Shown here in pieces: positions 1-64,000 of a stretch of DNA of 64,000 nucleotides. Source of the DNA: Terriglobia bacterium (lineage in GTDB: Bacteria > Acidobacteriota > Terriglobia > JAJPHL01); NCBI GenBank assembly GCA_021325275.1, contig JAJPHL010000030.1, positions 1 through 64,000 of the forward strand. The letters run 5' to 3'. A program made the translations under genes and the position numbers. The number at the start of each line of letters is the position of its first letter. The first letter of the stretch is position 1. The notes under the pieces were generated by a model that saw nothing but the letters and a program-made list of their open reading frames with translations, did not search any database and was not told the origin of the DNA.

Positions 1-23
1 CGACCGAGACGTTTGGAAATCGT

Positions 24-135
24 GGGCTTTAGCCCCCGGCAAACAACGGCTGATCCACAAGCTTGCCCAGTGGAAAGCCGCAGGGGCTAAAGCCCCAGGA
101 AGAAGGCTTGCTGGCGGCACGGCTGAAGCCGTGCC
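24..135. repeat. Cluster of three short palindromic intergenic repeats
   Basis: Three perfect or near-perfect palindromes lie in the first 140 bases. One is GGGCTTTAGCCC at 24-35. A second is GGGGCTAAAGCCCC at 83-96. The third, at 116-135, has 9-bp arms GGCACGGCT/AGCCGTGCC and a 2-base loop. The first two carry the same core in opposite orientation. I see no convincing coding sequence in 1-257. Such palindromes look like dispersed REP-like repeats; that family assignment is inference. Confidence 0.6.
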
Positions 136-257
136 CTGATACAAAATATACCTACCCGCAAGGGTTCGATTTCCGCAAGTCCTGTGATCGGAATTCCCAT
201 TGAGCCACTACCACAAGTTCCGAGTATTTGCTTTTACGCGGGCCTGGGAACTCGTTT

Positions 258-866
258 CTACGGCACGTACAGAACGTAAACCACGTAGCAAATCACCGCG
301 CCGACAGCGATCACCAGCAGACCGGACACGCGGCGCTTGTGCAGGAAAAACACCAGGACCAATCCCGTCGCCGATACCAGCGACATCACAATCGCCGACA
401 CGTCGATAATCGTGGACCACGCTTGACCGCTGTCGCGTCCTTTGTGCAGATCGTTGAGCACGGCAATCAATCCCATGCGCGTTTCGGTGACGTTGTATTG
501 GCCCGTTCCGCGGGCGACGGTTGCTTCAGCGATGTACCCGGGTCCTTTGAAGGAGAGCTCGGCTTGCGTTTCGTCCGTGCGAAATTCGGAGAGCGCGCTC
601 TTGATTCCCGGCGACTTCCGAAGGCTCGCGACGATCGCGGATTTGGCGGCGTCCTCGGAGAGGCCCGCGAGGTTCGTATCCAATTTGCCCTGCGATTTTG
701 TGGTCCGTGGCGCGGCGGAAAAAAACTCGGCGTGATTCAGCGTCAGTCCTGTGGCCGCGAAGAACAGCAGCACCGCGAAGCTGAACATCGAGAGATAGAT
801 GTGCAGCCACCGCGAGACGGAGGCCAACTTCCGTTTGAAATGATGCCAGCGCGAATTCGGGTTCAT
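258..866 (-). CDS. PepSY-associated transmembrane protein
   Basis: The protein has 202 residues. The N-terminal segment (about residues 16-42) has the PepSY_TM look: WLHIYLSMFSF followed by a hydrophobic run ending TGLTLNH. A soluble, presumably periplasmic part follows (45-140). Two more membrane helices lie near 145-165 and 173-200. In this family the membrane helices carry or support redox partners in flavin- or iron-linked electron transfer across the inner membrane. Its start codon overlaps the stop of the upstream ApbE-like gene (ATGA at 863-866), so the two are translationally coupled and probably work together. The exact electron donor cannot be read from the sequence. Confidence 0.8.
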   Translation of the reverse strand: MNPNSRWHHFKRKLASVSRWLHIYLSMFSFAVLLFFAATGLTLNHAEFFSAAPRTTKSQGKLDTNLAGLSEDAAKSAIVASLRKSPGIKSALSEFRTDETQAELSFKGPGYIAEATVARGTGQYNVTETRMGLIAVLNDLHKGRDSGQAWSTIIDVSAIVMSLVSATGLVLVFFLHKRRVSGLLVIAVGAVICYVVYVLYVP

Positions 867-2158
867 GCGTTTTGAGCGCGCGGGCCGTAATCGACGACGA
901 CAGGTTCAAACTCGCCGGTTTCCTTCATCCCAATTCTGGCAGGTTTCGCGCCGCACTCGATGGTTCCAGTTACCTTGGCGTAGTCGCCGTGCTCGCGATT
1001 CGTCTCTACCGCAATGTGAAACGTGCCCTCGGGCACGGGATGGCCCGCGTCGTCGAGGCCATCCCAAACAATGCGGTACTTTCCTGGAGGCCGTGTCGGT
1101 TTGGTGATCGAGAATAAGCTTTCACGTCCGCCCGCTTGACTCCACCACGTGTGCAGTTCCGCCATCCAGCGCGGCTTGCTGGCCCACACGGCGATGCTGC
1201 GGACGAGTCTGCCGCTGGAGTCCTCGGCCCACACAGCCAGATACGGGCGATGCACGCGGAAGCCCTGGATTTCTTTCAGCGTCACGGTCACGGCGAGTTC
1301 GAATCCCGTGGGCCAGTCCGCCGCCGACCCGATGGTCCGGATTGTGGCCCTCTCCACTGCGCCAAAACGCGCGCTGCGCAAGGTTGCCCCATTGGGAGCG
1401 ATCACTAACGCGGCCGCGCCCGGCGTGCGATCGACCAAGGCGATTCCCTGATCGTGCGATAAAACGCAACAAGCCGTGGCGAGCGCATTCGCCGTGACGC
1501 TGTCTGGCGCGACAACGGTGACATTTCGCGCGCCCGTGACCGGCGATCCCGTGCGCGGATCGACAATATGCGCGCCACGTTCGGACGTGCCGCTCGTCGC
1601 CGCGGCGCCGTCGGCAATTCGGATGTGTGTCAGCGGTTCGGAATTATCCGCGCCGGCGGGATGCGCCACGCCGATGGTCCGCGGCGAGCGCCCTCGAACC
1701 ACAATGTCGCCGCCGATATTGAGCAGGGATCCCTCCGCGTGCGGCGCAGCCGACGTCGCAGCGCGAATCGCGCGATCGATGATGTACGACTTGCCCAAGG
1801 CGTCGACGTTGAGCTTGCCGCCGAGGCGTGAGGAGATCGCGCCGGAGGTTCGGGTGTGCCACTCCTCGTACGCCGCCAGCACTTCCGTAAGCTCGCGCGA
1901 TGAGACGCCGCGCGAAATGTCGCTTTGCGGATCGCGCGTGTTGAGAATTCTCGTCAGCCGGTTGACCTCGGCAAACATCGCGGTTTCCGCGGCGCTGGCT
2001 TCGTCTTGCGAAAGCGCGTGACCGCTCAGCACGAGATCGAGCGATGTTCCCAGCACATGGTCGTGATGAAAATGATATTCCGGCGCGGTTCCCAACAAAG
2101 CTGCGGGAGCCAGCGCCGCGAGGGGCGTTCCTAAGAATCCACGTCGAGTAATAGGCAT
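863..2158 (-). CDS. ApbE-like FAD:protein FMN transferase fused to a DUF2271 domain
   Basis: The 431-residue protein begins MPITRRGFLG, a twin-arginine type signal, so export to the periplasm is likely. Residues about 28-285 match the ApbE flavin transferase fold: an early region with ILNTRDPQSDISR, then GGDIVVRG, HIVDPRTGSPV and a V-TAPDSVTANAL-like segment. These enzymes attach FMN covalently to threonine in target proteins of electron-transfer complexes. Residues about 285-425 form a DUF2271 domain, which usually occurs as a separate gene beside PepSY and ApbE genes. The fusion, plus the ATGA-coupled PepSY protein downstream, points to a small periplasmic flavin electron-transfer unit. The target of flavinylation is not visible in the window. 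Confidence 0.82.
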   Translation of the reverse strand: MPITRRGFLGTPLAALAPAALLGTAPEYHFHHDHVLGTSLDLVLSGHALSQDEASAAETAMFAEVNRLTRILNTRDPQSDISRGVSSRELTEVLAAYEEWHTRTSGAISSRLGGKLNVDALGKSYIIDRAIRAATSAAPHAEGSLLNIGGDIVVRGRSPRTIGVAHPAGADNSEPLTHIRIADGAAATSGTSERGAHIVDPRTGSPVTGARNVTVVAPDSVTANALATACCVLSHDQGIALVDRTPGAAALVIAPNGATLRSARFGAVERATIRTIGSAADWPTGFELAVTVTLKEIQGFRVHRPYLAVWAEDSSGRLVRSIAVWASKPRWMAELHTWWSQAGGRESLFSITKPTRPPGKYRIVWDGLDDAGHPVPEGTFHIAVETNREHGDYAKVTGTIECGAKPARIGMKETGEFEPVVVDYGPRAQNA

Positions 2159-2218
2159 TGTTTTATTTAAGACGCAAGAACACCGCGAACGTCTGTAAAG
2201 AGATGTTTAGGCGAAACA

Positions 2219-2276
2219 CGTTCCGAGTTCCCAGCCCGAGTTCCGAGTACATCTCAATCTGTGCAATCGGTGGATC
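2219..2276. repeat. Remnants of two dispersed intergenic repeats
   Basis: The spacer between the ApbE and M28 genes holds a duplicated GAGTTCC word at 2226-2245. It also holds AATCTGTGCAATCGGTGGAT at 2255-2274. The latter is a one-mismatch-region copy of the right arm of the inverted repeat at 10422-10451. It looks like a solo fragment of the same dispersed repeat family. Confidence 0.4.
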
Positions 2277-2289
2277 ATCTTGCTTGGAA

Positions 2290-4473
2290 TCAGTGGAGCA
2301 AGCGAGCGGAATCGTCGATCGCCTTCGCCATTGCCGTGAGCGCCGCGGCCGTCTCCACGATTTGCGCCTTCGCTTCCGCCCAATTCTTTTGCTCGATCGC
2401 TTCGCGAACGCCCGGCAGCGTCTTCACGCCGTAGCCGGTGTAGAATCCCGGCGCGTAAATCCGATGACGATACCATTCGCGGCGGGGAAGTCCTTTGCCG
2501 AGCAGCGAGCGCTCCACATGCAGCAAGGCCGCGTCGAGCGCGGCGGAGGCACCGGCGCGCGAAAGGTCCGCGCTACCGAGCGCGGTTTCGTAATCAGCGG
2601 CGCTCTTCTTCAGCGCGGTGATGCCGTCCTTGAGCGGTGCGAAATCGAGCGCCGGCGCCGAGGAATCCCGCGGCAAACGCTCCACTTCGTCGACGTAGCG
2701 GCCGGCGGTCTCGGCGAAATCGCCGAACTCGTAAGGGATCACGTCGGCGTCGGCCATGCGCAGCACCGCGGTGGCGGACGCTTGCGCCAGAGTGCGTCCG
2801 TAAATGAAGGTGGAGTCCGAAAACTTCGTGTACCACGTGAACGAATCGTAGATCGAGTGATAGATGCCCGCGGAATTTCCGCCGTCGCCGCCGAATCCGA
2901 AATTCGCCGAGGGCACGCCGAGATGTTGCAGGAACGGCGTGTAATCCGATCCGGAACCGAGCGCGCCAATGCGCAGGTCCTTGCGATCGCGATCCGCGGC
3001 GTCTTGGCCGCCGCGTCCGCCACGTCCACCGCCGCCGGTGGCGGGTCCCAAACCTTCGGGCGGCCCGATTGGACGCTCGCGATTCATCGCCAAGAGCGAT
3101 TTCCCGCTGTTCGGATCGTTGACGTCGCGTTCGAGTTCGTTGATGAATCGCTCAAGAATGTGCGATCCACCCGCGCCGAGACGTCCCTTTGCCGTTGTAT
3201 CGGAGTTGAGATAGAACACTCCGCCTTTGTCGAGTTCAGCGGCGTGCTTCTCCGCCCATTCCGTCGATCCGAGCAAGCCCCATTCTTCGCCGTCCCAAGA
3301 CGCGATGATGATTGTACGGCGCGGACGCCATCCGGTCTTCAGCAATTCCGCGAAGGCGTGCGCTTCTTCGAGCATCGCCGATTGACCGCTCAACGGATCG
3401 TCGGCGCCGTTCACCCAGGCGTCGTGATGATTGCCGCGCACCACCCAATCGTTGGGGAAATCCTTGCCGGGAATGCGCACGATCACGTCGAAAAGCGGAC
3501 GCAGCTGCCAATCGAAGGCGAGATGCATGTGCACAACGGCGGGTCCGGGCCCGGTGTGATACGTGGTGGGCAGCGCGCCCTTCCACGCTTCAGGCACAAC
3601 CGGTCCGCGAAGTTCCTTGAGGATCGGCAACGCGTCTCCGTAAGAAACCGGCAGCACGGGAATCTTCATCAGCGTTTTCGACTCCGCGCGCGTCAGCTTG
3701 CGACCGCCTTTTTCGCCCGCCCATCCGGGCGTGAGCGGATCGCCGGGATAGGTGGGCATGTCCATCACGCTGCCGCGCTGCACGCCTTGCTCGGGGCGAT
3801 ACGGACCCTCCGGGTAAACGTCGCCGCGCTCGTATCCGTCGTCGCGCGGATCGGAGTAGATGATGCAGCCGACCGCGCCGTGTTCATGCGCCACCTTTGG
3901 CTTGATGCCGCGCCAACTCGCGCCGTAGCGCGCCAAGACAATTTTTCCTTTCACGTCCACTTGCAGGCGCGCGAGTTCGTCGTAGTCCTCGGGACGTCCA
4001 TAATTCACGTAGACCACTTGCGCGGTCACGTCGCCGTCGGCGGAATAGGCGTTGAAGGTGGGCAGCTGCTCGGCGTCGGAAGAATCTTTGTCCTCGCTGA
4101 TGACCGGCTCTTTCAGTTGCATGCGATAGTGCGTGGGCGCGGTCATCTCGACGCTGCGCTCCTTCGGATAGGGCATCAGGGCTTCAAATTCCTCGAGGTG
4201 CGCATCGAGTCCCCAGGATTTGTACTTCGCCAGAATGTACTCCGCGACGCGCTTGCTGTTCGGATGTCCCGCGTGATGCGGCTCTTCGCTCATGAACTTC
4301 ATGGCGTCGCGGATGCGATCGGCTTGCGGCACGGCTTGGAGTTTCTTCTCGAGCTCGCGCTCGGCGGCAGCGTGCTGCGGCGAGAATCCGCGAATCGCGG
4401 TGTCGGGCGCGCTTTGCGAGAGCAGCAGCGCGGCGAAAAGAGCAGGGACACAAAGACGAAGTGTGCGTTTCAT
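2290..4473 (-). CDS. M28 family metallopeptidase, glutamate carboxypeptidase II-like
   Basis: From the ATG at 4473 the protein is about 727 residues and starts MKRTLRLCVPALFAALLLSQ, a clear signal peptide. The longer reading frame upstream adds 29 residues without signal character, so I chose this start. A PA-domain insertion (about 170-260) precedes the catalytic M28 part. The di-zinc site is recognisable: NHHDAWVNGADDP (His, Asp), WDGEEWG (Glu pair), LNSDTT (Asp) and a late YHSIYDSF (His). This layout is that of the NAALADase/PSMA (GCPII) branch, exported exo-acting peptidases that remove C-terminal residues. A secreted protein gene lies 90 bp upstream on the same strand. Confidence 0.88.
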   Translation of the reverse strand: MKRTLRLCVPALFAALLLSQSAPDTAIRGFSPQHAAAERELEKKLQAVPQADRIRDAMKFMSEEPHHAGHPNSKRVAEYILAKYKSWGLDAHLEEFEALMPYPKERSVEMTAPTHYRMQLKEPVISEDKDSSDAEQLPTFNAYSADGDVTAQVVYVNYGRPEDYDELARLQVDVKGKIVLARYGASWRGIKPKVAHEHGAVGCIIYSDPRDDGYERGDVYPEGPYRPEQGVQRGSVMDMPTYPGDPLTPGWAGEKGGRKLTRAESKTLMKIPVLPVSYGDALPILKELRGPVVPEAWKGALPTTYHTGPGPAVVHMHLAFDWQLRPLFDVIVRIPGKDFPNDWVVRGNHHDAWVNGADDPLSGQSAMLEEAHAFAELLKTGWRPRRTIIIASWDGEEWGLLGSTEWAEKHAAELDKGGVFYLNSDTTAKGRLGAGGSHILERFINELERDVNDPNSGKSLLAMNRERPIGPPEGLGPATGGGGRGGRGGQDAADRDRKDLRIGALGSGSDYTPFLQHLGVPSANFGFGGDGGNSAGIYHSIYDSFTWYTKFSDSTFIYGRTLAQASATAVLRMADADVIPYEFGDFAETAGRYVDEVERLPRDSSAPALDFAPLKDGITALKKSAADYETALGSADLSRAGASAALDAALLHVERSLLGKGLPRREWYRHRIYAPGFYTGYGVKTLPGVREAIEQKNWAEAKAQIVETAAALTAMAKAIDDSARLLH

Positions 4474-4563
4474 GATGCGACTATCGTATGGGGAAGAGGC
4501 GGGAATTGTCCAGAGGGCGAGTTTCTTGCATGCTCGCGAGCCGGACCGCCGATGAATCAATCT

Positions 4564-5244
4564 TCAATGACTCGGGCCGTGATCCGCGGTACCGTCCGAC
4601 CACTTTTCAACCGGCACCATGAAGATCGTGAGCCGATCCTCCGGCACCTTGCCTGAGATAATCGGCGACCCCGGCACGTCGGCGCCCCACGCAGCGGCGT
4701 CGGCGAGCGGGACGAAGAACATCAAGTGCGGATGCCAGTGCACGCCAGCGTCGCCGAGGTATTGTTGCTTCGAAAGCATGTAGGACATCGCGCCGGTTTC
4801 GATCGACGGGATTTCCTTTTTATCGAGTGCTGCCTTGATTGCTTCGGCGATTTGCGCCTTCGAGCGTCCCGACAACGCCAGCTCGGATTTCTTGAGTGTC
4901 AGGGGCAGATAGGTGCGCACGGCGGGCGCGTTGAGGCAGATGGGTCCGCGCGTTTTGGGATTCCAAAATCCCGGATCGGCTTGTGGCGCGGACCAAGATC
5001 GCTCGACCAGGCAAACGAAGTCGTTCTTTCCTTTTGCGGCCGTTTCGTAGCCGCGTTTTCCCAGAACCATCACGGTGGCATCGCGCGACACGGCCTCCGG
5101 AGCCGCGCTCCGTGCCAAGGCGATCTCGGCGCTTCGCTCCATGAGGTATTGATCGGCGGGCGCCATATTCGGATAAGGCGAGTTCTGGGCTTGCGCGAGT
5201 CCCACCAGAACGAGCGCGAACAAGAAAGATCGGAATGAGATCAT
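4564..5244 (-). CDS. Secreted protein of unknown function with HWHPHLMFF motif
   Basis: The 226-residue protein opens with MISFRSFLFALVLVGLAQAQ, a standard signal peptide cut near AQA. The mature part has no domain I can name. It contains a histidine-rich word GVHWHPHLMFFVP near residue 167, which could bind a metal, and ends with a hydrophilic tail. It lies upstream of and on the same strand as the M28 peptidase gene, with about 90 bp between them, so co-transcription is possible. I recognise the general type as a conserved acidobacterial secreted protein but cannot assign a role. Confidence 0.7.
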   Translation of the reverse strand: MISFRSFLFALVLVGLAQAQNSPYPNMAPADQYLMERSAEIALARSAAPEAVSRDATVMVLGKRGYETAAKGKNDFVCLVERSWSAPQADPGFWNPKTRGPICLNAPAVRTYLPLTLKKSELALSGRSKAQIAEAIKAALDKKEIPSIETGAMSYMLSKQQYLGDAGVHWHPHLMFFVPLADAAAWGADVPGSPIISGKVPEDRLTIFMVPVEKWSDGTADHGPSH

Positions 5245-5266
5245 AGTGCGCCCAATCTAGCACACC

Positions 5267-5677
5267 TTAAAGGAAGGGATTTAGGACTCTCACAGAGCCG
5301 CACTGCTGGCCGGAGGACAAATCTTCAGTCCACAGGATTGAGCATCCGAGTTCGGTGGCGCTGTTGAGGATCAGAGCGTCCAACCAGGGAATTTGGTGGC
5401 GGTCTTTGAGATCGATTGCAGAGAGAATGCTGGCATGCGAAGGTTGATGGACGGTCCAGTGATCCAACTCAGCGATTGTCGCGCGTAGTTCTTCGGCAGG
5501 CAAAGGTAGTTTTCGCGTCGCAGTGGAGTAAAGCTCGATCAAGACTTGAGTGCTGATCGCGCCTGCACCAGTTTCAAATAAGCGCGCTATCAAGGACTTC
5601 GCCTTGTGGCGTTTCGAACCCGCCGTCAGATCCAAGGAATAAAAGAAGATGTTGGTGTCAACGAACTCAACGCTCAT
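5267..5677 (-). CDS. PIN-domain toxin, VapC family
   Basis: Starting at the ATG at 5677 the protein is 136 residues and begins MSVEFVDTNIFFY, the typical first strand of a PIN domain with its first acidic residue (D7). Further acidic residues are seen in the STQVLIELY segment (Glu), in PWLDALILNSA (Asp) and in LWTEDL. PIN toxins are Mg-dependent ribonucleases that cut initiator tRNA or other RNAs. The start overlaps the end of the antitoxin gene by 11 bp, as expected for a type II toxin-antitoxin operon. A start 24 bases upstream (5701) is possible but less like family members. Confidence 0.85.
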   Translation of the reverse strand: MSVEFVDTNIFFYSLDLTAGSKRHKAKSLIARLFETGAGAISTQVLIELYSTATRKLPLPAEELRATIAELDHWTVHQPSHASILSAIDLKDRHQIPWLDALILNSATELGCSILWTEDLSSGQQCGSVRVLNPFL

Positions 5678-5918
5678 GGATCTCGTCTCGAGTCCAAGCA
5701 ATCACGCCGTTGGTGCCGAGGTCGAATCCCTTCTCCATGCGCGCCAAGAAACGCTTCTTCTTCTCTTGATAGTCCGCATCCGAGACCTTGGCTACGCGCT
5801 CCCGCTCCTCGATGAGGCGCAATGCCTCACCCACCACTTCAGCGGAGTCCTTGAACTTTCCGCTGTCGACTAGCTCTTGCGTCAGCCGTTCCTGTTCAGG
5901 CGTCAACGAGATCGTCAT
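5667..5918 (-). CDS. ParD/CopG-like antitoxin
   Basis: This 83-residue protein starts MTISLTPEQERLTQELVDSG and continues with a K-D-S-A-E-V-V-G-E-A-L pattern, which is the ribbon-helix-helix DNA-binding fold of ParD/CopG antitoxins. The C-terminal half is charged (EKKKRFLARMEKG) and would bind the toxin. It is the first gene of the pair with the PIN toxin. By analogy it should repress its own promoter, which must lie in the short spacer 5919-5949 shared with the divergent cupin gene. RHH antitoxins are more often paired with ParE, but ParD-like/PIN pairs are also known. Confidence 0.8.
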   Translation of the reverse strand: MTISLTPEQERLTQELVDSGKFKDSAEVVGEALRLIEERERVAKVSDADYQEKKKRFLARMEKGFDLGTNGVIAWTRDEIHER

Positions 5919-5949
5919 AACCGGATTTTACCATGGTATGATCCGACCG

Positions 5950-6405
5950 ATGGCCACCGACTGGAAGACTCACGGCATCAAAATCGTCCGCGCGTGCGAC
6001 ATGGACACCAACACGCCGCAGACGCCCGGCATGACGCGCGCCGCGGCCATCACGCGCGCCAAAACCGGCGCAAGCAAGCTGTGGGCCGGCACCGTGGTCG
6101 TGCAGCCGAACGCCAAGACGTCGGCGCATCATCACGGGGAACTGGAAAGCGTGCTCTACGTGATCCGCGGCCGCGCGCGATTCCGCTGGGGCGATCACCT
6201 GGAGTTCGTCGAAGAAGCGGGTCCCGGCGATTTCATCTACGTGCCACCGTACGTGCCGCATCAGGAGATGAACGCGAATCCGGATATTCCGGTGGAAGTG
6301 GTGGTCGTGCGCAGCGGACAAGAGCCGATCGTGGTGAATCTCGATATCCCGTCGCCCGAGCCGCTCGAAGAAGCCAAGTGGATCGATCCGATTCATCCCG
6401 CATAA
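5950..6405 (+). CDS. Cupin-domain protein
   Basis: The product is about 151 residues from the ATG at 5950 (an in-frame ATG at 5938 would add four residues). A single cupin barrel is visible: AHHHGELESVLYVIRG gives the metal-binding His/His/Glu of cupin motif 1, and YVPPYVPHQEMN gives the final His of motif 2. Small single cupins act as isomerases, dioxygenases or sugar-binding proteins, and the sequence does not decide which. The next gene starts only 7 bp after its stop, so the two probably share a transcript. The upstream spacer is shared with the toxin-antitoxin operon. Confidence 0.82.
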   Translation: MATDWKTHGIKIVRACDMDTNTPQTPGMTRAAAITRAKTGASKLWAGTVVVQPNAKTSAHHHGELESVLYVIRGRARFRWGDHLEFVEEAGPGDFIYVPPYVPHQEMNANPDIPVEVVVVRSGQEPIVVNLDIPSPEPLEEAKWIDPIHPA

Positions 6406-6412
6406 CTCACCG

Positions 6413-8107
6413 ATGGAACGTTTGAAATGGGCCGCGTGCGGCGTGGTGCTGTTAGGCGCAGTTTTCGCCGCGTACTCAAACCACTTTCACAACGACTTTC
6501 ATTTCGACGACTCGCATACGGTTCAAGAAAATCCCTTCATCCGTGATCTGCACAATATTCCGCGATTCTTCACCGACGGCACGACGTTCTCCAGCCTTCC
6601 CACAAACCAATCCTATCGCCCCCTGATTTCGACAACCTTGGCGATTGATTACCACCTCGCACACGGACTGAATCCGCTGTGGTTTCACGTCGACACGTTC
6701 ATCTGGTACGTCTTGCTGCTGGTCGCGCTGTTTTTTCTCTTCCGGCGCGTGATGGAAGCGAGCGCGCCCGATCCCGGCGCTTCTGATCCAAATGCCGCCT
6801 ACATCGCGATGCTTGCCGTCGCGCTTTTCGGATTACATCCGGTTTGCGCGGAGAGCGTGAATTACATCGTGCAGCGCGGCGAGATTCACTCGACGCTCGG
6901 CGTGGTGTTGGCGATGGTGATGTACATCGAGTGGCCGCGCGGCCGCGTGACGTGCCTGTACTTGCTGCCGGTGATCATCGGATCGCTCTCAAAACCGCCG
7001 GCGCTGATGTTCCTGCCGATCGTGTTCATCTACGTCTATTTGTTCGAAAGCGAAGGGTCAATTGTTGAACGCGGCATGCGGGCCGCGCGTGCAGCCATCC
7101 CCGCGGTCATCGTTTTCATCGGAATGAGCGCGCTGCAATGGCGCATGACGCCGAAGACGTACAGCAACGGCGCAACGTCGGCGTATCTCTACTGGCTGAC
7201 GCAACCCGGCGTGATTCTGCATTACATCAAACAGTTTTTCCTGCCCACCGATCTCACCGCCGACACCGATCGCGAACTGGTCAGCGGAATCCTGAGCGAA
7301 AACTTCGTGTTGAGCATGGCGATGATCACGATGATCTTGGGCGCGATTTGGCCGCTCCTGAGGAAGCGCGACATGCGCGCGTTCACGTTCGGCCTGTGGT
7401 GGTTCGCGTTCGCGCTGGCGCCGACGTCGCTCGCGCCGCTGGCCGAGGTCGACAACGACCATCGCATGTTCTTCCCGTTCGTGGGACTCACGCTGGCCGT
7501 CGTGTGGGGCGTCTCGCGGATCAAGCTGCTTTCGCGATTTCCGAACGTGACGGCTGTCGCCGCCGCGCTGATTTTGGCGGGATGCGCGTGGGGCACGCAC
7601 GAGCGCAATGCCGTTTGGCATTCCGAAGAGTCGTTGTGGAAAGATGTCAGCGAAAAGAGTCCACACAACGGGCGCGGGCTGATGAACTATGGTTTGACGC
7701 TGATGGGAAAGGGCGATCTCGAAGGCGCGCTGGATCTTTTCACGCGCGCCGAAGCGTTCACGCCGGAGTACGCGACGTTGAAAATAAACTTGGGCATCGT
7801 GCACGGCGCGCTCGAACACGACGCCGAGGCGCAAGCGAAATTCCACGAGGCCATCGAGCTATCGCCGGACGACGCGCAAACCTACTACTACTACGCACGC
7901 TATCTGCACGAGAAACGCAAGGACGATGAGGCGATCCCGTTGTTACGGAAAGCGTCGAGTATGAATCATTCCTACGCCGAGCCGCTCTATTTGTTGATGG
8001 AGGTTTACTCGGATCGTCACGATGCCGCGAATCTGCGCGCCACAGCGCAGGAAACGTTACAGCTTTTTCCAGGTGATGAAACTGCCGCGAAGTACTTGAA
8101 GCCTTAG
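6413..8107 (+). CDS. TMTC/GT-C-like membrane protein with C-terminal TPR repeats
   Basis: The 564-residue protein has about ten membrane segments in residues 8-395. The first loop after TM1 carries NDFHFDDSHTVQENPFI, the acidic DD motif typical of GT-C glycosyltransferases and close to the eukaryotic TMTC O-mannosyltransferase pattern. HPVCAESVNYIVQRGEI follows near residue 142. From about residue 410 there are three to four TPR units, for example LEGALDLFTRAEAFTPEYA. The architecture suggests an inner-membrane enzyme transferring a sugar from a lipid carrier onto an exported protein. It follows the cupin gene by 7 bp. Its stop overlaps the stop of the convergent gene by 4 bp (8104-8107). Confidence 0.75.
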   Translation: MERLKWAACGVVLLGAVFAAYSNHFHNDFHFDDSHTVQENPFIRDLHNIPRFFTDGTTFSSLPTNQSYRPLISTTLAIDYHLAHGLNPLWFHVDTFIWYVLLLVALFFLFRRVMEASAPDPGASDPNAAYIAMLAVALFGLHPVCAESVNYIVQRGEIHSTLGVVLAMVMYIEWPRGRVTCLYLLPVIIGSLSKPPALMFLPIVFIYVYLFESEGSIVERGMRAARAAIPAVIVFIGMSALQWRMTPKTYSNGATSAYLYWLTQPGVILHYIKQFFLPTDLTADTDRELVSGILSENFVLSMAMITMILGAIWPLLRKRDMRAFTFGLWWFAFALAPTSLAPLAEVDNDHRMFFPFVGLTLAVVWGVSRIKLLSRFPNVTAVAAALILAGCAWGTHERNAVWHSEESLWKDVSEKSPHNGRGLMNYGLTLMGKGDLEGALDLFTRAEAFTPEYATLKINLGIVHGALEHDAEAQAKFHEAIELSPDDAQTYYYYARYLHEKRKDDEAIPLLRKASSMNHSYAEPLYLLMEVYSDRHDAANLRATAQETLQLFPGDETAAKYLKP

Positions 8108-9303
8108 CGCAACCAAAAGCGGAGGCCGGACATGGCAAGGTCTTCCATTCCCGTGTCGACCACAACCGCCGTGAATGTCCGATAGTTGCAAATGCACTCG
8201 ACGGCCAGCGCGGCAGCCGCCAGCGTCACGCCCGCGCGCGCGGGTAGCTTGCGCGCTAGCGTCGTGAGTCCGATTCCAGCGAGCAGCGCAAAACAACCAT
8301 CGGCGGGACTCAGCAGGCGCAGGCATTTGAGCGCCGGCGCAAAGGTCACGAAGAATAAGCAGACTCCGGCGACGGCCGCAAGGATTCCTCCCATCGCGCG
8401 GCGTTCGCGCGGCAAGAAAAACGCGCCTGCCACGGCCATGATCGCGGTGATCGGGCCGATCTTGAACAGCGCGGCGAAAAATTCGTACCAAGTTCCCGTG
8501 TAGTTTTCCGCGGTCCAACTATTGGGGTGGGGAAGCAGCCAGTTTCCGGGGGTTGGCACGATCGCGGCGAAGATTGCCGCGTCGCCGCAGAGCAAGCGCA
8601 CGATTCCCAGCGCCGCTGCGACCGACGCCACGCCGCCCATGGCCAACGCCGCCGCGCCCTTCCACGATTTGTCCTGAAACGCGAGCGATGCGGTGAGCCA
8701 CAATCCGCACACGCCGTAGTAAACCGCGAGCGACTCCTTCACCAGCATCGCGGCACAACCCACGGCGAGAAACAGCACGTACAACGCCGAGCGCTTGCGA
8801 TTTTCCGGGCGCGCGATCACGCAGGTAATCGCGACCAACAGCGTGCTCATCAGCCCGGCCATGCTGTCGGTCCAGGCTCTTCTTGCGATGCCAAGTTCGG
8901 TGACGGATACAGCGAGAAACGCGGCGGCAGCGACGCCGGCCCAGGGATCAAAGGAAGACGCGCCGATCCACGCGACAAGCGCCATCACCAACACGCTCGC
9001 TGCGAGCGAGATGTCGGCGCCGGTTCGCGCGTCCCGCGCCTTTTCCAAACGCATAGCGGCGGCCATCAGGAGAATCTGCCCTACGCGCGTTGGCGCGGGA
9101 TATGTCCAGAGGTCGCCGGCCGAGGCGTAGTCGGCGAACACCACGGGAAATGCGCCGATTCCGTAGTCGGCGATTTGCGTGGCGTAATCGGTGTAAGTTT
9201 GTTCGTCCGGACTGCGCGAATCAACATCGAGATGATGAGCGAAGCGCAGCGCCGTTCCGATCGCCAGCACGGCGGCAAGCGCCAGCCATGCGGGCTTCAC
9301 CAT
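8104..9303 (-). CDS. GT-C family membrane glycosyltransferase-like protein
   Basis: From the ATG at 9303 the protein is about 399 residues and starts MVKPAWLALAAVLAIGTAL, its first membrane helix. The following loop has DVDSRSPDEQTYTDYA, matching the Asp-Glu motif of the first periplasmic loop in PMT/ArnT-type (GT39/GT83) enzymes. Roughly ten hydrophobic helices follow. The start codon overlaps the stop of the SMP-30 gene (ATGGTGA on the minus strand, 9297-9303), so the two are translationally coupled. This overlap is why I preferred this start to the one at 9366. Donor and acceptor are unknown. Confidence 0.72.
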   Translation of the reverse strand: MVKPAWLALAAVLAIGTALRFAHHLDVDSRSPDEQTYTDYATQIADYGIGAFPVVFADYASAGDLWTYPAPTRVGQILLMAAAMRLEKARDARTGADISLAASVLVMALVAWIGASSFDPWAGVAAAAFLAVSVTELGIARRAWTDSMAGLMSTLLVAITCVIARPENRKRSALYVLFLAVGCAAMLVKESLAVYYGVCGLWLTASLAFQDKSWKGAAALAMGGVASVAAALGIVRLLCGDAAIFAAIVPTPGNWLLPHPNSWTAENYTGTWYEFFAALFKIGPITAIMAVAGAFFLPRERRAMGGILAAVAGVCLFFVTFAPALKCLRLLSPADGCFALLAGIGLTTLARKLPARAGVTLAAAALAVECICNYRTFTAVVVDTGMEDLAMSGLRFWLR

Positions 9304-10316
9304 CCAGCGCCCTTCGTTCCCGTCTTGAGGCGATACAACGCGCTCGACGACGCGATGTAGAGCCACGATCCGTCGCCGCCCCAGTTCAGATTCGCGCTGG
9401 CGGCTTTAAATTCGATCGTGCCCAAATGCGTACCGTCGGGCGCGAACAAGCAGATTCCTCCAGGACAGGCGGCCCACAAGTTGCCATCCTTGTCGACCTT
9501 GATACCGTCGGGCGAGCCGGTGTGTCCCTTGACCCACGGCGTGGAGTCGAAGAAAACGCGTCCGCCATCGACGGTGCCGTCGCTCTTCACGTTGTACGCC
9601 ATCCACACGGCATTTTGGGGATCGGACACCGAGATGTAGAGGATTTTTTCGTCCGGTGAGAACGCGATTCCGTTCGGCGCTTTCAAGTCCTTGATGATCA
9701 GCGTGAGCTTGCTGTCTTTGCTGCCGGGCTTGGCGATGCGATAAACACCTTGGAAGGGAAGTTCCTTCGCGGGATCGTCCCAGCGCTTCGGCAATCCGTA
9801 CGGCGGATCGGTGAAATAAAGATCGCCGTTCTTCCGATAGCAAAGATCGTTAGGACTATTCAAGCGTTTGCCTTCGTACTTGTCGGCCAGCGTGATTTTC
9901 TTGCCGTTCGCCTCCACGCGCGACACGCGGCGATCGCCGTGCTCGCAAAGCGTCAGGCGGCCTTTCGCGTCGTAAGTGAGTCCATTTGATCCCGGCTCGG
10001 GACCCGTAAACGGCGCGGTGCCGGTGTAACCGCTGGGATTCATGAACAGCGACACGCCGTCCTTGGGCGACCACTTGAAGATGGAGTTTTTCGGAATGTC
10101 CGACCAGAGCAAGTAGCCTTCCTTCTTGTTCCACACCGGACCTTCCGACCACACGTGGCCGTCATCGAGTTTTTCAGCGACAGTTCCGGGCGGGATCAGC
10201 TTGTCGAAGCGCGGATCGACTTTGTGAAAGGTCGGCGGCGGGGAGACCGCACCGTGTTGCGCGAGAAGCGAAACCGTGGCGAGGGCCGCGGCGGGAAGGA
10301 AGAGTTTCGTTTTCAT
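9297..10316 (-). CDS. SMP-30/gluconolactonase-like secreted beta-propeller
   Basis: The gene product starts MKTKLFLPAAALATVSLLAQ, a signal peptide. The in-frame extension upstream to 10391 only translates the repeat at 10321-10371, so it is rejected. The 339-residue protein matches the SMP-30/gluconolactonase/LRE family: VWSEGPVWN near residue 55 (metal-binding Glu), RLNSPNDLCY (Asn), LKAPNGIAFSPDEK (Asn) and GSPDGIKVDKDGNLW (Asp). The expected reaction is calcium- or zinc-dependent hydrolysis of an aldonolactone in the periplasm. It is the first gene of a coupled pair with the GT-C-like protein. Confidence 0.85.
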   Translation of the reverse strand: MKTKLFLPAAALATVSLLAQHGAVSPPPTFHKVDPRFDKLIPPGTVAEKLDDGHVWSEGPVWNKKEGYLLWSDIPKNSIFKWSPKDGVSLFMNPSGYTGTAPFTGPEPGSNGLTYDAKGRLTLCEHGDRRVSRVEANGKKITLADKYEGKRLNSPNDLCYRKNGDLYFTDPPYGLPKRWDDPAKELPFQGVYRIAKPGSKDSKLTLIIKDLKAPNGIAFSPDEKILYISVSDPQNAVWMAYNVKSDGTVDGGRVFFDSTPWVKGHTGSPDGIKVDKDGNLWAACPGGICLFAPDGTHLGTIEFKAASANLNWGGDGSWLYIASSSALYRLKTGTKGAGW

Positions 10317-10320
10317 GACT

Positions 10321-10475
10321 ATCCACAGATAACACAAAACCATCCACAGATTACACAGATTGCACAGATTAAGAACTCGGGATCGCGACAAGGTTGGGGT
10401 TTAGCCAGATCCTCAGCGTCGTAATCTGTGCAATCTGTGTAATCTGTGGATCGTTCTTGAATCTGTGGATGGTAT
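10321..10475. repeat. ATCTGTG-type repeat with a perfect 30-bp inverted repeat
   Basis: The spacer between the divergent SMP-30 and lactonase-like genes is built from the words CACAGATT / AATCTGTG. The left arm 10342-10371 begins ATCCACAGATTACACAGATT. The right arm 10422-10451 is its exact reverse complement, 30 of 30 bases, with 50 bases between. Partial copies flank both sides (ATCCACAGAT at 10321 and ATCTGTGGAT at 10461). This is a dispersed repeat family rather than a CRISPR, because the arms are inverted and there are no regular spacers. Confidence 0.85.
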
Positions 10476-10487
10476 TCTAACGCCACG

Positions 10488-11312
10488 ATGACTTTCTTGC
10501 TTGGCGCTCTATTGAGTCTCGCATCCATCCGTGGACTCGCGACAACCGACTACTCGATTGAAGCGATCCGCTACGCCACTGTGAAAGACTTTCCCACGGC
10601 GGGCCTGATCATGGGCGCGCCGCGCGACCAGAAAACGGATATCGCCATGGTCGTGTGGCTGGTTCGCGGCGGCGGCAAGACCATTCTGTTCGACAGCGGA
10701 TTCCATCGCCAGAAGTGGATCGATCAATTCAACGTCAGCGATTTTCTCTCGCCCGACAAAGCGGTGCAGGAAGCGGGCGTCGACGCCGCGTCAATCACCG
10801 ACATCGTGATTAGCCACGCGCACTGGGATCACATGGGCGGCATCGACCTATTTCCCAACGCGACCATTTGGATCCAGAAGGCCGAGTACGAATACTACAC
10901 CGGCGCCGCGTGGCAGCCGGGCGGCAAGAAAGGCGGCATCGACGCCGACGATATCACCGAGCTTGTGAAGCGGAATCTTGCGGGCAGAGTTCGACTCGTG
11001 AACGGCGACAACGTGGAGATTTTCCCAGGGATCACGGTCTACACCGGCGCGCGACACACATTTTCGTCGCAATACTTGCGCGTGGCTGGCGAAAAACCGT
11101 ACGTACTGGCGTCGGACAATTGCTACACGTACGAAAACCTAAGGTCGCATCGCGCCAGCGCCACGTTTGAGACCGCCGATCAGCCGGGGAACATCGCGGC
11201 GCAGGAGCGGATGGTTCAACTGGCGGGATCGGCCGACCGCGTCGTGCCGGGTCACGATCCCGCGCAGTTTGAAAAGTTCCCGACCAAAGGGAGGGTCGCG
11301 AAGATTCAGTAG
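10488..11312 (+). CDS. Metallo-beta-lactamase-fold hydrolase, N-acyl-homoserine-lactonase-like
   Basis: The 274-residue protein has a hydrophobic start, MTFLLGALLSLASIRGLA, probably a signal peptide. The metal site is SHAHWDHMGG around residue 109, the HxHxDH motif. Later ligands are the His in YTGARHTFSSQY, the Asp in VLASDNCYTYEN and the His in VVPGHDP. The DSG...W..I spacing and the ARHT-x-SSQ pattern resemble AHL lactonases of the AttM/AiiA branch. Lactone-ring opening that degrades quorum signals is therefore the best guess, but many relatives hydrolyse other lactones. The gene ends at the edge of the fold-back repeat at 11312. Confidence 0.75.
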   Translation: MTFLLGALLSLASIRGLATTDYSIEAIRYATVKDFPTAGLIMGAPRDQKTDIAMVVWLVRGGGKTILFDSGFHRQKWIDQFNVSDFLSPDKAVQEAGVDAASITDIVISHAHWDHMGGIDLFPNATIWIQKAEYEYYTGAAWQPGGKKGGIDADDITELVKRNLAGRVRLVNGDNVEIFPGITVYTGARHTFSSQYLRVAGEKPYVLASDNCYTYENLRSHRASATFETADQPGNIAAQERMVQLAGSADRVVPGHDPAQFEKFPTKGRVAKIQ

Positions 11313-11676
11313 GACAGGCGTCCTCGCCGGCCGCCCCAAAGAGCCTGTGTGAAAAACTCGCCCCGAAGGAGTCTGCGGGACAATTCAGCCCCGAGCCTGC
11401 GGCAGCAGGCGGAACAATGTTAGCCCATGGCGAGGCGGTTTTTGCCGAGCCTGGGGACACTGTTGTTTCGAGTACGAGCCTGCAGCGCAGGCGGCACAGG
11501 CGAATCGGATGGCACGGTTGTCTGTGTCGCCAGCTCCGCAGGCTCTGCCCGCTAAGGATTACCCCAGGCTCGGCAAAAAACGCCTCGCCAGGGGCTAACG
11601 TTGCGCCGCCTGCTTCCGCAGGCTCGGAGTTGCGTTGTGACACAGACTCCCAACGGACAGGCGAGGACGCCTGTCC
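11312..11676. repeat. Large nested fold-back (inverted repeat) element
   Basis: This gene-free stretch forms three nested arms. The outer arm 11312-11328 (GGACAGGCGTCCTCGCC) is complementary to 11660-11676. A middle arm of about 66 bp, 11392-11457, matches the reverse complement of 11561-11627 with only a few mismatches, including GGCGAGGCG and GCCGAGCCTGGGG. An inner arm, 11478-11500, matches 11522-11545. Short GCCTGC-N3/4-GCAGGC palindromes recur inside the arms (11395, 11480, 11612). The reading frames crossing it on both strands are by-products of the symmetry. It could be a non-autonomous mobile element or a structured RNA; no transposase is nearby. Confidence 0.85.
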
Positions 11677-11683
11677 CACACTC

Positions 11684-11905
11684 CTACAGATCCACTTCCA
11701 CCACGTCGTCGGGGAACATGCCGTCGTCCATCATCGCCTGCGCGATTTGCGCGGCCGAAACATGGTAGCGGTTGGTGTCGATCAGGAAGCGGAAACGGTC
11801 CACCAAATCCTGGCGAACACCGTAAACGTCCGAAGACTGTTTCTCGAATTCATCCAACATCACCGCCGTGAAGCTCTTCTGCATTCTTACCGCTGATTTG
11901 CTCAT
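11684..11905 (-). CDS. Small FlgM-like protein (possible anti-sigma factor)
   Basis: The 73-residue protein is preceded by a very strong Shine-Dalgarno (GAGGAGG on the minus strand, 11916-11922), which supports expression. Its middle and end, from VDRFRFLIDTNRYHV to SAAQIAQAMMDDG, follow the pattern of FlgM-type anti-sigma-28 proteins: a helix, a G/N-x-Y turn, then a helix starting x-x-IA-x-x-M. The N-terminal part is short and polar. No flagellar genes are in the window, so a role against a different sigma factor or an unrelated function is possible. The assignment rests on pattern only. Confidence 0.5.
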   Translation of the reverse strand: MSKSAVRMQKSFTAVMLDEFEKQSSDVYGVRQDLVDRFRFLIDTNRYHVSAAQIAQAMMDDGMFPDDVVEVDL

Positions 11906-12061
11906 GTTGTTAGTTCCTCCTCACAGACATACATCGGCGGTCAGTGAGAGAACTTTAATCGTCGACTCATCGAACCCCAATAATTCGGTAAGTCGCTTTT
12001 TTACATAGGCTTGGTGGCTTTCTGGATCGTCAGGCGAGGTGCTGGGCCCACCGCGGAAGAG

Positions 12062-12091
12062 GTCGGCACACCTTTAGTCGGCACACCTTTA
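12062..12091. repeat. Tandem duplication of a 15-mer
   Basis: GTCGGCACACCTTTA occurs twice head to tail, at 12062-12076 and 12077-12091, perfectly. It lies in the 230-base spacer between the FlgM-like gene and the trypsin-like protease gene, about 45 bases beyond the stop of the protease gene. No function is evident. Confidence 0.7.
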
Positions 12092-12135
12092 TACGTGTTG
12101 TCCCCTCACCAATTGCCGAACTTAGATGGCTCGAC

Positions 12136-13344
12136 CTACTTCTTCGGCGTGTCCTTCGGCTTGGGAGCCGCCGCCACGCGATAAGGTTTCAGCACCTTGC
12201 AGAACTGGCGGGCGACGTCCGCAGCCCCGGCAGGACCGGAAAACACTCCGATTCCCTTGCTGGCCACAAGCACCATCGAGCTGTTTTGGTGCTTCAGTTC
12301 GAACGGAAAATCGAAGGCAAACGTGTAGCCAACATGCAAGACGGTGTCCGCCAGTTTAGGGTCGTCCACGATCTGGATGTGCAGAGGCGCAAACTCCTTG
12401 TTCCGATTCAATTGCGCCTTAACCTGATCGCTGGCGAAGAATTGGGCCTCGCGTGCATCGACGAACATCGTACGGAAATTCCGCAAGATGAAGTCGGAGT
12501 CTCGGGACTTACTCAGAAGGTCGGAACGTTCATGATCGTCCGGGCTTGCGTGGGTATCGAGCTTGTCGACCGGGACCGACGGCGGTTCGGGGATCGGCGC
12601 GGGTCGCGGGACGATGGACGCTGGAGGTACAAGCGCGGTTCCGCTGGCGAAACTCTTTGTAGGAGGCGCGTCTGCCAAACCTGCGACGCTCTCGATCGGC
12701 ACGGCGAAGTTCAGATTCTGCCCGGCAATGAGTGATGCCACGACGATCCCGAGCGCTCGTCCGTGCGAGTCTAAAAGCACGCCGCCGCTCGATCCCGGAG
12801 AAATCGGCGCTGTGTGTTGAATCAATTTATAGCCGCTGCCGGCCCCTTGAACCTCGTCCGCTAGCCGATACGCCGAGACGACTCCCGAAGAGACGGACCA
12901 GGGTAGCGCAGCCGCGTGCGCTATGACCGTGACGGGATCACCCGGCTTGGCGTTCGCGGCGCTGCCCAGGCTCACCGTGGGCAGTCCCACGGCTCCCACT
13001 TTGATCGCCGCTACATCGCGGCGCTCATCGACGCCCAACAATTGCACCTGATCGAAAACCTCCCCGTTCTTGAAGCGCACCTGAATCGAGTACGCGCCTT
13101 TTACCACGTGGTAAGCCGTTAGCAGGACACCGTTCTCGCGAACAACAATGGCCGATCCGACTCCAACGCGGGTATTCTCCGGCGCCGATCCTGTTAAGAC
13201 CATCGCCACCGAGGGCGTCGATCTTTCGGCAATCTGCTCCGAGGTCAGGGGCGCGGGTGAAGATTGCGCTAGGGCGTAGGAAAGGAGCGAAAGTGAAATC
13301 CACAAGGAAAACCTGCGCAGACAGCTTTGAGAAAGGCGCCGCAT
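12136..13344 (-). CDS. Exported trypsin-like serine protease with extra C-terminal domain
   Basis: From the ATG at 13344 the protein is 402 residues with a signal peptide ending near SYALAQ (residue 27). The chymotrypsin-fold catalytic triad is visible: H79 in LLTAYHVV, D110 in ERRDVAAIKV and S186 in SPGSSGGVLLD. There is no PDZ domain. A proline-rich linker (about 225-260) leads to a C-terminal part (about 280-390) of unknown type that contains VGYTFAFDFPFEL. The gene follows the HtrA and peptidoglycan-binding genes on the same strand with a 76-bp gap, so it may belong to the same envelope quality-control operon. Confidence 0.8.
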   Translation of the reverse strand: MRRLSQSCLRRFSLWISLSLLSYALAQSSPAPLTSEQIAERSTPSVAMVLTGSAPENTRVGVGSAIVVRENGVLLTAYHVVKGAYSIQVRFKNGEVFDQVQLLGVDERRDVAAIKVGAVGLPTVSLGSAANAKPGDPVTVIAHAAALPWSVSSGVVSAYRLADEVQGAGSGYKLIQHTAPISPGSSGGVLLDSHGRALGIVVASLIAGQNLNFAVPIESVAGLADAPPTKSFASGTALVPPASIVPRPAPIPEPPSVPVDKLDTHASPDDHERSDLLSKSRDSDFILRNFRTMFVDAREAQFFASDQVKAQLNRNKEFAPLHIQIVDDPKLADTVLHVGYTFAFDFPFELKHQNSSMVLVASKGIGVFSGPAGAADVARQFCKVLKPYRVAAAPKPKDTPKK

Positions 13345-13420
13345 CCCCGAATCATAACTCTGAGGCACGATTAGTGTTCAGGAAAAGAGAAAACGGGCAC
13401 CCCATTCCAGCGACCAGGCT

Positions 13421-13858
13421 CTATGGTTTTGCCGGCGGCTGAATCTGGTTATCGTATTTTGGGCCTAAACCCAAACCGGTGAGCGAATGCGCGTCGGGCT
13501 TGCCTGTGGGTTTCGATCCGTGATCCTGCTGATACTTCGCCAGCGCCGCCTGGGTTGTGGCGTCCCATTTACCGCTGGGTTCGCCGCTCAAATAGCCCTG
13601 CGACTTGAGCGCTTCTTGAATCTGGCGGGAACGTTCGCCGTCGGGTTGGGTTTGGCGCTGGGGAACTCGCTTGCCGCTCGACGCAGACTTCGAGCTGGAC
13701 TTGCTGGAGGAAGTGGATTTCTTCTTGGACGAGGAACTCTTCTTGGCGGCCGTCTTCTTGGCGGCCGTTTTCGAGCCGGTAGCAGCCGCGGGGGATTTCG
13801 TTTGCGAAATCCCCCACACGGACGCGATCAAAATCGCGGCGAGAAGAACCCGTCGCAC
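13421..13858 (-). CDS. Exported peptidoglycan-binding-domain protein
   Basis: I place the start at the GTG at 13856-13858, three bases after the stop of htrA. It gives a 145-residue protein beginning VRRVLLAAILIASVWG, a signal peptide. The longer frame upstream (to 14248) is out-of-phase reading of htrA. After the signal comes a lysine/serine/alanine-rich linker (about 25-65) and then a PG_binding_1-like unit, with IQEALKSQGYLSGEPSG, then KWDATTQAALAKYQ. Such domains dock proteins on the cell wall. The tight coupling to htrA suggests that the two are made together. Confidence 0.75.
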   Translation of the reverse strand: MRRVLLAAILIASVWGISQTKSPAAATGSKTAAKKTAAKKSSSSKKKSTSSSKSSSKSASSGKRVPQRQTQPDGERSRQIQEALKSQGYLSGEPSGKWDATTQAALAKYQQDHGSKPTGKPDAHSLTGLGLGPKYDNQIQPPAKP

Positions 13859-13860
13859 GG

Positions 13861-15483
13861 TTATGGCAATTGTCCGGCCAAGAAGTACGTCGAGGTCCGG
13901 TTGCCCGGACCGCGGCGCATCACCTTGAACGCCACGTCGTCGCCCGACTTCAGCGTCTTCTGGATGTTGCGCACGTCGTCGGTGTTCTTGATCATTTTGC
14001 GGTTGATCTCCAGGATCACGTCGCCGCGCTGAAGTCCGATGTCTTCGGCGAAACTGTCGCCGTCCACGTCCATCACCGCCACGCCGTCGGTTCCGGAGAT
14101 CCCCATGCGGCTGGCCAGTTCGGAATTCATGTTTTGAATCTGGACGCCGAACTTCACCGCGGCGGCATCCTGCGGCTCGTTCTCGGGCTTGTCCTTCTTG
14201 TTGCTGCCCGATTCGTCGAGCACTTCCAGGCGATCGCCAACCGCGCACTTGATGTCGAGTTCCTTGCCGTCACGCAGTATGTGCAACTTCACGGATTGTC
14301 CAATGGGCGTTTCGCTGATCTTCGCCACCAGGTCGTTGCCCGTTGGCGTCGGCGTACCGTCGACCGTGAGGATCACGTCGCCCACCTGCACGCCGGCCTT
14401 CTCCGCGGGACGATCGGGCAGCACACGATTCACCAGCACGCCTTCGCGATTGCCCGCGTACACGCGCAAGGCCGACGCGTTGTTCTCCACGGCAAATTCT
14501 ATCCCGATGGATCCGCGCATCACGCGGCCGTTCTTGATGAGCTGGTTGTAAACCTGCACCGCGGTCGAGGAAGGCAGCGCGAAGCCCACGCCTTCATACG
14601 ATCCGTGATTGGTGATGATCGCGGTGTTCACGCCGATCACTTCGCCGGCCATATTCACCAGCGGTCCACCGGAGTTACCGGGATTGATCGCGGCGTCGGT
14701 TTGCAGGAAATGTTGGAAGCTGGAGAGCGACGGTATGTCGCGGCTGTCGCGCCCTTTCGCGCTGATGATGCCCGCGGTTACCGTGGCGTCGAGGCCGAAC
14801 GGGCTGCCAATCGCGAGCACCCAATCGCCTACGTTCATGCCTTCCGAATTTCCCATCTTCGCGGCCAGAAGCGGTTTCTTCGGCTCGATCTTGATCACCG
14901 CGAGATCGGTGTCTTCATCCACGCCGATAATCTTCGCGACGTACTGTGTGGGATCGCCGGCGAGTTTCACGCGCACACGATCGCCTGCCTTGTCGCTTTC
15001 GCCGTACACCACGTGGCGATTCGTCAAAATATAACCCTTGGGATCGACCACAATACCGGAACCGAGGCTGCGCTGCTTCATATCAGCGCCGGGTCCGCCT
15101 TCACCGCCGCCTTGTCCGCCGAAGAAGCGGTCGAAGAAATCCTGAAAGTCGTCGGGATTCTGCGGGCGCGTCTGCGGCTGTGTGCCGCGTTGGCCGGGGC
15201 CGACGCGCTGCCGCACTTGCGGATGCTTGATCGTGGATTCCACGTTAATGTTCACCACTGTCGGCCCGACCATCTTGGCCACTTGCACGAACGCCGAAGA
15301 AAGTTGCGCCGGGGCGGGGATCGAAAGCGGCGTCGCGCCCGGAGCGACTTGCTCGTGCGCCGCGCCGACCGCGCTCGTGATCACGGTGCCGATGACGACA
15401 CCCATGGCCAGCGTGAACAGAATGACGCTGGTGGAAAGCAGTTTGCGTGTGCGCAGGTTGGTGAACATGTTGTTGACACTCAT
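13861..15483 (-). CDS. htrA: Do/DegP-type periplasmic serine protease with two PDZ domains
   Basis: The 540-residue protein has an N-terminal membrane anchor or signal (residues 14-40). The protease domain carries the full triad: H157 in TNRHVV, D193 in EDTDLAVIKIE and S271 in NPGNSGGPL. A PDZ domain follows at about 325-410, a charged spacer at about 420-440 and a second PDZ at about 445-535. This is the DegP/DegQ architecture, which refolds or degrades misfolded exported proteins. A good Shine-Dalgarno (GGGAGGA) precedes the ATG. Downstream come the GTG-started peptidoglycan-binding protein and a second trypsin-like protease. A glycine/glutamine-rich insert after residue 90 corresponds to the LA-loop region. 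Confidence 0.93.
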   Translation of the reverse strand: MSVNNMFTNLRTRKLLSTSVILFTLAMGVVIGTVITSAVGAAHEQVAPGATPLSIPAPAQLSSAFVQVAKMVGPTVVNINVESTIKHPQVRQRVGPGQRGTQPQTRPQNPDDFQDFFDRFFGGQGGGEGGPGADMKQRSLGSGIVVDPKGYILTNRHVVYGESDKAGDRVRVKLAGDPTQYVAKIIGVDEDTDLAVIKIEPKKPLLAAKMGNSEGMNVGDWVLAIGSPFGLDATVTAGIISAKGRDSRDIPSLSSFQHFLQTDAAINPGNSGGPLVNMAGEVIGVNTAIITNHGSYEGVGFALPSSTAVQVYNQLIKNGRVMRGSIGIEFAVENNASALRVYAGNREGVLVNRVLPDRPAEKAGVQVGDVILTVDGTPTPTGNDLVAKISETPIGQSVKLHILRDGKELDIKCAVGDRLEVLDESGSNKKDKPENEPQDAAAVKFGVQIQNMNSELASRMGISGTDGVAVMDVDGDSFAEDIGLQRGDVILEINRKMIKNTDDVRNIQKTLKSGDDVAFKVMRRGPGNRTSTYFLAGQLP

Positions 15484-15511
15484 TGGAGAAATCCTCCCAA
15501 AGGATAATTCA

Positions 15512-15517
15512 AGTATA
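15512..15517 (-). promoter_or_regulatory. Candidate -10 box upstream of htrA
   Basis: TATACT on the minus strand lies 29 bases before the htrA start, a plausible distance for a promoter with a short leader. No good -35 hexamer is visible 16-18 bases further upstream, so this is only a candidate. Confidence 0.25.
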
Positions 15518-15589
15518 GCACTATGGATTTGACGAGATTCGTGGCGCGGACGTTACCATGTGTAAATCGCTGTGAAGTCTTGGTACATC

Positions 15590-16456
15590 CTAGACTTCGA
15601 TCGCCGTCCGCCGCCCGAGAAGCTCGGCCAACAGAATTCCGCCGAGAATCAGGAGCGCACCGCTGGTAGCGCTTACTCCAAGACGTTCGTGCAGCACGAT
15701 TCCTGACGTGATCCACGCGAAAACCGGCTCGCTTGAGAAAATCAGCGCGGTGTGCGACGACGTGGTGAATTGCTGGGCCCACGCTTGGATCAAAAACGCC
15801 GCGGCCGTGCCGACGAGTCCCGTGATCGCGACGGCCCACCAGACGACCGGAGCATTGCTCAACGGCATGGGTGACGCGGCGAACGTCAGCAGTGCGAGAA
15901 TTGCGGCGGTGACCGCCTGACCCGCCGCGAGGTCGCGCGGACGCACGCGAGGACTGTAGTGTCCCATCAGCAAAATGTGTACGGCGAAAAAGAATGCGCA
16001 CGCGAGGGTCCACAGGTCTCCGCGATTCATAGACGCGCCGAAAGTATTTTGGTGAGCAGCGCCCGTCAGCAGGGCGAGTCCCAGGAGCGCGATCACCGCA
16101 CCCGCGATCACGCCCCAATGCGGGCGCACGCGTTCCACCGCGCACGCCGCGAGCGGCACGATGATCACGCAGAGTCCCGTGATGAACGCGGATTTCGAGG
16201 GCGTCGTGAAGCGCAGTCCTTCGGCCTGCGTGAAGCATCCCACGTAGAGGAAGATGCCGGTGAGCACTCCGGCGGCGCGCGCCTTCAGTGGATTTCCGCC
16301 GACGGCGAGCAACGCGACCGCGGCGACCGCGAATCGCAATACGATGAACACCAGTGTCGCGACGTGGCGCAGGGCGGCTTGTTCGAGGACGAATGTTGCT
16401 CCCCACACCACGCACATGGCGAGGAGCAGACTGTCAGCTTGTAGCCGGCGCGGCAT
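15590..16456 (-). CDS. EamA/DMT-family transporter
   Basis: From the ATG at 16456 the protein is 288 residues with about ten hydrophobic helices, arranged as two EamA repeats (about 5-130 and 145-285). ATFVLEQAALRHV after TM1 and VGTAAAFLIQAWAQ in TM9 are typical of drug/metabolite transporters. It should move a small metabolite across the inner membrane; the substrate cannot be inferred. Its start overlaps the 3' end of the LysRS gene by 23 bp, so it is probably translated from the lysS transcript. Confidence 0.82.
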   Translation of the reverse strand: MPRRLQADSLLLAMCVVWGATFVLEQAALRHVATLVFIVLRFAVAAVALLAVGGNPLKARAAGVLTGIFLYVGCFTQAEGLRFTTPSKSAFITGLCVIIVPLAACAVERVRPHWGVIAGAVIALLGLALLTGAAHQNTFGASMNRGDLWTLACAFFFAVHILLMGHYSPRVRPRDLAAGQAVTAAILALLTFAASPMPLSNAPVVWWAVAITGLVGTAAAFLIQAWAQQFTTSSHTALIFSSEPVFAWITSGIVLHERLGVSATSGALLILGGILLAELLGRRTAIEV

Positions 16457-18344
16457 TTTCGGCGGCTTTTTCGGGAGTGTCCGCCGCGGGCACGGCAATC
16501 GCGCAATCCGGATAGCGCGAACGAATGCTCTGACGCGCCGCGGCGATCAACTTTTTGGTTTCGGGACCCAGTTCCATTTTCTCCGACGACGTTTTGCGAT
16601 AGCCGGAGACAATCACCTTTTCGCCGTTTAGGAGTCCAGTGATTTCCACCGATCCCGTTGCCTTCCACGGATCTCCTTCGGCCGCCGGAGCCCAAATCTT
16701 CACCGACGGCTTGATGTGAACGCCTTCCGCCGCCGGCTTCAAGTTGCCTTCGCTCATCAGCGATTGAAAGTCCTCGACCGACAACACCACATCCGGCCGC
16801 GCGGCGTGCGTTTCCTCCGCGGATGCTTCGGGCACGGCGTAAATGGCGCGATTCACGGGCGTGATCGTGGGCCGCATCAGCGGCGAGAAGATCACGTCGT
16901 CGATATTTTCGTGCTCGGTGAAAATCATGGCCATGCGCTCGATCCCGGGGCCGATGCCGGTGGTCGGCGGCATGCCGTACTCCATCGCCTCGACGAAGTC
17001 GTAGTCCAGCGGATGGAACTCGCCGGAATCGCGATCCTCGGGGCGATACGCCTTGCGCCACGTTTCAAGCAACTGCACGGGATCGTTTTGTTCCGACCAG
17101 TTGTCCCCGCACTCCATGCCGGAGATAAAGATTTCGAAGCGTTCCACGTAACGCGGATCTTCCGGCATCGGCTTGGCGAGCGGCGAGATTTCGATGGGGT
17201 GTCCGAAGACGAGGGTCGGCTGAATCAGCGTTGGTTCCACTTTGTGCGCGAAGACGGCCACAAGCGCCTCGCCGATCGACGGCGCGGGTTCGCGAATCCC
17301 AAATTCTTTCATCCACGCATGCGCTTCGTCGAGCGAGGCGCACGTGCGAAAGTCGTGGCCCGTTTCCTGCAACACGGCGTCGCACATGCTGACGCGCCGC
17401 CACGCCGCCGCGAAGTCCACTTCTTTTCCTTGCACTTGGAATTTTGTGCGGCCGAAGACGGATGTGGCCACGAAGCGGAACATGTCTTCGATCAGGTTCA
17501 TGTTGTATTCATAGTTCTCGTACGCGGTCATCGTCTCGACGAGCGAGAACTCCGGATGATGGCTGCGGTCGATGCCTTCGTTGCGGAAGCAGCGGCCGAT
17601 CGTGTAGACCTTGTCGTATCCCGCCACGATCAAGCGCTTCAAGTACAGTTCGTGCGCGATCGAGAGATACATGTCGCATCCGAGCGCGTTGACATGCGTG
17701 AGAAACGGCTTGGCCGTTCCGCCGCCGTACTGCGGCTGAATGTTGGGCGTGGGAAATTCCAGAAATCCGCGATCGATCAGGAAAACGCGCACCGCCTGAA
17801 TGATTCCGGCGACGGCGGCGAAGCGGTTCTTGGAATCCGGCTCGAGAATCGTGTCGAGATAACGCTTGCGGAGGATCAACTCGCGATCCTTCATGCCCGA
17901 CCACTGATCGGGCATCGGACGCAGCGACTTCGTGAGGACGCGGAAATCCTCGATCATCACCGAAATCTCGCCGCGCTGCGATTTTCCGACGGTGCCCGTG
18001 CCTTCGACAATGTCGCCGACGTCGAGCAAGTTCACCGAGTCGTAGCCGAGCGTGCCCCGCGCCGGATCGGTGGCCGCGACCGATTGGCGCTTCAGCAATA
18101 GTTGGATCGTCCCAGTTTGATCCTGAATATGTCCGAAGGAAACAGAGCCTTGTTTGCGCCAGGACATCAAGCGTCCCGCGACGGTGACGCGCGTGTTCTC
18201 ATGCTTTTCGTAATCGGAAAGCAGCGGCGCGATGTAATGCGTGCGCGCGCTGGTGGCGCGAAATGGATTTAGGCCAAGCGAACGTAGCGACGCGATCTTA
18301 GCGAGTCGCGCCTCGCGAATATTTACCAGAGGAATGCTGGACAT
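16434..18344 (-). CDS. lysS: Class II lysyl-tRNA synthetase with divergent lysine pocket and C-terminal extension
   Basis: The protein is 636 residues. An OB-fold anticodon-binding domain (about 50-140) is followed by the class II core. Motif 1 lies around DRGFLEFPTP, motif 2 is YTIGRCFRNEGIDRSHHPEF (about 247-266) and motif 3 is GIGPGIERMAMIF (about 463-475). This clearly is the LysRS family, which charges tRNA-Lys. Two points are unusual. The segment that normally reads N-x-F/Y-S/T-E reads D414-N-W416-S-E418, and the usual Tyr after the motif-2 Glu (E270) is Met. The family is normally about 500 residues, but here roughly 130 extra residues follow (from about 505). An EamA gene overlaps its 3' end. 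Confidence 0.88.
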   Translation of the reverse strand: MSSIPLVNIREARLAKIASLRSLGLNPFRATSARTHYIAPLLSDYEKHENTRVTVAGRLMSWRKQGSVSFGHIQDQTGTIQLLLKRQSVAATDPARGTLGYDSVNLLDVGDIVEGTGTVGKSQRGEISVMIEDFRVLTKSLRPMPDQWSGMKDRELILRKRYLDTILEPDSKNRFAAVAGIIQAVRVFLIDRGFLEFPTPNIQPQYGGGTAKPFLTHVNALGCDMYLSIAHELYLKRLIVAGYDKVYTIGRCFRNEGIDRSHHPEFSLVETMTAYENYEYNMNLIEDMFRFVATSVFGRTKFQVQGKEVDFAAAWRRVSMCDAVLQETGHDFRTCASLDEAHAWMKEFGIREPAPSIGEALVAVFAHKVEPTLIQPTLVFGHPIEISPLAKPMPEDPRYVERFEIFISGMECGDNWSEQNDPVQLLETWRKAYRPEDRDSGEFHPLDYDFVEAMEYGMPPTTGIGPGIERMAMIFTEHENIDDVIFSPLMRPTITPVNRAIYAVPEASAEETHAARPDVVLSVEDFQSLMSEGNLKPAAEGVHIKPSVKIWAPAAEGDPWKATGSVEITGLLNGEKVIVSGYRKTSSEKMELGPETKKLIAAARQSIRSRYPDCAIAVPAADTPEKAAENAAPATS

Positions 18345-18420
18345 AGTGTTTTCAGACGAAAGGAAATGATATCACCGGCTGGCGCGAAATCGGTCCAGGG
18401 CCGGAGTACAATCGTGGTCC

Positions 18421-18681
18421 ATGCCGATCGTCTCGACGTTCTTCGGAATCGTGATTCGTATGTACTATCGCGAACACGAACCCGCTCACTTCCACGCTGA
18501 ATATCAAAGCGTTCAGGCGAAGTTCGATTTCGAAGGCCGCTTGATTGTCGGCCGGATGCGTTCACGAACCGCAAAGCGCTTAATTCGGGAGTGGGCGAAA
18601 GCCCATAAAGAAGACTTGGAAAAGAACTGGAACAGCGCGCTGACTGGCCAGCCGCTTGATCGAATTGAACCACTGGAGTAG
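18421..18681 (+). CDS. DUF4160 protein
   Basis: This 86-residue protein has the DUF4160 signature: MPIVSTFFGIVIRMYYREH, then EPAHFHAEYQ and a C-terminal helix around LIREWAKAHKEDLEKNW. The family is small, soluble and usually encoded next to a DUF2442 gene, as here (9 bp downstream). The pair has been discussed as toxin-antitoxin-like because of its mobility and gene order, but the biochemical role is not established. The gene is divergent from lysS with a 76-bp spacer. Confidence 0.85.
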   Translation: MPIVSTFFGIVIRMYYREHEPAHFHAEYQSVQAKFDFEGRLIVGRMRSRTAKRLIREWAKAHKEDLEKNWNSALTGQPLDRIEPLE

Positions 18682-18690
18682 CTTAAACAT

Positions 18691-19008
18691 ATGCAGGATT
18701 TGCCGTTGGTAACAAACGCGACCTACCGCGGAGGATTTCGAATTCGTTTAACCTTCAGCGACCGGTTGGAGGCGACGGTAGATTTTCGCCCGTGGCTGGA
18801 GGGTCCTGTCTTCGAGCCGCTGAAGGCCGCCGCCTACTTTCAGCGATTCTTCCTCGATGGCGGCACGGTCGCGTGGCCGAACGGCGCGGACATTGCGCCG
18901 GAAACCCTATACGAGTCGGCAGTTCGGGCGCATCGCATTCGAGGCCCTCTAAAGAAACGTGCCGTCCCGAAAGCCCGTACGCGGAAAGCGTCCGCCGGCA
19001 AGCGCTAG
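18691..19008 (+). CDS. DUF2442 protein
   Basis: The 105-residue product matches DUF2442: a central FSDRLEATVDFRPWLEGPVF segment and WPNGADIAPETLYE near the end, a conserved pattern in this family. The C-terminal 20 residues are strongly basic (KARTRKASAGKR), suggesting nucleic-acid contact. It follows the DUF4160 gene by 9 bp and almost certainly shares its transcript. No further gene is seen in 19009-19181. Confidence 0.85.
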   Translation: MQDLPLVTNATYRGGFRIRLTFSDRLEATVDFRPWLEGPVFEPLKAAAYFQRFFLDGGTVAWPNGADIAPETLYESAVRAHRIRGPLKKRAVPKARTRKASAGKR

Positions 19009-19181
19009 GAAGGTAATGATTCGTTAGCTACGACGGTTCTAAAGTGCGCCGCTCCGAGGCGGCCGGTTGATTCTGCGAGCCACTAGTTCAATTCCTGGAC
19101 AGCGAAACCTGGTCTCAACAAGGTTGCAGGAAAGATCGGTACGGTGGTTAGCCCAGGACGTTGTTAACTCGCGACGGCTTG

Positions 19182-20381
19182 TTATGCCTCACCCGCCAGC
19201 GCGATCGTTGCTAGAAGAATGCGCTGCAATCCAAGCACGCGACCCTCGGGATCGAACCACTCGGCGGTAGAGTGCGTTCCGCCGCCGCGTCCGCCCGCGC
19301 CGATGCAAACCGCTTCAATCCCGAGCGAAAACGGCACGTTGGCGTCCGTCGACGACTGTTCCAGCCGCGTCGCGATCCCCAAATGTTGGTCGACTTCGCG
19401 CAGCACCGCGAGAATCCGCGCGTTTTCGGGCAACGCCGCAGCGGGACGATGGCCAATGTCGGTGATGGCCACGCGCAAACCTCCGCGAGAAGCCCGCCGC
19501 GATTCGTGCTCGGACGCGGCCTCGGCAATTTCCTTTACCCGCGCGGCCAGGCGCGTCATTTCGTTTTCGCAACTTGAGCGAATGTCCACTTTCATCGTGG
19601 CGGACGTGGGAATGGAGTTGACGCTTGTGCCGGCGCGGATTTCCGTCACCGAGCAGGTGCTTTGCGCGCCTTCGCTCAGCGGCACGCCGGCGATCTCGCC
19701 CACCGCGCGGCCGAGCGCATACACCGGATTCACCGTGCCGAAATCGCGCCAACTGTGACCGCCCGGACCTTCGAACGACACTTCAAACCGCCGGCTGCCC
19801 AATCCTTCCGTCACCACATGCTCATGCCCGGGACCATCGACCACCAGCACCGCGCGCAGTTTCTCAGTGAGGGACCCGTGACTCAGCAAGTGCCGCATGC
19901 CGCGCAAATTCCCTTGGCCCTCCTCGCCGACGTTGGGGACGAACAGCAGCGTGTCGCGCGTTTCGATCGCGCATTCGCGCACCACGCGTGCCACGGCGAG
20001 CAGCGCGGAGAGTCCCGCGCCGTTGTCGGTGACGCCGGGGCCGAGCAGGCGTCCGCGTTCGCGGCGCACGGCGACGGCCGTGTTGCGCGGAAAAACGGTG
20101 TCGAGATGCGCGGTGACAGCAACAATCTTGCGGTCGCGCTTCGCCGCCGCGCCGGGTATTTCCGCGAGCACGTTGCCTTCGGAATCTTGCCTCACGTTTT
20201 CCAATTTCAAGCGCGTGAACTGGCGAACAAAATATTCGGCGCGGGCATGCTCCTCGAAACTCGGAGCGGGGATGGCGCAGAATTCCGCTTGGCGGTCCGT
20301 GATCCAATCTTCGTAGCTCGCCAGGCGCGCCAGCGCCTTGCGCACGGCGGGCAGCGCGGCGAATTCGGCGACGGAGGGCAT
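19182..20381 (-). CDS. M20-family zinc peptidase, PepT/ArgE-like
   Basis: I start the gene at the ATG at 20381 (399 residues). The longer frame would run into the divergent permease gene. Metal-binding and catalytic residues are visible: VTAHLDTVFP (His, Asp), GVTDNGAGLSALL (bridging Asp), PNVGEEGQGNLRG (Glu pair, catalytic and ligand) and GTHSTAEWF near the end (His). The lid or dimerisation domain lies in between and carries GPGGHSWRDFG. No signal peptide is present, so it acts in the cytoplasm on small peptides or N-acyl amino acids. Confidence 0.85.
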   Translation of the reverse strand: MPSVAEFAALPAVRKALARLASYEDWITDRQAEFCAIPAPSFEEHARAEYFVRQFTRLKLENVRQDSEGNVLAEIPGAAAKRDRKIVAVTAHLDTVFPRNTAVAVRRERGRLLGPGVTDNGAGLSALLAVARVVRECAIETRDTLLFVPNVGEEGQGNLRGMRHLLSHGSLTEKLRAVLVVDGPGHEHVVTEGLGSRRFEVSFEGPGGHSWRDFGTVNPVYALGRAVGEIAGVPLSEGAQSTCSVTEIRAGTSVNSIPTSATMKVDIRSSCENEMTRLAARVKEIAEAASEHESRRASRGGLRVAITDIGHRPAAALPENARILAVLREVDQHLGIATRLEQSSTDANVPFSLGIEAVCIGAGGRGGGTHSTAEWFDPEGRVLGLQRILLATIALAGEA

Positions 20382-20460
20382 CCGTTCCCAGTGTAACGCA
20401 GCCGCCGGTCTAGCCCACAATCCTGGAACAAACTGCTCCGGCGTTCGTACAACTTCACCA

Positions 20461-20469
20461 AGGGGGGAT
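20461..20469 (+). promoter_or_regulatory. Strong Shine-Dalgarno fixing the start of the ADOP permease
   Basis: AGGGGGGAT lies 7 bases before the ATG at 20476. The ATG begins MIQDIRFAFRMLAKNPG, the conserved N-terminus of the ADOP family. It decides the start against the longer frame that begins inside the divergent peptidase gene. Confidence 0.7.
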
Positions 20470-20475
20470 CGATTC

Positions 20476-22923
20476 ATGATCCAAGACATTCGCTTCGCCT
20501 TCCGGATGCTCGCGAAAAATCCCGGATTCACCATCGTCGCCGTGCTTTCACTCGCGCTCGGCGCGGGAGCCAACTCCGCGATGTTCAGCCTGGCCGACGC
20601 ATTGATCCTTCGCCCGCTACCCGTGAAGAGGCCAAGCCAAGTGGTCACGATTGTCAGCCAAACCGGACCCTTTACCGGAAGCCCCCTCTCCTACGCCGAT
20701 TATCGCGATCTGCGAGATCATTCGAAGACGCTGCGCGACATGGTGGCGGCGACCCTGTACGCGTTCGCCTACGCATCCACGCCGGAAGCGCAAGCAAAAG
20801 TGAAGTACGGCATGGTCACCACCGGAAATCTCTTTGACGCCATGGGCGTGCGGCCGGAACTCGGACGCACCTTTCGTCCCGACGAAGATCAAGTGCCGGG
20901 GCGCGACGCGGTCGTGGTGTTGGGATACGACTTCTGGAAAAACGAATTCGCCGGTGACAAGGGAGTGCTGGGCCGCACGATTCGGCTGAATGGCATCGAC
21001 TTCACCGTGATTGGCGTGGCGCCCGAAGAATTCACCGGTCTCGACCAGTACATGAAATGCCCGATGTTCGTGCCGATCATGATGCTCGGCCGCCTAAATG
21101 CGAAGGGCGATCTGAATATTCTCGAGCATCGCGAGGACCGCCAGTTTCAGGTGAAAGGGCGTCTGGCGCCCGGCACCGACACGCAACAAGCCGACGTCGA
21201 GATCGCGGCGCTTGGGAAGAATCTCGCGGCGGCGTATCCGGCCATCGACAAGGATCAGCGCTTCAACGTCCGCACCGAGTTGCAAGTGCGCATGGACCGC
21301 TCGCCGCCCGACGCCGCGATCGCGGCCATGTTGATGGTGCTGGCGATCGCCGTGCTGTTTGTGGCCTGCCTGAACGTGGCGAACCTGCTGCTGAGCCGGG
21401 CGCGGGCGCGCTCCCGCGAAGTGGCCGTGCGACTCGCCATGGGCGCGAGCCGCTTCCGCTTGATTCGTCAATTGCTCACCGAGAGTTTGCTGATTGCGCT
21501 ATGCGGCGGCGTATGCGGCTTGCTCTTCGGCAACTTCGCCATGAGCGCGTTTCGCACCTTCCGCATACCGTCCGATCTGCCGTTTGCGTTCCATGTGGTG
21601 CTCGATTACCGCGTGCTCGGGGTGACGCTCGCGGCGTCGATGGTCGCCGTGCTGCTGTTTGGCCTGGCGCCCGCGCTGCAAATCTCGCGGCCCGATCTCG
21701 TGCCGGCGCTGAAATCCGCCGACGCCGATAGTTCCGGCAAACGCCGCGTATGGGGACGCAACGCGCTGGTTGTGGCGCAGGTGGCGATTTCGCTCGTGCT
21801 GCTGGTGATCACGGCGGTGCTTTATCATGGCTTCAATCGATTGTTGAATTCCGGCGTCGGCTGGCGCACCGATCACATGATGACGATGAGTTTTGATCCG
21901 ACGCTGGTTCGCTATACGCCGGTGCAAACACAGGATTTTTACCGCCGGCTGATCGAACGCGCCGCGCAAACACCGGGAGTGAAATCGGCGGCGCTGACGA
22001 CGTCGATTCCAATGCAGCCGTCGAATCGCCAGCAAACGACTTTCGTCCCCGAAGGCTATCAAATTCCGGGGGGCCTGAAAACATTGCAATGCTTTTCCGA
22101 TAGCATCGACGAAAACTATATCTCCACCATCGGCATGACCATGATCGCCGGCCGCACATTCCGCGCCGGCGACAACGCCGACGCGCCGCGCGTGGTGATG
22201 GTAAACGATACGCTGGCGAAAAAATATTGGCCGAATCAGGACGCGCTGGGTAAACGCATGCGTCTGAACTCGCCCGACGGTCCTTGGGCGGAAGTTGTGG
22301 GCGTGGTGAAAACGGTCAAGTATCTTTGGATCGCGGAACCGCCGCTTGAATACATCTACTTGCCGTATCGCCAGACGCAACCGAGCAGCTTGAGCTTGAT
22401 CGCGCAATCGGAAGGCGGATCGTCGAGCATTGCGCAACCCCTCCGGGAAGCCGTGCGCGGTCTCGATCCGAATTTGCCGATCTATGACGTGCGTACGATC
22501 GAGGAATTCTTCGAAATGCGCGCCATCAGCCTTTCCGAAATGATCCTGAACACGATCGGCGCGATGGGACTGAGCGCGTTGCTGCTCGCCATGTTCGGAC
22601 TGTATGGACTTGTCGCGTATTCGGTGAGCCGCCGCACCCGCGAGTTCGGAATTCGCATGGCGATCGGCGCGAGCAGCGGCAATGTGTCGCGCATGGTGCT
22701 GGGGCAGGGCATGACGCTGGGATTTTTGGGCGTGGGCATCGGCGCGGTCCTCGCGTTTGTGGCGGATCGCGGCGTGAAAGCGGTGTTCTACTCCAGCGGC
22801 ACCGATTGGCTGGTGTTTCTCGCGGCACCCGCGTTGTTGTTCGCGTTGACCGCGCTCGCGGCGTATGGTCCGGCGCGGAGAGCGTCGCGAATCGACCCGA
22901 TGAAAGCACTGCGCTACGAATAA
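20476..22923 (+). CDS. ADOP-type (acidobacterial duplicated orphan permease) FtsX/MacB-like protein
   Basis: The 815-residue protein starts MIQDIRFAFRMLAKNPGFT and has two copies of a MacB periplasmic core plus FtsX membrane unit. TM1 is near residue 20. A three-helix FtsX block near 280-420 includes RSREVAVRLAMGASRFRL. A second TM1 lies near 440 and a second FtsX block near 690-810, with RTREFGIRMAIGASSGNV. No ATPase gene is adjacent, matching the orphan status of this family, which is heavily expanded in Acidobacteria. A role in lipoprotein or small-molecule export or mechanotransmission is inferred from MacB; the real function is unknown. Confidence 0.9.
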   Translation: MIQDIRFAFRMLAKNPGFTIVAVLSLALGAGANSAMFSLADALILRPLPVKRPSQVVTIVSQTGPFTGSPLSYADYRDLRDHSKTLRDMVAATLYAFAYASTPEAQAKVKYGMVTTGNLFDAMGVRPELGRTFRPDEDQVPGRDAVVVLGYDFWKNEFAGDKGVLGRTIRLNGIDFTVIGVAPEEFTGLDQYMKCPMFVPIMMLGRLNAKGDLNILEHREDRQFQVKGRLAPGTDTQQADVEIAALGKNLAAAYPAIDKDQRFNVRTELQVRMDRSPPDAAIAAMLMVLAIAVLFVACLNVANLLLSRARARSREVAVRLAMGASRFRLIRQLLTESLLIALCGGVCGLLFGNFAMSAFRTFRIPSDLPFAFHVVLDYRVLGVTLAASMVAVLLFGLAPALQISRPDLVPALKSADADSSGKRRVWGRNALVVAQVAISLVLLVITAVLYHGFNRLLNSGVGWRTDHMMTMSFDPTLVRYTPVQTQDFYRRLIERAAQTPGVKSAALTTSIPMQPSNRQQTTFVPEGYQIPGGLKTLQCFSDSIDENYISTIGMTMIAGRTFRAGDNADAPRVVMVNDTLAKKYWPNQDALGKRMRLNSPDGPWAEVVGVVKTVKYLWIAEPPLEYIYLPYRQTQPSSLSLIAQSEGGSSSIAQPLREAVRGLDPNLPIYDVRTIEEFFEMRAISLSEMILNTIGAMGLSALLLAMFGLYGLVAYSVSRRTREFGIRMAIGASSGNVSRMVLGQGMTLGFLGVGIGAVLAFVADRGVKAVFYSSGTDWLVFLAAPALLFALTALAAYGPARRASRIDPMKALRYE

Positions 22924-22996
22924 GAAGTCCCGAGGCCTGAGTAATGCATCGTTGGGCTTCGTCTCGAGACCGCGGAGCGTGATAGATTAGCAATCC

Positions 22997-24598
22997 ATGA
23001 AACGCCGCGCGATGCTCCCGGCGCTCATCGCCGCGGTACTAGCTCCCAACGCGTGGTGGATCGCGCGTGACCGCTCGCCCTGGCCGTGGGATCCGTCGTG
23101 GTACGGCCAAGTTTCCGTCGACCTCTGGTATTACCTCAGCCATTTCGCGTTGCGATCTTGGGCGCGAGGCATGCTGAAGGCCATGTACATGAAGCCGCCC
23201 GGCACCGTGTGGCTCGGCCAATTCTTCGTGGCGCTGCGAGGAATTTGCGGTTCGGTAGAAACGGCCCTACTGCTGTCGATCCTTCTGACGCATGCCGCGT
23301 TATTGCTTGTGGTCCTCCGAATCGGCCGCGCCATCGCGCCGGACTCCGATGCCGTACCCGCGTTGGGCGTGGCGATCGTTGCGTCGGGAAGGCTTTTCGT
23401 GGGGCTCTCGCATCAGTTTTTTGTCGAGCCGCTGCAGGCGCTCGTGGTGGCCTGGACCATCCTAATCGCCGCGCGCGCCGAGGAATGGCGTGTGCCGCGA
23501 ACTCTGTTGCATCTGGCGGCGGCGACGATCTTAGGAGCTTTGGCCAAGGCCACGACGCCGGTCTATACGCTATTGCCGTGCCTATACGCCGCGGTGATGG
23601 CGATTCGCAAAGTGCGCGACGAGAACTGGCGAGAGTCGTGCGCTGAGGAGTCGCGCACACTCTCGGGCCGCTGGCTCGCCATCGGCATAATGATCGCGGG
23701 TCCGGCAACGGCCGTTTGGTATCGGTTCAACTTTCGTGAAGTCTGGAAACACGCGCGCGCGGCGTCCAGCGGAGACGTTGCATTGCAGTACGGATCGCGA
23801 GCCTCGGTAGCGAGCAAACTCGCCAGCTGGTCGAACTGGGCCTTCGATTCCTTCCTCGCACCGTATCTCGGATGGCTCTTCCTGCTGGCGATCGTTGCGG
23901 GGATCGCGGGCTTTTTCGTTCGCCGTCAACGGCCGGGCCGCAGTCCGATCGCTGCTATCTGCGCGGGACAAGCCGCGCTATTTCTGCTGATCCTGGCGAT
24001 GAATGACGCGGAGGACAGGCGCTTCCTCTACGCCATGGGCGTGATGTTGGCTGTGATCGCCATGAGTTTCATGGCCGAGGCCGATTGGCGCGTGGTGTGG
24101 GCTGCGGCTTTTGCGCTATGCGTGGCCCAGTTTGTGGCGATTCACGCCGTCGACCTGGGAATGACCCAACCACGCGCGGGCGAGTATCCCCTCCTGCGGC
24201 CCCCCAACCCCGACGCAGGACGGTACCGCGAGATGGAAAGAATGGTTGCGCTCACCTCGACGATGTCGGGGAGGTATAACATCGTCGGCGTAGCGGAGCC
24301 GTGGATTAACGCGAACACGGCCAGTTTTTTCGCCTCGACGCATCGCCTCGACAGCGGCGTCCGCAGCTTCTTTACAGGGTTGCGTTACGGCGCGACCGAT
24401 ACAGCGGCGGAATGGACGCGAGTCAAGGCCTTCCAGCCGATGTACTACATCAGCCTGGACGACGCGGCACAAACCCATCCACCGAACTTCCTCAATCTTG
24501 TCACTCGGCCGGTGCTCGACCGCGTTCGCGCCGACCCGCACTGGGAGCGCGTGCCTTTTGCCAGCGACAACGGGATCGTGATTTTCCGGCACCGGTGA
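22997..24598 (+). CDS. Polytopic membrane protein, probable GT-C glycosyltransferase
   Basis: The 533-residue protein has about ten hydrophobic helices up to residue 385 and a C-terminal soluble part of about 150 residues. The loop after TM1 holds WPWDPSWYGQVSVD, an acidic-aromatic motif reminiscent of GT-C glycosyltransferases. It has no signal for a particular substrate. The start has no strong Shine-Dalgarno. The sigma factor gene begins 16 bp after its stop, so read-through transcription into the sigma operon is possible. It could also be a membrane protein unrelated to glycosylation. Confidence 0.55.
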   Translation: MKRRAMLPALIAAVLAPNAWWIARDRSPWPWDPSWYGQVSVDLWYYLSHFALRSWARGMLKAMYMKPPGTVWLGQFFVALRGICGSVETALLLSILLTHAALLLVVLRIGRAIAPDSDAVPALGVAIVASGRLFVGLSHQFFVEPLQALVVAWTILIAARAEEWRVPRTLLHLAAATILGALAKATTPVYTLLPCLYAAVMAIRKVRDENWRESCAEESRTLSGRWLAIGIMIAGPATAVWYRFNFREVWKHARAASSGDVALQYGSRASVASKLASWSNWAFDSFLAPYLGWLFLLAIVAGIAGFFVRRQRPGRSPIAAICAGQAALFLLILAMNDAEDRRFLYAMGVMLAVIAMSFMAEADWRVVWAAAFALCVAQFVAIHAVDLGMTQPRAGEYPLLRPPNPDAGRYREMERMVALTSTMSGRYNIVGVAEPWINANTASFFASTHRLDSGVRSFFTGLRYGATDTAAEWTRVKAFQPMYYISLDDAAQTHPPNFLNLVTRPVLDRVRADPHWERVPFASDNGIVIFRHR

Positions 24599-24614
24599 TA
24601 GGATTGGCAAATCC

Positions 24615-25241
24615 ATGACGGGTGTTCTCCTCGTTTTTATAGTTGTGGCGTTTGCTGTCGCGCAAGCTTACGGCTCCTCCGCCGGCGACTCGCAGGCCCG
24701 TCGCGAGCTTGATCGCAAGGAGGTGGCGGCCATCGCCGATGGCGATCAAGCGGCTCTTGGACGTGTATACGACCGGTTCCATAGGCTGGTTTTTTCGCTG
24801 GCCATGCGTGTGCTGGGCGATCGAAGCGCGGCGGAAGAAGTGTCCCAGGACGTTTTCCTGCGCTTGTGGCATCGCGCCGGCGACTTCGACGCGTCGCGCG
24901 GCGACCTTATGGGCTGGCTCGTAACGGTCACACGCAATCGCGCCATCGACACGCTACGCAGCCGCCAGCATCGCGAGTCGAGCGCGTGGACGCCGATGCC
25001 GGAATCGCTCGACACCGCCGGATGGCTGGCGACGGCGCCCGCGGCCACAGGGATCGAAGCGGCGGAACGCGTCGGCAAGATGATGGCGTCGCTGGCGGAG
25101 CAGCAGCGCAAGATTATCGAACTGTCGTACTACGCGGGATATTCGCAATCGGAAATCGCCGAGTTGCTGAACTTGCCGCTTGGCACGGTGAAGACATGGA
25201 CACGGAGCGCGCTAGCGGCCTTGCGTGACGCGTGTAGATGA
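24615..25241 (+). CDS. ECF-type RNA polymerase sigma factor (SigK-like)
   Basis: The sigma-70 region 2 is at about residues 45-115, with YDRFHRLVFSLAMRVLGD, AEEVSQDVFLRLW and TVTRNRAIDTLRSRQHR. Region 4 is at about 150-205, with KIIELSYYAGYSQSEIAELL and PLGTVKTWTRSALAALR. The downstream anti-sigma gene of RskA type supports a SigK-like regulatory pair that responds to an envelope signal. The annotated N-terminus, MTGVLLVFIVVAFAVAQAYG, is strongly hydrophobic, which is not normal for an ECF factor. I see no better in-frame start with a spaced ribosome-binding site; AGGA lies 11 bases upstream of this ATG. Confidence 0.85.
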   Translation: MTGVLLVFIVVAFAVAQAYGSSAGDSQARRELDRKEVAAIADGDQAALGRVYDRFHRLVFSLAMRVLGDRSAAEEVSQDVFLRLWHRAGDFDASRGDLMGWLVTVTRNRAIDTLRSRQHRESSAWTPMPESLDTAGWLATAPAATGIEAAERVGKMMASLAEQQRKIIELSYYAGYSQSEIAELLNLPLGTVKTWTRSALAALRDACR

Positions 25242-25243
25242 TG

Positions 25244-25276
25244 AACTCAGCACTCAGCACTCAGCACTCAGGACTC
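25244..25276. repeat. Short tandem repeat of ACTCAGC
   Basis: Four copies of the heptamer ACTCAGC, the last degenerate, lie between the sigma factor stop and the start of the anti-sigma gene. They are followed by GGACTCGGAACTTAG. The word GAGTTCC/GGAACTC also recurs near 2226-2245, suggesting a common intergenic repeat. In-frame reading of this repeat creates a false N-terminal extension of the anti-sigma gene. Confidence 0.6.
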
Positions 25277-25287
25277 GGAACTTAGAA

Positions 25288-26094
25288 ATGAACTGCGAAT
25301 CATTGCGCGACTCCTACGAGCTGTTCGTCTTCGGCACCCTCGAGGGTCCCGAACGCGAGGAGATTGCCGCGCATCTACAGCGGGCTTGTCCGGAGTGCAG
25401 CGCAGGCGTAAACCGCGCGCGTGTGCTGGCCACGAACTTGGGATCGATTGCGCCGCCCGTGGACGCGCCGGGTCACTTGCGTGCGCACATCATGCGCGCC
25501 GTGGTGCAAGCCACGCCGCGCATGCATTCGTTCTGGGAGTCGATCTTTTGGCGCATGGCATTTCCGGTGAGCGCCGCCGCCGCGCTCACGCTGCTGTTGG
25601 TGGTTTTCGGTTTGGGGCGCGAGATTGGTTCGCTGAATCTGGAACTGAAGACGCTGCAAAAGTCCGCTGCCGATAGCCGCAAGCGCGAGCAGGTGTTGGT
25701 GTCGCGCGCCAACGCATATCGCGCCGCGCTGGCGCTGATGTCGGCGCGCGAATCGCGTGAAGTACGCTTTGGACCCGGTTTAAAACCAAACAAGCAGCCG
25801 GACGGCCGCGTCTACCTGAATCCCAAGGGTCTGGTGATGATCGCGTCTAATTTCCCCGCGCCGCCCAAGGGACGCACCTACGAATTGTGGTTGCTCCGGA
25901 AGAGCACCAAGGGCGCCGAACCGGCCGGCGTGTTCGATCCCGATGCCAGCGGCGGCGCGATGCATGTGCTGGCGCGCAACATCAATGTCAACGACATCGC
26001 CGCGCTGGCCGTCAGCGACGAACCTCCCGGCGGAGTGCAGGAACGCACCGGCGCGATCGTGATGGTGGTGCCGGTGACGGGAATGACGCGGTGA
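25288..26094 (+). CDS. RskA-like anti-sigma factor
   Basis: From the ATG at 25288 the protein has 268 residues. The N-terminal anti-sigma domain (1-75) starts MNCESLRDSYELFVFGTLEG and has HLQRACPEC, a His/Cys/Cys cluster resembling the zinc-binding anti-sigma motif. A single membrane helix lies at about 95-115. A coiled stretch and the extracytoplasmic RskA domain follow (about 165-265), with TYELWLLRKS and PAGVFDPD typical of anti-sigma-K factors. It should hold the cognate sigma factor at the membrane until proteolysis releases it. Its stop overlaps the GTG start of the next gene (GTGA at 26091-26094). Confidence 0.88.
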   Translation: MNCESLRDSYELFVFGTLEGPEREEIAAHLQRACPECSAGVNRARVLATNLGSIAPPVDAPGHLRAHIMRAVVQATPRMHSFWESIFWRMAFPVSAAAALTLLLVVFGLGREIGSLNLELKTLQKSAADSRKREQVLVSRANAYRAALALMSARESREVRFGPGLKPNKQPDGRVYLNPKGLVMIASNFPAPPKGRTYELWLLRKSTKGAEPAGVFDPDASGGAMHVLARNINVNDIAALAVSDEPPGGVQERTGAIVMVVPVTGMTR

Positions 26095-27020
26095 TCTCGC
26101 GACGGCATCTGATATCGCTCCTCGCGGCAGGCGCCGTGCGCGCCGCGGAACAATCCAACGAAACATCCACGGAATTTCGCATTACGCTCCTTGGCACCGG
26201 TACACCGCGGCCCGACCTCGTGCGCTTCGGCCCGAGTATTCTGATCGAAGCGGGCGCGCATTCGTTGCTACTCGATTGCGGACGCGGCGCTATGCAGAGG
26301 CTGTTCACTCGCGGCGTGATGCATAAGCCCGAGGGCGTGTTATTCACCCATCTACACTCCGATCACGTGACGGGATTTCCGGATCTTTGGCTCACCGGAT
26401 GGCTGCAGGGCCGCACCGAGCCGTTGCGCGTTTGGGGACCGCGCGGAACCGTGTCGATGATTCGCAATCTCGAGCGCGCCTACGCGTTCGACGTGCGCAT
26501 CCGCCAGAAAGACGAGCGACTACCGGCATCGGGCGCGCGCATCGAAGCGCACGACATCGCGGAAGGAGAAATCGCCGGGTTCAAAGGCATGAAAATCACG
26601 GCGTTCGCGGTCGACCACGGCCTCGTGAAGCCGGCGTTCGGATATCGCGTCGATTTTGCCGGACACTCAGCGGTTTTTTCAGGCGATACAAAGCCGTCGG
26701 AAAATCTTGTGAAGCACGCGCAAGGCGTCGACCTGTTGGTGCACGAAGTCCTCTCACCGGAACTGCTGCGGCGCACCGCCGCCATTCCCGCCTCGGCGAT
26801 TCCGGCGGTGATCGCGCATCACACCACGCCCGAGGACGCCGGCCGCTTGTTCGCGCGCGTTCGTCCGAGGCTCGCGGTGTTCTCGCACATTGTTCCTTCG
26901 TCGGTCACCGAGAGCGACGTGCTGCCGGAGGTAAAAAAGTTCTACGACGGCCGAACCGTGCTCGGTGCGGACGGCATGACCATCCGGATCGGCGCCGAGG
27001 TTGAAGTAACATATCCCTAA
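26091..27020 (+). CDS. Metallo-beta-lactamase-fold hydrolase (RNase Z/AtsA-like), exported
   Basis: The GTG at 26091 overlaps the anti-sigma stop and gives 309 residues beginning VISRRHLISLLAAGAVRAA, a signal with an RR pair. The fold is recognised from ITLLGTGTPRPD, the metal site FTHLHSDHVTGF (HxHxDH), AFAVDHGLVKPAFGYRV, FSGDTKPSENL (Asp) and IAHHTTPEDAGRL (His). This is the tRNase Z/arylsulfatase (AtsA) branch. An exported member cannot process tRNA, so hydrolysis of an ester of unknown identity in the periplasm is more likely. It is locked into the sigma operon by overlaps on both sides (TAATG with the next gene). Confidence 0.82.
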   Translation: MISRRHLISLLAAGAVRAAEQSNETSTEFRITLLGTGTPRPDLVRFGPSILIEAGAHSLLLDCGRGAMQRLFTRGVMHKPEGVLFTHLHSDHVTGFPDLWLTGWLQGRTEPLRVWGPRGTVSMIRNLERAYAFDVRIRQKDERLPASGARIEAHDIAEGEIAGFKGMKITAFAVDHGLVKPAFGYRVDFAGHSAVFSGDTKPSENLVKHAQGVDLLVHEVLSPELLRRTAAIPASAIPAVIAHHTTPEDAGRLFARVRPRLAVFSHIVPSSVTESDVLPEVKKFYDGRTVLGADGMTIRIGAEVEVTYP

Positions 27021-28222
27021 TGGCCGATTCTCCTGCCGGCAGTAACGTCAAGCACGTTCCACGCTGGATGCAGCACCTGGAAACGATGCTCGAGACGCTC
27101 AACCAAGGCGCGATGCTCGTTTCGCCTGACGCGGAAATCTTGTACGCCAACGCCACGCTCTCGGAAATGGTCGGCATGCCGCAAGACGATTTTCTGGGCC
27201 GCGGCGCCGCCGACTTCTACTGCGGAGCGGATCTTGAGTACATCATGGCGAAGCGCGCTTCGGGCGTGACGGCGCAACAGTTCGAGTTTTTCCTGCCGCG
27301 CGTGGAAGGCCACTCGATTCCGGTGGTGATTGCCGCGCGGCGGATCAGCTCCCCGGACGGCGATCTCTTCACCGTGGTCACCTACACCGATATTACCGAG
27401 CAAAAAGACGCGCAAACCGCGCTGCACAAGGCCAACAAGCGCCTGGAGGAGAACCAGCGCCAACTGGACACGGAGTTGGCGCTGGCCGCGCGCGTGCAAC
27501 AAAGCCTGGCGCCGCGCTCGGCGTCGTGGGATGGCGCGAACGTCGAAACGTTTTACGCGCCGGTCCACACCATCGGCGGCGATTTCGGCTTGGCCGAAGC
27601 GGCGGCCGGCCGCGGCACAGGTCCGGCCAGCGAACCGCACTTGAATTTACTGGTATGCGACGTGTCCGGCCACGGCATCGGGTCGGCGTTGATTGCCAAT
27701 CGTATCTACACAGAAACGGTTTCGCTATTGGAACGCCAGCACGACTTGGGATTGATGCTGCACAAGTTGAATCGCATGGTGCTGGACCACATTCAGCTCA
27801 ACGGATTTTTCTTCACCATGGCGGCGGCGCGGCTCGATCGCAACCGGCGGTTGAGTTTCGCCGGGGCGGGGCACCCGCCGGCCTTTTGGGTGAGTCGAAA
27901 CGCAAAAGGGGAAGCCACCTGCCGCACGCTGAATTCGCGTTCGGGCGCTTTGGGAATTGTCGACGACGCAGTGGTGGAAAATCCGATCGAAGAAGTGGAG
28001 ATGGCGGCGGGCGATCGCCTGATCTTGTGCACCGACGGCGTCACCGAAGTGTTCAACGAGCGTCGTGAAATGCTCGACTACGATGGGTTGGCGCGGATTA
28101 TCATTGCGCACTCCGCGAAACCGCTCGCGGAAATGAAACAAGCGGTGGTCGACGAGGTCGCGGCGTGGCGCTATGGTCCAGTGACCGACGACATGTCGCT
28201 GGTGCTGGTGGAAGTCACGTAG
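27020..28222 (+). CDS. PAS-domain PP2C/SpoIIE-type serine phosphatase
   Basis: The 400-residue protein has a PAS domain (about 18-130, with QGAMLVSPDAEILYANATLS and the TYTDITEQKDAQ exit helix), a coiled-coil linker (about 132-165) and a SpoIIE/PP2C phosphatase (about 170-398). Metal-binding acidic motifs are IGGDFGLAE, LLVCDVSGHGIGSAL, ILCTDGVTEVF and PVTDDMSLVLVE. Such proteins (RsbU/RsbP type) dephosphorylate anti-anti-sigma factors in partner-switching cascades. The ATG overlaps the stop of the preceding gene (TAATG). Its presence in an ECF sigma operon suggests cross-talk between a SigK-like and a partner-switch pathway. Confidence 0.88.
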   Translation: MADSPAGSNVKHVPRWMQHLETMLETLNQGAMLVSPDAEILYANATLSEMVGMPQDDFLGRGAADFYCGADLEYIMAKRASGVTAQQFEFFLPRVEGHSIPVVIAARRISSPDGDLFTVVTYTDITEQKDAQTALHKANKRLEENQRQLDTELALAARVQQSLAPRSASWDGANVETFYAPVHTIGGDFGLAEAAAGRGTGPASEPHLNLLVCDVSGHGIGSALIANRIYTETVSLLERQHDLGLMLHKLNRMVLDHIQLNGFFFTMAAARLDRNRRLSFAGAGHPPAFWVSRNAKGEATCRTLNSRSGALGIVDDAVVENPIEEVEMAAGDRLILCTDGVTEVFNERREMLDYDGLARIIIAHSAKPLAEMKQAVVDEVAAWRYGPVTDDMSLVLVEVT

Positions 28223-28245
28223 CGGCGCTAACGATCCCGTCTTTC

Positions 28246-28265
28246 GGCGCACCTAAGTGGGCGCC
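28246..28265. terminator. Hairpin between convergent genes, possible terminator
   Basis: GGCGC at 28246-28250 pairs with GCGCC at 28261-28265. An inner CC/GG pair (with one bulged A) leaves a TAAGT loop. It lies between the phosphatase stop at 28222 and the convergent amidohydrolase stop at 28270. No run of T follows on either strand, so it may not be a Rho-independent terminator. Confidence 0.3.
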
Positions 28266-28269
28266 CTCC

Positions 28270-29154
28270 TCAAGCCGCAAACTGCCACACGCGCTCGGTT
28301 GTTTTACTCAGCATCCAGCGTTTGTCTTCCACGTTGAGAAACGGCATGTCGTCGCGCACCAACGTCAACGCTTGCGCATATTCGGCGTGGGAGTTTTCAA
28401 GAATCGGCCAGTCGGTCGCCCACATCAAGCGCTGCGGACCAAATTTTGCGTGAAGACGTTTCACCAACTCCTGCGCGTCGCGCCACGGATATGCCTGCTT
28501 CGATAGCGACCAACAGTGCGACACCTTCACGAAGACTTTCGGATAGCGCTCGAGCGCCAGTAGTTTGTCGAGTTCCGCGGGGCGATCCACAGGGCAATCA
28601 GCCATGTGATCGATCACCACCGTCAGGTCGGGGAAGCGTTCAATCAACTTGCCGATCTCAGGAATGCGCGTGATCGGCGCGAGCAGCGTCATCGGCACGC
28701 CGAGTTTCTCGCAGCGTTTCCATAGCGGCGGCATCAGAGGACCATTGATCCAATCGCCGGACGCGTCCGCGCCGGGACTCAAGCGCACGCCGCGGAATCC
28801 TTGTTCGGTGAGTTTAGAAAGATGATCAGGCGCGGCCGGATCGAGCGGGTCGACGCGACACACTCCTTGAAAAATGCCTCGATACTGCTTCAACACCGAC
28901 GCCAGGTAGCTATTGTCGTAGCGGTAGTGGATCACCTGAATGATCACGGTGCGGTCCACGCCGTTCGCGCGCATCAAACCGAGCAACGTTTCCGGCGTGG
29001 CATCGCGATCCGGGACGCGCTGGCCGTCAGCAAAGGGAAACTGCGGATCGTGCTTCCAAACGTGGACGTGCGGATCGATGATCCTGTAATCGAAAGCCGG
29101 CAGCAGAGCCGCACCGGACATGGCGAGCATTTCGCGGCGTGTGACGTCAGACAT
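28270..29154 (-). CDS. Amidohydrolase 2-family metal-dependent hydrolase
   Basis: The 294-residue protein starts MSDVTRREMLAMSGAALLPA, which has a Tat-like signal character. The TIM-barrel amidohydrolase motifs are FDYRIIDPHVHVWKHD (HxH on strand 1), GFRGVRLSPGA, LTVVIDHMADCP (His) and RLMWATDWPI (final Asp). Family members hydrolyse lactones or decarboxylate small acids. The start overlaps the end of the sugar-isomerase-like gene by 8 bp (29147-29154), so the two form an operon. Together they suggest sugar or sugar-acid breakdown. Confidence 0.85.
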   Translation of the reverse strand: MSDVTRREMLAMSGAALLPAFDYRIIDPHVHVWKHDPQFPFADGQRVPDRDATPETLLGLMRANGVDRTVIIQVIHYRYDNSYLASVLKQYRGIFQGVCRVDPLDPAAPDHLSKLTEQGFRGVRLSPGADASGDWINGPLMPPLWKRCEKLGVPMTLLAPITRIPEIGKLIERFPDLTVVIDHMADCPVDRPAELDKLLALERYPKVFVKVSHCWSLSKQAYPWRDAQELVKRLHAKFGPQRLMWATDWPILENSHAEYAQALTLVRDDMPFLNVEDKRWMLSKTTERVWQFAA

Positions 29155-30058
29155 ATATCGGCTCCAGGGTCTTCACCACGTACTCGCCGCAGCGTTCGTA
29201 GCTGGCGCGTGGTCCGTTGCGCGCGATATCAAGGTCCACGCAGAGCCATCCTTTGAACTGAATCGACTTCAACACGCGATGACACGCCGGAAAATCGATT
29301 TCACCGTCGCCCAAATCGTAAATGTTCGGCGGAAATTTTGCCGGATCGAGGCCCGCTCGCTTGGCGTCCTTGTAATCGGCGAGCATCAGGCGATTGCGAT
29401 GCTTGTTCATGACGGCCGCAACGTCGCCGCCCGCGAGATGAACGTGCGCGGTATCGGGCGAAAAGTAGAACAGTTTCGGATCCGTCTTCTCCATGCAAAG
29501 ATCGATCTCGGAAGGGTCTTGAACCATTTGACCAAGATGATTGTGCAGACCGGCGCGGAATCCCATCGCCGCGGCCGCTTCACCAATGCGATTGAACCCT
29601 TCGCACATGGCTTGAAATGCCGCTGGACCCTTGCCGCCGATCGCCGCCCTGTCGGCGCCGCGGCGCGGCGAGAAAACAACCAGGTGCTTCGCGCCAAAAG
29701 TTTGCAGAAACTTCATCGCTTGCTTGGCACGATCGACCACCGCGGCGTGTTGCGACGCGTCGTCGACGGGCCCGTTGAAGGAGATCGTGATGATTTCCAC
29801 GCCGCGCTTCGCCGCCTCGCGCGCCATTTCGTCGGCGGTGATTTTGTACGTTTCGAGAATCTGCGGAAATTGCGTGACGCGCAGACCGATGAAGCCGGTG
29901 TCGTGCATCACGTCGAGAATGTCGGTGAAGGGAACTCGAGGAAAAGAGTTCCAGAGGTTCGCGCCGAGCGCCCACTTGACGTTCTTGTTGGCTGGTAATC
30001 GAGTGGCGGCGCGCAGGAGCGATGCGCTGAGGAGCGTTAGGAATTGCCGGCGATGCAT
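29147..30058 (-). CDS. Xylose isomerase-like TIM-barrel protein (sugar phosphate isomerase/epimerase), exported
   Basis: From the ATG at 30058 the protein has 303 residues and starts MHRRQFLTLLSASLLRAA, a signal peptide with an RR pair. Motifs of the family are GFRAGLHNHLGQM (His), SEIDLCMEKTDP, FYFSPDTAHVHLAGGD (Asp, His) and MLADYKDAK (Asp). These TIM barrels isomerise or epimerise sugars using a divalent metal; oxidised sugars (3-keto) are frequent substrates of exported members. The following amidohydrolase overlaps its end. A longer start at 30085 adds nine residues before the signal and is less likely. Confidence 0.85.
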   Translation of the reverse strand: MHRRQFLTLLSASLLRAATRLPANKNVKWALGANLWNSFPRVPFTDILDVMHDTGFIGLRVTQFPQILETYKITADEMAREAAKRGVEIITISFNGPVDDASQHAAVVDRAKQAMKFLQTFGAKHLVVFSPRRGADRAAIGGKGPAAFQAMCEGFNRIGEAAAAMGFRAGLHNHLGQMVQDPSEIDLCMEKTDPKLFYFSPDTAHVHLAGGDVAAVMNKHRNRLMLADYKDAKRAGLDPAKFPPNIYDLGDGEIDFPACHRVLKSIQFKGWLCVDLDIARNGPRASYERCGEYVVKTLEPIYV

Positions 30059-30096
30059 GCCGTCATCATAACCGGCTGCGGGCAACGGGCCACTTG

Positions 30097-31986
30097 CTAT
30101 TTCACTGCGATCGTGACGTTGGCTTTGCTGGTCGCCGTTCCGACCGTGAGTTTCACCGGCACCGAACTGCCTGTGGTAATACCGGAAGGCACAAGAAGGT
30201 TCACTTGCATCACGCCTTGCACCGCGCCGGGCGCTTCGCCCGCGTACTGCACTGTGGCGTTCACGCCGCCGATCGTCGCGGTCACCGGCAGGATCGGCTT
30301 GGGCAGCGGCAGCGACGTTCCGTTAATGATTCCGTCAGGACCCGGCGTCGTGATCAGACCTTCGCCGGTGGCGTACAGCACGACCACTTGTCCCGCCGTC
30401 GTGGGATTCGATGCGCTATTGGCGCTTCCATTTTGATTGAGCGCCGCCGCTTGACCCGTGCCCGTTGATTTCGCCGTGAAAATCTCCGGTTCCGCCGCCA
30501 CAACCGGCGCGAGGATCACCGCGGTGACGTTGGTGTTGTCCACCACCTGAACCGTGGCCGTTCCGGAGAATCCCGGCGGAAAGTAGGGAACGATCGCCGC
30601 GACCTGCGTCGCCGACTCGTAGAGGATCGGCGCGGCCACCGAGTTGAAGAAAACTTGCAAGCCATTCACGTTGGGATCGACTTGGCCTTGCGTGTACGTC
30701 TGAAAGTCGAGCAGTTGCTGGACGATCGTGGTGTCGATGGAGAGGCTCGGGCCGTAGATCGTCACCAACTCGCCCGGCGCGATGCCGGCGGGGAGATTGC
30801 TGGCGGCGTTGGTGATCACCGAGAGCGCGCCCAGCGATTCCTCGCGCACGACGTTGTTTCCCGTGTCGGCGACGTAGACGTTGCCGGCGTCATCGGTGGC
30901 GAGTCCATAGGCCGTATTGAGCTCCGAGTTCGTGGCGATTCCGCCGTCGCCGATATAGCCGGCGGTTCCGTTGCCCGCGATCGTCGAGATGGTTCCATCG
31001 GTGGCGGAAACTTTGCGGATGCGATTCACGTCGGCGATAAAAATATTTCCGTTCTTGTCCACCGCTACGCCCGTGGGCGAGAGCAGTTGTGCTTTGGTGG
31101 CCGCGCCGCCGTCGCCCGAAAATCCGTAAGATCCGTTGCCGGCGACGGTTGTGATCACGCCCGTGGTGGAAATTTTGCGAATGCGGAAATTGAATGTGTC
31201 GGCGACATAAAGATTGCCCGCCGCATCGATCGCCAAGGCTTGCGGATTATTGAACAAAGCGCCCGACGCCGGGCCGCCGTCGCCGGCGAATCCCGCGGCG
31301 GCGCCGCCTGCGAACGTGGTGATGATGCCGTTCGAGCCGTCGTTGTTGCCCTTCACAACGCGAATCGCGTTGCTATCGATGATGTAGATGTTGTTCTTGG
31401 CGTCGACGATCACGGCGCGCGGCAGTTGCAGATACGCCGACGTGGCCGATCCGCCGTCACCGGTATAGCCGGAGAAGTTTGCCACCCCCGCGATCGTCAG
31501 GATGCCGCCGCCCAACTGAAATTCGCGCACCACAAAATTGGTTGTGTCGGCGACGTAGAAATTGCCCACCGAATCGATGGCCATTCCTTCGGGAAAACTG
31601 AAATTCGCCGTGTTGGCCGCGCCGCCGTCGCCGGCATATCCGGAATATCCGGTGCCCGCGACGGTGGTGATCACGCCCGAGCCGTCGACTTGGCGCACGC
31701 GGCTGCCCGCGGATTCCAGGATGTAGATGTACCCGTTGTACGCCACCACGCACGTTGGCGATTGCAGTGAGGCGGCCGGTCCGGGTCCGCCGTCGCCGAT
31801 CGAGAGCGTGCCTTGCGTGCCGTTAAGGGTGGCAGACGTGGGAACGGCGCCGCTGGCGAGCGCCGCCAACACCGTTTTCGTGGCCGCCGGATTTCCCGCA
31901 AATGTAGAGGATACGAACTGCTGCGACCAGATGGGCGCGCAGGCGCACAAAACCAACGCTAAGAGTATGGAAGAATGACGTCTCAT
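30097..31986 (-). CDS. Secreted NHL-repeat beta-propeller with TIGR03437 C-terminal domain
   Basis: The ATG at 31986 gives 629 residues with signal peptide MRRHSSILLALVLCACAP. The middle (about 50-390) contains repeated blades of about 55 residues, each with a G-Y/F-x-G-DGG word (GYAGDGG, GYTGDGG, GFAGDGG, GFSGDGG, GYIGDGG) followed by a valine-rich NHL strand such as NLYVADT. The C-terminal about 220 residues begin ITNAASNLPAGIAPGELVTI and end with a beta-rich module. This is the TIGR03437 domain known mostly from Solibacter-type acidobacteria. The protein is probably exported and may bind carbohydrate or protein; no enzyme activity is suggested. The longer upstream frame (to 32148) is rejected because it lacks a signal. 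Confidence 0.88.
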   Translation of the reverse strand: MRRHSSILLALVLCACAPIWSQQFVSSTFAGNPAATKTVLAALASGAVPTSATLNGTQGTLSIGDGGPGPAASLQSPTCVVAYNGYIYILESAGSRVRQVDGSGVITTVAGTGYSGYAGDGGAANTANFSFPEGMAIDSVGNFYVADTTNFVVREFQLGGGILTIAGVANFSGYTGDGGSATSAYLQLPRAVIVDAKNNIYIIDSNAIRVVKGNNDGSNGIITTFAGGAAAGFAGDGGPASGALFNNPQALAIDAAGNLYVADTFNFRIRKISTTGVITTVAGNGSYGFSGDGGAATKAQLLSPTGVAVDKNGNIFIADVNRIRKVSATDGTISTIAGNGTAGYIGDGGIATNSELNTAYGLATDDAGNVYVADTGNNVVREESLGALSVITNAASNLPAGIAPGELVTIYGPSLSIDTTIVQQLLDFQTYTQGQVDPNVNGLQVFFNSVAAPILYESATQVAAIVPYFPPGFSGTATVQVVDNTNVTAVILAPVVAAEPEIFTAKSTGTGQAAALNQNGSANSASNPTTAGQVVVLYATGEGLITTPGPDGIINGTSLPLPKPILPVTATIGGVNATVQYAGEAPGAVQGVMQVNLLVPSGITTGSSVPVKLTVGTATSKANVTIAVK

Positions 31987-32062
31987 CAATTGACCGCAGT
32001 TGTTTCTGGCCTGCTCGATTATGTACCAATCGGGACGTAAGACGCAAGGGTAGCGCGGGGCG

Positions 32063-32638
32063 TTACCCGTTTTTTCGGCGCTCGCGAATCGCATCCAGCA
32101 ACAACTGATGCACGCGACCGTCGCGGCCCAGTTCCGGGTGAAACGCACCGGCCATCACGTTTTTCTGGCGCACAAACACCGGACGCTCGCGGCACGTGCC
32201 TAAAACCTCGACGCCATCACCCAACGACCCGAACTGCGGCGCGCGTATGAACACCATTTCCATCGGCTGACCTTGAAAATCGCCCGTGTCGATGAAACTA
32301 TCGACCTGCCGGCCGTACGCGTTGCGACGCACCGTCGCGTCGAGCAAGCCAAGACTTGCCTGTGCGGGATTCTCCACGCGTTTCGCCAGGAGAATCGCGC
32401 CGGCGCAGGTGCCGAGCACTGGCAGCCCGCTCTGAACGGCTCTTGTAATGGCCGCGGAGAAACCGTCGCGTTCGAGAAACTTCAGAAACGTGGTCGATTC
32501 GCCCCCGGGGATCACGAGCCCGTCGATTTCGTCAAGCTGCCGCGCGTGTTTCACGAGCGCAGGCGTCGCGCCCAAACGCGTCAGCGCCTGGGCGTGTGCC
32601 TCGTAGTCGCCTTGAAGTGCCAGAATGCCAACGTTCAT
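32063..32638 (-). CDS. pdxT: Pyridoxal 5'-phosphate synthase glutaminase subunit PdxT
   Basis: The ATG at 32638 gives 191 residues starting MNVGILALQGDYEAHAQAL, the family signature. The class I glutaminase triad is C78 in VLGTCAGAILLA, H167 and E169 in AFHPEL. PdxT releases ammonia from glutamine and channels it to PdxS for PLP synthesis. The gene follows pdxS with 47 bp between. A start at 32692 would overlap pdxS by 7 bp but adds residues not typical for PdxT. Confidence 0.95.
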   Translation of the reverse strand: MNVGILALQGDYEAHAQALTRLGATPALVKHARQLDEIDGLVIPGGESTTFLKFLERDGFSAAITRAVQSGLPVLGTCAGAILLAKRVENPAQASLGLLDATVRRNAYGRQVDSFIDTGDFQGQPMEMVFIRAPQFGSLGDGVEVLGTCRERPVFVRQKNVMAGAFHPELGRDGRVHQLLLDAIRERRKNG

Positions 32639-32685
32639 AAGAGTGCACACTCGCGGAATTGCATTCGCCTTCGATATCAAACGAA

Positions 32686-33582
32686 CTACCAACCGCGCGC
32701 GGCCATCTTCTCCTCATCCTTCATCTTCGCGATGTCGAGACCCGGCATCGCTTCGCCGAGACCCTGCGAGCATTCCAGCAGCACTTCGGGCTCGTTGTAA
32801 TGCGTCGCGGCGCGGACAATCGCACGCGCGCGCTCGGCCGGATCGGCGGACTTGAAGATGCCCGAGCCCACGAAGACCGCTTCCGCGCCCAACTGCATCA
32901 CCAGCGCGGCGTCGGCGGGCGTGGCGATTCCGCCCGCGGAGAAGTTCGGCACCGGTAAGTGACCATGCTCCGCGACCCAGCGCACCAAGTCGAGCGGAGC
33001 GTTCAAGCGCTTTGCTTCCACCGCCGCTTCCTCGGGACGCATCACCGTGAGCGCGCGCATCTCGCCGACGATGGCGCGAATGTGGCGCACCGCTTCCACC
33101 ACGTTGCCCGATCCTGCTTCGCCCTTGGTGCGGATCATCGCCGCGCCCTCGGAAATGCGCCGCAGCGCCTCGCCCAGGTTGCGCGCGCCGCACACGAACG
33201 GCACTTTGAAGTCGGACTTCATCACGTGATGCTCTTCGTCGGCGGGCGTGAGCACTTCGCTCTCATCGATGAAATCGACAGCCAGCGCTTCGAGCACTTG
33301 CGCTTCCACAAAATGACCGATGCGCACCTTGGCCATCACCGGAATCGTCACTTGCTCTTGGATCGCTTTGATGATGGCGATATTCGCCATGCGCGCCACG
33401 CCGCCTTCTTTGCGGATGTCGGACGGCACGCGTTCGAGCGCCATCACGGCCACCGCGCCGGCGTCTTCGGCGATCCTGGCCTGTTCCACGTTGGTGACGT
33501 CCATGATGACGCCGCCCTTCAACATTTCCGCCAAGCCCACTTTCAGGCGGAAGCTTTCGTTCATTTGCCACGTTTCGCTCAT
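32686..33582 (-). CDS. pdxS: Pyridoxal 5'-phosphate synthase subunit PdxS
   Basis: The 298-residue protein is a near textbook Pdx[21 protein letters not shown] (catalytic Asp at about 28), [36 protein letters not shown] (Schiff-base Lys about 85) and [16 protein letters not shown]. It condenses ribose 5-phosphate, glyceraldehyde 3-phosphate and ammonia into PLP as a dodecamer with PdxT. A strong GAGGAGG Shine-Dalgarno sits just before the start. The gene lies 24 bp after the MocR regulator and before pdxT. Confidence 0.97.
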
Positions 33583-33606
33583 ACGTCCTCCTCTGGGATT
33601 CTTCTG

Positions 33607-35145
33607 CTATACGAAAGACCATCCTGCGCCTTGCCGATTAACGGTTCGGCGCGAGCGCGAGGCGCGCATCTCCACACGAATCGCTTCGCCCAAGGTTTTT
33701 ACTCCACGCGCGATCTCTGCGGCGCGCACATTGCCGAAGCTCAGCCGGAACGTCTCGGGTCGCGCGGCTTGGAAATAGAAATACGCGCCCGGTGTGAAGA
33801 CCACGCGATGCTGACGCGCCCGTTCGAGCACCGCCGACGCGTTCACGCCGTCTGGCAAGCGAAACCACGCGGACATTCCGCCTTGCGGCACGCGCCACGC
33901 GACGTCGCCTGGAAAATTCCGCGCCACTTCTTTCGCAAGATGCGCGGCATTCACGCGGCACGCCTCTCGCACCGCGTCCACGGCGCGATCGAGCGCGTGA
34001 TGTCGCGCGAACTCCACCATTACCGCTTGCACAAATTGATCGGTGTGCAAATCGGTGGCTTGCTTAGCGCGTCGCAGCCGGGCGGTGGCTTCGGGCGGAG
34101 CGACGCACCATCCCAGGCGCAAGCCGGGGAAGCCGGCCTTGGAAAAACTGCCGAGATAGATCACGCTGCCGCGGCGATCGAGCGCTTTCAAACTGGGCGC
34201 CGTTTTGCCAGAGAAACTCAAGGCGCCGTAGGTGTCGTTCTCGACGACCGGCGTTTGGAATCGTTGCGCAATCCGCAAAAGACGTCGCCGGTTTTCCAGC
34301 GACATCGACGCACCCGTGGGATTTTGGAAATTGGGCGTGACCAAAATCAGTCGAACGCGCTGACCTTCAAGAGTATTTTCGAGCGCCGCCAAATCCGCGC
34401 CGTCCGCACCGACCGGCAACGCGAGCACGCGCGCGCCCGCTTGACGAAACGGCAGCAGCGCGCCGGGATACACAGGATTTTCGATCACCACCGCTTGCCC
34501 GGGACTCAAAAAAGCTTTGGCCAGAAGATCAAGCGATTGCTGGCAACCGTTCGTGATGGTGATTTCCTCGGGTTCCGCGGCGATCCCTTGACGCCGCAGA
34601 CGCGCGGCGAGCATTTCCTGAAGCGGCGGATAACCGCCCGTGGGTCCCGGCTTCAGCGCGACATTGGAATGCGCGCGGAGCACGCGGTCGCAGGCGCGGC
34701 GAAACTCCCCAGCCGGCACGACGCCGCTGGGGGGATGCGCGGCGGCAAACGAAATCACGCCGGGCTCGGCGGTGGAACGAACCAGCGCGTCGAGTGGGTC
34801 ATCGGGAGGGACGGTGTCGGAAAAAAAACCTTGCCAGGGAAACTCGCCGTCGTCGGTCTCCATCGCCGGAGGGGGAGTCAGCGCGCGAGCAGTCGCGCGC
34901 GGGGCCACAAACGTCCCGCGGCCGACGTGGCCGGCAATCAATCCTTTCGACTCGAGTTCCGCGTACGCGGCTTCCACGGTGGCGCGGTTCACGCCTAGTT
35001 CGAGAGCGAGTCCGCGGGTCGGAAGCAAACGTTCGCCCGAGCGCAAGCCGCCGGTCTCGATCATGCGTTCGAGACGGTCGCGGAGCTGGATGTATAACGG
35101 CACATGGCTCGCGGCGTCCAGCGGAATGGAATTGGCTGTCTCCAC
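33607..35145 (-). CDS. MocR/GntR-type regulator with aminotransferase-like domain, probable PdxR
   Basis: The 512-residue protein combines a winged-helix GntR domain (about 14-85, with RSGERLLPTRGLALELGVN and RATVEAAYAELESKGLI) with a fold-type I aminotransferase domain (about 125-495). The PLP lysine is K336 in YLGSFSKAGFPGLRLGW, and TPNFQNPTGASM is typical of MocR proteins. PdxR regulators of this class sense PLP and control pdxST. Here the regulator precedes pdxS by 24 bp on the same strand, which supports that role but would also make it part of the operon it controls. A divergent gene starts at 35245. Confidence 0.88.
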   Translation of the reverse strand: METANSIPLDAASHVPLYIQLRDRLERMIETGGLRSGERLLPTRGLALELGVNRATVEAAYAELESKGLIAGHVGRGTFVAPRATARALTPPPAMETDDGEFPWQGFFSDTVPPDDPLDALVRSTAEPGVISFAAAHPPSGVVPAGEFRRACDRVLRAHSNVALKPGPTGGYPPLQEMLAARLRRQGIAAEPEEITITNGCQQSLDLLAKAFLSPGQAVVIENPVYPGALLPFRQAGARVLALPVGADGADLAALENTLEGQRVRLILVTPNFQNPTGASMSLENRRRLLRIAQRFQTPVVENDTYGALSFSGKTAPSLKALDRRGSVIYLGSFSKAGFPGLRLGWCVAPPEATARLRRAKQATDLHTDQFVQAVMVEFARHHALDRAVDAVREACRVNAAHLAKEVARNFPGDVAWRVPQGGMSAWFRLPDGVNASAVLERARQHRVVFTPGAYFYFQAARPETFRLSFGNVRAAEIARGVKTLGEAIRVEMRASRSRRTVNRQGAGWSFV

Positions 35146-35244
35146 CCATCCAATCTAACGCAGCCGCGCCGGACGTCAACAGCCAATTTGGCATGGTTGG
35201 ATTTCGTTCTGATCCCGGCGTCGCGGCGTGTACAATGGCCTGCT

Positions 35245-35844
35245 ATGAGGAGCGGGGCCTTCTTCCTTCTGACAACGCTGGGGTTTCTGATCTTATGGAC
35301 CCAGCCCGCCGTTCCGCTGTTCCCCGTCTGCCGGCCGCCTGCGTCGGATTATCTGGCGAACTTCCCGTATTTCGCTCAGCTTCAGAGCAGTTGGTGCTGG
35401 GCCGCCACCGGCCAGATGGTGATGCAGTTTCTTGGGAAGAGCGTTCAGCAATGCCAGCAAGCGGCGGATCAAACCGGCTTGGCTTGCTGCGGTATGCCGT
35501 TTCCCGTGGGCTGCGACGCCGGCAGTTGGCCGCTCTTCGAGGAATATGGATTTTCCTACGACATGATGGCGGGGAAGGTCTTGACCGAAGCGCAAATCAA
35601 GGCCCAGATTCATTGCTCCCGAAAACCGATCGCGCACGCCTACGTTTACGCGCAGGGCGTGTGGGACGGCCACATGGTGGTCGCTTACGGATATTCGTGG
35701 GATCCCGTGCAGCACATAACCTTTATCGAGGTATACGATCCCGACTGGCAACAAGCGCCGGCGATCCCCTACGATGAGTACGCACGCGGCCCGGCGACGA
35801 ACTCCGCGCCGTGGCGCGACTATTACAACATCACGAAGAAATGA
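35245..35844 (+). CDS. Exported papain-like cysteine protease (AvrRpt2/C39-like)
   Basis: From the ATG at 35245 the protein is 199 residues and starts MRSGAFFLLTTLGFLILWTQ, a signal peptide. The catalytic cysteine is C51 in QSSWCWAATGQMVM, the CWAA signature of papain-like (AvrRpt2-type) peptidases. The catalytic histidine is probably H143 in WDGHMVVAYGY, with D165 in EVYDPD as third member. Five further cysteines (70, 81, 82, 90, 124) could form disulfides in the periplasm. The stop overlaps the ATG of the next gene (ATGA at 35841-35844). Its target is unknown; two small lysine-rich proteins are encoded convergently just beyond. Confidence 0.8.
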   Translation: MRSGAFFLLTTLGFLILWTQPAVPLFPVCRPPASDYLANFPYFAQLQSSWCWAATGQMVMQFLGKSVQQCQQAADQTGLACCGMPFPVGCDAGSWPLFEEYGFSYDMMAGKVLTEAQIKAQIHCSRKPIAHAYVYAQGVWDGHMVVAYGYSWDPVQHITFIEVYDPDWQQAPAIPYDEYARGPATNSAPWRDYYNITKK

Positions 35845-36527
35845 AGACCATGAAGAGATTTGCTGGCGCGAAATCCGTGTTCCTGATCGTGATGGTAGGC
35901 GTGTTTTTGCGAGCCCAGAGCGCGCCGCCGGCTCCCGATTGGCTGGGCGTAAATATCAAAGTCACGCTGGAATCCGTGCAGGCGCCCGCGCAGAGCGCGC
36001 TGCCGGTGTTGAAGCGGCTGGCGGCCGATCCGCAGCGTCCGAACAAGCTTGGATTCGAGAATACGCAGGAAATCGATCGCGCCACGCTCGGAACGCCGAT
36101 CGTGATCTTCGCCGTGGTCACCGAGAAACTCAAAATCTTCCACGCCGGCAGCGACACGTTCGGCGTTCTGGACCAAACGCCGAGTTCGGTGATCTTTCCG
36201 GTTTACGTCCACGATCAGGTGCGCGGCGATCAGGTGCGTTCGATGATCCGGCTCACCAGACGCACCGATGGCTGGCACGTCGCCGCGTTCGGCGAATCAG
36301 GCCTGGCGAAAGCGATCGCGCAGGCGATCGGCCAGAGATGCGCGCAGTATTTCGGCGTTTCCGTTGCCGCCGCAAATCTTTTTTACCTTGGGTGCACGGC
36401 CCAAGGATTTCAGTTGACGGCCACGTCGGATCAGTACGGTTTCAAGTCCGGCGAGACGCGTCCGGCCGCCGAGGTTTTCCTGAAACTTGCACCACTGGCC
36501 GCCGTCCCGGCGCGGGGACCGCGCTAA
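35841..36527 (+). CDS. Secreted protein of unknown function coupled to the cysteine protease
   Basis: The ATG overlaps the protease stop (ATGA), giving 228 residues that begin MKTMKRFAGAKSVFLIVMV, a signal peptide ending near LRAQS. I recognise no domain. The mature part has a conserved-looking alternation of beta-like segments (GTPIVIFAVVTEKLKIF and SVIFPVYVHD), a late pair of short motifs, GQRCAQYFGV and YLGCTAQG, with two cysteines, and a proline-rich end. Tight coupling suggests it is an inhibitor, chaperone, substrate or partner of the protease. Confidence 0.7.
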   Translation: MKTMKRFAGAKSVFLIVMVGVFLRAQSAPPAPDWLGVNIKVTLESVQAPAQSALPVLKRLAADPQRPNKLGFENTQEIDRATLGTPIVIFAVVTEKLKIFHAGSDTFGVLDQTPSSVIFPVYVHDQVRGDQVRSMIRLTRRTDGWHVAAFGESGLAKAIAQAIGQRCAQYFGVSVAAANLFYLGCTAQGFQLTATSDQYGFKSGETRPAAEVFLKLAPLAAVPARGPR

Positions 36528-36575
36528 GTCGCGCGGCCCGCGCTCCAGTAAAGATCCGCGTCCGGCGCAAGCGCA

Positions 36576-36980
36576 TTACGGATCGATAATCACATCTCCA
36601 CCGCCGCCACCTGGACCGCCGCCCCCCAGGTTGCACGCCACGCCGTTCTTGGCGAGCGTATACGGATAGGCGAAGCCATTGTTCCTCGCGGTCTTGTCCA
36701 CTTTCTGCGTTACCGGGCTGCCGCCTGACACGTCAAACTGGTCGCCGGGGTTCAGAAAACCGGTGAACGGGCTGCCGATGGGCCATGTCACGGTGTACGT
36801 GACTCCGGTTTCATTCGTGCCGAAGATCATCTTGTCGCCATGCTTTTCGTGAGGCTGCGGATCGCTGGGATTGCAGTTCGCGAAAAAAATGCCTTTGGTC
36901 TGCGCCTGACCCTTAATCGGCTTCTTGATTGGTTTCTTGATCGGACGCTTCGGCTTCTTGGGTTTTGGTTTTTTTCTCAT
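36576..36980 (-). CDS. Small basic protein with C-terminal GGGDVIIDP tail (134 aa)
   Basis: The 134-residue protein has no signal peptide. It starts with a lysine/proline-rich tract (MRKKPKPKKPKRPIKK, about residues 1-24), continues with a hydrophilic body containing two cysteines (35 and 116) and ends with a run of glycines and DVIIDP. A strong GGAGGAGG Shine-Dalgarno lies just before the ATG. It lies 12 bp after the next gene, which has the same tail, so both probably share a message. The tail is encoded by different codons in the two genes. I know no family for it; DNA/RNA binding by the basic tract is speculation. Confidence 0.7.
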   Translation of the reverse strand: MRKKPKPKKPKRPIKKPIKKPIKGQAQTKGIFFANCNPSDPQPHEKHGDKMIFGTNETGVTYTVTWPIGSPFTGFLNPGDQFDVSGGSPVTQKVDKTARNNGFAYPYTLAKNGVACNLGGGGPGGGGGDVIIDP

Positions 36981-36992
36981 TTTCGCCTCCTC

Positions 36993-37127
36993 CTATTGGT
37001 TCGCGCTTGGGTCGATGATCACGTCGCCGCCGCCGGATTTCTTCTGGCCCGACCGTGTCGGCGGCTTTTTGGGTCCCCTGCTACCTTTGGATTTACTCTT
37101 CGGTTTCGTTGTTTTCTTTTTAGCCAT
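36993..37127 (-). CDS. Very small lysine-rich protein with GGGDVIIDP tail (44 aa)
   Basis: The ATG at 37125-37127 is preceded by GGGAGG about 8 bases upstream. The 44 residues begin MAKKKTTKPKSKSKG and end SGGGDVIIDPSANQ. The first 34 residues are almost all lysine, serine, threonine, proline, arginine and glycine, and there is no signal peptide or hydrophobic segment. The tail GGGDVIIDP is the same as in the gene 12 bp downstream. The DVIIDP codons differ synonymously in four of six positions between the two genes. It lies 52 bp after the kinase-TPR gene on the same strand. No known family. Confidence 0.65.
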   Translation of the reverse strand: MAKKKTTKPKSKSKGSRGPKKPPTRSGQKKSGGGDVIIDPSANQ

Positions 37128-37179
37128 TCTTGTTGCCTCCCTTGTTGCTTCCATTGTTGGGTACGTTCTCTATCTCAAA

Positions 37180-39843
37180 CTACCGCTTGGCCGTTTGTGT
37201 CAAACGGCATGATTGTCCTCCGAGCGGAAGTTTGGATTGCTTGCGTAGAATCTCCCGATACCGCGGATCGTTGTGTAGCAGATCGAAATCGGGCGCGTCG
37301 TCGACTTCAGAGAGCGGTTCGCCCGCGGCAAAGGCGCGCGCGATCAGTTCGAGCGTGCCGTCGCGATCGCCCAGTTGTGCTCTGGTGAAAGCGGCGGTCA
37401 GCAAAACGCCGCCATTGTCCGGTGCCAGCGACAGTGCCTGGCTCAAGTACGACCGCGCCGCATCGCCGTCACCGAGCCGCGCCGAAAAACGCGCGAGATC
37501 CGCGGCAACTTTTGCTTCGCGCGGATTCACTCGCAATTCGTCCTGCGCTAATTCGCGCGCCCGGCGGTAGGCGGTAGCGGCGGCGGCGCGCTGATTCGCA
37601 AAATAGCGCGCTTGCGCCAGATTGCCCCAAATCGGGTAACGCTTCGGTCCGAAACTGATGGCCTGCTGGAAGACGCTCGCCGCTTCCGCGTAGCGGTGCA
37701 AAGAGAGATCGGCGACGCCCAAATTGTTCAATCCGGAATCGGTCACGCGAATGGCCAGCGACTTTTCGAGGACACGCACGGCCTCCGCGTAATCGCCTTC
37801 GGTGATCAGAGCCCCGCCCAAATTCGAATATCCGCGAAAGCCATCCGGAGCCAATGTGACGACCTTACGGAACGCATCGGCCGCCTGCGGATAGCATGTC
37901 TGCTGCATGTAGAAGGCGCCGAGCCAACTGTACGCCGCGTAATACTGTGGACGCTCGACGGTCGCCGCGCGAAAGGCGGCTTCCGCGTCGTTCAGGCGAT
38001 TCAATTTGCCGTACGCTTCGGCCAATCCGCGCGCCGCCAAGTCGTTGGCGGGAGCTTTCGACAAGGCCAGCCGGTAGTGCGCCACCGCTTCCTCATATTG
38101 TCCCTGTGCGGCGAGCGCTTGACCGAGGCACGTTTGTCCTTCGGGAAGGGATCCGTCCAAGTCCACCGCTCGTTGGCACGCTTTCAGCGCGTCGTCGAGC
38201 CATTTCTTGTCACGCGTGACCCTGAACTTCCGTTGGTCGGCGTCGGCGATCGCGGCGTAGGCGAGCGCGAACTTTGGGTCTTGCCTCACGGCGTCTTCAA
38301 AGAGCAAAATCGCCGACGCCAGGTTCTCGGCCTTGTCTGATTCCTGCAAGTAGCCGCGTCCTTGCGTGTAAAGGTCCAAGGCCGGAGAGGGCGGCTTCGC
38401 TGGATTTTGCTTCGTGGCGCCTTGTGGAGGAGACGGCAAACTCACGTTCAGGATTCGCGCCGCGGCGGCGACGATTTCGTTCTGGAGCGCGTTGGAATCC
38501 GCGAGACTCGCGATGATTGTCTCGCTGCGCGGCGGCTCCGCATCACCGGTACTCACTACGCTCAACTGCACGCGCGCTTGTCCGTTCGATCGCTCGAACG
38601 CCGCAGTGAGCACGAGCTTCGCTCCCAGTTCCTCGCGCGCGGCACGCGCCGTTTTCACGCGACGGTCCAACACTTCTCGCAGCGGAACCACATTCAAGTC
38701 CGCGCTCTTGGCCAAGCGCGACGCCAGCATTTCCGCGACGCCGTCGCAGTACGCTCGATCCTCCGGATGCACCGGGCTCTCGGCGCAAGGCAGCACCGCA
38801 AGGTTCGGCCGCGACGTGGCATGTGCGATGCGCCCGCGCAGCGGCACCCACAGCGCCGCAATATTGAAGATCACCAGGGCCGCCACCATCGCGATTCGTT
38901 TGAACGGCCACGCCGACTGCGTGGGCGCGGCCGCGGCTTGCGCCAGCGCGGCGCGCAGTTCTTCAATCGACGCGTAGCGCAGCTCGGTTTTTTTCTCGAG
39001 ACACCGCTCGACAATTTCCTCGATGCTCGCCGGAATCGACGGATCAACCTCGCAGATCGGCAGGGGAGTGTCACGCATTTGACGGAGCAAGACCGCGGAG
39101 CGGCTTTCCGCAAACAAAGGATGCTCGCCGGTCAAGGATTCGTAGAGGATCAAGCCGGCCGAGTAGATGTCGGACTGCAAACCCGCCGGCCGCCCTGCCG
39201 CTTGTTCGGGCGACATGTACAGCGGCGTGCCCACGATGGCGTGCGTGAGCGTATCGTCGTCGCGCACGGTTTGCGCGATCCCGAAGTCCATCACCTTCAC
39301 TTGGCCGTCGGCCTGCACCATAACATTCGCGGGCTTCAGGTCGCGGTGGATGATTCCGCGGCGATGCGCGGCTTCAAGTCCCGCGCAAATGCCGTCGATG
39401 ATGCGCAACGCTTCCCGCCACGGAAGCTTGCGGCGTCGCCCGAGGAGCGATCGTAAACTCTCCCCGTCCACCGATTCCATCGTGATGAACGCGGTCGTGC
39501 CGGCGCGCTGAAATTCGTGGATGCGGCAAACGTTTTGGTGGGTAATCTGGCGCGCCAAGCGCAGCTCGTTCTTGAATCGCTCCATGACGCCGGGACTGGT
39601 GGCCAGATCGGGCCGCAGCAGCTTGATGGCGACGATGTCGCCGGTTTCGCGATCCCGTCCTTGGTAGACGATACCGCTGGCGCCGCGCCCCAACGCGCGG
39701 AGAACTTCGTAGCGCGCGGAGATCTCGGGGGGAAGATCGGCAAAGAACTGGGCAGACGCCCCGGAAGCGACCGGGTCGTAGGAGTCTTGCGTCTCAAGCG
39801 CGTGACTTGCCGCCTGGTCGACCACGGGAGTTCCGTCGGCCAT
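37180..39843 (-). CDS. Membrane Ser/Thr protein kinase with C-terminal TPR repeats
   Basis: The 887-residue protein has an intact Hanks-type kinase domain at about 45-305: glycine loop LGRGASGIVYQGRD, K74 in VAIKLL, HRDLKPANV at about 166, DFG at 186 and MSPEQ. One membrane helix is near 316-336 (MVAALVIFNIAALWVP). The rest (about 345-875) is periplasmic or cytoplasmic-side sensor: first a beta-alpha region (LAVLPCAESPVHPED, resembling an adenylate-cyclase-adjacent or TolB-N-type domain), then about nine TPR units. It should phosphorylate unknown cytoplasmic targets on sensing a signal. The two tiny basic proteins follow it downstream. Confidence 0.9.
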   Translation of the reverse strand: MADGTPVVDQAASHALETQDSYDPVASGASAQFFADLPPEISARYEVLRALGRGASGIVYQGRDRETGDIVAIKLLRPDLATSPGVMERFKNELRLARQITHQNVCRIHEFQRAGTTAFITMESVDGESLRSLLGRRRKLPWREALRIIDGICAGLEAAHRRGIIHRDLKPANVMVQADGQVKVMDFGIAQTVRDDDTLTHAIVGTPLYMSPEQAAGRPAGLQSDIYSAGLILYESLTGEHPLFAESRSAVLLRQMRDTPLPICEVDPSIPASIEEIVERCLEKKTELRYASIEELRAALAQAAAAPTQSAWPFKRIAMVAALVIFNIAALWVPLRGRIAHATSRPNLAVLPCAESPVHPEDRAYCDGVAEMLASRLAKSADLNVVPLREVLDRRVKTARAAREELGAKLVLTAAFERSNGQARVQLSVVSTGDAEPPRSETIIASLADSNALQNEIVAAAARILNVSLPSPPQGATKQNPAKPPSPALDLYTQGRGYLQESDKAENLASAILLFEDAVRQDPKFALAYAAIADADQRKFRVTRDKKWLDDALKACQRAVDLDGSLPEGQTCLGQALAAQGQYEEAVAHYRLALSKAPANDLAARGLAEAYGKLNRLNDAEAAFRAATVERPQYYAAYSWLGAFYMQQTCYPQAADAFRKVVTLAPDGFRGYSNLGGALITEGDYAEAVRVLEKSLAIRVTDSGLNNLGVADLSLHRYAEAASVFQQAISFGPKRYPIWGNLAQARYFANQRAAAATAYRRARELAQDELRVNPREAKVAADLARFSARLGDGDAARSYLSQALSLAPDNGGVLLTAAFTRAQLGDRDGTLELIARAFAAGEPLSEVDDAPDFDLLHNDPRYREILRKQSKLPLGGQSCRLTQTAKR

Positions 39844-39903
39844 GTCAGCGGAGGATTATACATCAAGACCCAGGACTGCGAGGGGTGCTAAACTTGCGTT
39901 CTC

Positions 39904-41283
39904 ATGAAACGTTGCCTCGCCTTCTTCCTCATTGCGGCTCCGCTGGCATTTTCCCAAGATCTTGTCGACCAATATCGCGCCGTCGCGACTCGCATCATTG
40001 ACGCCGCCAAAGTCGATGAAGACGGCTGGCGCAAGATTAGTTACCTTTGCGATCGCATTGGCGCGCGCCCCAACGGCTCCGCGGCGCTCGAGCAAGCCAT
40101 CGATTGGGCGATCGATACGATGCACAAAGATGGTCTCGACAACACACGGCGAATCGCCGCGAAGATTCCGCACTGGGTGCGCGGCACGGAAAGCCTGGAA
40201 TTCGTCGAGCCGGTCACGCGACCGCTCGTCGTGCTCGGTCTCGGCGGCAGTGTCGCGACGCCGCCGGCCGGAATCACCGCGGAAGTGGTGCCGGTCGCTA
40301 GTTTCGAGGAAATGGAAAAGCTTGGGCGCGAAAAAATCGCCGGAAAAATCGTTTTGTACAACGTTCCATACACCGTTTACGGACGCACCGTGATTTACCG
40401 CACCGCCGGCGCATCGCGCGCGGCGAAATTAGGGGCGGTCGCGACACTTTTGCGATCGGTCACTCCCACAAGTCTGCAAAATCCGCACACCGGCACCATG
40501 GACTACGAAGAAGGCGCGCCAAAAATCCCCACGGCCGCCGTGACCATCGAAGGCGCGATGATGATTCAACGCCTCGTTGACGCCGGCAACAAGGTGGTCG
40601 TGCGTTTGAAGATGGAAGCGCAAACCCTGCCCGACGCTGATTCAGGCGACGCCATCGGCGACCTCACCGGCCGCGAGAAGCCCAAGGAAATCGTGGTCGT
40701 CGGCGGGCACATCGATTCCTGGGACGTGGGATCGGGCGCACAGGACGACGCGTCGGGTGCGATGGCCGCGCTGCAAGCGGTTGCGCTGCTAAAGAAGTTG
40801 GGCTTGCAACCGCGCCGGACCATTCGCGTGGTGCTGTGGACCAACGAAGAGACCAAGGGACGCGGCGCGCAAGCGTATCGCGATTGGGTCGGCGACAAAA
40901 TCGGCGATCACGTGGCGGCGATCGAGATGGACGGCGGGGCGGAGCATCCGCGCGGCTTCGGGTTTTCCGCGGGGACCAACGTTGCGCACGCGGCGCAGGA
41001 AAAAGCGATGGAGCGCATGAGGGCGATCGGCAAGCTTTTGGCACCGGTGGACGCGAACGAGATTACCGCGGGCGGTGGCGGTGCGGATATTCAGCCGTTG
41101 ATGCGCGACGGCGTGCCGGGCATCGGCCATCGCAGCGTGGGCACGCACTACTTCGACTGGCACCACTCACCGGCCGATACGCTCGACAAGATCGATAAGC
41201 AGGATTTCCGGCTGAACATCGCGGCACTCGCCGTGGCGACCTATGTGATCGCCGATATGCCGGACCGATTGGTGGAGAAGTAG
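39904..41283 (+). CDS. M28-family metallopeptidase, carboxypeptidase Q-like
   Basis: The 459-residue protein has the signal peptide MKRCLAFFLIAAPLAFSQ. A PA-like inserted domain (about 115-235) precedes the catalytic part. Di-zinc ligands and catalytic residues are VVGGHIDSWDVGSGAQDDAS (His, Asp), WTNEETKGRG (Glu pair), AIEMDGGAEH (Asp) and YFDWHHSPADTLDKI (His). The pattern is that of PGCP/carboxypeptidase Q, an aminopeptidase/dipeptidase-like exported enzyme. The next gene is convergent, with only 7 bp between. Confidence 0.88.
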   Translation: MKRCLAFFLIAAPLAFSQDLVDQYRAVATRIIDAAKVDEDGWRKISYLCDRIGARPNGSAALEQAIDWAIDTMHKDGLDNTRRIAAKIPHWVRGTESLEFVEPVTRPLVVLGLGGSVATPPAGITAEVVPVASFEEMEKLGREKIAGKIVLYNVPYTVYGRTVIYRTAGASRAAKLGAVATLLRSVTPTSLQNPHTGTMDYEEGAPKIPTAAVTIEGAMMIQRLVDAGNKVVVRLKMEAQTLPDADSGDAIGDLTGREKPKEIVVVGGHIDSWDVGSGAQDDASGAMAALQAVALLKKLGLQPRRTIRVVLWTNEETKGRGAQAYRDWVGDKIGDHVAAIEMDGGAEHPRGFGFSAGTNVAHAAQEKAMERMRAIGKLLAPVDANEITAGGGGADIQPLMRDGVPGIGHRSVGTHYFDWHHSPADTLDKIDKQDFRLNIAALAVATYVIADMPDRLVEK

Positions 41284-41290
41284 ATTTGCG

Positions 41291-41872
41291 TTAACCGACG
41301 CCCAATTTCTTCATTTCCTCGCCGTAGTAGCGGCGGAAGAGCAGATCCCATTCCTGGCTGCCTTCCACGATTTGGCGTTTTTGCGACGTGATTTTATCGC
41401 GAACGCGCGATTCCAGTTTTTCCTCGGCGCGCAGATGCTCGTGGAGAATGCGCAGCGCTTCCAGGCGCACATCGTTTTTCGGCTTCAGCAGTTCGTTTTC
41501 CTTTTTCATGCCGGCCAGCAGATCCACCACCACGTGCGAAAGCTTGTTGACCTTGTCGCGCGCCACTTTCGTGCCATCGGTGTCGCGCCCCGACGCCGAG
41601 ACCACGCCTTTTTCCTTCGCCAACTGCCGCTTCACGTGCTTGAACGCTTCCTGATACGTCGCGCCGGCTTCACGCATTTCTTCCGCGTGACGTTCGAGCA
41701 ACACCTTCACTTCGTCGTTCAAGCGGTCTTCGGCGGTCATTTCATTCATGAACGCTTCCTTGACCTTTTGAAGGACCACCTCAGGGCTGCCCAGTTTTAT
41801 GAAATTGTTTTTGGCCAAACCGTTGACCAATTGCTGACAGAGGTAGGCGATGTAATCTCGCGATAGAATCAT
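41291..41872 (-). CDS. DUF507 protein
   Basis: The 193-residue, largely helical, charged protein matches DUF507. It starts MILSRDYIAYLCQQLVNGLA and contains EMTAEDRLNDEVKVLL near residue 46, and its C-terminus ends EWDLLFRRYYGEEMKKLGVG. The family occurs in Acidobacteria, Deltaproteobacteria and relatives, usually with a size of about 180-190 residues as here. No molecular function is established. It lies 15 bp upstream of the ADOP gene end on the same strand, with no obvious operon signal. Confidence 0.88.
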   Translation of the reverse strand: MILSRDYIAYLCQQLVNGLAKNNFIKLGSPEVVLQKVKEAFMNEMTAEDRLNDEVKVLLERHAEEMREAGATYQEAFKHVKRQLAKEKGVVSASGRDTDGTKVARDKVNKLSHVVVDLLAGMKKENELLKPKNDVRLEALRILHEHLRAEEKLESRVRDKITSQKRQIVEGSQEWDLLFRRYYGEEMKKLGVG

Positions 41873-41887
41873 GCCAAAAGCATTGTA

Positions 41888-44299
41888 TCACTCGGAGCGC
41901 AGCGCTGCTATCGGATCGACGTTCGTCGCCCGTCGCACCGGCAGAAACGCCGCCATGCACGCCACGGCCACAAGCGCCATCGCGCCGGCCACAAGCGGCG
42001 CGAAACTCATCTGAAGGTCAGGCAAAAGGCGCGCGACAAACGGCTTCGCCCAAAGCATCGCGAGCATGCCCGCGGAGATTCCCGCTGCGACCATGCCGGC
42101 GACATCAACGAGTACGAGACGCCGCACACGTCCGGCCGTCGCGCCCAACGCCATGCGAATTCCGATTTCGCCGGTGCGTCGCGCCACGGTGTAGGCCAGC
42201 AATCCGTAGAGTCCCACGCCGGCGAGCAGCGCGCCGAGCGCGCCGAAAAACTCCGAGAGTACGGCCATCAAGCGCTCCGGGACGATGTTCGAATCCACTT
42301 GCCGCTCCATCGTGGAAACTTTTGTGGCCGGAACGTTATGGAGAACGTCGCGCGACATTCGCAAGATGGCCGCCGCGAGTGCGTCGGGATCACCGGACGT
42401 CCGCACTTCGAATTGATTCATAATGCGGCCGTCTTGAAACATGTCGAAGTAAATCGTCGGGTAAAACGGATCGCGCAGTTCGATGGCCCGCGTGTCGCCG
42501 GCGAGACCGATGATTTCGTAGGGCTGTTCGGTGAACCATCCGCCTTGCGCGGGATTGCGGTCGATCGTCACGTGCTTCCCAATGGGATTGTCGCCGGGAA
42601 AATAATGGCGCGCCGCCGCGCGGCTCAAGATGGCCACGTGCGTAGTCCCCAAATCCGACGGCGCGAAATCGCGCCCGGCAACCAGCGGAATGCCCATGGT
42701 CTCGAAGTATCGTGGTGCGACGAAGACGACAGACGTGCGCATGCGCTCTTCCGGCATCGCGGGCTGTCCCTCGGCAATCAGATAGCGGCTGCCCGAGCCG
42801 CAACCTTCGAGCGGCGTGCATCCCGTGATCGATGCGGAGCGGACCTGCGGCAGGGAAGAGATGCGCGTGAGCAAATCGCGATACGGCCCAGCCAACTCCG
42901 CGCGCTTGTACGGCGTATGCGATGGATCAAACGTGATCAGCAGCACGTGGCCGGGATCGAAACCGAAATCGACGTGACGCAAGCGGTCTAAATGCGCCAA
43001 TGACGCGACCGCCGCGGTGACCAGCAGGATCGACAACGCCACCTGCGCCGTGACCAGGGCGCGACCGGCCGCCCGCCACGCGCGAGAGTCGCCGCCCGCG
43101 CCCGATTGCCTCAACGCGTCGGCGGGCGCGGTGTGAAAGGCGTAGGCCGCCGGCGCCAGACCGAAGAGGACTCCCGTGAAAATCGCGAACGCTGCCGTCG
43201 CCAGCAGCAAATGCGCGTCCGGTTGCACCACCACTTCGATGCGCTCGAAGACGCGCGATGTCGCCATGATGCGCACCAGCACTCCGGTGCCGAAATACGC
43301 GCAGACCACACCGCCGAGCGTACCCGCGCCGGAAAGCAGCAGCGATTCGGTGAGCGACGCCTTCACGAGACGCCAACCGCTCGCGCCTAAGCTGATCCGC
43401 ACGGCCATTTCACGCCGGCGGCTCGCGGATCGTGCGAGCAACAAGCTCGCCATGTTCGCGCACGTGAGCAACAGGAGCAATCCCACCACCGCGATCAGCG
43501 CGGTCAACGGCTTTCCGTATTGATCGCGAATGTGCGCGAATCCCGCGGCGGCCGATTCCAGTTCCATTTGCGCCTGACGCGATTTTGGCGCGGTGCTGCG
43601 CTGATCGAGCCACGTCCGGTAGCGCACACCGATTTCCGCTTGCGCTTGCTCCATCGAGACGCCTGGCTTCAAGCGCCCCATGATCGCGGTGTCGCTTTTT
43701 TCGCCGGGCAACCAAACGTCGGTGCGCGATCCGACCCGCGGACCTACATAGCTCGCCGGCGCGACGCCCACGATCGTTTTCGGCGCGTCCTCGTACCAAA
43801 TCCGCTTGCCGATCACCGAAGGATCGCGATGGAAATGCGTGTCCCAATACGTCCAGCTCACGACGACGGACGTTCCCGCCGCAACATCGTCCGGACCAAT
43901 GAACCGTCCCAGCGCCGGTGCGACTCCGAGCACGGAAAAATAATTTCCCGTCACACGCTCGAGAATCACGCGCTCGGGCTCCGCGCCGTCGGGACGAATC
44001 GCGGCCACATTGTCGAACGCCGTTCCGATCAACGCTGAAAAACTCTTGTTCGTTTCGCGGACGTATTCGTACTGTTCCCATCGCCAATACGTGCTGCTGC
44101 GGGGCTCCCCAGGCGCTTTGCGCATGAACTCGACCAATTGTTCGGGATGCGCCACCGCCAGCGGCCGTAGCATGATGGTGTAGAACAAACTGTAGATCGC
44201 CGTGTTCGCGCCGATGCCGAGCGCGAGAGAAATCACGGCCACGGCGGTGAAGCCGGGACTCCGGCGCATCAATCGCAGGGCGTAACGAACGTCGTTCAT
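41888..44299 (-). CDS. ADOP-type FtsX/MacB-like permease
   Basis: From the ATG at 44299 the product is 803 residues beginning MNDVRYALRLMRRSPGFTAV, the conserved ADOP start. Two MacB-core/FtsX repeats are present, with the first FtsX motif RRREMAVRISLGASGWRL near 330 and the second RTGEIGIRMALGATAGRV near 710. Its ATG overlaps the stop of the upstream alpha-carbonic anhydrase gene (ATGA at 44296-44299). That makes the pair translationally coupled, which is unusual for a family described as orphan. No ATPase gene is adjacent. Export or sensing function is inferred from MacB only. Confidence 0.9.
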   Translation of the reverse strand: MNDVRYALRLMRRSPGFTAVAVISLALGIGANTAIYSLFYTIMLRPLAVAHPEQLVEFMRKAPGEPRSSTYWRWEQYEYVRETNKSFSALIGTAFDNVAAIRPDGAEPERVILERVTGNYFSVLGVAPALGRFIGPDDVAAGTSVVVSWTYWDTHFHRDPSVIGKRIWYEDAPKTIVGVAPASYVGPRVGSRTDVWLPGEKSDTAIMGRLKPGVSMEQAQAEIGVRYRTWLDQRSTAPKSRQAQMELESAAAGFAHIRDQYGKPLTALIAVVGLLLLLTCANMASLLLARSASRRREMAVRISLGASGWRLVKASLTESLLLSGAGTLGGVVCAYFGTGVLVRIMATSRVFERIEVVVQPDAHLLLATAAFAIFTGVLFGLAPAAYAFHTAPADALRQSGAGGDSRAWRAAGRALVTAQVALSILLVTAAVASLAHLDRLRHVDFGFDPGHVLLITFDPSHTPYKRAELAGPYRDLLTRISSLPQVRSASITGCTPLEGCGSGSRYLIAEGQPAMPEERMRTSVVFVAPRYFETMGIPLVAGRDFAPSDLGTTHVAILSRAAARHYFPGDNPIGKHVTIDRNPAQGGWFTEQPYEIIGLAGDTRAIELRDPFYPTIYFDMFQDGRIMNQFEVRTSGDPDALAAAILRMSRDVLHNVPATKVSTMERQVDSNIVPERLMAVLSEFFGALGALLAGVGLYGLLAYTVARRTGEIGIRMALGATAGRVRRLVLVDVAGMVAAGISAGMLAMLWAKPFVARLLPDLQMSFAPLVAGAMALVAVACMAAFLPVRRATNVDPIAALRSE

Positions 44300-45036
44300 T
44301 TGCTTTCTCTGATAATCCGGCCGTTCAACGGCTGCACCGGACGAATGTCGTCGGGATAAAGCTTGGCGAACGCCGCGATCTGCTGGCGCGAAAGTTCGAT
44401 CGGCGTTTTCAGCACGAACCATACGACGTCTTCGGTGCAGGGAGGCGCGGAGAGCGATCCCCGGTAGGTGTAGTACGCGAATTCAGGCGGCAAGAGTCCC
44501 GCGGCGGTCACCTCCACGCCGGGAATTTCGCGCTCCGGACCTTCCGCCGGTGACATATGGTCCCAAAGCTTGCGGACCGTTTCGTTGGCGTGACCCGCGC
44601 GGATCAACACCGCGACGCCCGCTGCTTTCTTGTCGTCCGATTCATGCATGAGATGCGCCACCATTTCGTACTGCTTGCCGTTGACCAAATCCTCGGCGGG
44701 GCGATGAAAATGAAATTGCGTTAGGTGATAACGCACGCCAAGCGCGAAGAGATCGCCGCCGGAAGCGTCGTGATAGTTCACGCGGATCGTTTTGCCGTTG
44801 TTGATGAGGTACTTCAGCGGCGCGCTCTTGTATTGAAATGCGAGCAACGGCAGGTTTTCCTTCACCGTTGCGCGGATATCCACGGGCGATTGCGCTCGTC
44901 CTTTGCACGCGGCATATTCGGGATCGAGATCGCCCCAGTGTTCGGGCCCCGTCGGGCCGTTGTAGGCCCACGGCGTCTTCCACTGCGCGTGAACCATCGC
45001 GGTTGCGAGCAAAACGAGAACGGCAGGTTTCCGCAT
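44296..45036 (-). CDS. Alpha-type carbonic anhydrase, exported
   Basis: The 246-residue protein has the signal peptide MRKPAVLVLLATAMVHA. The alpha-CA fold is clear: WAYNGPTGPEHWGDLDPEY and GRAQSPVDI at the start, zinc ligands H109 and H111 in LTQFHFHRPAED and H128 in EMVAHLMHE, and the late motif YYTYRGSLSAPPCTEDVVW. It catalyses reversible hydration of CO2 in the periplasm. It is coupled by an ATGA overlap to the ADOP permease downstream. Confidence 0.93.
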   Translation of the reverse strand: MRKPAVLVLLATAMVHAQWKTPWAYNGPTGPEHWGDLDPEYAACKGRAQSPVDIRATVKENLPLLAFQYKSAPLKYLINNGKTIRVNYHDASGGDLFALGVRYHLTQFHFHRPAEDLVNGKQYEMVAHLMHESDDKKAAGVAVLIRAGHANETVRKLWDHMSPAEGPEREIPGVEVTAAGLLPPEFAYYTYRGSLSAPPCTEDVVWFVLKTPIELSRQQIAAFAKLYPDDIRPVQPLNGRIIRESK

Positions 45037-45096
45037 CCCGCCATTCTAACGCGCGTTACGCCGAACACTTCGTCGCCCATCGAAGTGTTAATTGGC

Positions 45097-45636
45097 CTAC
45101 TTCTGCGGCACAACCTGAATCTGGTTCGTCACCGATTCCACGCCCGGGACGCTCTTCGCCCAGGAGTACGCCGACGTGCGTTCCACTTCCATGTCGACGC
45201 GTCCCATCAGGTTCACTGTGCCGTTGCGCACGATGATGTGCACCAGCGGGTCGGTGCCTTTCACAAACGGCGCCAGCAAGTAGTCGCTTTCCATCAAGCC
45301 GAGCACGGCTTGCCGGATGTGATCGTCGCTGGGCGACGTCGGCAACACGTCGATGTGATTCGTCACGCCCGTCACGCCGTTGATCTCACGGATGGTGCGT
45401 TCGGCGTCGGCCTTGAGTGCGGGGTTCGTCACTTGCCCCGCCAGCACGACCGTGTGACCGTAAAGTTGAAACGTCAAATTGTCGAACACCGAGAGATTGG
45501 GAATCTCGGGGATTTGGTCGCGGACACGATTCTCCAATTGTGCCGGCGACGATTGCTGTTCTTGCGCCGCGCAGGCGACCGCTAGAAGCGCCAGGAGACA
45601 CAAAGCGAGCGATCTGTTGAAGGTTCTCACCGTCAT
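45097..45636 (-). CDS. Exported protein with two BON domains
   Basis: The 179-residue protein has a signal segment (MTVRTFNRSLALCLLALLAV) with a cysteine at 22 that might be a lipobox. Two BON domains follow: about 35-100 (GHTVVLAGQVTNPALKADAE) and about 107-177 (NGTVNLMGRVDMEVERTSA). BON domains bind phospholipid or link to the outer membrane and are common in osmotic-stress proteins such as OsmY. It is the last member of a run of small minus-strand stress and envelope genes. Confidence 0.88.
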   Translation of the reverse strand: MTVRTFNRSLALCLLALLAVACAAQEQQSSPAQLENRVRDQIPEIPNLSVFDNLTFQLYGHTVVLAGQVTNPALKADAERTIREINGVTGVTNHIDVLPTSPSDDHIRQAVLGLMESDYLLAPFVKGTDPLVHIIVRNGTVNLMGRVDMEVERTSAYSWAKSVPGVESVTNQIQVVPQK

Positions 45637-45731
45637 GCCCTCCTATTTGAGAGATGACAGCGGGCAGAGAGGGGTTTCTGGGGGAAAGTCTTGTGACTAG
45701 GACAGATGGACGGGCGAGAACGCTTGTCCTA

Positions 45732-46004
45732 CTAATCGTCCCAGCGGCGGCGCAAGCGGTGCCCCGGAGAGAGATCGACGCAAAGCGCGACAACCAATCC
45801 CACCACGGGCCACAGCGACCATTGGCCGTGCCACCAGTGCAGAACCGCGGTGTACCAGAGAAACGTCGTGGGAAGAAAAATAAATCCGACAATCGGAATT
45901 AGCGGACCGCGAAACAAGTGGTCGAACCACGGCGAAAAGAACCACACCAATAGGATCACGAGCCGCGGTGTCGCCAGTGCGATGATTCCGAGGATCAAGG
46001 GCAT
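45732..46004 (-). CDS. Small integral membrane protein
   Basis: From the ATG at 46004 the 90-residue product begins MPLILGIIALATPRLVILLV and has about three hydrophobic helices. It ends with a basic tail RRRWDD. The start lies 4 bp after the stop of the receiver-like gene, so the two are co-transcribed. No family recognised. The longer frame upstream (to 46238) only reads through the receiver gene in another phase. Confidence 0.6.
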   Translation of the reverse strand: MPLILGIIALATPRLVILLVWFFSPWFDHLFRGPLIPIVGFIFLPTTFLWYTAVLHWWHGQWSLWPVVGLVVALCVDLSPGHRLRRRWDD

Positions 46005-46008
46005 AGGA

Positions 46009-46389
46009 TCACGCGGCGCTACAGAAGAACTTTGGCGGGTCGAGGGCGCAGCGCACCACCGATCGCAGATTTGCCGCCTGGAACGGCCGCGGCAACAAGT
46101 CGAAGCCGCCGCGATCGAATAAATCGAGCCAGGTGCGCTGATCGGCGCACTGCGTGAGCAGCACCACCCGCACGCCGGGCTGCATGGCGGTGAAGCGAGG
46201 CAGAGCATCGGGCCACGGTTGGCCCGTGTCGGCGTCATAGAGCACCACGGACGTTTTTTCGCCGGCCATCATGCGCAGCGCGTCTTCGGGAGAACGCACC
46301 ACATTCACCGCGATCCCTTCGCGGTTCAAACTGTCGCTGATCATGTGGGCGTCGGTGGAATCCGGCAGCACGGCAATTACGGTCGACAT
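46009..46389 (-). CDS. CheY-like receiver domain with degenerate active site
   Basis: The 126-residue protein is a stand-alone receiver-like fold (VIAVLPDSTDAHMISDSL at the start, VRVVLLTQC as beta-4). The region where the phospho-acceptor Asp should lie reads VVLYDADTG (D52 or D54). The invariant Lys of LLxKPF is replaced: the sequence is LLPRPF. Only one Asp of the usual acidic pair is seen near residue 10. Phosphorylation is therefore doubtful and it may act as a pseudo-receiver. A Shine-Dalgarno-like AAGGAAGG precedes the start. Confidence 0.72.
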   Translation of the reverse strand: MSTVIAVLPDSTDAHMISDSLNREGIAVNVVRSPEDALRMMAGEKTSVVLYDADTGQPWPDALPRFTAMQPGVRVVLLTQCADQRTWLDLFDRGGFDLLPRPFQAANLRSVVRCALDPPKFFCSAA

Positions 46390-46594
46390 ACAGCCTTCCT
46401 TCTTTGCTTTCCTTGTCTCGTTTCTGATCTCGCGAGGGAAATGGCGGGAGCAGAAAACCAGAAGTCAGAAGTCGATTGCCGGAAATGGTCCGTCCGCGCT
46501 ACGTTCCCAATCCCGCCACCCGACCCCTGGCTCCTGGTCTTATGCCGTCCTACAATCACCCCTGGCGAAAAACTCCCGCCACGATCTCCCGGTC

Positions 46595-47023
46595 TTACTT
46601 GTGCGAATGCGTTAAGTCATTGATCTTGTCGTCAATTCTCTTAGCGCCTTCTTCAACATTTGCTTTCACTTTGTTCCATTCGTCGCTGCGCCACTGGTCG
46701 TTCGCCAGTTTGGTGCGCAGTTCCGCCACTTGATCCTGCAGAACCTTGGTTTGCTCGTCCAACTCGTGCTTGGCCTTGGCCGTTGCCGGTTTGGCGTCGG
46801 TCTTGATGGCGTCAAGACGATGCTGCAATTGATCCAAGCGGAGGTTCATGGCCTTGCGGGCGTCCTCGGCGGCCTGCACTTCGGCGGCGTGCGCGCGAGT
46901 ACCCGCCGCGGCGGCGGCCTCGCGATCCTTCGCGCTGGTGACGTTCTCCTGACACGCCGTTGTCACCAACAGCAAGACGCCGCCAACTGCCAGAGCAAGC
47001 TTTGCCGCGAACAATCTGCGCAT
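46595..47023 (-). CDS. Exported coiled-coil protein, possible lipoprotein
   Basis: The 142-residue protein has the signal MRRLFAAKLALAVGGVLLLV ending at TTACQ, a weak lipobox with Cys 24. The rest is a helical coiled coil rich in Ala, Lys, Glu and Gln, with heptad-like stretches AMNLRLDQLQHRLDAI and LDEQTKVLQDQVAELR. This is a typical envelope spacer or stress lipoprotein form; no enzyme activity is suggested. Its neighbours are also small envelope or stress proteins. Confidence 0.65.
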   Translation of the reverse strand: MRRLFAAKLALAVGGVLLLVTTACQENVTSAKDREAAAAAGTRAHAAEVQAAEDARKAMNLRLDQLQHRLDAIKTDAKPATAKAKHELDEQTKVLQDQVAELRTKLANDQWRSDEWNKVKANVEEGAKRIDDKINDLTHSHK

Positions 47024-47045
47024 AGGAATCGACCTTTCTTCGCTG

Positions 47046-47306
47046 CTAGTCCGCCGCGGCCGCCGTCGACGCCATGGATCGGCCGCGCAATTCCTGCTCG
47101 GCGCGATACCAATCGTCTTCCGGCGATCCGCCCTGTCCGCGCCGCGCTTCCCAATAGGAGTGCGCTAGGCGCGCCACTTGCGCTGGATCAAGCTGGTTCG
47201 GATCGCTCGGAACGTCCACGCTGCCAAATGCTTCCGCCTGGCGGCTGGCCGTCTGGGGACTCTTCCTCGGTCCTTGTATGGAACCGGTCTTGCGTAAAAC
47301 TGGCAT
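47046..47306 (-). CDS. DUF2934 protein
   Basis: The ATG at 47306 is preceded by AAGGAGAT at the right spacing and gives 86 residues; the longer start at 47381 is not supported. The C-terminal half fits DUF2934: QVARLAHSYWEARRGQGG then SPEDDWYRAEQELRGR. The N-terminal part is polar with MPVLRKTGSIQGPRK. The family occurs widely with stress-response genes but has no known function. It lies in the small-protein run of this region. Confidence 0.82.
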   Translation of the reverse strand: MPVLRKTGSIQGPRKSPQTASRQAEAFGSVDVPSDPNQLDPAQVARLAHSYWEARRGQGGSPEDDWYRAEQELRGRSMASTAAAAD

Positions 47307-47413
47307 TCCCAAATCTCCTTTGAATTTGCTCCGCATGTAAAAATAGCGTCTCTGGGCACGCGAAACAATCGGGTGAAACATGGCTTTGTGCCTGCGGAAA
47401 ATACCTGAGTAGG

Positions 47414-47437
47414 GGCGCGGCGGATTCCCGCCGCGCC
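47414..47437. other. Perfect 10-bp hairpin downstream of the LPxTG-like gene
   Basis: GGCGCGGCGG at 47414-47423 pairs exactly with CCGCCGCGCC at 47428-47437, with a 4-base loop. It lies between the stop of the LPxTG-like gene (47493) and the start of the DUF2934 gene, so it could act as a terminator or an mRNA stabiliser. No T-run follows. Confidence 0.45.
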
Positions 47438-47444
47438 ATTCCTC

Positions 47445-47482
47445 TGTACTAGCCGCCGGCGCGTGTACTAGCCGCCGGCGCG
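47445..47482. repeat. Tandem duplication of a 19-mer
   Basis: TGTACTAGCCGCCGGCGCG occurs twice head to tail, perfectly, at 47445-47463 and 47464-47482. Each copy contains the palindromic core GCCGGC. It lies immediately downstream of the LPxTG-like gene and next to the hairpin at 47414. Confidence 0.7.
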
Positions 47483-47492
47483 GCCTAAGTCA

Positions 47493-47993
47493 TTACGACG
47501 AGATGCGGCGGCTGGCATGCAGCAATAATCCGGCGCCGAGAGCAAGTCCGCCGAGCAGGGCGACAAGCGGAGTTTCGCTGGCCGTCTTCGGTAGGTTCTT
47601 GTCGTCATCGGTATCCGGCTTCTTGGTGTCAGTCGACGTATCGCTCGTCGCCGGCTTGCTTTGATCCGGCGTTGTCGCGGGCGGCGTGGTAGCCGCGGGC
47701 TGACTCTGGTCCGGCTGCGACGGTTGAGCCGAAGGTTGACTCGTCGGCTGCAGCGGATCCGGGCCCGGCTGCGCCGGCGCGTTGGTCGGCTGCGCATTCG
47801 GCGTCGCGCTGTTGTTCGGCGACGGCGCCGGCTGCGCCGGTTGAGTTTGATTCGGCTGCGTTTGATTGGGAGACGCCGGTGGCTGGTTCTGCTGGTTGTT
47901 TTGGCCAGCCAGGAATCCGGTGAATCCAATCAGCGCGACCGCTAACGTCAGAATCGAGAAGCTCCGCACCAGACTGTTCTTGGTCGATTGCAT
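47493..47993 (-). CDS. Exported Pro/Gln-rich protein with LPxTG-like C-terminal sorting signal
   Basis: From the ATG at 47993 (GGAGGG Shine-Dalgarno) the protein is 166 residues. A signal segment (residues 1-30) is followed by a long Pro/Gln/Ser/Thr/Ala-rich spacer (about 32-125) with repeats of the type NQTQPNQTQP. The end has LPKTA, a hydrophobic segment LVALLGGLALGAGLLL and an ASRRISS tail. That is the layout of an LPxTG sortase signal with the T-G bond replaced by T-A. No sortase is seen in the window. Such tails also occur in diderms, where anchoring is uncertain. Confidence 0.72.
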   Translation of the reverse strand: MQSTKNSLVRSFSILTLAVALIGFTGFLAGQNNQQNQPPASPNQTQPNQTQPAQPAPSPNNSATPNAQPTNAPAQPGPDPLQPTSQPSAQPSQPDQSQPAATTPPATTPDQSKPATSDTSTDTKKPDTDDDKNLPKTASETPLVALLGGLALGAGLLLHASRRISS

Positions 47994-48134
47994 AGAAAAC
48001 CCTCCGTGATCGAAATTTGGCGATGTGGCGATCGAAGCAGGCACAGCCTGCGTGGTTTGAGAAGCTCTCTGCTTATGGGACGCCGTCATTTCGCGACGGT
48101 TTCCGCTGCAAATTCTTTCGTCTTGCGCACTTCT

Positions 48135-49043
48135 TTACGCGGCGGCGCGCTGGGGACCTTGCTGCAAATTCGGACCGCCTTCCAGAAAGCGCATTTCCTG
48201 TGGATCGGTCCACGGAACGCCCGCATTTTCGAACGACACCTTGATCAAGCGACGCCACTCGCGCGCGACATCAGCTTGCACTCCGGGACGCGTGCGTGCG
48301 GTCAACAGAATCTCCATGAGTCCGCCGTTGAATTTCTCGAGACCGAGCAATTGCGGATCGCCAATCAGGTTGGCCTTCGCAATTTCGCTGGCCTTGAGAT
48401 CGGCGATGGTTCCGCGCAGCAGTTCCAGCACGCGATCGAGTTTCTGGCGATTACCCACCGTGATCGTCAGCGTTACCTGCGACCAATCGCGGGTGAGATT
48501 GCCGAGCACGTCGATATTGCTGTTCGGAATCGTGTACAGCGTGCCATCGCCATCCCGGACAACCGTGCGGCGCAGTGTCATGCGCTCGACTTGCCCGGTG
48601 ATTGCGCCGACCTTGATCACGTCGCCGATTCCGTACTGATCCTCGAGCACGATGAAAATTCCGTGAAATAAATCCTTCACCAAACTCTGCGCGCCGAATC
48701 CCACGGCGAGGCCCACCACGCCCGCGCCGGCGAGCAGTGGGCGCACATCGAGGTTCACATCCTTCAACGCCATCATTCCCGAGAGCACCACGATGGTGAC
48801 CGTGCCCACGTCGTTGATCACGGTCGTAACGGTGCGCAGCATTTGCTCGCGGCGAATGTCTAAGAATCCACTCTGCCGCAAGCCGGCCATCTTGCCGGTG
48901 GCCCAGTGCAGAATCTTGATCAGCACCAGCGCCACGAACGCGACCTTCACCAGGTTCAACGCGTCGGTGAGCAGCCACGTGTAGATACGCTCTGGAAAAC
49001 TGAGCAAACCTTGCGTGTTGGGGAGCTCCAGCAACTTTCCCAC
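48135..49043 (-). CDS. MscS-family mechanosensitive channel
   Basis: The 302-residue protein has three membrane helices in residues 20-120 and the MscS pore signature VGLAVGFGAQSLVKDLFHGI near 110-130. The beta-domain follows, with EDQYGIGDVIKVGAITGQVE and TIPNSNIDVLGNLTRDW. It should open under membrane tension and release solutes on hypo-osmotic shock. An AGGAGG Shine-Dalgarno precedes the ATG by 8 bases. It belongs to the same-strand run of small envelope or stress genes. Confidence 0.9.
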   Translation of the reverse strand: MGKLLELPNTQGLLSFPERIYTWLLTDALNLVKVAFVALVLIKILHWATGKMAGLRQSGFLDIRREQMLRTVTTVINDVGTVTIVVLSGMMALKDVNLDVRPLLAGAGVVGLAVGFGAQSLVKDLFHGIFIVLEDQYGIGDVIKVGAITGQVERMTLRRTVVRDGDGTLYTIPNSNIDVLGNLTRDWSQVTLTITVGNRQKLDRVLELLRGTIADLKASEIAKANLIGDPQLLGLEKFNGGLMEILLTARTRPGVQADVAREWRRLIKVSFENAGVPWTDPQEMRFLEGGPNLQQGPQRAAA

Positions 49044-49055
49044 GCTGCGGTCCTC

Positions 49056-49277
49056 CTATGGAAGCCTACGAACACTCCGGCTGATCGTCAGCCACGCGCC
49101 GGTCGCGGCGAGAATCCCAACCAACACGAGCCCCGCCGCCACGAATCCGAGGGCTAGTCCCACCACCGCCACGCTCGCCGCCAGACACAGGGCGGCGAGC
49201 GCTGTGGCCACCGTCTTCAGCCTCTGGCCGAAGCCGGGGTGCTCATAGTGGGAATGCGTTGTGTCGACGATTCGCAT
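49056..49277 (-). CDS. Small two-helix membrane protein
   Basis: The 73-residue product has a polar start (MRIVDTTHSHYEHPGFGQRL) and two hydrophobic helices (about 25-42 and 44-64), ending SRSVRRLP. No family recognised. It lies between the lmo0937-like gene (3 bp upstream) and the MscS gene (12 bp downstream), so the three are probably one transcript. Confidence 0.6.
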   Translation of the reverse strand: MRIVDTTHSHYEHPGFGQRLKTVATALAALCLAASVAVVGLALGFVAAGLVLVGILAATGAWLTISRSVRRLP

Positions 49278-49280
49278 CCC

Positions 49281-49430
49281 TCAAATGGGCCTTCGCCCCT
49301 GGATCACGCGGATGAGCAAGACTGCCAGCGCGATGATCAGCAGAAGATGGATGTAGCCGTACAACGTGTATGACGTCACCATCCCTAGGGCCCACAGGAC
49401 GAGCAGGATGATAAAAATTGTCATCAACAT
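49281..49430 (-). CDS. lmo0937-family small membrane protein
   Basis: This 49-residue protein starts MLMTIFIILLVLWALGMVTS and ends LIRVIQGRRPI. The two-helix layout with YTLYGYIHLLLIIALAV and the QGRRP end is the lmo0937 (DUF5670) family, found beside stress genes in many bacteria. A strong AGGAGGGC Shine-Dalgarno lies about 7 bases before the ATG. It is the first gene of the minus-strand stress run. Function is unknown. Confidence 0.8.
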   Translation of the reverse strand: MLMTIFIILLVLWALGMVTSYTLYGYIHLLLIIALAVLLIRVIQGRRPI

Positions 49431-49763
49431 GTTGTTGCCCTCCTATAGATTTACTCGCACCTGACGGGCCAAACATTTCCCGCTTGGGGCTCTCCGCCAA
49501 TCGCCGTGTTTTCATCACACGTCGACACGCGCTTGCACGATTTCCGCCCTTTCGCGCACGAGCTTGCGCGTGTACGCAAGTGTTTGCCTTGCACTCGGCC
49601 TTGCATGGTGCGTGCATCGGTGTGCATTTTTGCTCAGAATCGCGCCTTGTTCGGGGCAGACCGCGACCGTGCAACGGTTTACTCTGTTCGCAAGGCGGCA
49701 ATCTTCGTTGCCGTCGATCCCCAAGCACGATTTCGCAAAGCCGGATTCGTACCCGAGCCACGT
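49431..49763. promoter_or_regulatory. Divergent intergenic region before the efflux operon
   Basis: This 333-base spacer separates the stress run (minus) and the efflux operon (plus) and must hold both promoters. I see no convincing gene in it. One regular feature is visible: TGCAC at 49590 and TGCAT at 49602, 49613 and 49623, spaced 12, 11 and 10 bases, close to one DNA turn. This could be an operator cluster for a regulator not in the window. No clear -35/-10 pair is assigned. Confidence 0.35.
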
Positions 49764-51047
49764 ATGGATCAGCAGCCGAACACCGAGCCTCAGGCCCACC
49801 ACGTGTCCGAACGTCCGCCGCACGCAGTACGCCGCCGCAACCATTTCCTTACTTGGGTTGTGATCCTCTTGCTCGTCGCCGGCGGATATCTCTTCATCCA
49901 TCACCGGCGAGCCGAAGCTGCGTCGGAAAAAAAGCCCTCGACTCCACCGCCAACGCCGGTGGTCGCCGCGAAAGCAGTGCGCGGCAACATCGGCGTGTAT
50001 TTTACGGGACTCGGCGCGGTCACGCCGCTCTACACCGTCACCGTCAAGAGCCGCGTGGATGGTCAGTTGATGAAGGTCAATTACAAAGAAGGCGACATGG
50101 TGCATCGCGGGGACGTGCTCGCGGAAATCGACGAGCGTCCGTTTCAAGCGACGCTGATGCAGGCGCAAGGCGACCTGCTCAAGGATCAAGCGAACCTCGA
50201 GAACGCGCGCGTCGACCTGACGCGCTATGAAAACCTGGTGAAAACCAACGCCGCTCCCGAGCAGCAACTCGCTACGCAGCGGGCGGTTGTGAAGCAAGAC
50301 GAAGGACAAGTCAAGACCGACGAAGGAACAGTCGAGAGCGCCAAGGTGAATCTGGTCTATTGCAAGATCACGTCGCCGATGGATGGACGCGTCGGCCTGC
50401 GCCTGGTCGATCCCGGCAACATCGTGCAGACCGGCGACTCAACGGGGCTGCTCGTGATCACGCAAGTGCAGCCGATCAGTGTGATTTTCACTCTGGCCGA
50501 GGATCAACTGCCGGAAGTGGTGCACAAGCTGCACGCCGGGCAAGCGCTGCCGGTGGACGCCTACGACCGCGAGATGAAAAACAAGATTGCCGCGGGCCGC
50601 CTGATCGCGGTCGACAATCAAATCGACCAAAGCACCGGCACGCTCAAGCTGCGCGCGAATTTCGACAACAACAACGAGGCGCTCTTTCCGAATCAGTTTG
50701 TGAACGCGCGCCTGCTGGTGCAGGAAAAGAAAAACGTAATCCTGATTCCCACCGCGGCGGTGCAGCGCAGTTCGTCATCGACGTACGTCTACGTGGTGAA
50801 GCCGGATGCCACGCTCGACCAACGGCAAATCAAGCTCGGCACGCAGGAAGGCGATCAGTCGGAAGTCACCGAAGGCCTCGAGGAGGGTGATGTCGTGGTG
50901 ATGACCGGCGTCGACAAACTGCAAGAAGGAACCAAAGTCGCGGTGCATTTCCAGGGTGAAAAGGGCGAACCGGGCGCCACAGGTGGAACAGGCGCCGCCG
51001 GCGGCACCGGGAACAGCGGCGCGAAAAAAGGAAAAGGCCACAAGTGA
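49764..51047 (+). CDS. Periplasmic adaptor of an RND efflux pump (MdtA-like)
   Basis: From the ATG at 49764 the protein is 427 residues. One membrane anchor is near residues 30-48. The lipoyl/hairpin region follows: [20 protein letters not shown] (about 97), a coiled-coil hairpin (about 135-200) and [20 protein letters not shown]. The beta-barrel and membrane-proximal part complete the fold. The C-terminus carries a short collagen-like [13 protein letters not shown] stretch and a Lys-rich end. It bridges the inner-membrane pumps and the outer-membrane factor. Its stop overlaps the GTG start of the first pump gene (GTGA). Confidence 0.9.
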
Positions 51048-54000
51048 ATCCTTCCCGCACTTTCATCCTGCGGCCCATCGCCACCACGTTGTTGATGGTC
51101 GGCGTGCTGCTGGCGGGTGCGGTGGCGTACAAACAACTGCCCGTTTCCGCGTTGCCACAAGTCGATTACCCGATCATCCAGGTCATCACGTTTTATCCCG
51201 GCGCCAGTCCGGACGTCATGGCGTCTTCAGTGACCGCGCCGCTCGAGCGCCAGTTCGGACAGGTGCCGGGGCTCAAGCAAATGACCTCGACGAGCTCCGA
51301 GGGAAGTTCCGTCATCACCTTGGAATTTCAGTTGAGCTTGAACATCGACGTGGCGGAGCAGGAAGTGCAGCAATCGATCAACGCGTCGGGATCGTACCTG
51401 CCGGCCGATTTGCCGACCCCTCCGCTTTACGCGAAAACCAATCCCGCCGACACTCCAATCCTGACGTTGGCGCTTAGTTCGAAAGACATTCCTCTCTCGA
51501 GAGTGGAGGATCTGGCCGATACGCGTCTCGCTCCGAAGATCTCGCAGCTTCCCGGCGTGGGATTGGTCAGCATCAGCGGCGGACAGAAGCCCGCGGTGCG
51601 GATTCAAGCGAATCCCACGGCGCTGGCGTCGTACGGGATGAACTTCGAAGATTTGCGCAGCGCGTTAATCGCCGCGAACGTGAATCAAGCCAAGGGCAAC
51701 TTCGACGGCGCGCATCAAGCGTACCAAATCGGCGCCAACGATCAGTTGCTCTCCAGCGCCGATTACGCGCCGCTAATCGTCGCCTATCGCAACGGCGCGC
51801 CGATCAAACTCACCGACGTGGCCAACGTTGTGGACGGAATCGAAAACTTAAAGCAAGCGGCGTGGATGAACGAAACGTCGGCCGTGATCATGAACATCCA
51901 GCGCCAGCCCGGCGCCAACATCATCGCGGTGGTGGATCAAATCAAGTCGCTGTTGCCGCAGCTCACCTCGACCTTACCGCCCAGCGTACACGTGGAAACC
52001 CTCACCGATCGAACCAACACGATCCGCGCTTCGGTCAGCGACGTGGAATTCGAGTTGATGCTGACGGTCGTGCTGGTGGTCGCGGTGATTTTCGTTTTCC
52101 TGCGTAACGTTTCCGCGACGATCATCCCGAGCGTCGCCGTGCCGCTCTCGCTCGTCGGAACGTTCGGCGTGATGTACCTCTTGGGATTCAGTTTGAACAA
52201 CCTTTCGCTGATGGCCCTTACGATTTCCGCCGGATTCGTGGTGGACGACGCCATCGTGATGATCGAAAACATCGTGCGCTACATCGAGGAAGGCGAAGCG
52301 CCGCTCGAGGCGGCTTTGAAAGGCGCGGGACAGATCGGATTTACGATCGTGTCGCTGACTATTTCGTTGATCGCGGTGCTGATTCCGCTGCTTTTCATGG
52401 GCGATATTGTCGGCCGGCTCTTCCGCGAATTTGCCGTCACGCTCAGCGCCACCATTTTGATTTCAGCTTTCGTCTCGCTGACGCTCACACCGATGATGTG
52501 CGCGAAACTTTTGAAGGCGCACAAAAAAGGGGAGGAAGGCCGCTTCTACCGGTGGTCCGAGAATGCCTTCAACCAGATTATCGAGTTCTATGGGCGCACG
52601 CTGAATTGGGTTCTCGGGTGGCAGACCATGACGCTCTTCGTCGCGCTTGGCACCCTGGTGCTCACCGTGCTTCTCTTCATCTGGATTCCCAAGGGGTTTT
52701 TTCCGATTCAAGACACCGGCGTGATTCAAGGCGTGTCGGAAGCCGCGGAATCCGTTTCGTTTCCGGAGATGGCCGAGCGTCAGCAGGCTTTGGCGAGCGT
52801 GATTCTGAAAGATCCGGCGGTGGAGAGCCTCTCGTCGTTCATCGGAATCGACGGAACGAATACCACGCTCAACAGCGGCCGCATTTTGATTAACCTGAAG
52901 GATCGCAGCAACCGCAGCGTGACGGCCAGCGACGTGATCCGCCGCTTGCAGCCGGAACTCGACAAGGTGCAGGGAATCACGCTGTTCATGCAGCCGGTGC
53001 AGGACATTTCGGTGGAAGATCGCGTCAGCCGGACGCAATTTCAGTACACGCTGGAGGATCCCAACACCGATGAGCTGAACGAGTACGCGCCCAAAATGCT
53101 GGCGCGTCTGAAACAGATGCCGGAACTGAGCGACGTGGCCAGCGACCAGCAAACGCGCGGCATTCGCTCCACGCTGGTGGTGGACCGCAACACGGCGGCG
53201 CGCTTCGGCATCAACATGTCGACGATCGATCAGACGCTGTACGACGCGTACGGACAACGCCAAGTGTCGACGATCTTCACGCAGTTGAACCAATACCACG
53301 TAGTGCTCGAAACGATGCCGGACTTCCGCAAGAATCCGCTCGACCTGCGCGATCTATTCATTCGCACCGGCACGACGGCGTCCGCATCGGCGGGTCCCGC
53401 GGCCGCGACGATGCCGGTGGCGAATGCGGCGAGCGGCAGCGCGTCGACCGCGTCGTCAGCCGCTGGGTCCGGTCCGGGATCGGGTGCGGCGATTGGCTCG
53501 GCGTTGCTCGGTCCCAACGGCAACCAAATTCCGCTGCACGTGTTCTCGCACGTGGAAACGGCCAACGTGCCGATCACCGTGAATCACCAAGGACAGTTTC
53601 CCGTCGTCACGCTGTCGTTCAATCTTGCTCCGAACGCCGCGCTGGGTGAAGCGATCACCGCCGTCGACAAGGTAAAGCAAGACCTGAAACTGCCCGAGAG
53701 CATCCAAGCGGCATTTCAGGGCACGGCGGAGGCGTTTCAAGCATCGCTGGCGAATGAACCGGTCCTGATTGCCGCGGCGGTGATCACGGTTTATCTCGTG
53801 CTCGGCGTTTTGTACGAAAGCTACATCCATCCGGTGACGATTCTCTCGACGCTGCCGTCGGCGGGTGTGGGCGCGCTGCTCGCGCTGATCGTCACGGGAA
53901 ACGCCTTCAGCGTGATTGCGCTCATTGGAATCGTGCTGTTGATCGGCATCGTGAAAAAGAACGCCATCATGATGATCGACTTCGCGCTCGACGCCGAACG

Positions 54001-54331
54001 GAATCAAGGGATGGAACCGCGCGAAGCGATTTATCAGGCGTCGTTGCTGCGCTTCCGTCCGATCATGATGACCACCATGGCCGCCCTGTTCGGCGCGGTG
54101 CCGCTGGCGTTGGGCACAGGCACGGGATCGGAATTGCGGCGTCCCCTGGGCATTTCCATCATCGGCGGATTGCTGATCAGCCAGTTGTTGACGCTTTACA
54201 CGACGCCGGTGATCTACTTGTGGTTCGATCGCCTGGCGATCCGCTTCGGTCGCCGCAAGAATGATTCGGGACCGGAGCATCCCCAGTTGCCTCCAGGCGG
54301 CGAGCCGCCGAAATTGTTGCCGGCACAATAA
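51044..54331 (+). CDS. RND multidrug efflux transporter (MdtB-like)
   Basis: The gene starts with GTG at 51044, overlapping the adaptor stop, and encodes 1095 residues. The RND layout is seen: TM1 ([20 protein letters not shown]), a large porter loop with [14 protein letters not shown], a TM2-6 block with [14 protein letters not shown] (proton-relay Asp pair), a second porter loop, and TM8-12 with [17 protein letters not shown] and [17 protein letters not shown]. It is about 60 residues longer than its neighbour. The excess is a low-complexity Ala/Gly/Ser/Thr stretch at about 779-825 in the second porter loop. In MdtABC systems two different RND pumps assemble as heterotrimers. Confidence 0.93.
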
Positions 54332-54334
54332 GCA

Positions 54335-57300
54335 ATGAACGTATCGGATCCATTCATTCGCCGCCCGACAGCCACAACGCTGCTTGTGGTCGCGATCATT
54401 TTGGCCGGCGCGGTTGCGTATCGTTTGTTGCCGGTGTCGCCGCTTCCGCAAGTGGATTTTCCGACCATTTCGGTGAATGCGGGACTGCCCGGTGCGAGTC
54501 CCGATATCACCGCGTCGTCGATGGCCACGCCGCTGGAACGCCAGTTTTCGCACATTGCGGCCGTCACGGAAATGTCCTCGACCAGTTCGCTCGGATCCAC
54601 CGGCATCACGCTGCAATTCGACCTGAATCGCAATATCGACGCGGCGGCGCGCGACGTTTTGGCGGCGATCAACGCGGCGCGCGGCAACTTGCCGGCGAAT
54701 CTGCCGAACAATCCCACGTATCGCAAGGTGAATCCCGCCGACAGTCCCATCATGTTGCTCGCGCTGACCTCTTCGGTGCTTTCGCGCGGTCAGATGTACG
54801 ACGCGGCGTCGACGGTGCTGGCGCAGAAGCTCGCGCAAACGCCCGGTGTGGGACAAGTCACCGTCGGCGGAAGTTCGCTACCCAGCGTGCGAATCGAACT
54901 GAATCCGCAGAGTCTGGAAAAGTACGGCATCGGACTGGAGCAAGTTCGCGCGGTATTGAACAGCGCCAACGCCAATACGCCCAAAGGATATATGTACGAC
55001 GCGCGCCAAACGTGGCAGGTGGGCGCGAACGATCAGCTCTTCAAGGCCGCCGACTACGCGCCGCTGGTAGTTGCGTATCAGAAAGGCGCGGCGGTGCACG
55101 TGTCCGACGTGGGAGTGGCGCAAGACGCCGTGGAAGATTTGCGCAACGCAGGATACGCCAACGGCAGACCGTCGGTGTTGGTGATCATCTTCCGTCAACC
55201 GGGCGCCAACATCATCGAAACGGTGGATCACATCAACCAAGTGCTGCCGCAACTGAAGGCCGCGATTTCCTCGAACATCGACGTGCGCGTGGCCATGAAT
55301 CAAACCGTGACGATCCGCGCGTCGCTGCTGGATACGGAACGCACGCTGATTATCGCGGTGATTCTTGTGATCCTGGTGGTCTTCGCCTTCCTGCGAAATC
55401 TTTGGACCACGTTTATTCCCAGCGTCGCCGTGCCCGTGTCGCTCATCGGGACCTTTGGCGTGATGTACCTGCTGGGTTATAGCCTCGACAATCTGTCGCT
55501 GATGGCGTTGACCATCTCCACCGGATTCGTGGTCGACGACGCGATCGTGGTGATCGAAAACATCAGCCGCTATCTGGAGATGGGACTGCAGCCGTTCGAG
55601 GCGGCGCTGAAGGGCGCGCACGAAATCGGGTCGACCGTGTTCACGATCAGCGTGTCGCTTGTGGCCGTGTTCATTCCGCTGTTGCTGATGGGCGGAATCA
55701 TCGGGCGCTTATTCCGCGAATTCGCCGTGACGCTTTCCGTGGCGATTCTCGTGTCGATGGTGGTTTCGCTGACCGCGACGCCAATGATGTGCGCGCACTT
55801 GCTAAGCGAACACAAAGAGCACGGCAAGATCTACCAATGGAGCGAGCGCGCATTTCAGTGGATTGTGGATCAGTACGCGCGTACGTTGCGCGTCGCACTC
55901 CGCTTCGCTCCCGTGACGCTAGGGATTTTGATCGCCACCATCGCGCTGAACGTTTATCTGTTCATCTACGTTCCCAAGGGGTTTTTCCCGCAGCAGGATA
56001 ACGGCCGCTTGCAAGGATCGATCCAAGCGGATCAAGACACCTCGTTTCAGGCGATGGACAAAATCCTGCAAGAAATGATGGCGGTGATCGACAAAGATCC
56101 CGCCGTGGACACTGTGAATGGATTCACGGGCGGATCGAACACCAATACCGCGCGCATGTTCATTTCGCTCAAGCCGCTGGAGGAGCGCAAGATTGCGGCG
56201 GATCTGGTAATCCAACGGCTGCGCCCGAAATTGGCGCGCGTCCCGGGCGCCACGCTGTACCTGCAAGCGGCGCAGGACTTGCGCGTTGGCGGACGGCAGA
56301 GCAACGCGCAATATCAGTACACGATGCGCGGCGACAACGTTCCCGACCTGATGACGTTTGCGCCAAAAATGCTGCAAAAGCTGAAAGGGCTGCGGATGAT
56401 CGTGGACGTGAACAGCGATCAACAGGATCGCGGCTTGCAGCAGATGATCACTTACGATCGTCGCACAGCGTCGCGCTTCGGAATCACGCCGCAATTGATC
56501 GACGCCACGCTCTACGACGCGTTCGGGCAGCGCCCCGTCTCCACGATGTACTCGACGCTGAATCAATACCACGTGGTCATGGAAGCCGCGCCGCAGTATT
56601 GGAACAATCCACTTTTCCTGCGGCAAATCTACGTGCGTTCGCCGGCGGGAAAGAGTGTTCCGCTGGCGGCGTTCTCGCGTTGGGAGCCGGTCACCGCGCC
56701 CTTGACCGTGAATCACGACGGATTATTTCCGGCCGTGACCGTTTCCTTCAACTTGGTTCCCGGTATCGCGCTGGGCGACGCCGTCAACGCCATCAACGCC
56801 GCAAGCGTGCAACTCGGCCAGCCGAACACGATCCACACGGAGTTTGCCGGAACAGCGCAGGCATATGAGGAGGCGCTCGGGAATGAAAAGTATTTGGTGG
56901 CGGCGGCGCTGGCCACGGTGTACATCGTTCTTGGCGTCTTGTACGAGAGCTACGTGCATCCCATCACGATTTTGTTGAGCCTGCCTTCGGCGAGCGTCGG
57001 TGCGCTGCTGGCGTTGCTGATCACGAAGACGGATCTCAGCATCATCGCGCTGATCGGAATCATCCTGCTGATTGTCATCGTGAAGAAGAACGCCATCATG
57101 ATGATCGATTTCGCGCTCGCCGCCGAGCGAAACGAGCACAAGAGTTCGCGCGACGCCATTTTCGAAGCGTCGATGCTGCGCTTCCGTCCGATTCTGATGA
57201 CCACGATGGCGGCGCTGCTCGGCGCGCTTCCGTTGGCGATGGGCTCCGGCACAGGATCGGAGTTGCGCCGCCCGCTCGGCATCGCGATTATCGGAGGCTT

Positions 57301-57433
57301 GATCATGAGCCAAGTGCAAACGCTCTACACCACACCGGTGGTTTATCTGTACTTCGACCGCCTGCAAACGTGGCGCGAGCGGCGGCGTGCGGCGAGCGGA
57401 GAAGGTCCGGCACCTGCGGAGTCCCCGGCATAG
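54335..57433 (+). CDS. RND multidrug efflux transporter (MdtC-like)
   Basis: The 1032-residue protein begins MNVSDPFIRRPTATTLLVVA 3 bp after the stop of the first pump. The same RND landmarks are present: [17 protein letters not shown] in TM4 and [17 protein letters not shown] in TM10, with a porter domain of normal length. Its lack of the insert and its sequence difference from the first pump fit the MdtB/MdtC pattern of a mixed trimer that exports drugs, bile-salt-like compounds or siderophores. The outer-membrane gene starts 2 bp after its stop. Confidence 0.93.
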   Translation: MNVSDPFIRRPTATTLLVVAIILAGAVAYRLLPVSPLPQVDFPTISVNAGLPGASPDITASSMATPLERQFSHIAAVTEMSSTSSLGSTGITLQFDLNRNIDAAARDVLAAINAARGNLPANLPNNPTYRKVNPADSPIMLLALTSSVLSRGQMYDAASTVLAQKLAQTPGVGQVTVGGSSLPSVRIELNPQSLEKYGIGLEQVRAVLNSANANTPKGYMYDARQTWQVGANDQLFKAADYAPLVVAYQKGAAVHVSDVGVAQDAVEDLRNAGYANGRPSVLVIIFRQPGANIIETVDHINQVLPQLKAAISSNIDVRVAMNQTVTIRASLLDTERTLIIAVILVILVVFAFLRNLWTTFIPSVAVPVSLIGTFGVMYLLGYSLDNLSLMALTISTGFVVDDAIVVIENISRYLEMGLQPFEAALKGAHEIGSTVFTISVSLVAVFIPLLLMGGIIGRLFREFAVTLSVAILVSMVVSLTATPMMCAHLLSEHKEHGKIYQWSERAFQWIVDQYARTLRVALRFAPVTLGILIATIALNVYLFIYVPKGFFPQQDNGRLQGSIQADQDTSFQAMDKILQEMMAVIDKDPAVDTVNGFTGGSNTNTARMFISLKPLEERKIAADLVIQRLRPKLARVPGATLYLQAAQDLRVGGRQSNAQYQYTMRGDNVPDLMTFAPKMLQKLKGLRMIVDVNSDQQDRGLQQMITYDRRTASRFGITPQLIDATLYDAFGQRPVSTMYSTLNQYHVVMEAAPQYWNNPLFLRQIYVRSPAGKSVPLAAFSRWEPVTAPLTVNHDGLFPAVTVSFNLVPGIALGDAVNAINAASVQLGQPNTIHTEFAGTAQAYEEALGNEKYLVAAALATVYIVLGVLYESYVHPITILLSLPSASVGALLALLITKTDLSIIALIGIILLIVIVKKNAIMMIDFALAAERNEHKSSRDAIFEASMLRFRPILMTTMAALLGALPLAMGSGTGSELRRPLGIAIIGGLIMSQVQTLYTTPVVYLYFDRLQTWRERRRAASGEGPAPAESPA

Positions 57434-57435
57434 TC

Positions 57436-58884
57436 ATGAAAGTAAGGATGGCACTTCTCGTGAGTTTCGTCGCCGCAGCGACCGGCTGCATGGTGGGACC
57501 GAAGTATTCGCGGCCCGCCGCGCCCGCGCCGGCGGCATACCGCGAGCCGCCGCCGGAAGGTTGGAAAGAGTCGCAGCCGGACGACGGAAAAATCCGTGGG
57601 AAATGGTGGGAGATGTTCGACGACGCCGGCTTGAACGCGCTCGAAGAACAAGTCAGCATCTCGAATCAGAATGTGCTCGCGGCCGAAGCGCAATATCGCG
57701 CCGCGCGCGACGCCGTGCGCATCGCGCGAGCGAACCTGTTTCCTGCGATCAACACGACTCCTTCGATCACCAATACGGGGTCGGGTCACACCACAACGGC
57801 CACCGGCGGGTCGGCCGGCGGCGCGCGCACCAGCACAACGTATTCATTGCCGTTTGAGTTGTCGTATCAAGCCGACGTTTGGGGATCGATCCGCCGGAGC
57901 GTCCACACGGCCGCCGACGTCGCGCAGGCGAGCAACGCGCAGTTGGAAAACGCCAAACTGACGTATCAAGCCGCGCTCGCCGAAGATTATTTCCTGCTGC
58001 GCGAGTCGCGCTCGGATCAGGAACTGCTCGAAAAAACCGTCACGGCATATCAGGACTTTGTCGATCTGACGAACAATCGTTTCAAATACGGAGTCGCTTC
58101 GGGCGCCGACGTTGCTTCGGCGGAAACGCTGCTTTACAACGCCAAAACGCAGTTGATCGACTTGGAAATCGCGCGAACGCAATTCGAGCACGCCATTTCC
58201 ATTTTGATCGGCAAACCGCCCACCGATATTCCGAGCGCTCCTCTGGTTGTAAAAGAGCCGCCGCAGGTGCCCGTCGCCGTGCCCTCGGCGCTACTCGAGC
58301 GGCGTCCCGACATCGCCGCGGCGGAACGGCAGATGGCCGCTGCCAACGAACAAATCGGAATCGCGATGGTGGCGTATTATCCCGCCGTGAACATCAGCGC
58401 GTCCGCGGGACTCACGAGCAATAGCTTCACGCAATGGTTCACCTGGCCCAGCCGTTTCTGGAGCGTGGGCACGTCGGCGGCGGAAACGCTCTTCGACGCC
58501 GGAAAGCGACGCGCGCAGGTGGCGCAAGCGCGCGATTTGTACAACGCGGAAATCGCCGCGTACCGGCAGACCGTACTAACCGCGTTTCAACAGGTGGAAG
58601 ATCACATGGCGGCGCTGCGCGTTCTGGAGAACGAAGCGAAAATGCAAGCCAACTCCGTCGCCGCCGCCGACAAAGCGCTCGCCATCGTGATGGATCAATA
58701 CAAAAACGGCACCGCCGACTACTTGATGGTGATCACCGCGCAAGCCGCGTCACTCGCCGCGCATCGCGCTGCACTCGATCTTCTTGGGCAGCGCATGACC
58801 ACCGATGTCCTTTTGATCGAAGCACTCGGCGGGGGTTGGGACGCCTCACAACTGCCCAGCGAGAAAAGTCTGGTCGCGCGTTAG
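57436..58884 (+). CDS. Outer-membrane efflux factor, NodT/TolC family lipoprotein
   Basis: From the ATG at 57436 the protein has 482 residues. The signal ends at a lipobox (AAATGC), so the mature N-terminus is probably acylated. The two TolC-type repeats are visible: LEEQVSISNQNVLAAEAQYR near 77 and IAAAERQMAAANEQIGIAMV near 310, each leading to long helices. YFLLRESRSDQELLEKTV and YRQTVLTAFQQVEDHMAAL are the helical hairpins. It forms the trimeric exit duct for the pump pair. It completes the operon adaptor-pump-pump-duct; no local regulator gene is present. Confidence 0.92.
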   Translation: MKVRMALLVSFVAAATGCMVGPKYSRPAAPAPAAYREPPPEGWKESQPDDGKIRGKWWEMFDDAGLNALEEQVSISNQNVLAAEAQYRAARDAVRIARANLFPAINTTPSITNTGSGHTTTATGGSAGGARTSTTYSLPFELSYQADVWGSIRRSVHTAADVAQASNAQLENAKLTYQAALAEDYFLLRESRSDQELLEKTVTAYQDFVDLTNNRFKYGVASGADVASAETLLYNAKTQLIDLEIARTQFEHAISILIGKPPTDIPSAPLVVKEPPQVPVAVPSALLERRPDIAAAERQMAAANEQIGIAMVAYYPAVNISASAGLTSNSFTQWFTWPSRFWSVGTSAAETLFDAGKRRAQVAQARDLYNAEIAAYRQTVLTAFQQVEDHMAALRVLENEAKMQANSVAAADKALAIVMDQYKNGTADYLMVITAQAASLAAHRAALDLLGQRMTTDVLLIEALGGGWDASQLPSEKSLVAR

Positions 58885-58926
58885 CGCGCCATCGAAGTCC
58901 GCTAGCGCGCCATCATCGATGTCCGC
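58882..58926. repeat. Tandem repeat overlapping the end of the efflux operon
   Basis: TAGCGCGCCATCGAAGTCCGC at 58882-58902 is followed directly by TAGCGCGCCATCATCGATGT plus CCGC at 58903-58926. A partial third copy (TAACGC) begins after that. The first copy includes the stop codon of the outer-membrane factor gene. Confidence 0.65.
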
Positions 58927-58994
58927 TAACGCTTGAAAACTGACGGCTTCCCGCGCGCTGTACCCATTGCCTGCCGAACTGCGTCTCATCCGGT

Positions 58995-59003
58995 AGGAGG
59001 TGA
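58995..59003 (+). promoter_or_regulatory. Very strong Shine-Dalgarno before the small secreted protein
   Basis: AGGAGGTGA, nearly the full anti-16S complement, lies 3 bases before the ATG at 59007. It supports high expression of the short gene that follows. Confidence 0.75.
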
Positions 59004-59006
59004 CAT

Positions 59007-59309
59007 ATGAAGCTCAGCAAAACGTTACTTCCCATGCTGGTCTTCGGCGGATTGCTCCTTGACGGCGGCGCGTTGAACGCGCAACGTCATCGACTTTCGA
59101 TCGGAGTCGGCATCGGCGGCCCGCCGCCGGTAGTGTACGCTACCCCTAGCCCGGGACCCGGCTACGTCTGGGTCGACCCGTACTGGGATAATGGCGTCTG
59201 GGTGAATGGCTATTGGAGAGCGCCGGTCTACGGCGGCTTTTACTATGGCCACGGACCCCACTACTACCATCACGGCTACTACGGCCGCCATGGGCGCTGG
59301 CACCGTTAG
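59007..59309 (+). CDS. YXWGXW-type small secreted protein
   Basis: The 100-residue protein has the signal MKLSKTLLPMLVFGGLLLDG. The mature part is rich in Tyr, Gly, His, Pro and Trp, with PGYVWVDPYWDNGVWVNGYW, then APVYGGFYYGHGP and a His/Tyr/Gly-rich end. This resembles the YXWGXW repeat family of small exported proteins. It could bind metal through its histidines. The function is not established. Confidence 0.75.
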   Translation: MKLSKTLLPMLVFGGLLLDGGALNAQRHRLSIGVGIGGPPPVVYATPSPGPGYVWVDPYWDNGVWVNGYWRAPVYGGFYYGHGPHYYHHGYYGRHGRWHR

Positions 59310-59389
59310 CTGGTAGGTAAGGCTAACGTAAAAAACGCTAACCGGTAAAGGAAACCGGTAGCGAAACGAGATCGCCAGTTGCCAACGAA

Positions 59390-59444
59390 CGGACGGCTGC
59401 TGGAGGGAGGACCAGCAACCGTCCGATTCGTTCACTATCCTCCC
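59390..59444 (+). other. Predicted H-type RNA pseudoknot upstream of the TIGR03435 gene
   Basis: A 14-base arm at 59390-59403 (CGGACGGCTGCTGG) pairs with 59412-59425 with one G-U-type mismatch, leaving the loop AGGGAGGA at 59404-59411. The loop bases GGGAGGA (59405-59411) are exactly complementary to TCCTCCC at 59438-59444, 13 bases after the stem. This would close a pseudoknot. CGAA/TTCG outside the stem can extend it. It lies in the leader of the TIGR03435 gene. The purine loop looks like a Shine-Dalgarno, so it could be a translational switch; that part is inference. Confidence 0.5.
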
Positions 59445-59501
59445 AGTCTTTTTTCGACTTCCCCAGGACGATTTCGCGGCCTGCGGCGTCTATACGGATG
59501 T

Positions 59502-60356
59502 ATGAGGAACCGCATGTGCCTCGCACTTCTCGCTCTGGCCGTTAGTGTCTCCGCACAATCCGCGCCGCCGTCATTTCAAGTCGCCTCCATCAAGGCAAAC
59601 AACGAGCATCCTCCGCGCCGCATCGCGCGTCCTTTGCCCGCCGGATACACGGCGGAGAACGCCTCGCTGAAGATGCTCATCACGAATGCTTACAGCCTTC
59701 AATCATTTCAGTTGATCGGCGGCCCGGCGTGGATGGAGGCGGACGGTTATGACATCACGGCAAAATCCGACACCGCCATCGACCGCGCGACGGCGCTCCA
59801 GATGCTGCAAGTGCTGCTGGCCGAACGTTTCGCCTTGAAGGTCCACCGCGAGACCAAAGAGTTGCCCGTCTATGAATTGACCATCGCCAAGGGAGGACCG
59901 AAACTTCCGCCATCGAAGGAGGGAAGTTGCATCGCGGCTCCCGCCAACGGCGGACCGATGCCTCCGCCCGGGCCCGGGCAGCCACCGGCACTGCGCTGCG
60001 GTAACGCATTGATCGGATTCTCGGGAACGGTGGCAGGTGGAAAACTGAAAATGGCCGATCTCGTCCGGACCCTCGCCAACATTATGGGACGGCCGGTTGT
60101 AGATCACACTGGATTTACCGACGAGTTCGATCTGAAGTTGAGCTTCTCGCCCGATCAAGCAACGGAGGGAATGGCGATGCCAGTCGGCATGGCGACTCCT
60201 CCGGGAGTCGCGCCCGGCAGCATGCCTCCGAGCGATTCCGATCGCCCGTCGATCTTCGCGGCGCTGCAGGAACAGCTCGGCCTGAAGCTTTCGTCCGCTA
60301 AGGGTCCGGTGGAAGTGCTGGTCGTCGATCACGTCGAACGTCCGAGCGCGAATTGA
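59502..60356 (+). CDS. TIGR03435-family secreted protein
   Basis: From the ATG at 59502 the protein is 284 residues with the signal MRNRMCLALLALAVSVSAQ. The family signature is PPSFQVASIKANN, then LKMLITNAYSLQSFQLIGGP and GGPAWMEADGYDITAKSD. LLAERFALKVHRETKELPVY follows, with DLVRTLANIMGRPVVDHTGF near 195. This family is expanded in soil acidobacteria and has no known activity. It is sometimes found beside BlaR1-type M56 peptidases, but none is visible here. The convergent kinase gene ends 18 bp beyond. Confidence 0.92.
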   Translation: MRNRMCLALLALAVSVSAQSAPPSFQVASIKANNEHPPRRIARPLPAGYTAENASLKMLITNAYSLQSFQLIGGPAWMEADGYDITAKSDTAIDRATALQMLQVLLAERFALKVHRETKELPVYELTIAKGGPKLPPSKEGSCIAAPANGGPMPPPGPGQPPALRCGNALIGFSGTVAGGKLKMADLVRTLANIMGRPVVDHTGFTDEFDLKLSFSPDQATEGMAMPVGMATPPGVAPGSMPPSDSDRPSIFAALQEQLGLKLSSAKGPVEVLVVDHVERPSAN

Positions 60357-60374
60357 TTGTTCAAAGAGCGCACA

Positions 60375-62966
60375 TTAACGAAGATCGTCGTAAAGCCATG
60401 GCTCAGCGGTTCGGGTATTCCACATCGTTTGGAATATGATCGTGCGCCGGTCGGCGAAAACTTCGAAATCCGTCCCGCTCACCGGGAACGCAAAAGAAAA
60501 CTTCCGGGGAACGCCTCCGTTTACGCCGACCTCGAATAGACCATCCCGCGAGTTGAAGAACAATTCCTTCCCATCGCGGCTGTAGCGAAACGTTCCACCC
60601 TCAAATCCCAGTTTCGCGAGCACGTCCGACGCGACCACCACGCGGGACCGGCCCGTCGCCGGATCGAGGATACAAATCTCGTATCGCTTCGGCTCCGATT
60701 CCCGGACGAAGGCGACGGAAGCGTCGACGGGAGCCGCGCGCGGCATCTTGGAAACACCATCTGTCGTCAAGGCCGCAGGCGCGCCGCCGTCAAGCGGCAC
60801 CCACCAAATGTTTCGGTTGTTGTCCTTTTTCCGTTGGAAGATCAGATGTTTCCCGTCTGCGCCATAAGAAATGAACCCCGTCTCCCCGTCCATTGCGGGC
60901 AGCGACCGAGACACTCCTTCGTCCAGGCGAACCGTCCAAAGCTGCACGTCACTCGGGCTGGCTGGTCCGTGCCGGGTCCCAAAGAATGCGATTGCCTTGC
61001 CATCGGGCGACCACGCGGGCGAGGAGGCGCGGAATACATCCGTGGTGAGCTGCCGGGCATTGGATCCGCTCGCATCGGCGATCCAGATATCCGTCGTCGC
61101 TCCGCGGAGAACTTCGTAGGCGATTTGTTTCTCGTCGGGAGAAAGTGCGACCGACATCGCCGGGCTGTCGCCGGAGACCACTTGACGGAACTTGTTCTCC
61201 GCCATCTCCGGACCGGGCTCTGTGGACATGATGTGAAGTTGGAGGCGAAACAGCGTCGCCAGAAACCTCTGACCGTCGCGGCTCAGAGAGATCATCGACG
61301 GCAGGGACGTACCGACGGCGAATGGCATCGCTTCTCCCCCGGAGACGGGCGCCTGATAGAGGCTGGCGGAGAGCCCGAGCCCCTTGATCATGAGAAAGAA
61401 TTGTCCATCGGGTGTGAAAATCGCGCTTTGAACATTCGTGAGCGCCGAAACCTGTCTGGCGCGTCCTCCCGACGGGTGCACGGTGTAGAGCGTGTCGTCG
61501 CTGGTGTCGACGAAAGCCAAGGTCTTACCGTCCGGAGACCAGGAAACACGGCGCGGGCGCACTCCTGCCGCGACTTCCACGGCGCGCGGATTTTGTCCGT
61601 CAGCGCCGGCGACCATCACTTGGTGTGTCGACGAACGGATGAACGCCAGTTGCGAGCCATCTGGCGACCATTCGCCCATCGTCGCATCGTCCATCAACAC
61701 GCGGGGAAGGCCCGCGGGCAGATCCAGCGCGTAGAGACTCGAGCCGCGGTTGAAAAGCACGCGATTGCCGTCGGGAGAGAAGTGCGGCTCTGTCTTGGCA
61801 ACACCGTCGTTGGTTAACGGATGCGGATCGCCCCCGCTCAAGCTCTGCAGATAGAGATCCCAGCCCTTGGGATCGGCGTTGGGGCGCGAGACATAAACGA
61901 ACTGCTTGCCATCCGGCGATAACGCCGCGTCCGTGACGTACCCAGCGCGGCGAAGAAGTTGCTTCGGCGGCGACGCCGGAAGTTTCCAGTATCCTCTTCC
62001 TGGCTGGTGGAAGAAAAGCAGACTCGCGCCGAGCGCGAACGCGCCGATGGCCACGCCCGCGAGAGCGTACCACGAAGGCCGTGCACGCCCAGCCGGCGCT
62101 TCCAACGATCGTTGCGGCGATGAGATCAAGTCGAGCGCGACGTCCGCGGCGCATTGGTAGCGCCGCGCGCGGTCCTTTTCCAGGCAGCGTCCGACCACAC
62201 GAGCGATCATCGGCGGCGTATCTTTCCGGATGGTTTCGACGGGTGTGGGCGTCTCGCTTAGGACCGCGTTGCAGAGCTCGTAGACATTTTTTCCCTGAAA
62301 CGGCGGCTTTCCCGCGAGCATCTCGTAGATCACGGCGCCGAGTGCGAACAGATCGGTGCGCGCGTCGGTTTGGGCCAGTTGAAGTTGCTCCGGTGCGGCG
62401 TAGCCGGGTGTGCCGGAGAATCCGCCCGTAGCCGTGGCGGTGGCGCCGGCGAGCGTTGGCTCCGCATCCTCCGATCCCGCGGCGACCGCGTGGGGCGACT
62501 GCTTGCGCGCCAATCCAAAGTCGAGAACCTTTGCGACGCCGTCCGCGCGCAGCATGATGTTGGCGGGCTTGATGTCGTGGTGAACGATGCCCGAGCGATG
62601 GGCGGCCGCCAGCGCCTCCGCCATCTGCCGCGCGATGTGAATCGCGTCGTTCATGGGAAGCGGTTTGCGCAAGCGGTTGCGCAATGTCACGCCTTCCACG
62701 TACTCCATGGCGATATAGGCGGTATCGCCTTCCAGTCCCGCCTCGTAAATCGTGGCGATAGACGCATGATTTAGCGCCGACGCGTTCCGCGCCTCTTCCA
62801 GAAAGCGCTTGCGCCAGCCGCTGTCGCCGGCGATTTGATTGGCCATCAACTTCAATGCCGCGGTCCGCTTCAGGGTATCGTCCTCCGCCAGATAGACTTC
62901 ACCCATACCGCCGGCGCCAAGCTTGCGGAGCAATCGAAAATGACTGATGGTACTCCCTGGTTCCAT
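60375..62966 (-). CDS. Membrane Ser/Thr kinase with C-terminal WD40-like (PD40) repeats
   Basis: From the ATG at 62966 the product is 863 residues; the frame upstream is not coding. The kinase domain is at about 9-285: LGAGGMGEVYLAEDD, K39 in AALKLM, IVHHDIKPANIML at about 127, DFG at 149 and APEQ. The catalytic loop has HHD instead of HRD, so it is a non-RD kinase. One membrane helix lies near 300-320. The extracytoplasmic part (about 335-860) is a TolB-like propeller of PD40 repeats (HFSPDGNRVLF, EWSPDGSQLAF, SWSPDGKTLAF, AWSPDGKAIAF). This architecture is common in Acidobacteria. Confidence 0.9.
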   Translation of the reverse strand: MEPGSTISHFRLLRKLGAGGMGEVYLAEDDTLKRTAALKLMANQIAGDSGWRKRFLEEARNASALNHASIATIYEAGLEGDTAYIAMEYVEGVTLRNRLRKPLPMNDAIHIARQMAEALAAAHRSGIVHHDIKPANIMLRADGVAKVLDFGLARKQSPHAVAAGSEDAEPTLAGATATATGGFSGTPGYAAPEQLQLAQTDARTDLFALGAVIYEMLAGKPPFQGKNVYELCNAVLSETPTPVETIRKDTPPMIARVVGRCLEKDRARRYQCAADVALDLISSPQRSLEAPAGRARPSWYALAGVAIGAFALGASLLFFHQPGRGYWKLPASPPKQLLRRAGYVTDAALSPDGKQFVYVSRPNADPKGWDLYLQSLSGGDPHPLTNDGVAKTEPHFSPDGNRVLFNRGSSLYALDLPAGLPRVLMDDATMGEWSPDGSQLAFIRSSTHQVMVAGADGQNPRAVEVAAGVRPRRVSWSPDGKTLAFVDTSDDTLYTVHPSGGRARQVSALTNVQSAIFTPDGQFFLMIKGLGLSASLYQAPVSGGEAMPFAVGTSLPSMISLSRDGQRFLATLFRLQLHIMSTEPGPEMAENKFRQVVSGDSPAMSVALSPDEKQIAYEVLRGATTDIWIADASGSNARQLTTDVFRASSPAWSPDGKAIAFFGTRHGPASPSDVQLWTVRLDEGVSRSLPAMDGETGFISYGADGKHLIFQRKKDNNRNIWWVPLDGGAPAALTTDGVSKMPRAAPVDASVAFVRESEPKRYEICILDPATGRSRVVVASDVLAKLGFEGGTFRYSRDGKELFFNSRDGLFEVGVNGGVPRKFSFAFPVSGTDFEVFADRRTIIFQTMWNTRTAEPWLYDDLR

Positions 62967-63039
62967 GTTCGCGAGAGACGATCGCGCTGGATTATAGCAG
63001 ACTGCTAGGAAGCGCGAATGGAGTGCTAAGCTGGAATGC

Positions 63040-64000
63040 ATGCCCGCATTTCTCGCTCTTGTTCTCGCGCTGACACTTGCCGATCCCGACTGGCCGCAAT
63101 TTCGCGGACCGAATCTCAATCCCGTGGGCGCGAGCGCGGCGCTGCCCGACACTTGGTCGAGAACCCAAAACATCGAGTGGACCACCGAGATTCCCGGCCG
63201 CGGATGGTCGTCGCCGGTGGTCACCGGAGGCAAAGTTTTTCTGACCGCCGCGGTGACGGAAGGGAAGTCGAAGGCGCCACAAATCGGCACTGAATACTCG
63301 AACGAATACGCTGCCGAGTTGATGAAGCAAGGCCTGAAGATGTCCGAGGTGATGGCGAAAGTCAGCGAGCGCGACATCGAAATGCCAAGCGAAGTGGTGC
63401 TGCACTACTGGCTCACTTGTATCGATCTGAAAACGGGCGCGGTCGAGTGGAAAAAAGAATTTTTCGGCGGACGCCCGCCCGGAGGGCGTCATCGCAAGAA
63501 CAGTTTCGCGTCGGAAACGCCGGTCACCGATGGGCAATCGATCTTTGTCTACGTGGCGAATCTCGGAGTGTGGGCGTACGACTTGAAAGGCAAGCAATTG
63601 TGGAGCGTGAAACTCGACCCTTACCCGATCTATCTCGACTTCGGCACAGGAGCGTCGCCGGTGCTCGCCGGCAATCAAGTGGTGATCGTCAACGACAATC
63701 AGAAGCAGCAATACATCGCGGCGTTCGACAAGCAAACCGGCAAGGAATTGTGGCGCACGCCGCGGGATCTTCAAGCATCGAAGGAAGCGGCTGGGTTCCG
63801 TAGCGGCTGGACCACTCCGTACGTCTGGAAAAACTCCGCGCGCACCGAAATTGTCACCGTGGGACCGGGCATTGCGGTGAGCTACGATCTCGCGGGAAAA
63901 GAATTGTGGCGGCTTGCGGGCATGTCGCCCGCGCCGATCCCGAGTCCTTTCGCGTACGACGGATGGCTGTACGTGAACGGCGGTCGCGGCAAGCCGATGT
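63040..64000 (+). CDS. PQQ-type beta-propeller protein (partial, runs off window)
   Basis: The ATG at 63040 opens a frame without stop to the end of the window (320 codons). It starts MPAFLALVLALTLADPDWPQ, a signal peptide, followed by FRGPNLNPVG and a series of PQQ-like blades with WTTEIPGRGWSSPVV, LKTGAVEWKKEF, LKGKQLWSVKL and KQTGKELWRTP. This is the outer-membrane or periplasmic pyrrolo-quinoline-quinone-like repeat family, often a structural propeller rather than a dehydrogenase. The gene is divergent from the kinase gene, with 73 bases between. The end is not in the window. Confidence 0.85.
   Translation, partial: MPAFLALVLALTLADPDWPQFRGPNLNPVGASAALPDTWSRTQNIEWTTEIPGRGWSSPVVTGGKVFLTAAVTEGKSKAPQIGTEYSNEYAAELMKQGLKMSEVMAKVSERDIEMPSEVVLHYWLTCIDLKTGAVEWKKEFFGGRPPGGRHRKNSFASETPVTDGQSIFVYVANLGVWAYDLKGKQLWSVKLDPYPIYLDFGTGASPVLAGNQVVIVNDNQKQQYIAAFDKQTGKELWRTPRDLQASKEAAGFRSGWTTPYVWKNSARTEIVTVGPGIAVSYDLAGKELWRLAGMSPAPIPSPFAYDGWLYVNGGRGKPM

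Follow-up and report, generated by a model that had tools for sequence, protein, structure and literature searches.

The window analysed here, a stretch of 64,000 nucleotides from a Terriglobia bacterium (Acidobacteriota; contig JAJPHL010000030.1), carries two convergent genes whose intergenic gap is filled by a fold-back: a metallo-beta-lactamase-fold (lactonase-like) gene on the plus strand (10488-11312; PF00753) and an FlgM-like gene on the minus strand (11684-11905; PF04316). The fold-back spans 11309-11679. An inverted-repeat scan places its outer arms at 11309-11328 and 11660-11679 (20 nt, 95% complementary) and a second pair at 11368-11456 and 11562-11650 (89 nt, 85% complementary). The nested arms described in the first-pass annotation are thus present, with a middle arm of 89 nt instead of about 66 and outer limits that replace 11312-11676. 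The outer arm had also been said to begin on the last base of the lactonase-like gene's stop codon; because it starts at a GTAG foot (11309) whose TAG is the stop, it covers the whole codon. Short GCCTGC-type palindromes do occur among the arms, and the suggestion that the whole stretch could form one structure holds: its single-strand fold has -264.9 kcal/mol, versus -155.4 (sd 5.8) in 100 dinucleotide shuffles (z -18.85), none of which equalled it.

Layers of the fold-back and copies of its core

The fold-back consists of three layers, each a repeat family that also occurs alone elsewhere; in a module map of 51 sources, the order in the window reads G> A> A> [core] <A <G. The outer layer is a pair of REPs with the pattern GTRGGACAGGCN6GCCTGTCC: a GTAG-footed unit on the plus strand (11309..11333; 3 mismatches), in which the 3' side of the hairpin has decayed, and a complete GTGG-footed unit on the minus strand (11655..11679), identified by an exact pattern match and by the outer arm pair. 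The pattern has 4 matches in the window, where 0.03 are expected. A further GTAG-type REP of this family lies at 45708-45732 on the minus strand (2 mismatches). Genome-wide, GTAG REPs were counted with a loop of 5, versus 6 in the window's REP, so the family is undercounted there. The middle layer is formed by the 28-base repeat A (GCCCCGAAGGAGTCTGTGTGACAACTCA), with two tandem units on the left (11333..11387, plus strand, from the module map; the first is degenerate) and one inward-facing unit on the right (11628..11650, minus strand, from the module map and the alignment of copies). The 21-base heart of A matches the genome 50 times at up to 2 mismatches, and a reversed-pattern control matches it 0 times. 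The core (11388..11627, no strand assigned) is a gene-less inverted doublet of about 240 bases, each half of which is a chain of three hairpins.

Following the first-pass suggestion to look for further copies, the organism's own genome (6.86 Mb, 75 contigs) was searched with the 365 bases, which gave 82 match rows and, among them, 15 long copies of the core. The 14 besides the window's are 78-94% identical on the better strand and are accompanied by many fragments, so the stretch is neither single nor unconserved. An exact 23-base pattern had 0 matches in the search of genome contigs. Aligned copies place the limits of the conserved core near 11388 and 11627, and the flanks are themselves palindromes, in which a target-site duplication would not stand out. 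Further out, the distal flanks of 10 of the 15 core loci (L018, L020, L021, L022 and L024 were left out) and of nine deletion derivatives of the C70 element described below do not resemble one another at E<=1e-5; therefore, the tested copies are not segmental duplications. The search for DNA relatives covered 60 further genomes of the class and returned nothing convincing, only two matches of 28-30 bases; no second genome from the same family came up.

But do core and A belong to one element? At the 15 loci with this core (core-1), all 24 called sides carry an inward-facing A (two sides at 9 loci, a single side at 6). A second interior, D (core-2), lies between inward A units on both sides at L029, L066, L067 and L068, with mixed arrangements elsewhere, and a third, E (core-3), lies between inward A units at L030, L034, L037 and L045. 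Such regularity would be expected of a single composite element with A as its true terminal repeat, whose interiors were exchanged between families with no nesting. We consider this improbable, if the best of the alternatives, since A behaves as a repeat in its own right: A pairs without a core occur at C10 and C52 (L028 and L061; 14 and 12 bases apart), A also forms tandem arrays and stands as a single unit at C35, and core-2 adjoins A units of the other orientation at L017 and L061. In addition, the C70 type has other brackets, and 0 of the 5 Y1 transposase genes in the genome are bracketed by A. REP dimers inserted in palindromes are on record from other species (PMC3733652, as far as that account goes), and nesting is therefore no novelty in itself; what this genome shows is a depth of two layers, together with A pairs that enclose no core.

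A transposase element and its deletion copies

One of these five Y1 genes links the core to a transposase. The tnpA gene at C70:298-735 encodes a protein of 145 aa with the motifs DHVH and YIRNQQQHH, which passes the NCBIfam IS200 model (59.2 bits, cut-off 55) and fails REP_Tyr_transpos (20.4 bits, cut-off 80). On either side of the gene lie inverted arms similar to those of the core (89% over 44 bases). In the window, the centre of the core (11500..11521, no strand) is where such a gene would be expected, and 11506-11545 is still similar to the bases immediately upstream of the C70 tnpA (83% over 40 bases). Long stretches of core and C70 element do not align, and the C70 element is therefore a relative of the core, not its direct parent.

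A search with the 731-bp C70 element recovered a graded series of internal-deletion copies in the same genome. One junction is common to six aligned copies (C70b, C30, C18, C46, C58 and C75), and C12 agrees with them in its breakpoint coordinates; a second junction is common to C68 and C59, and C7 has its own. As these junctions are shared at unrelated places, the simplest reading suggests that copying went on after the gene had been cut.

Other Y1 genes and doublets of this genome deserve mention. At L058 (C1:76165) and L059 (C40:70020), Y1 genes with the motifs YTHLNP and YVHQNP, read by eye, are flanked by inverted repeats of 85 bases (80%) and 32 bases (100%), respectively, as in TIRtrons. 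At L045 (C14), a tnpA relative (3243-3755) sits between three-hairpin arms and also has a copy of a 60-base repeat, 'O', on each side; it matches query residues 10-84 only and thus probably lacks the part with the catalytic Tyr. Another gene-less doublet, with arms 11 bases apart, lies at L058 3165-3363.

Three-hairpin ends across genomes and phyla

The arms share a grammar, A-H1-tail-TAGCCC H2 GGG-spacer-A-H3-tail, in which H1 is small, H2 is a long TAGCCC...GGG hairpin, and H3 is again small and followed by a short purine-rich tail, while the stem sequences differ considerably among arms. The core arms open with GAG before H1, and the GTAG/GTGG foot is confined to the outer layer. Chains of this kind face each other across tnpA genes with the Y---Q--HH motif: at 27 of 31 class tnpA loci, own genome included (32 minus L073, which has a short flank), the inverted arms are better than all 200 shuffles. 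A different insertion sequence, with inverted ends CACTGYTGTCCAAAA and an apparent 9-base duplication such as ACATTGTGC, joins at one and the same point between H1 and H2; 4 of 5 junctions of one of its ends and 3 of 3 of the other fall inside the elements described here (sites at C69, C45, the C2 end, C58, C48, C55, C60 and C10, that is L020, L021, L022, L039, L055, L027, L032 and L026). Targeting of REPs by insertion sequences was already known (PMC1525189, to the extent of that report).

From a triplet search that 34 of 41 arms passed, the 7 without a clean triplet being dropped, we kept 10 arms of 6 loci, some trimmed, for a covariance model built from other genomes only (R1). Up to E 5, R1 has one match in the window, the right half of the core (E 0.051). 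A second model (R2), built from 58 arms found by searching 30 sources of other genomes, has exactly two matches in the 64-kb window up to E 10, and these are the two halves of the core. The left arm (11393..11499, plus strand) corresponds to the right end of the transposase element (19.6 bits, E 0.0088) and the right arm (11522..11625, minus strand) to its left end (24.8 bits, E 6.2e-4); both score below the arms of C70 itself (52.4 and 44.4 bits). In 52 sources of the own genome, R2 has 73 matches. At E<=0.01, it finds at least one half at 14 of the 15 core-1 loci (none at L022) and both halves at 7. Both arms are found at all 10 called C70-type loci. R2 also shows the D and E interiors to be such doublets, so the genome holds several families of gene-less doublets. 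Two of the arm tests are partly circular, as it was a hairpin search that selected the hairpins and alignment A5 was fitted to the model; likewise, the count of two-sided changes in 15 of 19 hairpin pairs leans towards structure, because the R1 arms were chosen for hairpins and the R2 alignment was fitted to the structure.

Across the class, where no more than 14 candidates were scored in any one genome, R2 has matches at E<=0.001 in 144 of 299 genomes. It matches 63 of the 64 genomes with a tnpA (E<=1e-25) versus 81 of 235 without; once training genomes and the own genome are removed, the figures are 33 of 34 versus 81 of 235. The 81 genomes with R2 matches but no such tnpA may have weaker tnpA genes, may have lost the gene, or may represent false matches. 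A wider set of named loci comprises the best 80 of at least 583 encoding a relative, and their titles assign them to Planctomycetota, Verrucomicrobiota, Acidobacteriota, Bacteroidota and others. Among these best 80, 79 have the Y---Q--HH motif, 76 have an R2 match, and inverted arms are better than 100 shuffles at 67, versus 2 of 57 distal-flank controls; arms face inward on both sides at 47 and on one side at 21, and at 13 the gene has an outward arm beside it on one side or both. With a stricter triplet detector that uses no model, and for which loci with short flanks were dropped (76 of the 80 named and 30 of the 32 class loci were kept), the two arms are both detected at 23 of 76 named loci, with shuffles near 0, and at 19 of 30 class loci. 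Arms are also found in tandem, all in one direction, at L138 (Planctomycetes bacterium Pan216; 1005-1474, with a spacing of about 95 bases), L102 (978-2799), L152 and L173.

The position of the fold-back, filling the gap between convergent lactonase-like and FlgM-like genes, and the very stable RNA hairpin to be expected from it would also suit a REP/BIME-like bidirectional terminator or mRNA-stabilising hairpin, kept by the host for that job and immobile today. We regard this as quite unlikely. The long fold covaries weakly: only 7 of 91 long-range pairs show the compensatory, two-sided changes that the first-pass annotation had looked to for an RNA fold (12 copies in alignment A1, which leaves out L020-L022, cut by another insertion, from the 15 rows), and the RNAalifold covariation term is +0.51. 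With no convincing Rfam match, the structured transcript considered there finds little support. The Rfam search of 11000-12000 gave mir-939 alone, below threshold (20.6 bits, gathering 84). Moreover, a host-serving hairpin is at odds with 15 long copies that are scattered but lie in the same flanking repeat layers and with ends built like those of tnpA loci in other phyla, and it leaves the C70 deletion series unexplained. The first-pass annotation took the recurring palindromes to suggest growth by inverted duplication of a shorter unit; this is not the best reading, as the core halves correspond to the two ends of a transposase element and the outer layers belong to other, bracketing repeat families. 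A duplication of this kind through replication errors, without a transposase, would suit the similar arms and recurring palindromes but is very unlikely: the halves differ (85% over 89 nt), each corresponds to one end, left or right, of tnpA elements, and they are found again at unrelated sites.

We therefore favour, with a probability of roughly 80%, the reading that the core is a non-autonomous doublet consisting of the two ends of an IS200-like Y1/HUH element that lost its gene and is moved in trans by a related TnpA. The non-autonomous mobile element suspected at first sight agrees with the dispersed copies, with the C70 element and its deletion derivatives, and with the occurrence of such hairpin ends at tnpA loci in other phyla; movement itself we infer. 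Loss of the transposase gene would have brought the two ends together as a gene-less doublet. By analogy with IS608 and TnpAREP, as far as these are described in PMC8266576 and PMC2817692, the hairpins would be bound by TnpA where replication leaves the DNA single-stranded, after which the enzyme would cut the two ends and join them at a new site. In the window, the core sits in the centre of an older palindrome of inward A repeats, itself lying between GTAG/GTGG REPs. Palindrome centres may attract insertion, one possible reason being that the tip of a hairpin is exposed as a single strand.

Relation to known elements

Finally, we would like to place the core and its linked transposase among known systems. 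Like the REPINs of PMC3116915, the core is a gene-less inverted doublet of hairpins with many copies and a link to a Y1 transposase, and its arms in the window, one on each strand, form an inverted pair that folds into a hairpin. However, each half here comprises three hairpins, no GT[AG]G foot is found on the core arms, and YIRNQQQHH (Y---Q--HH) stands in the linked TnpA in place of the class-2 motif Y---NP. REPINs were proposed to descend from palindromes flanking an IS200-like ancestor (Bertels & Rainey 2011, PMC3116915, in the portion consulted). The features of a MITE are found as well: the core is short, multi-copy and gene-less, with inverted ends and a related transposase in the genome. 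A Y1 transposase between long inverted repeats is also the hallmark of TIRtrons (TIRYTs), some of whose repeats recur elsewhere in the genome and which include examples from Acidobacteria (Di Nocera 2013, PMC3733652, as excerpted). In the available part of Quentin 2018 (PMC6006769), 26 TIRYTs are assigned to subclasses 2.1, 2.2 and 2.5, whereas the proteins described here, with the TIRs themselves present, belong to class 1 by motif and PDB neighbours, the closest solved structures by sequence being the IS200/IS605 TnpA proteins 2xm3 and 2a6m. NF033573 is matched by 22 of 22 proteins at E<=0.001. IS608 and ISDra2, of the IS200/IS605 family, have no terminal inverted repeats according to the section seen of PMC2817692, and their hairpins are small and subterminal, in contrast to the long inverted chains found here.

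Judged by motif only, the linked TnpA fits subclass 1.2 of Quentin 2018: the set listed there, DH[IV]H, WQ and Y---Q--HH in about 148 aa, is found in the C70 protein of 145 aa, and low copy number is a further likeness. As characterised in that part of PMC6006769, subclass 1.2 occurs mostly in Cyanobacteria and Bacteroidetes, has no REP and generally lacks typical IS200 end structures; here, by contrast, we see long three-hairpin inverted ends and gene-less derivatives. In the open-access literature, preprints excluded and subscription journals mostly missing, we found no description of three-hairpin ends for subclass 1.2. More interesting than the single locus is that a class of transposases on record as having no such end structure should have a conserved one.

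The origin of REP and REPIN sequences from IS200-like transposons is an open question, as the consulted parts of PMC3116915 and PMC8266576 present it, and here a single genome holds a full transposase element, copies with partial deletions and gene-less doublets side by side. We give even odds to the broader proposal that the subclass 1.2 TnpAs are the transposases of phylum-spanning elements with conserved three-hairpin inverted ends, which shed doublets, show the step from an IS200 to a REPIN-like state in one genome and, by entering the centres of older palindromes, produce repeats nested like Russian dolls. Since the stages coexist in one genome and the same end accompanies this class of enzyme across many phyla, the pairing of enzyme and substrate is directly testable. 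The proposal would also provide an annotation for a large number of palindromic repeats between genes that are so far unexplained in Acidobacteriota, Planctomycetota and Verrucomicrobiota.

Follow-up and report, generated by a model that had tools for sequence, protein, structure and literature searches.

A divergent small protein behind a membrane Ser/Thr-kinase-TPR gene and its probable place in a family of kinase-linked small proteins in Acidobacteriota

We analysed a 64,000-nt stretch of a Terriglobia bacterium genome (contig JAJPHL010000030.1, positions 1 to 64,000; hereafter the window), in which two small open reading frames, P1 and P2, lie behind a gene for a Ser/Thr protein kinase with TPR repeats (Table 1). 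The original prediction described two adjacent ORFs of 44 and 134 aa with a gap of 12 nt, strong Shine-Dalgarno sequences and a common GGGDVIIDP, and this arrangement is confirmed on the minus strand; each of the two ORFs has the look of a genuine gene. The order on this strand is kinase stop codon, 52 nt, P1, 12 nt, and P2. Both proteins have Lys-rich starts, and the C-terminal end of P1 is GGGDVIIDPSANQ. In a Pfam scan, the 887-aa kinase-TPR protein matches numerous TPR models as well as Pkinase (E 9.5e-53), and a hydrophobic stretch, RIAMVAALVIFNIAALW, lies C-terminal to the kinase domain in its sequence. No Pfam or NCBIfam model matches P1 or P2, and P2 has one chance-level PHROG match. 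On the plus strand, between positions 35245 and 36527 of the window, a protease ORF is followed by a secreted ORF, and both converge on P2. The pair had been said to converge on a secreted cysteine protease; the convergence holds, but the direct neighbour of P2 is the secreted ORF, and the protease lies one gene further away.

Table 1. Features at the P1/P2 locus (positions in the window, or residues of P2 where stated)
Feature	Position	Strand	Description
Kinase-TPR gene	37180..39843	-	Upstream gene of the presumed operon; 887 aa; Ser/Thr protein kinase, hydrophobic segment, TPR
Shine-Dalgarno of P1	37136..37141	-	GGGAGG; from the sequence
P1	36993..37127	-	44-aa ORF; Lys/Ser/Pro-rich N-terminus, GGGDVIIDP and SANQ; core domain absent
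GGGDVIIDP tail codons in P1	37008..37034	-	
Shine-Dalgarno of P2	36986..36993	-	GGAGGAGG; from the sequence; its first G is also part of the P1 stop codon
P2	36576..36980	-	134-aa ORF ending in GGGDVIIDP; probable divergent member of the kinase-linked family
Polybasic N-terminus of P2	residues 1-27		
Predicted cupredoxin-like core of P2	residues ~35-113		
Gly-rich linker of P2	residues ~118-128		
DVIIDP tail of P2			Follows the linker
GGGDVIIDP tail codons in P2	36579..36605	-	
Hypothetical secreted ORF	about 35851-36527	+	Convergent neighbour of P2; no family match
Secreted papain-like cysteine protease ORF	35245 to 35844	+	Weak Peptidase_C70 match, below the curated Pfam cut-off

We compared the tail codons of the two genes. 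P1 and P2 differ at six nucleotides over the nine common codons, four of them in the DVIIDP part, and all six differences (6/6) are at third positions, an outcome with a chance probability of 2.8e-4 for six random differences. Because the differences are all at third positions, the codon pattern shows selection on the tail peptide since the P1 and P2 copies diverged, as had been proposed from the synonymous changes in DVIIDP. The tail DNA pattern has only two sites in the 6.86-Mb genome, those of P1 and P2. A strict GGDVIIDP pattern matches in one other genome among the 396 of the phylum, and a pattern for a GGD[VI]I[VI]DP-like tail followed by a stop codon gives a single match among about 85,000 species genomes, which we attribute to chance because its ORF is apparently antisense to a gene. 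Within the genomes searched, the tail as an exact string is private to this genome. A widespread tag was considered and rejected, as the GGDVIIDP DNA patterns gave the two genome sites and elsewhere chance-level matches; the tail is not found on unrelated proteins in these searches, which leaves the suggestion of a general recognition tag without support.

As a direct query, P2 finds no relatives in 61 genomes or genome contigs and nothing meaningful in plasmids, and the family was reached through the kinase neighbourhood. The best homologue of the kinase-TPR protein among relatives is in G005 (38% identity), and a small ORF (L009) lies directly 3' of its gene. With the L009 protein as query and P2 unused, ten more loci were found in 151 genomes of the class, and two of them (L018 and L020) gave no member. 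The readable members from this search are about 100-150 aa long, have the common motifs V.W, F.V.F, [ST]PF, and Y.Y[TS]V, and carry tails such as LDPQVIIDK, LDPDVIIKG, and DPQIIVR. Profile searches give matches in 49 of 399 genomes of the class and in 21 of 396 across the phylum, both tallies taking in weak matches and the window's own genome; none was found in a family search of plasmids. The profiles that found loci L021-L050 and L056-L077 had P2 as one of their 10 or 23 rows, but a P2-free nine-seed profile directly accepts 28 of the 30 members that were not seeds, and accepts all of them after one further round.

The start codons of 32 of the 39 members lie -4 to +105 nt from the stop codon of a Ser/Thr-kinase-TPR gene, and one further member comes second in a tandem arrangement of two. 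All upstream proteins scanned in full (7/7) contain Pkinase and TPR domains by Pfam. The small gene and the kinase-TPR gene are thus co-localised across the phylum, and the link to this gene, which the original prediction had noted, is borne out and recurs among relatives. At the other end of the protein, DPx[VILFMG]x[VIF] lies within the last 16 residues in 37 of the 39 members, with DPGVIIDP (the end of L045) and DPNVIIDK as further examples, and VIID[PKH] occurs near the C-terminus in 4 of the 39 members versus 0 of 2,180 background ORFs. The tail, for which no family had been known, is most likely the C-terminal end of this one, whose members carry it in forms that resemble DP-x-[VI]-x-[VI]. 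A Pfam or NCBIfam scan of the members finds no common model. Taken from these searches, the predicted proteins, about 40 in number, are an uncatalogued family that is widespread in Acidobacteriota. To our knowledge, no small partner gene downstream of a bacterial Ser/Thr kinase with TPR has been described, and a literature search for such a downstream partner of kinase-TPR genes returned nothing relevant.

Several family loci have features of their own. Tandem family copies behind a kinase are present at L034 and L057/L084; at L034 (G645) and at L084 (G243, 4695-5539), one kinase-TPR gene is followed by two tandem family genes. At L064 (G219), L071 (G159), and L076 (G405), the start codon of the family gene and the stop codon of the kinase gene overlap (-4 nt), which suggests translational coupling. 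The kinase-TPR gene upstream of L075/L088 (G017) is apparently in two reading frames, one for an N-terminal basic part and one for a C-terminal part, possibly as a result of a frameshift. The members at L087 (G472, 4356-4745) and L026 (G041) have signal/TM-like N-termini and no adjoining kinase, and in these two genomes, which belong to a single genus, they lie upstream of a 212-aa ORF and an apparent gene for a DNA primase.

We tested P2 independently with profiles started from nine P2-free seeds. The nine-seed profile recruits 37 of the 39 members, and all 39 are recruited after one more round. Against the 37-member P2-free profile, P2 scores E 1.2e-5 (single-sequence test), and none of 20,000 core shuffles scores as well; against the 39-member P2-free profile, it scores E 2e-5 (single-sequence test), and 2 of 20,000 shuffles score as well. 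With the nine-seed profile alone, 1,222 of 20,000 shuffles score as well as P2, and since this profile fails to tell P2 from shuffles, P2 is to be regarded as a distant member. Its identity to the other members is only 15-27%, and it is without the family's conserved Trp. Core motifs are seen in P2 as YTVTW, GSPF, and YPYTL, and alignments A1 and A2 also back its place in the family. The profile-aligned region of P2 (residues 35-113) ends before the tail, which therefore counts as separate evidence; the VIID strand of the tail matches VIIDP of L045 and VIIDK of L017, but a Gly-rich run replaces the preceding DP. P2 also has the same-strand position behind a Pkinase-TPR gene, with P1 in between. 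We consider it probable (roughly 0.7) that P2 belongs, as a divergent member, to an Acidobacteriota family of small proteins encoded behind membrane Ser/Thr-kinase-TPR genes and presumably acting with the kinase.

The basic N-termini allow another reading, in which P1 and P2 are small nucleic-acid-binding proteins defined by their Lys-rich segment. Strongly basic N-termini are indeed present in P1, P2, and several relatives (those like P2's are in L017, L019, L064, and L071), but relatives in the same slot often have no basic segment or a signal/TM-like one. Because the N-terminus is absent or signal/TM-like in these other members, nucleic-acid binding would not be the general role of the family, and we regard this reading as quite improbable for the pair. 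Still less credible is a RiPP-like precursor-peptide pair cleaved at Gly-Gly by the nearby cysteine protease, to which we give almost no weight. The small basic ORFs, the GG ahead of the tail, and the presence of a papain-like protease at a distance of two genes would fit it, but the family of P2 has a conserved domain, and its other members lack the Gly run. The pair is flanked by the kinase-TPR gene, the hypothetical secreted ORF, and a weakly C70-like protease, with no modification, transport, or export genes among them, and the protease gene is convergent with P2 and has a Pfam match that is below the curated cut-off. We saw no cysteine protease at any of the 12 family loci that were read completely, where ORFs were assessed by inspection and not by domain search, and the proposed co-occurrence with the protease does not appear in the relatives examined.

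We compared the family profile with solved structures. The matches are mostly to cupredoxins (Cu nitrite reductase, amicyanin, and plastocyanin) at E values of 0.009 to 1.6, individually weak, and they agree on one fold. The YDYHC strand of amicyanin aligns with the Y.Y[TS]V strand of the family. None of the copper ligands His, Cys, His, and Met is conserved in the family alignments A1-A4, so that the cupredoxin-like domain would be degenerate and probably metal-free. These weak but consistent matches point to a degenerate beta-sandwich of the plastocyanin/amicyanin type without copper ligands. A single-sequence structure model of P2 (pLDDT 39) was too poor for use. Most likely, the tail forms the last beta-strand of this degenerate domain, in a protein accessory to the kinase, and the amicyanin counterpart of DVIIDP would be the strand that follows the copper loop.

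P1 does not match the family profile (E about 0.07, score below 0). It starts 52 nt past the kinase stop codon, in the slot usually taken by the family gene. Its Lys-rich N-terminus is of the type found in the family. P1 and P2 have in common a Gly run ahead of the tail that was not seen in the 39 other members, which argues for a P1/P2 duplication in this lineage. Read most simply, P1 would be a second, tandem copy that has lost its core domain and retained the N-terminus and the tail in frame. The third-position pattern leaves the date of the core loss unfixed, because the same pattern would be expected of a copy that kept its full length until recently. Recent core loss would also yield the observed tail codons if P1 were a decaying remnant without function and only P2 mattered, and P1 lacks a core, is without a homologue elsewhere, and consists mainly of low-complexity sequence. 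However, its frame is intact, its Shine-Dalgarno sequence is strong, and all six tail differences from P2 are synonymous, and we judge the remnant reading unlikely, although it carries the most weight among the alternatives.

A functional P1 is the basis of a further alternative. TPR domains bind C-terminal peptides, such as the EEVD of Hsp90 and PTS1, and the tail could be a linear docking motif for the TPR domain of the kinase itself, with P1 as a functional tail-only competitor or tuner of P2. Nearly all members of the family, which is tied to a TPR kinase, have the tail at their very C-terminus, and P1, which occupies the canonical slot with a strong Shine-Dalgarno sequence, has kept the tail without the core, its codons there differing from those of P2 at third positions only. 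However, a terminal beta-strand accounts for the conservation without docking, and the codon pattern of P1 also fits a long-lived full-length copy with recent core loss. We found no other P1-like ORF at any family locus, and the tail is also kept in members that are not linked to a kinase (L023 and L026). We therefore hold docking to be improbable, and we rate a shade lower the specific proposal that a DP-x-VI-I-x-P tail docks on the TPR region of the membrane kinase encoded next to it, with P1, made of a basic segment and the tail, as a minimal modulator of a bacterial eukaryotic-like kinase.

Under the preferred reading of P2 as a divergent family member, the small protein would be an accessory protein that is translated directly downstream of the membrane kinase-TPR protein and acts with the kinase. 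It could be a ligand, a regulator, or a substrate of the kinase; we infer the physical partnership, and likewise its direction. A signal or TM segment would place it at the membrane, and in P2-type members the polybasic N-terminus may do so. Acidobacteriota have many Ser/Thr kinases of the eukaryotic-like type, for which few signals or partners are known, and a conserved small gene behind kinase-TPR genes across the phylum, from a family without a Pfam or NCBIfam model, provides a concrete and testable partner candidate. The core-less P1 offers a natural test for the function of the tail alone.

Compared with known systems, the family resembles the cupredoxins in that its profile matches their strands from 'v..gd.V.W' through 'tY.Y', and in its domain of about 100 residues, which would be beta-rich and have a hydrophobic strand at the end. 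It differs from them at the position of YDYHC in amicyanin, which is YKYTV in the family and YPYTL in P2, and in its gene neighbourhood, as the family genes sit behind a kinase and not with electron-transfer genes. The conserved C-terminal tail beside a TPR protein recalls the TPR-bound C-terminal peptides, but the sequence of the family tail is unrelated to theirs, and the likeness is an analogy only. The kinase upstream of P1 and P2 has the Pkinase and TPR architecture of known bacterial kinases, and the same architecture is found at the seven relatives checked.
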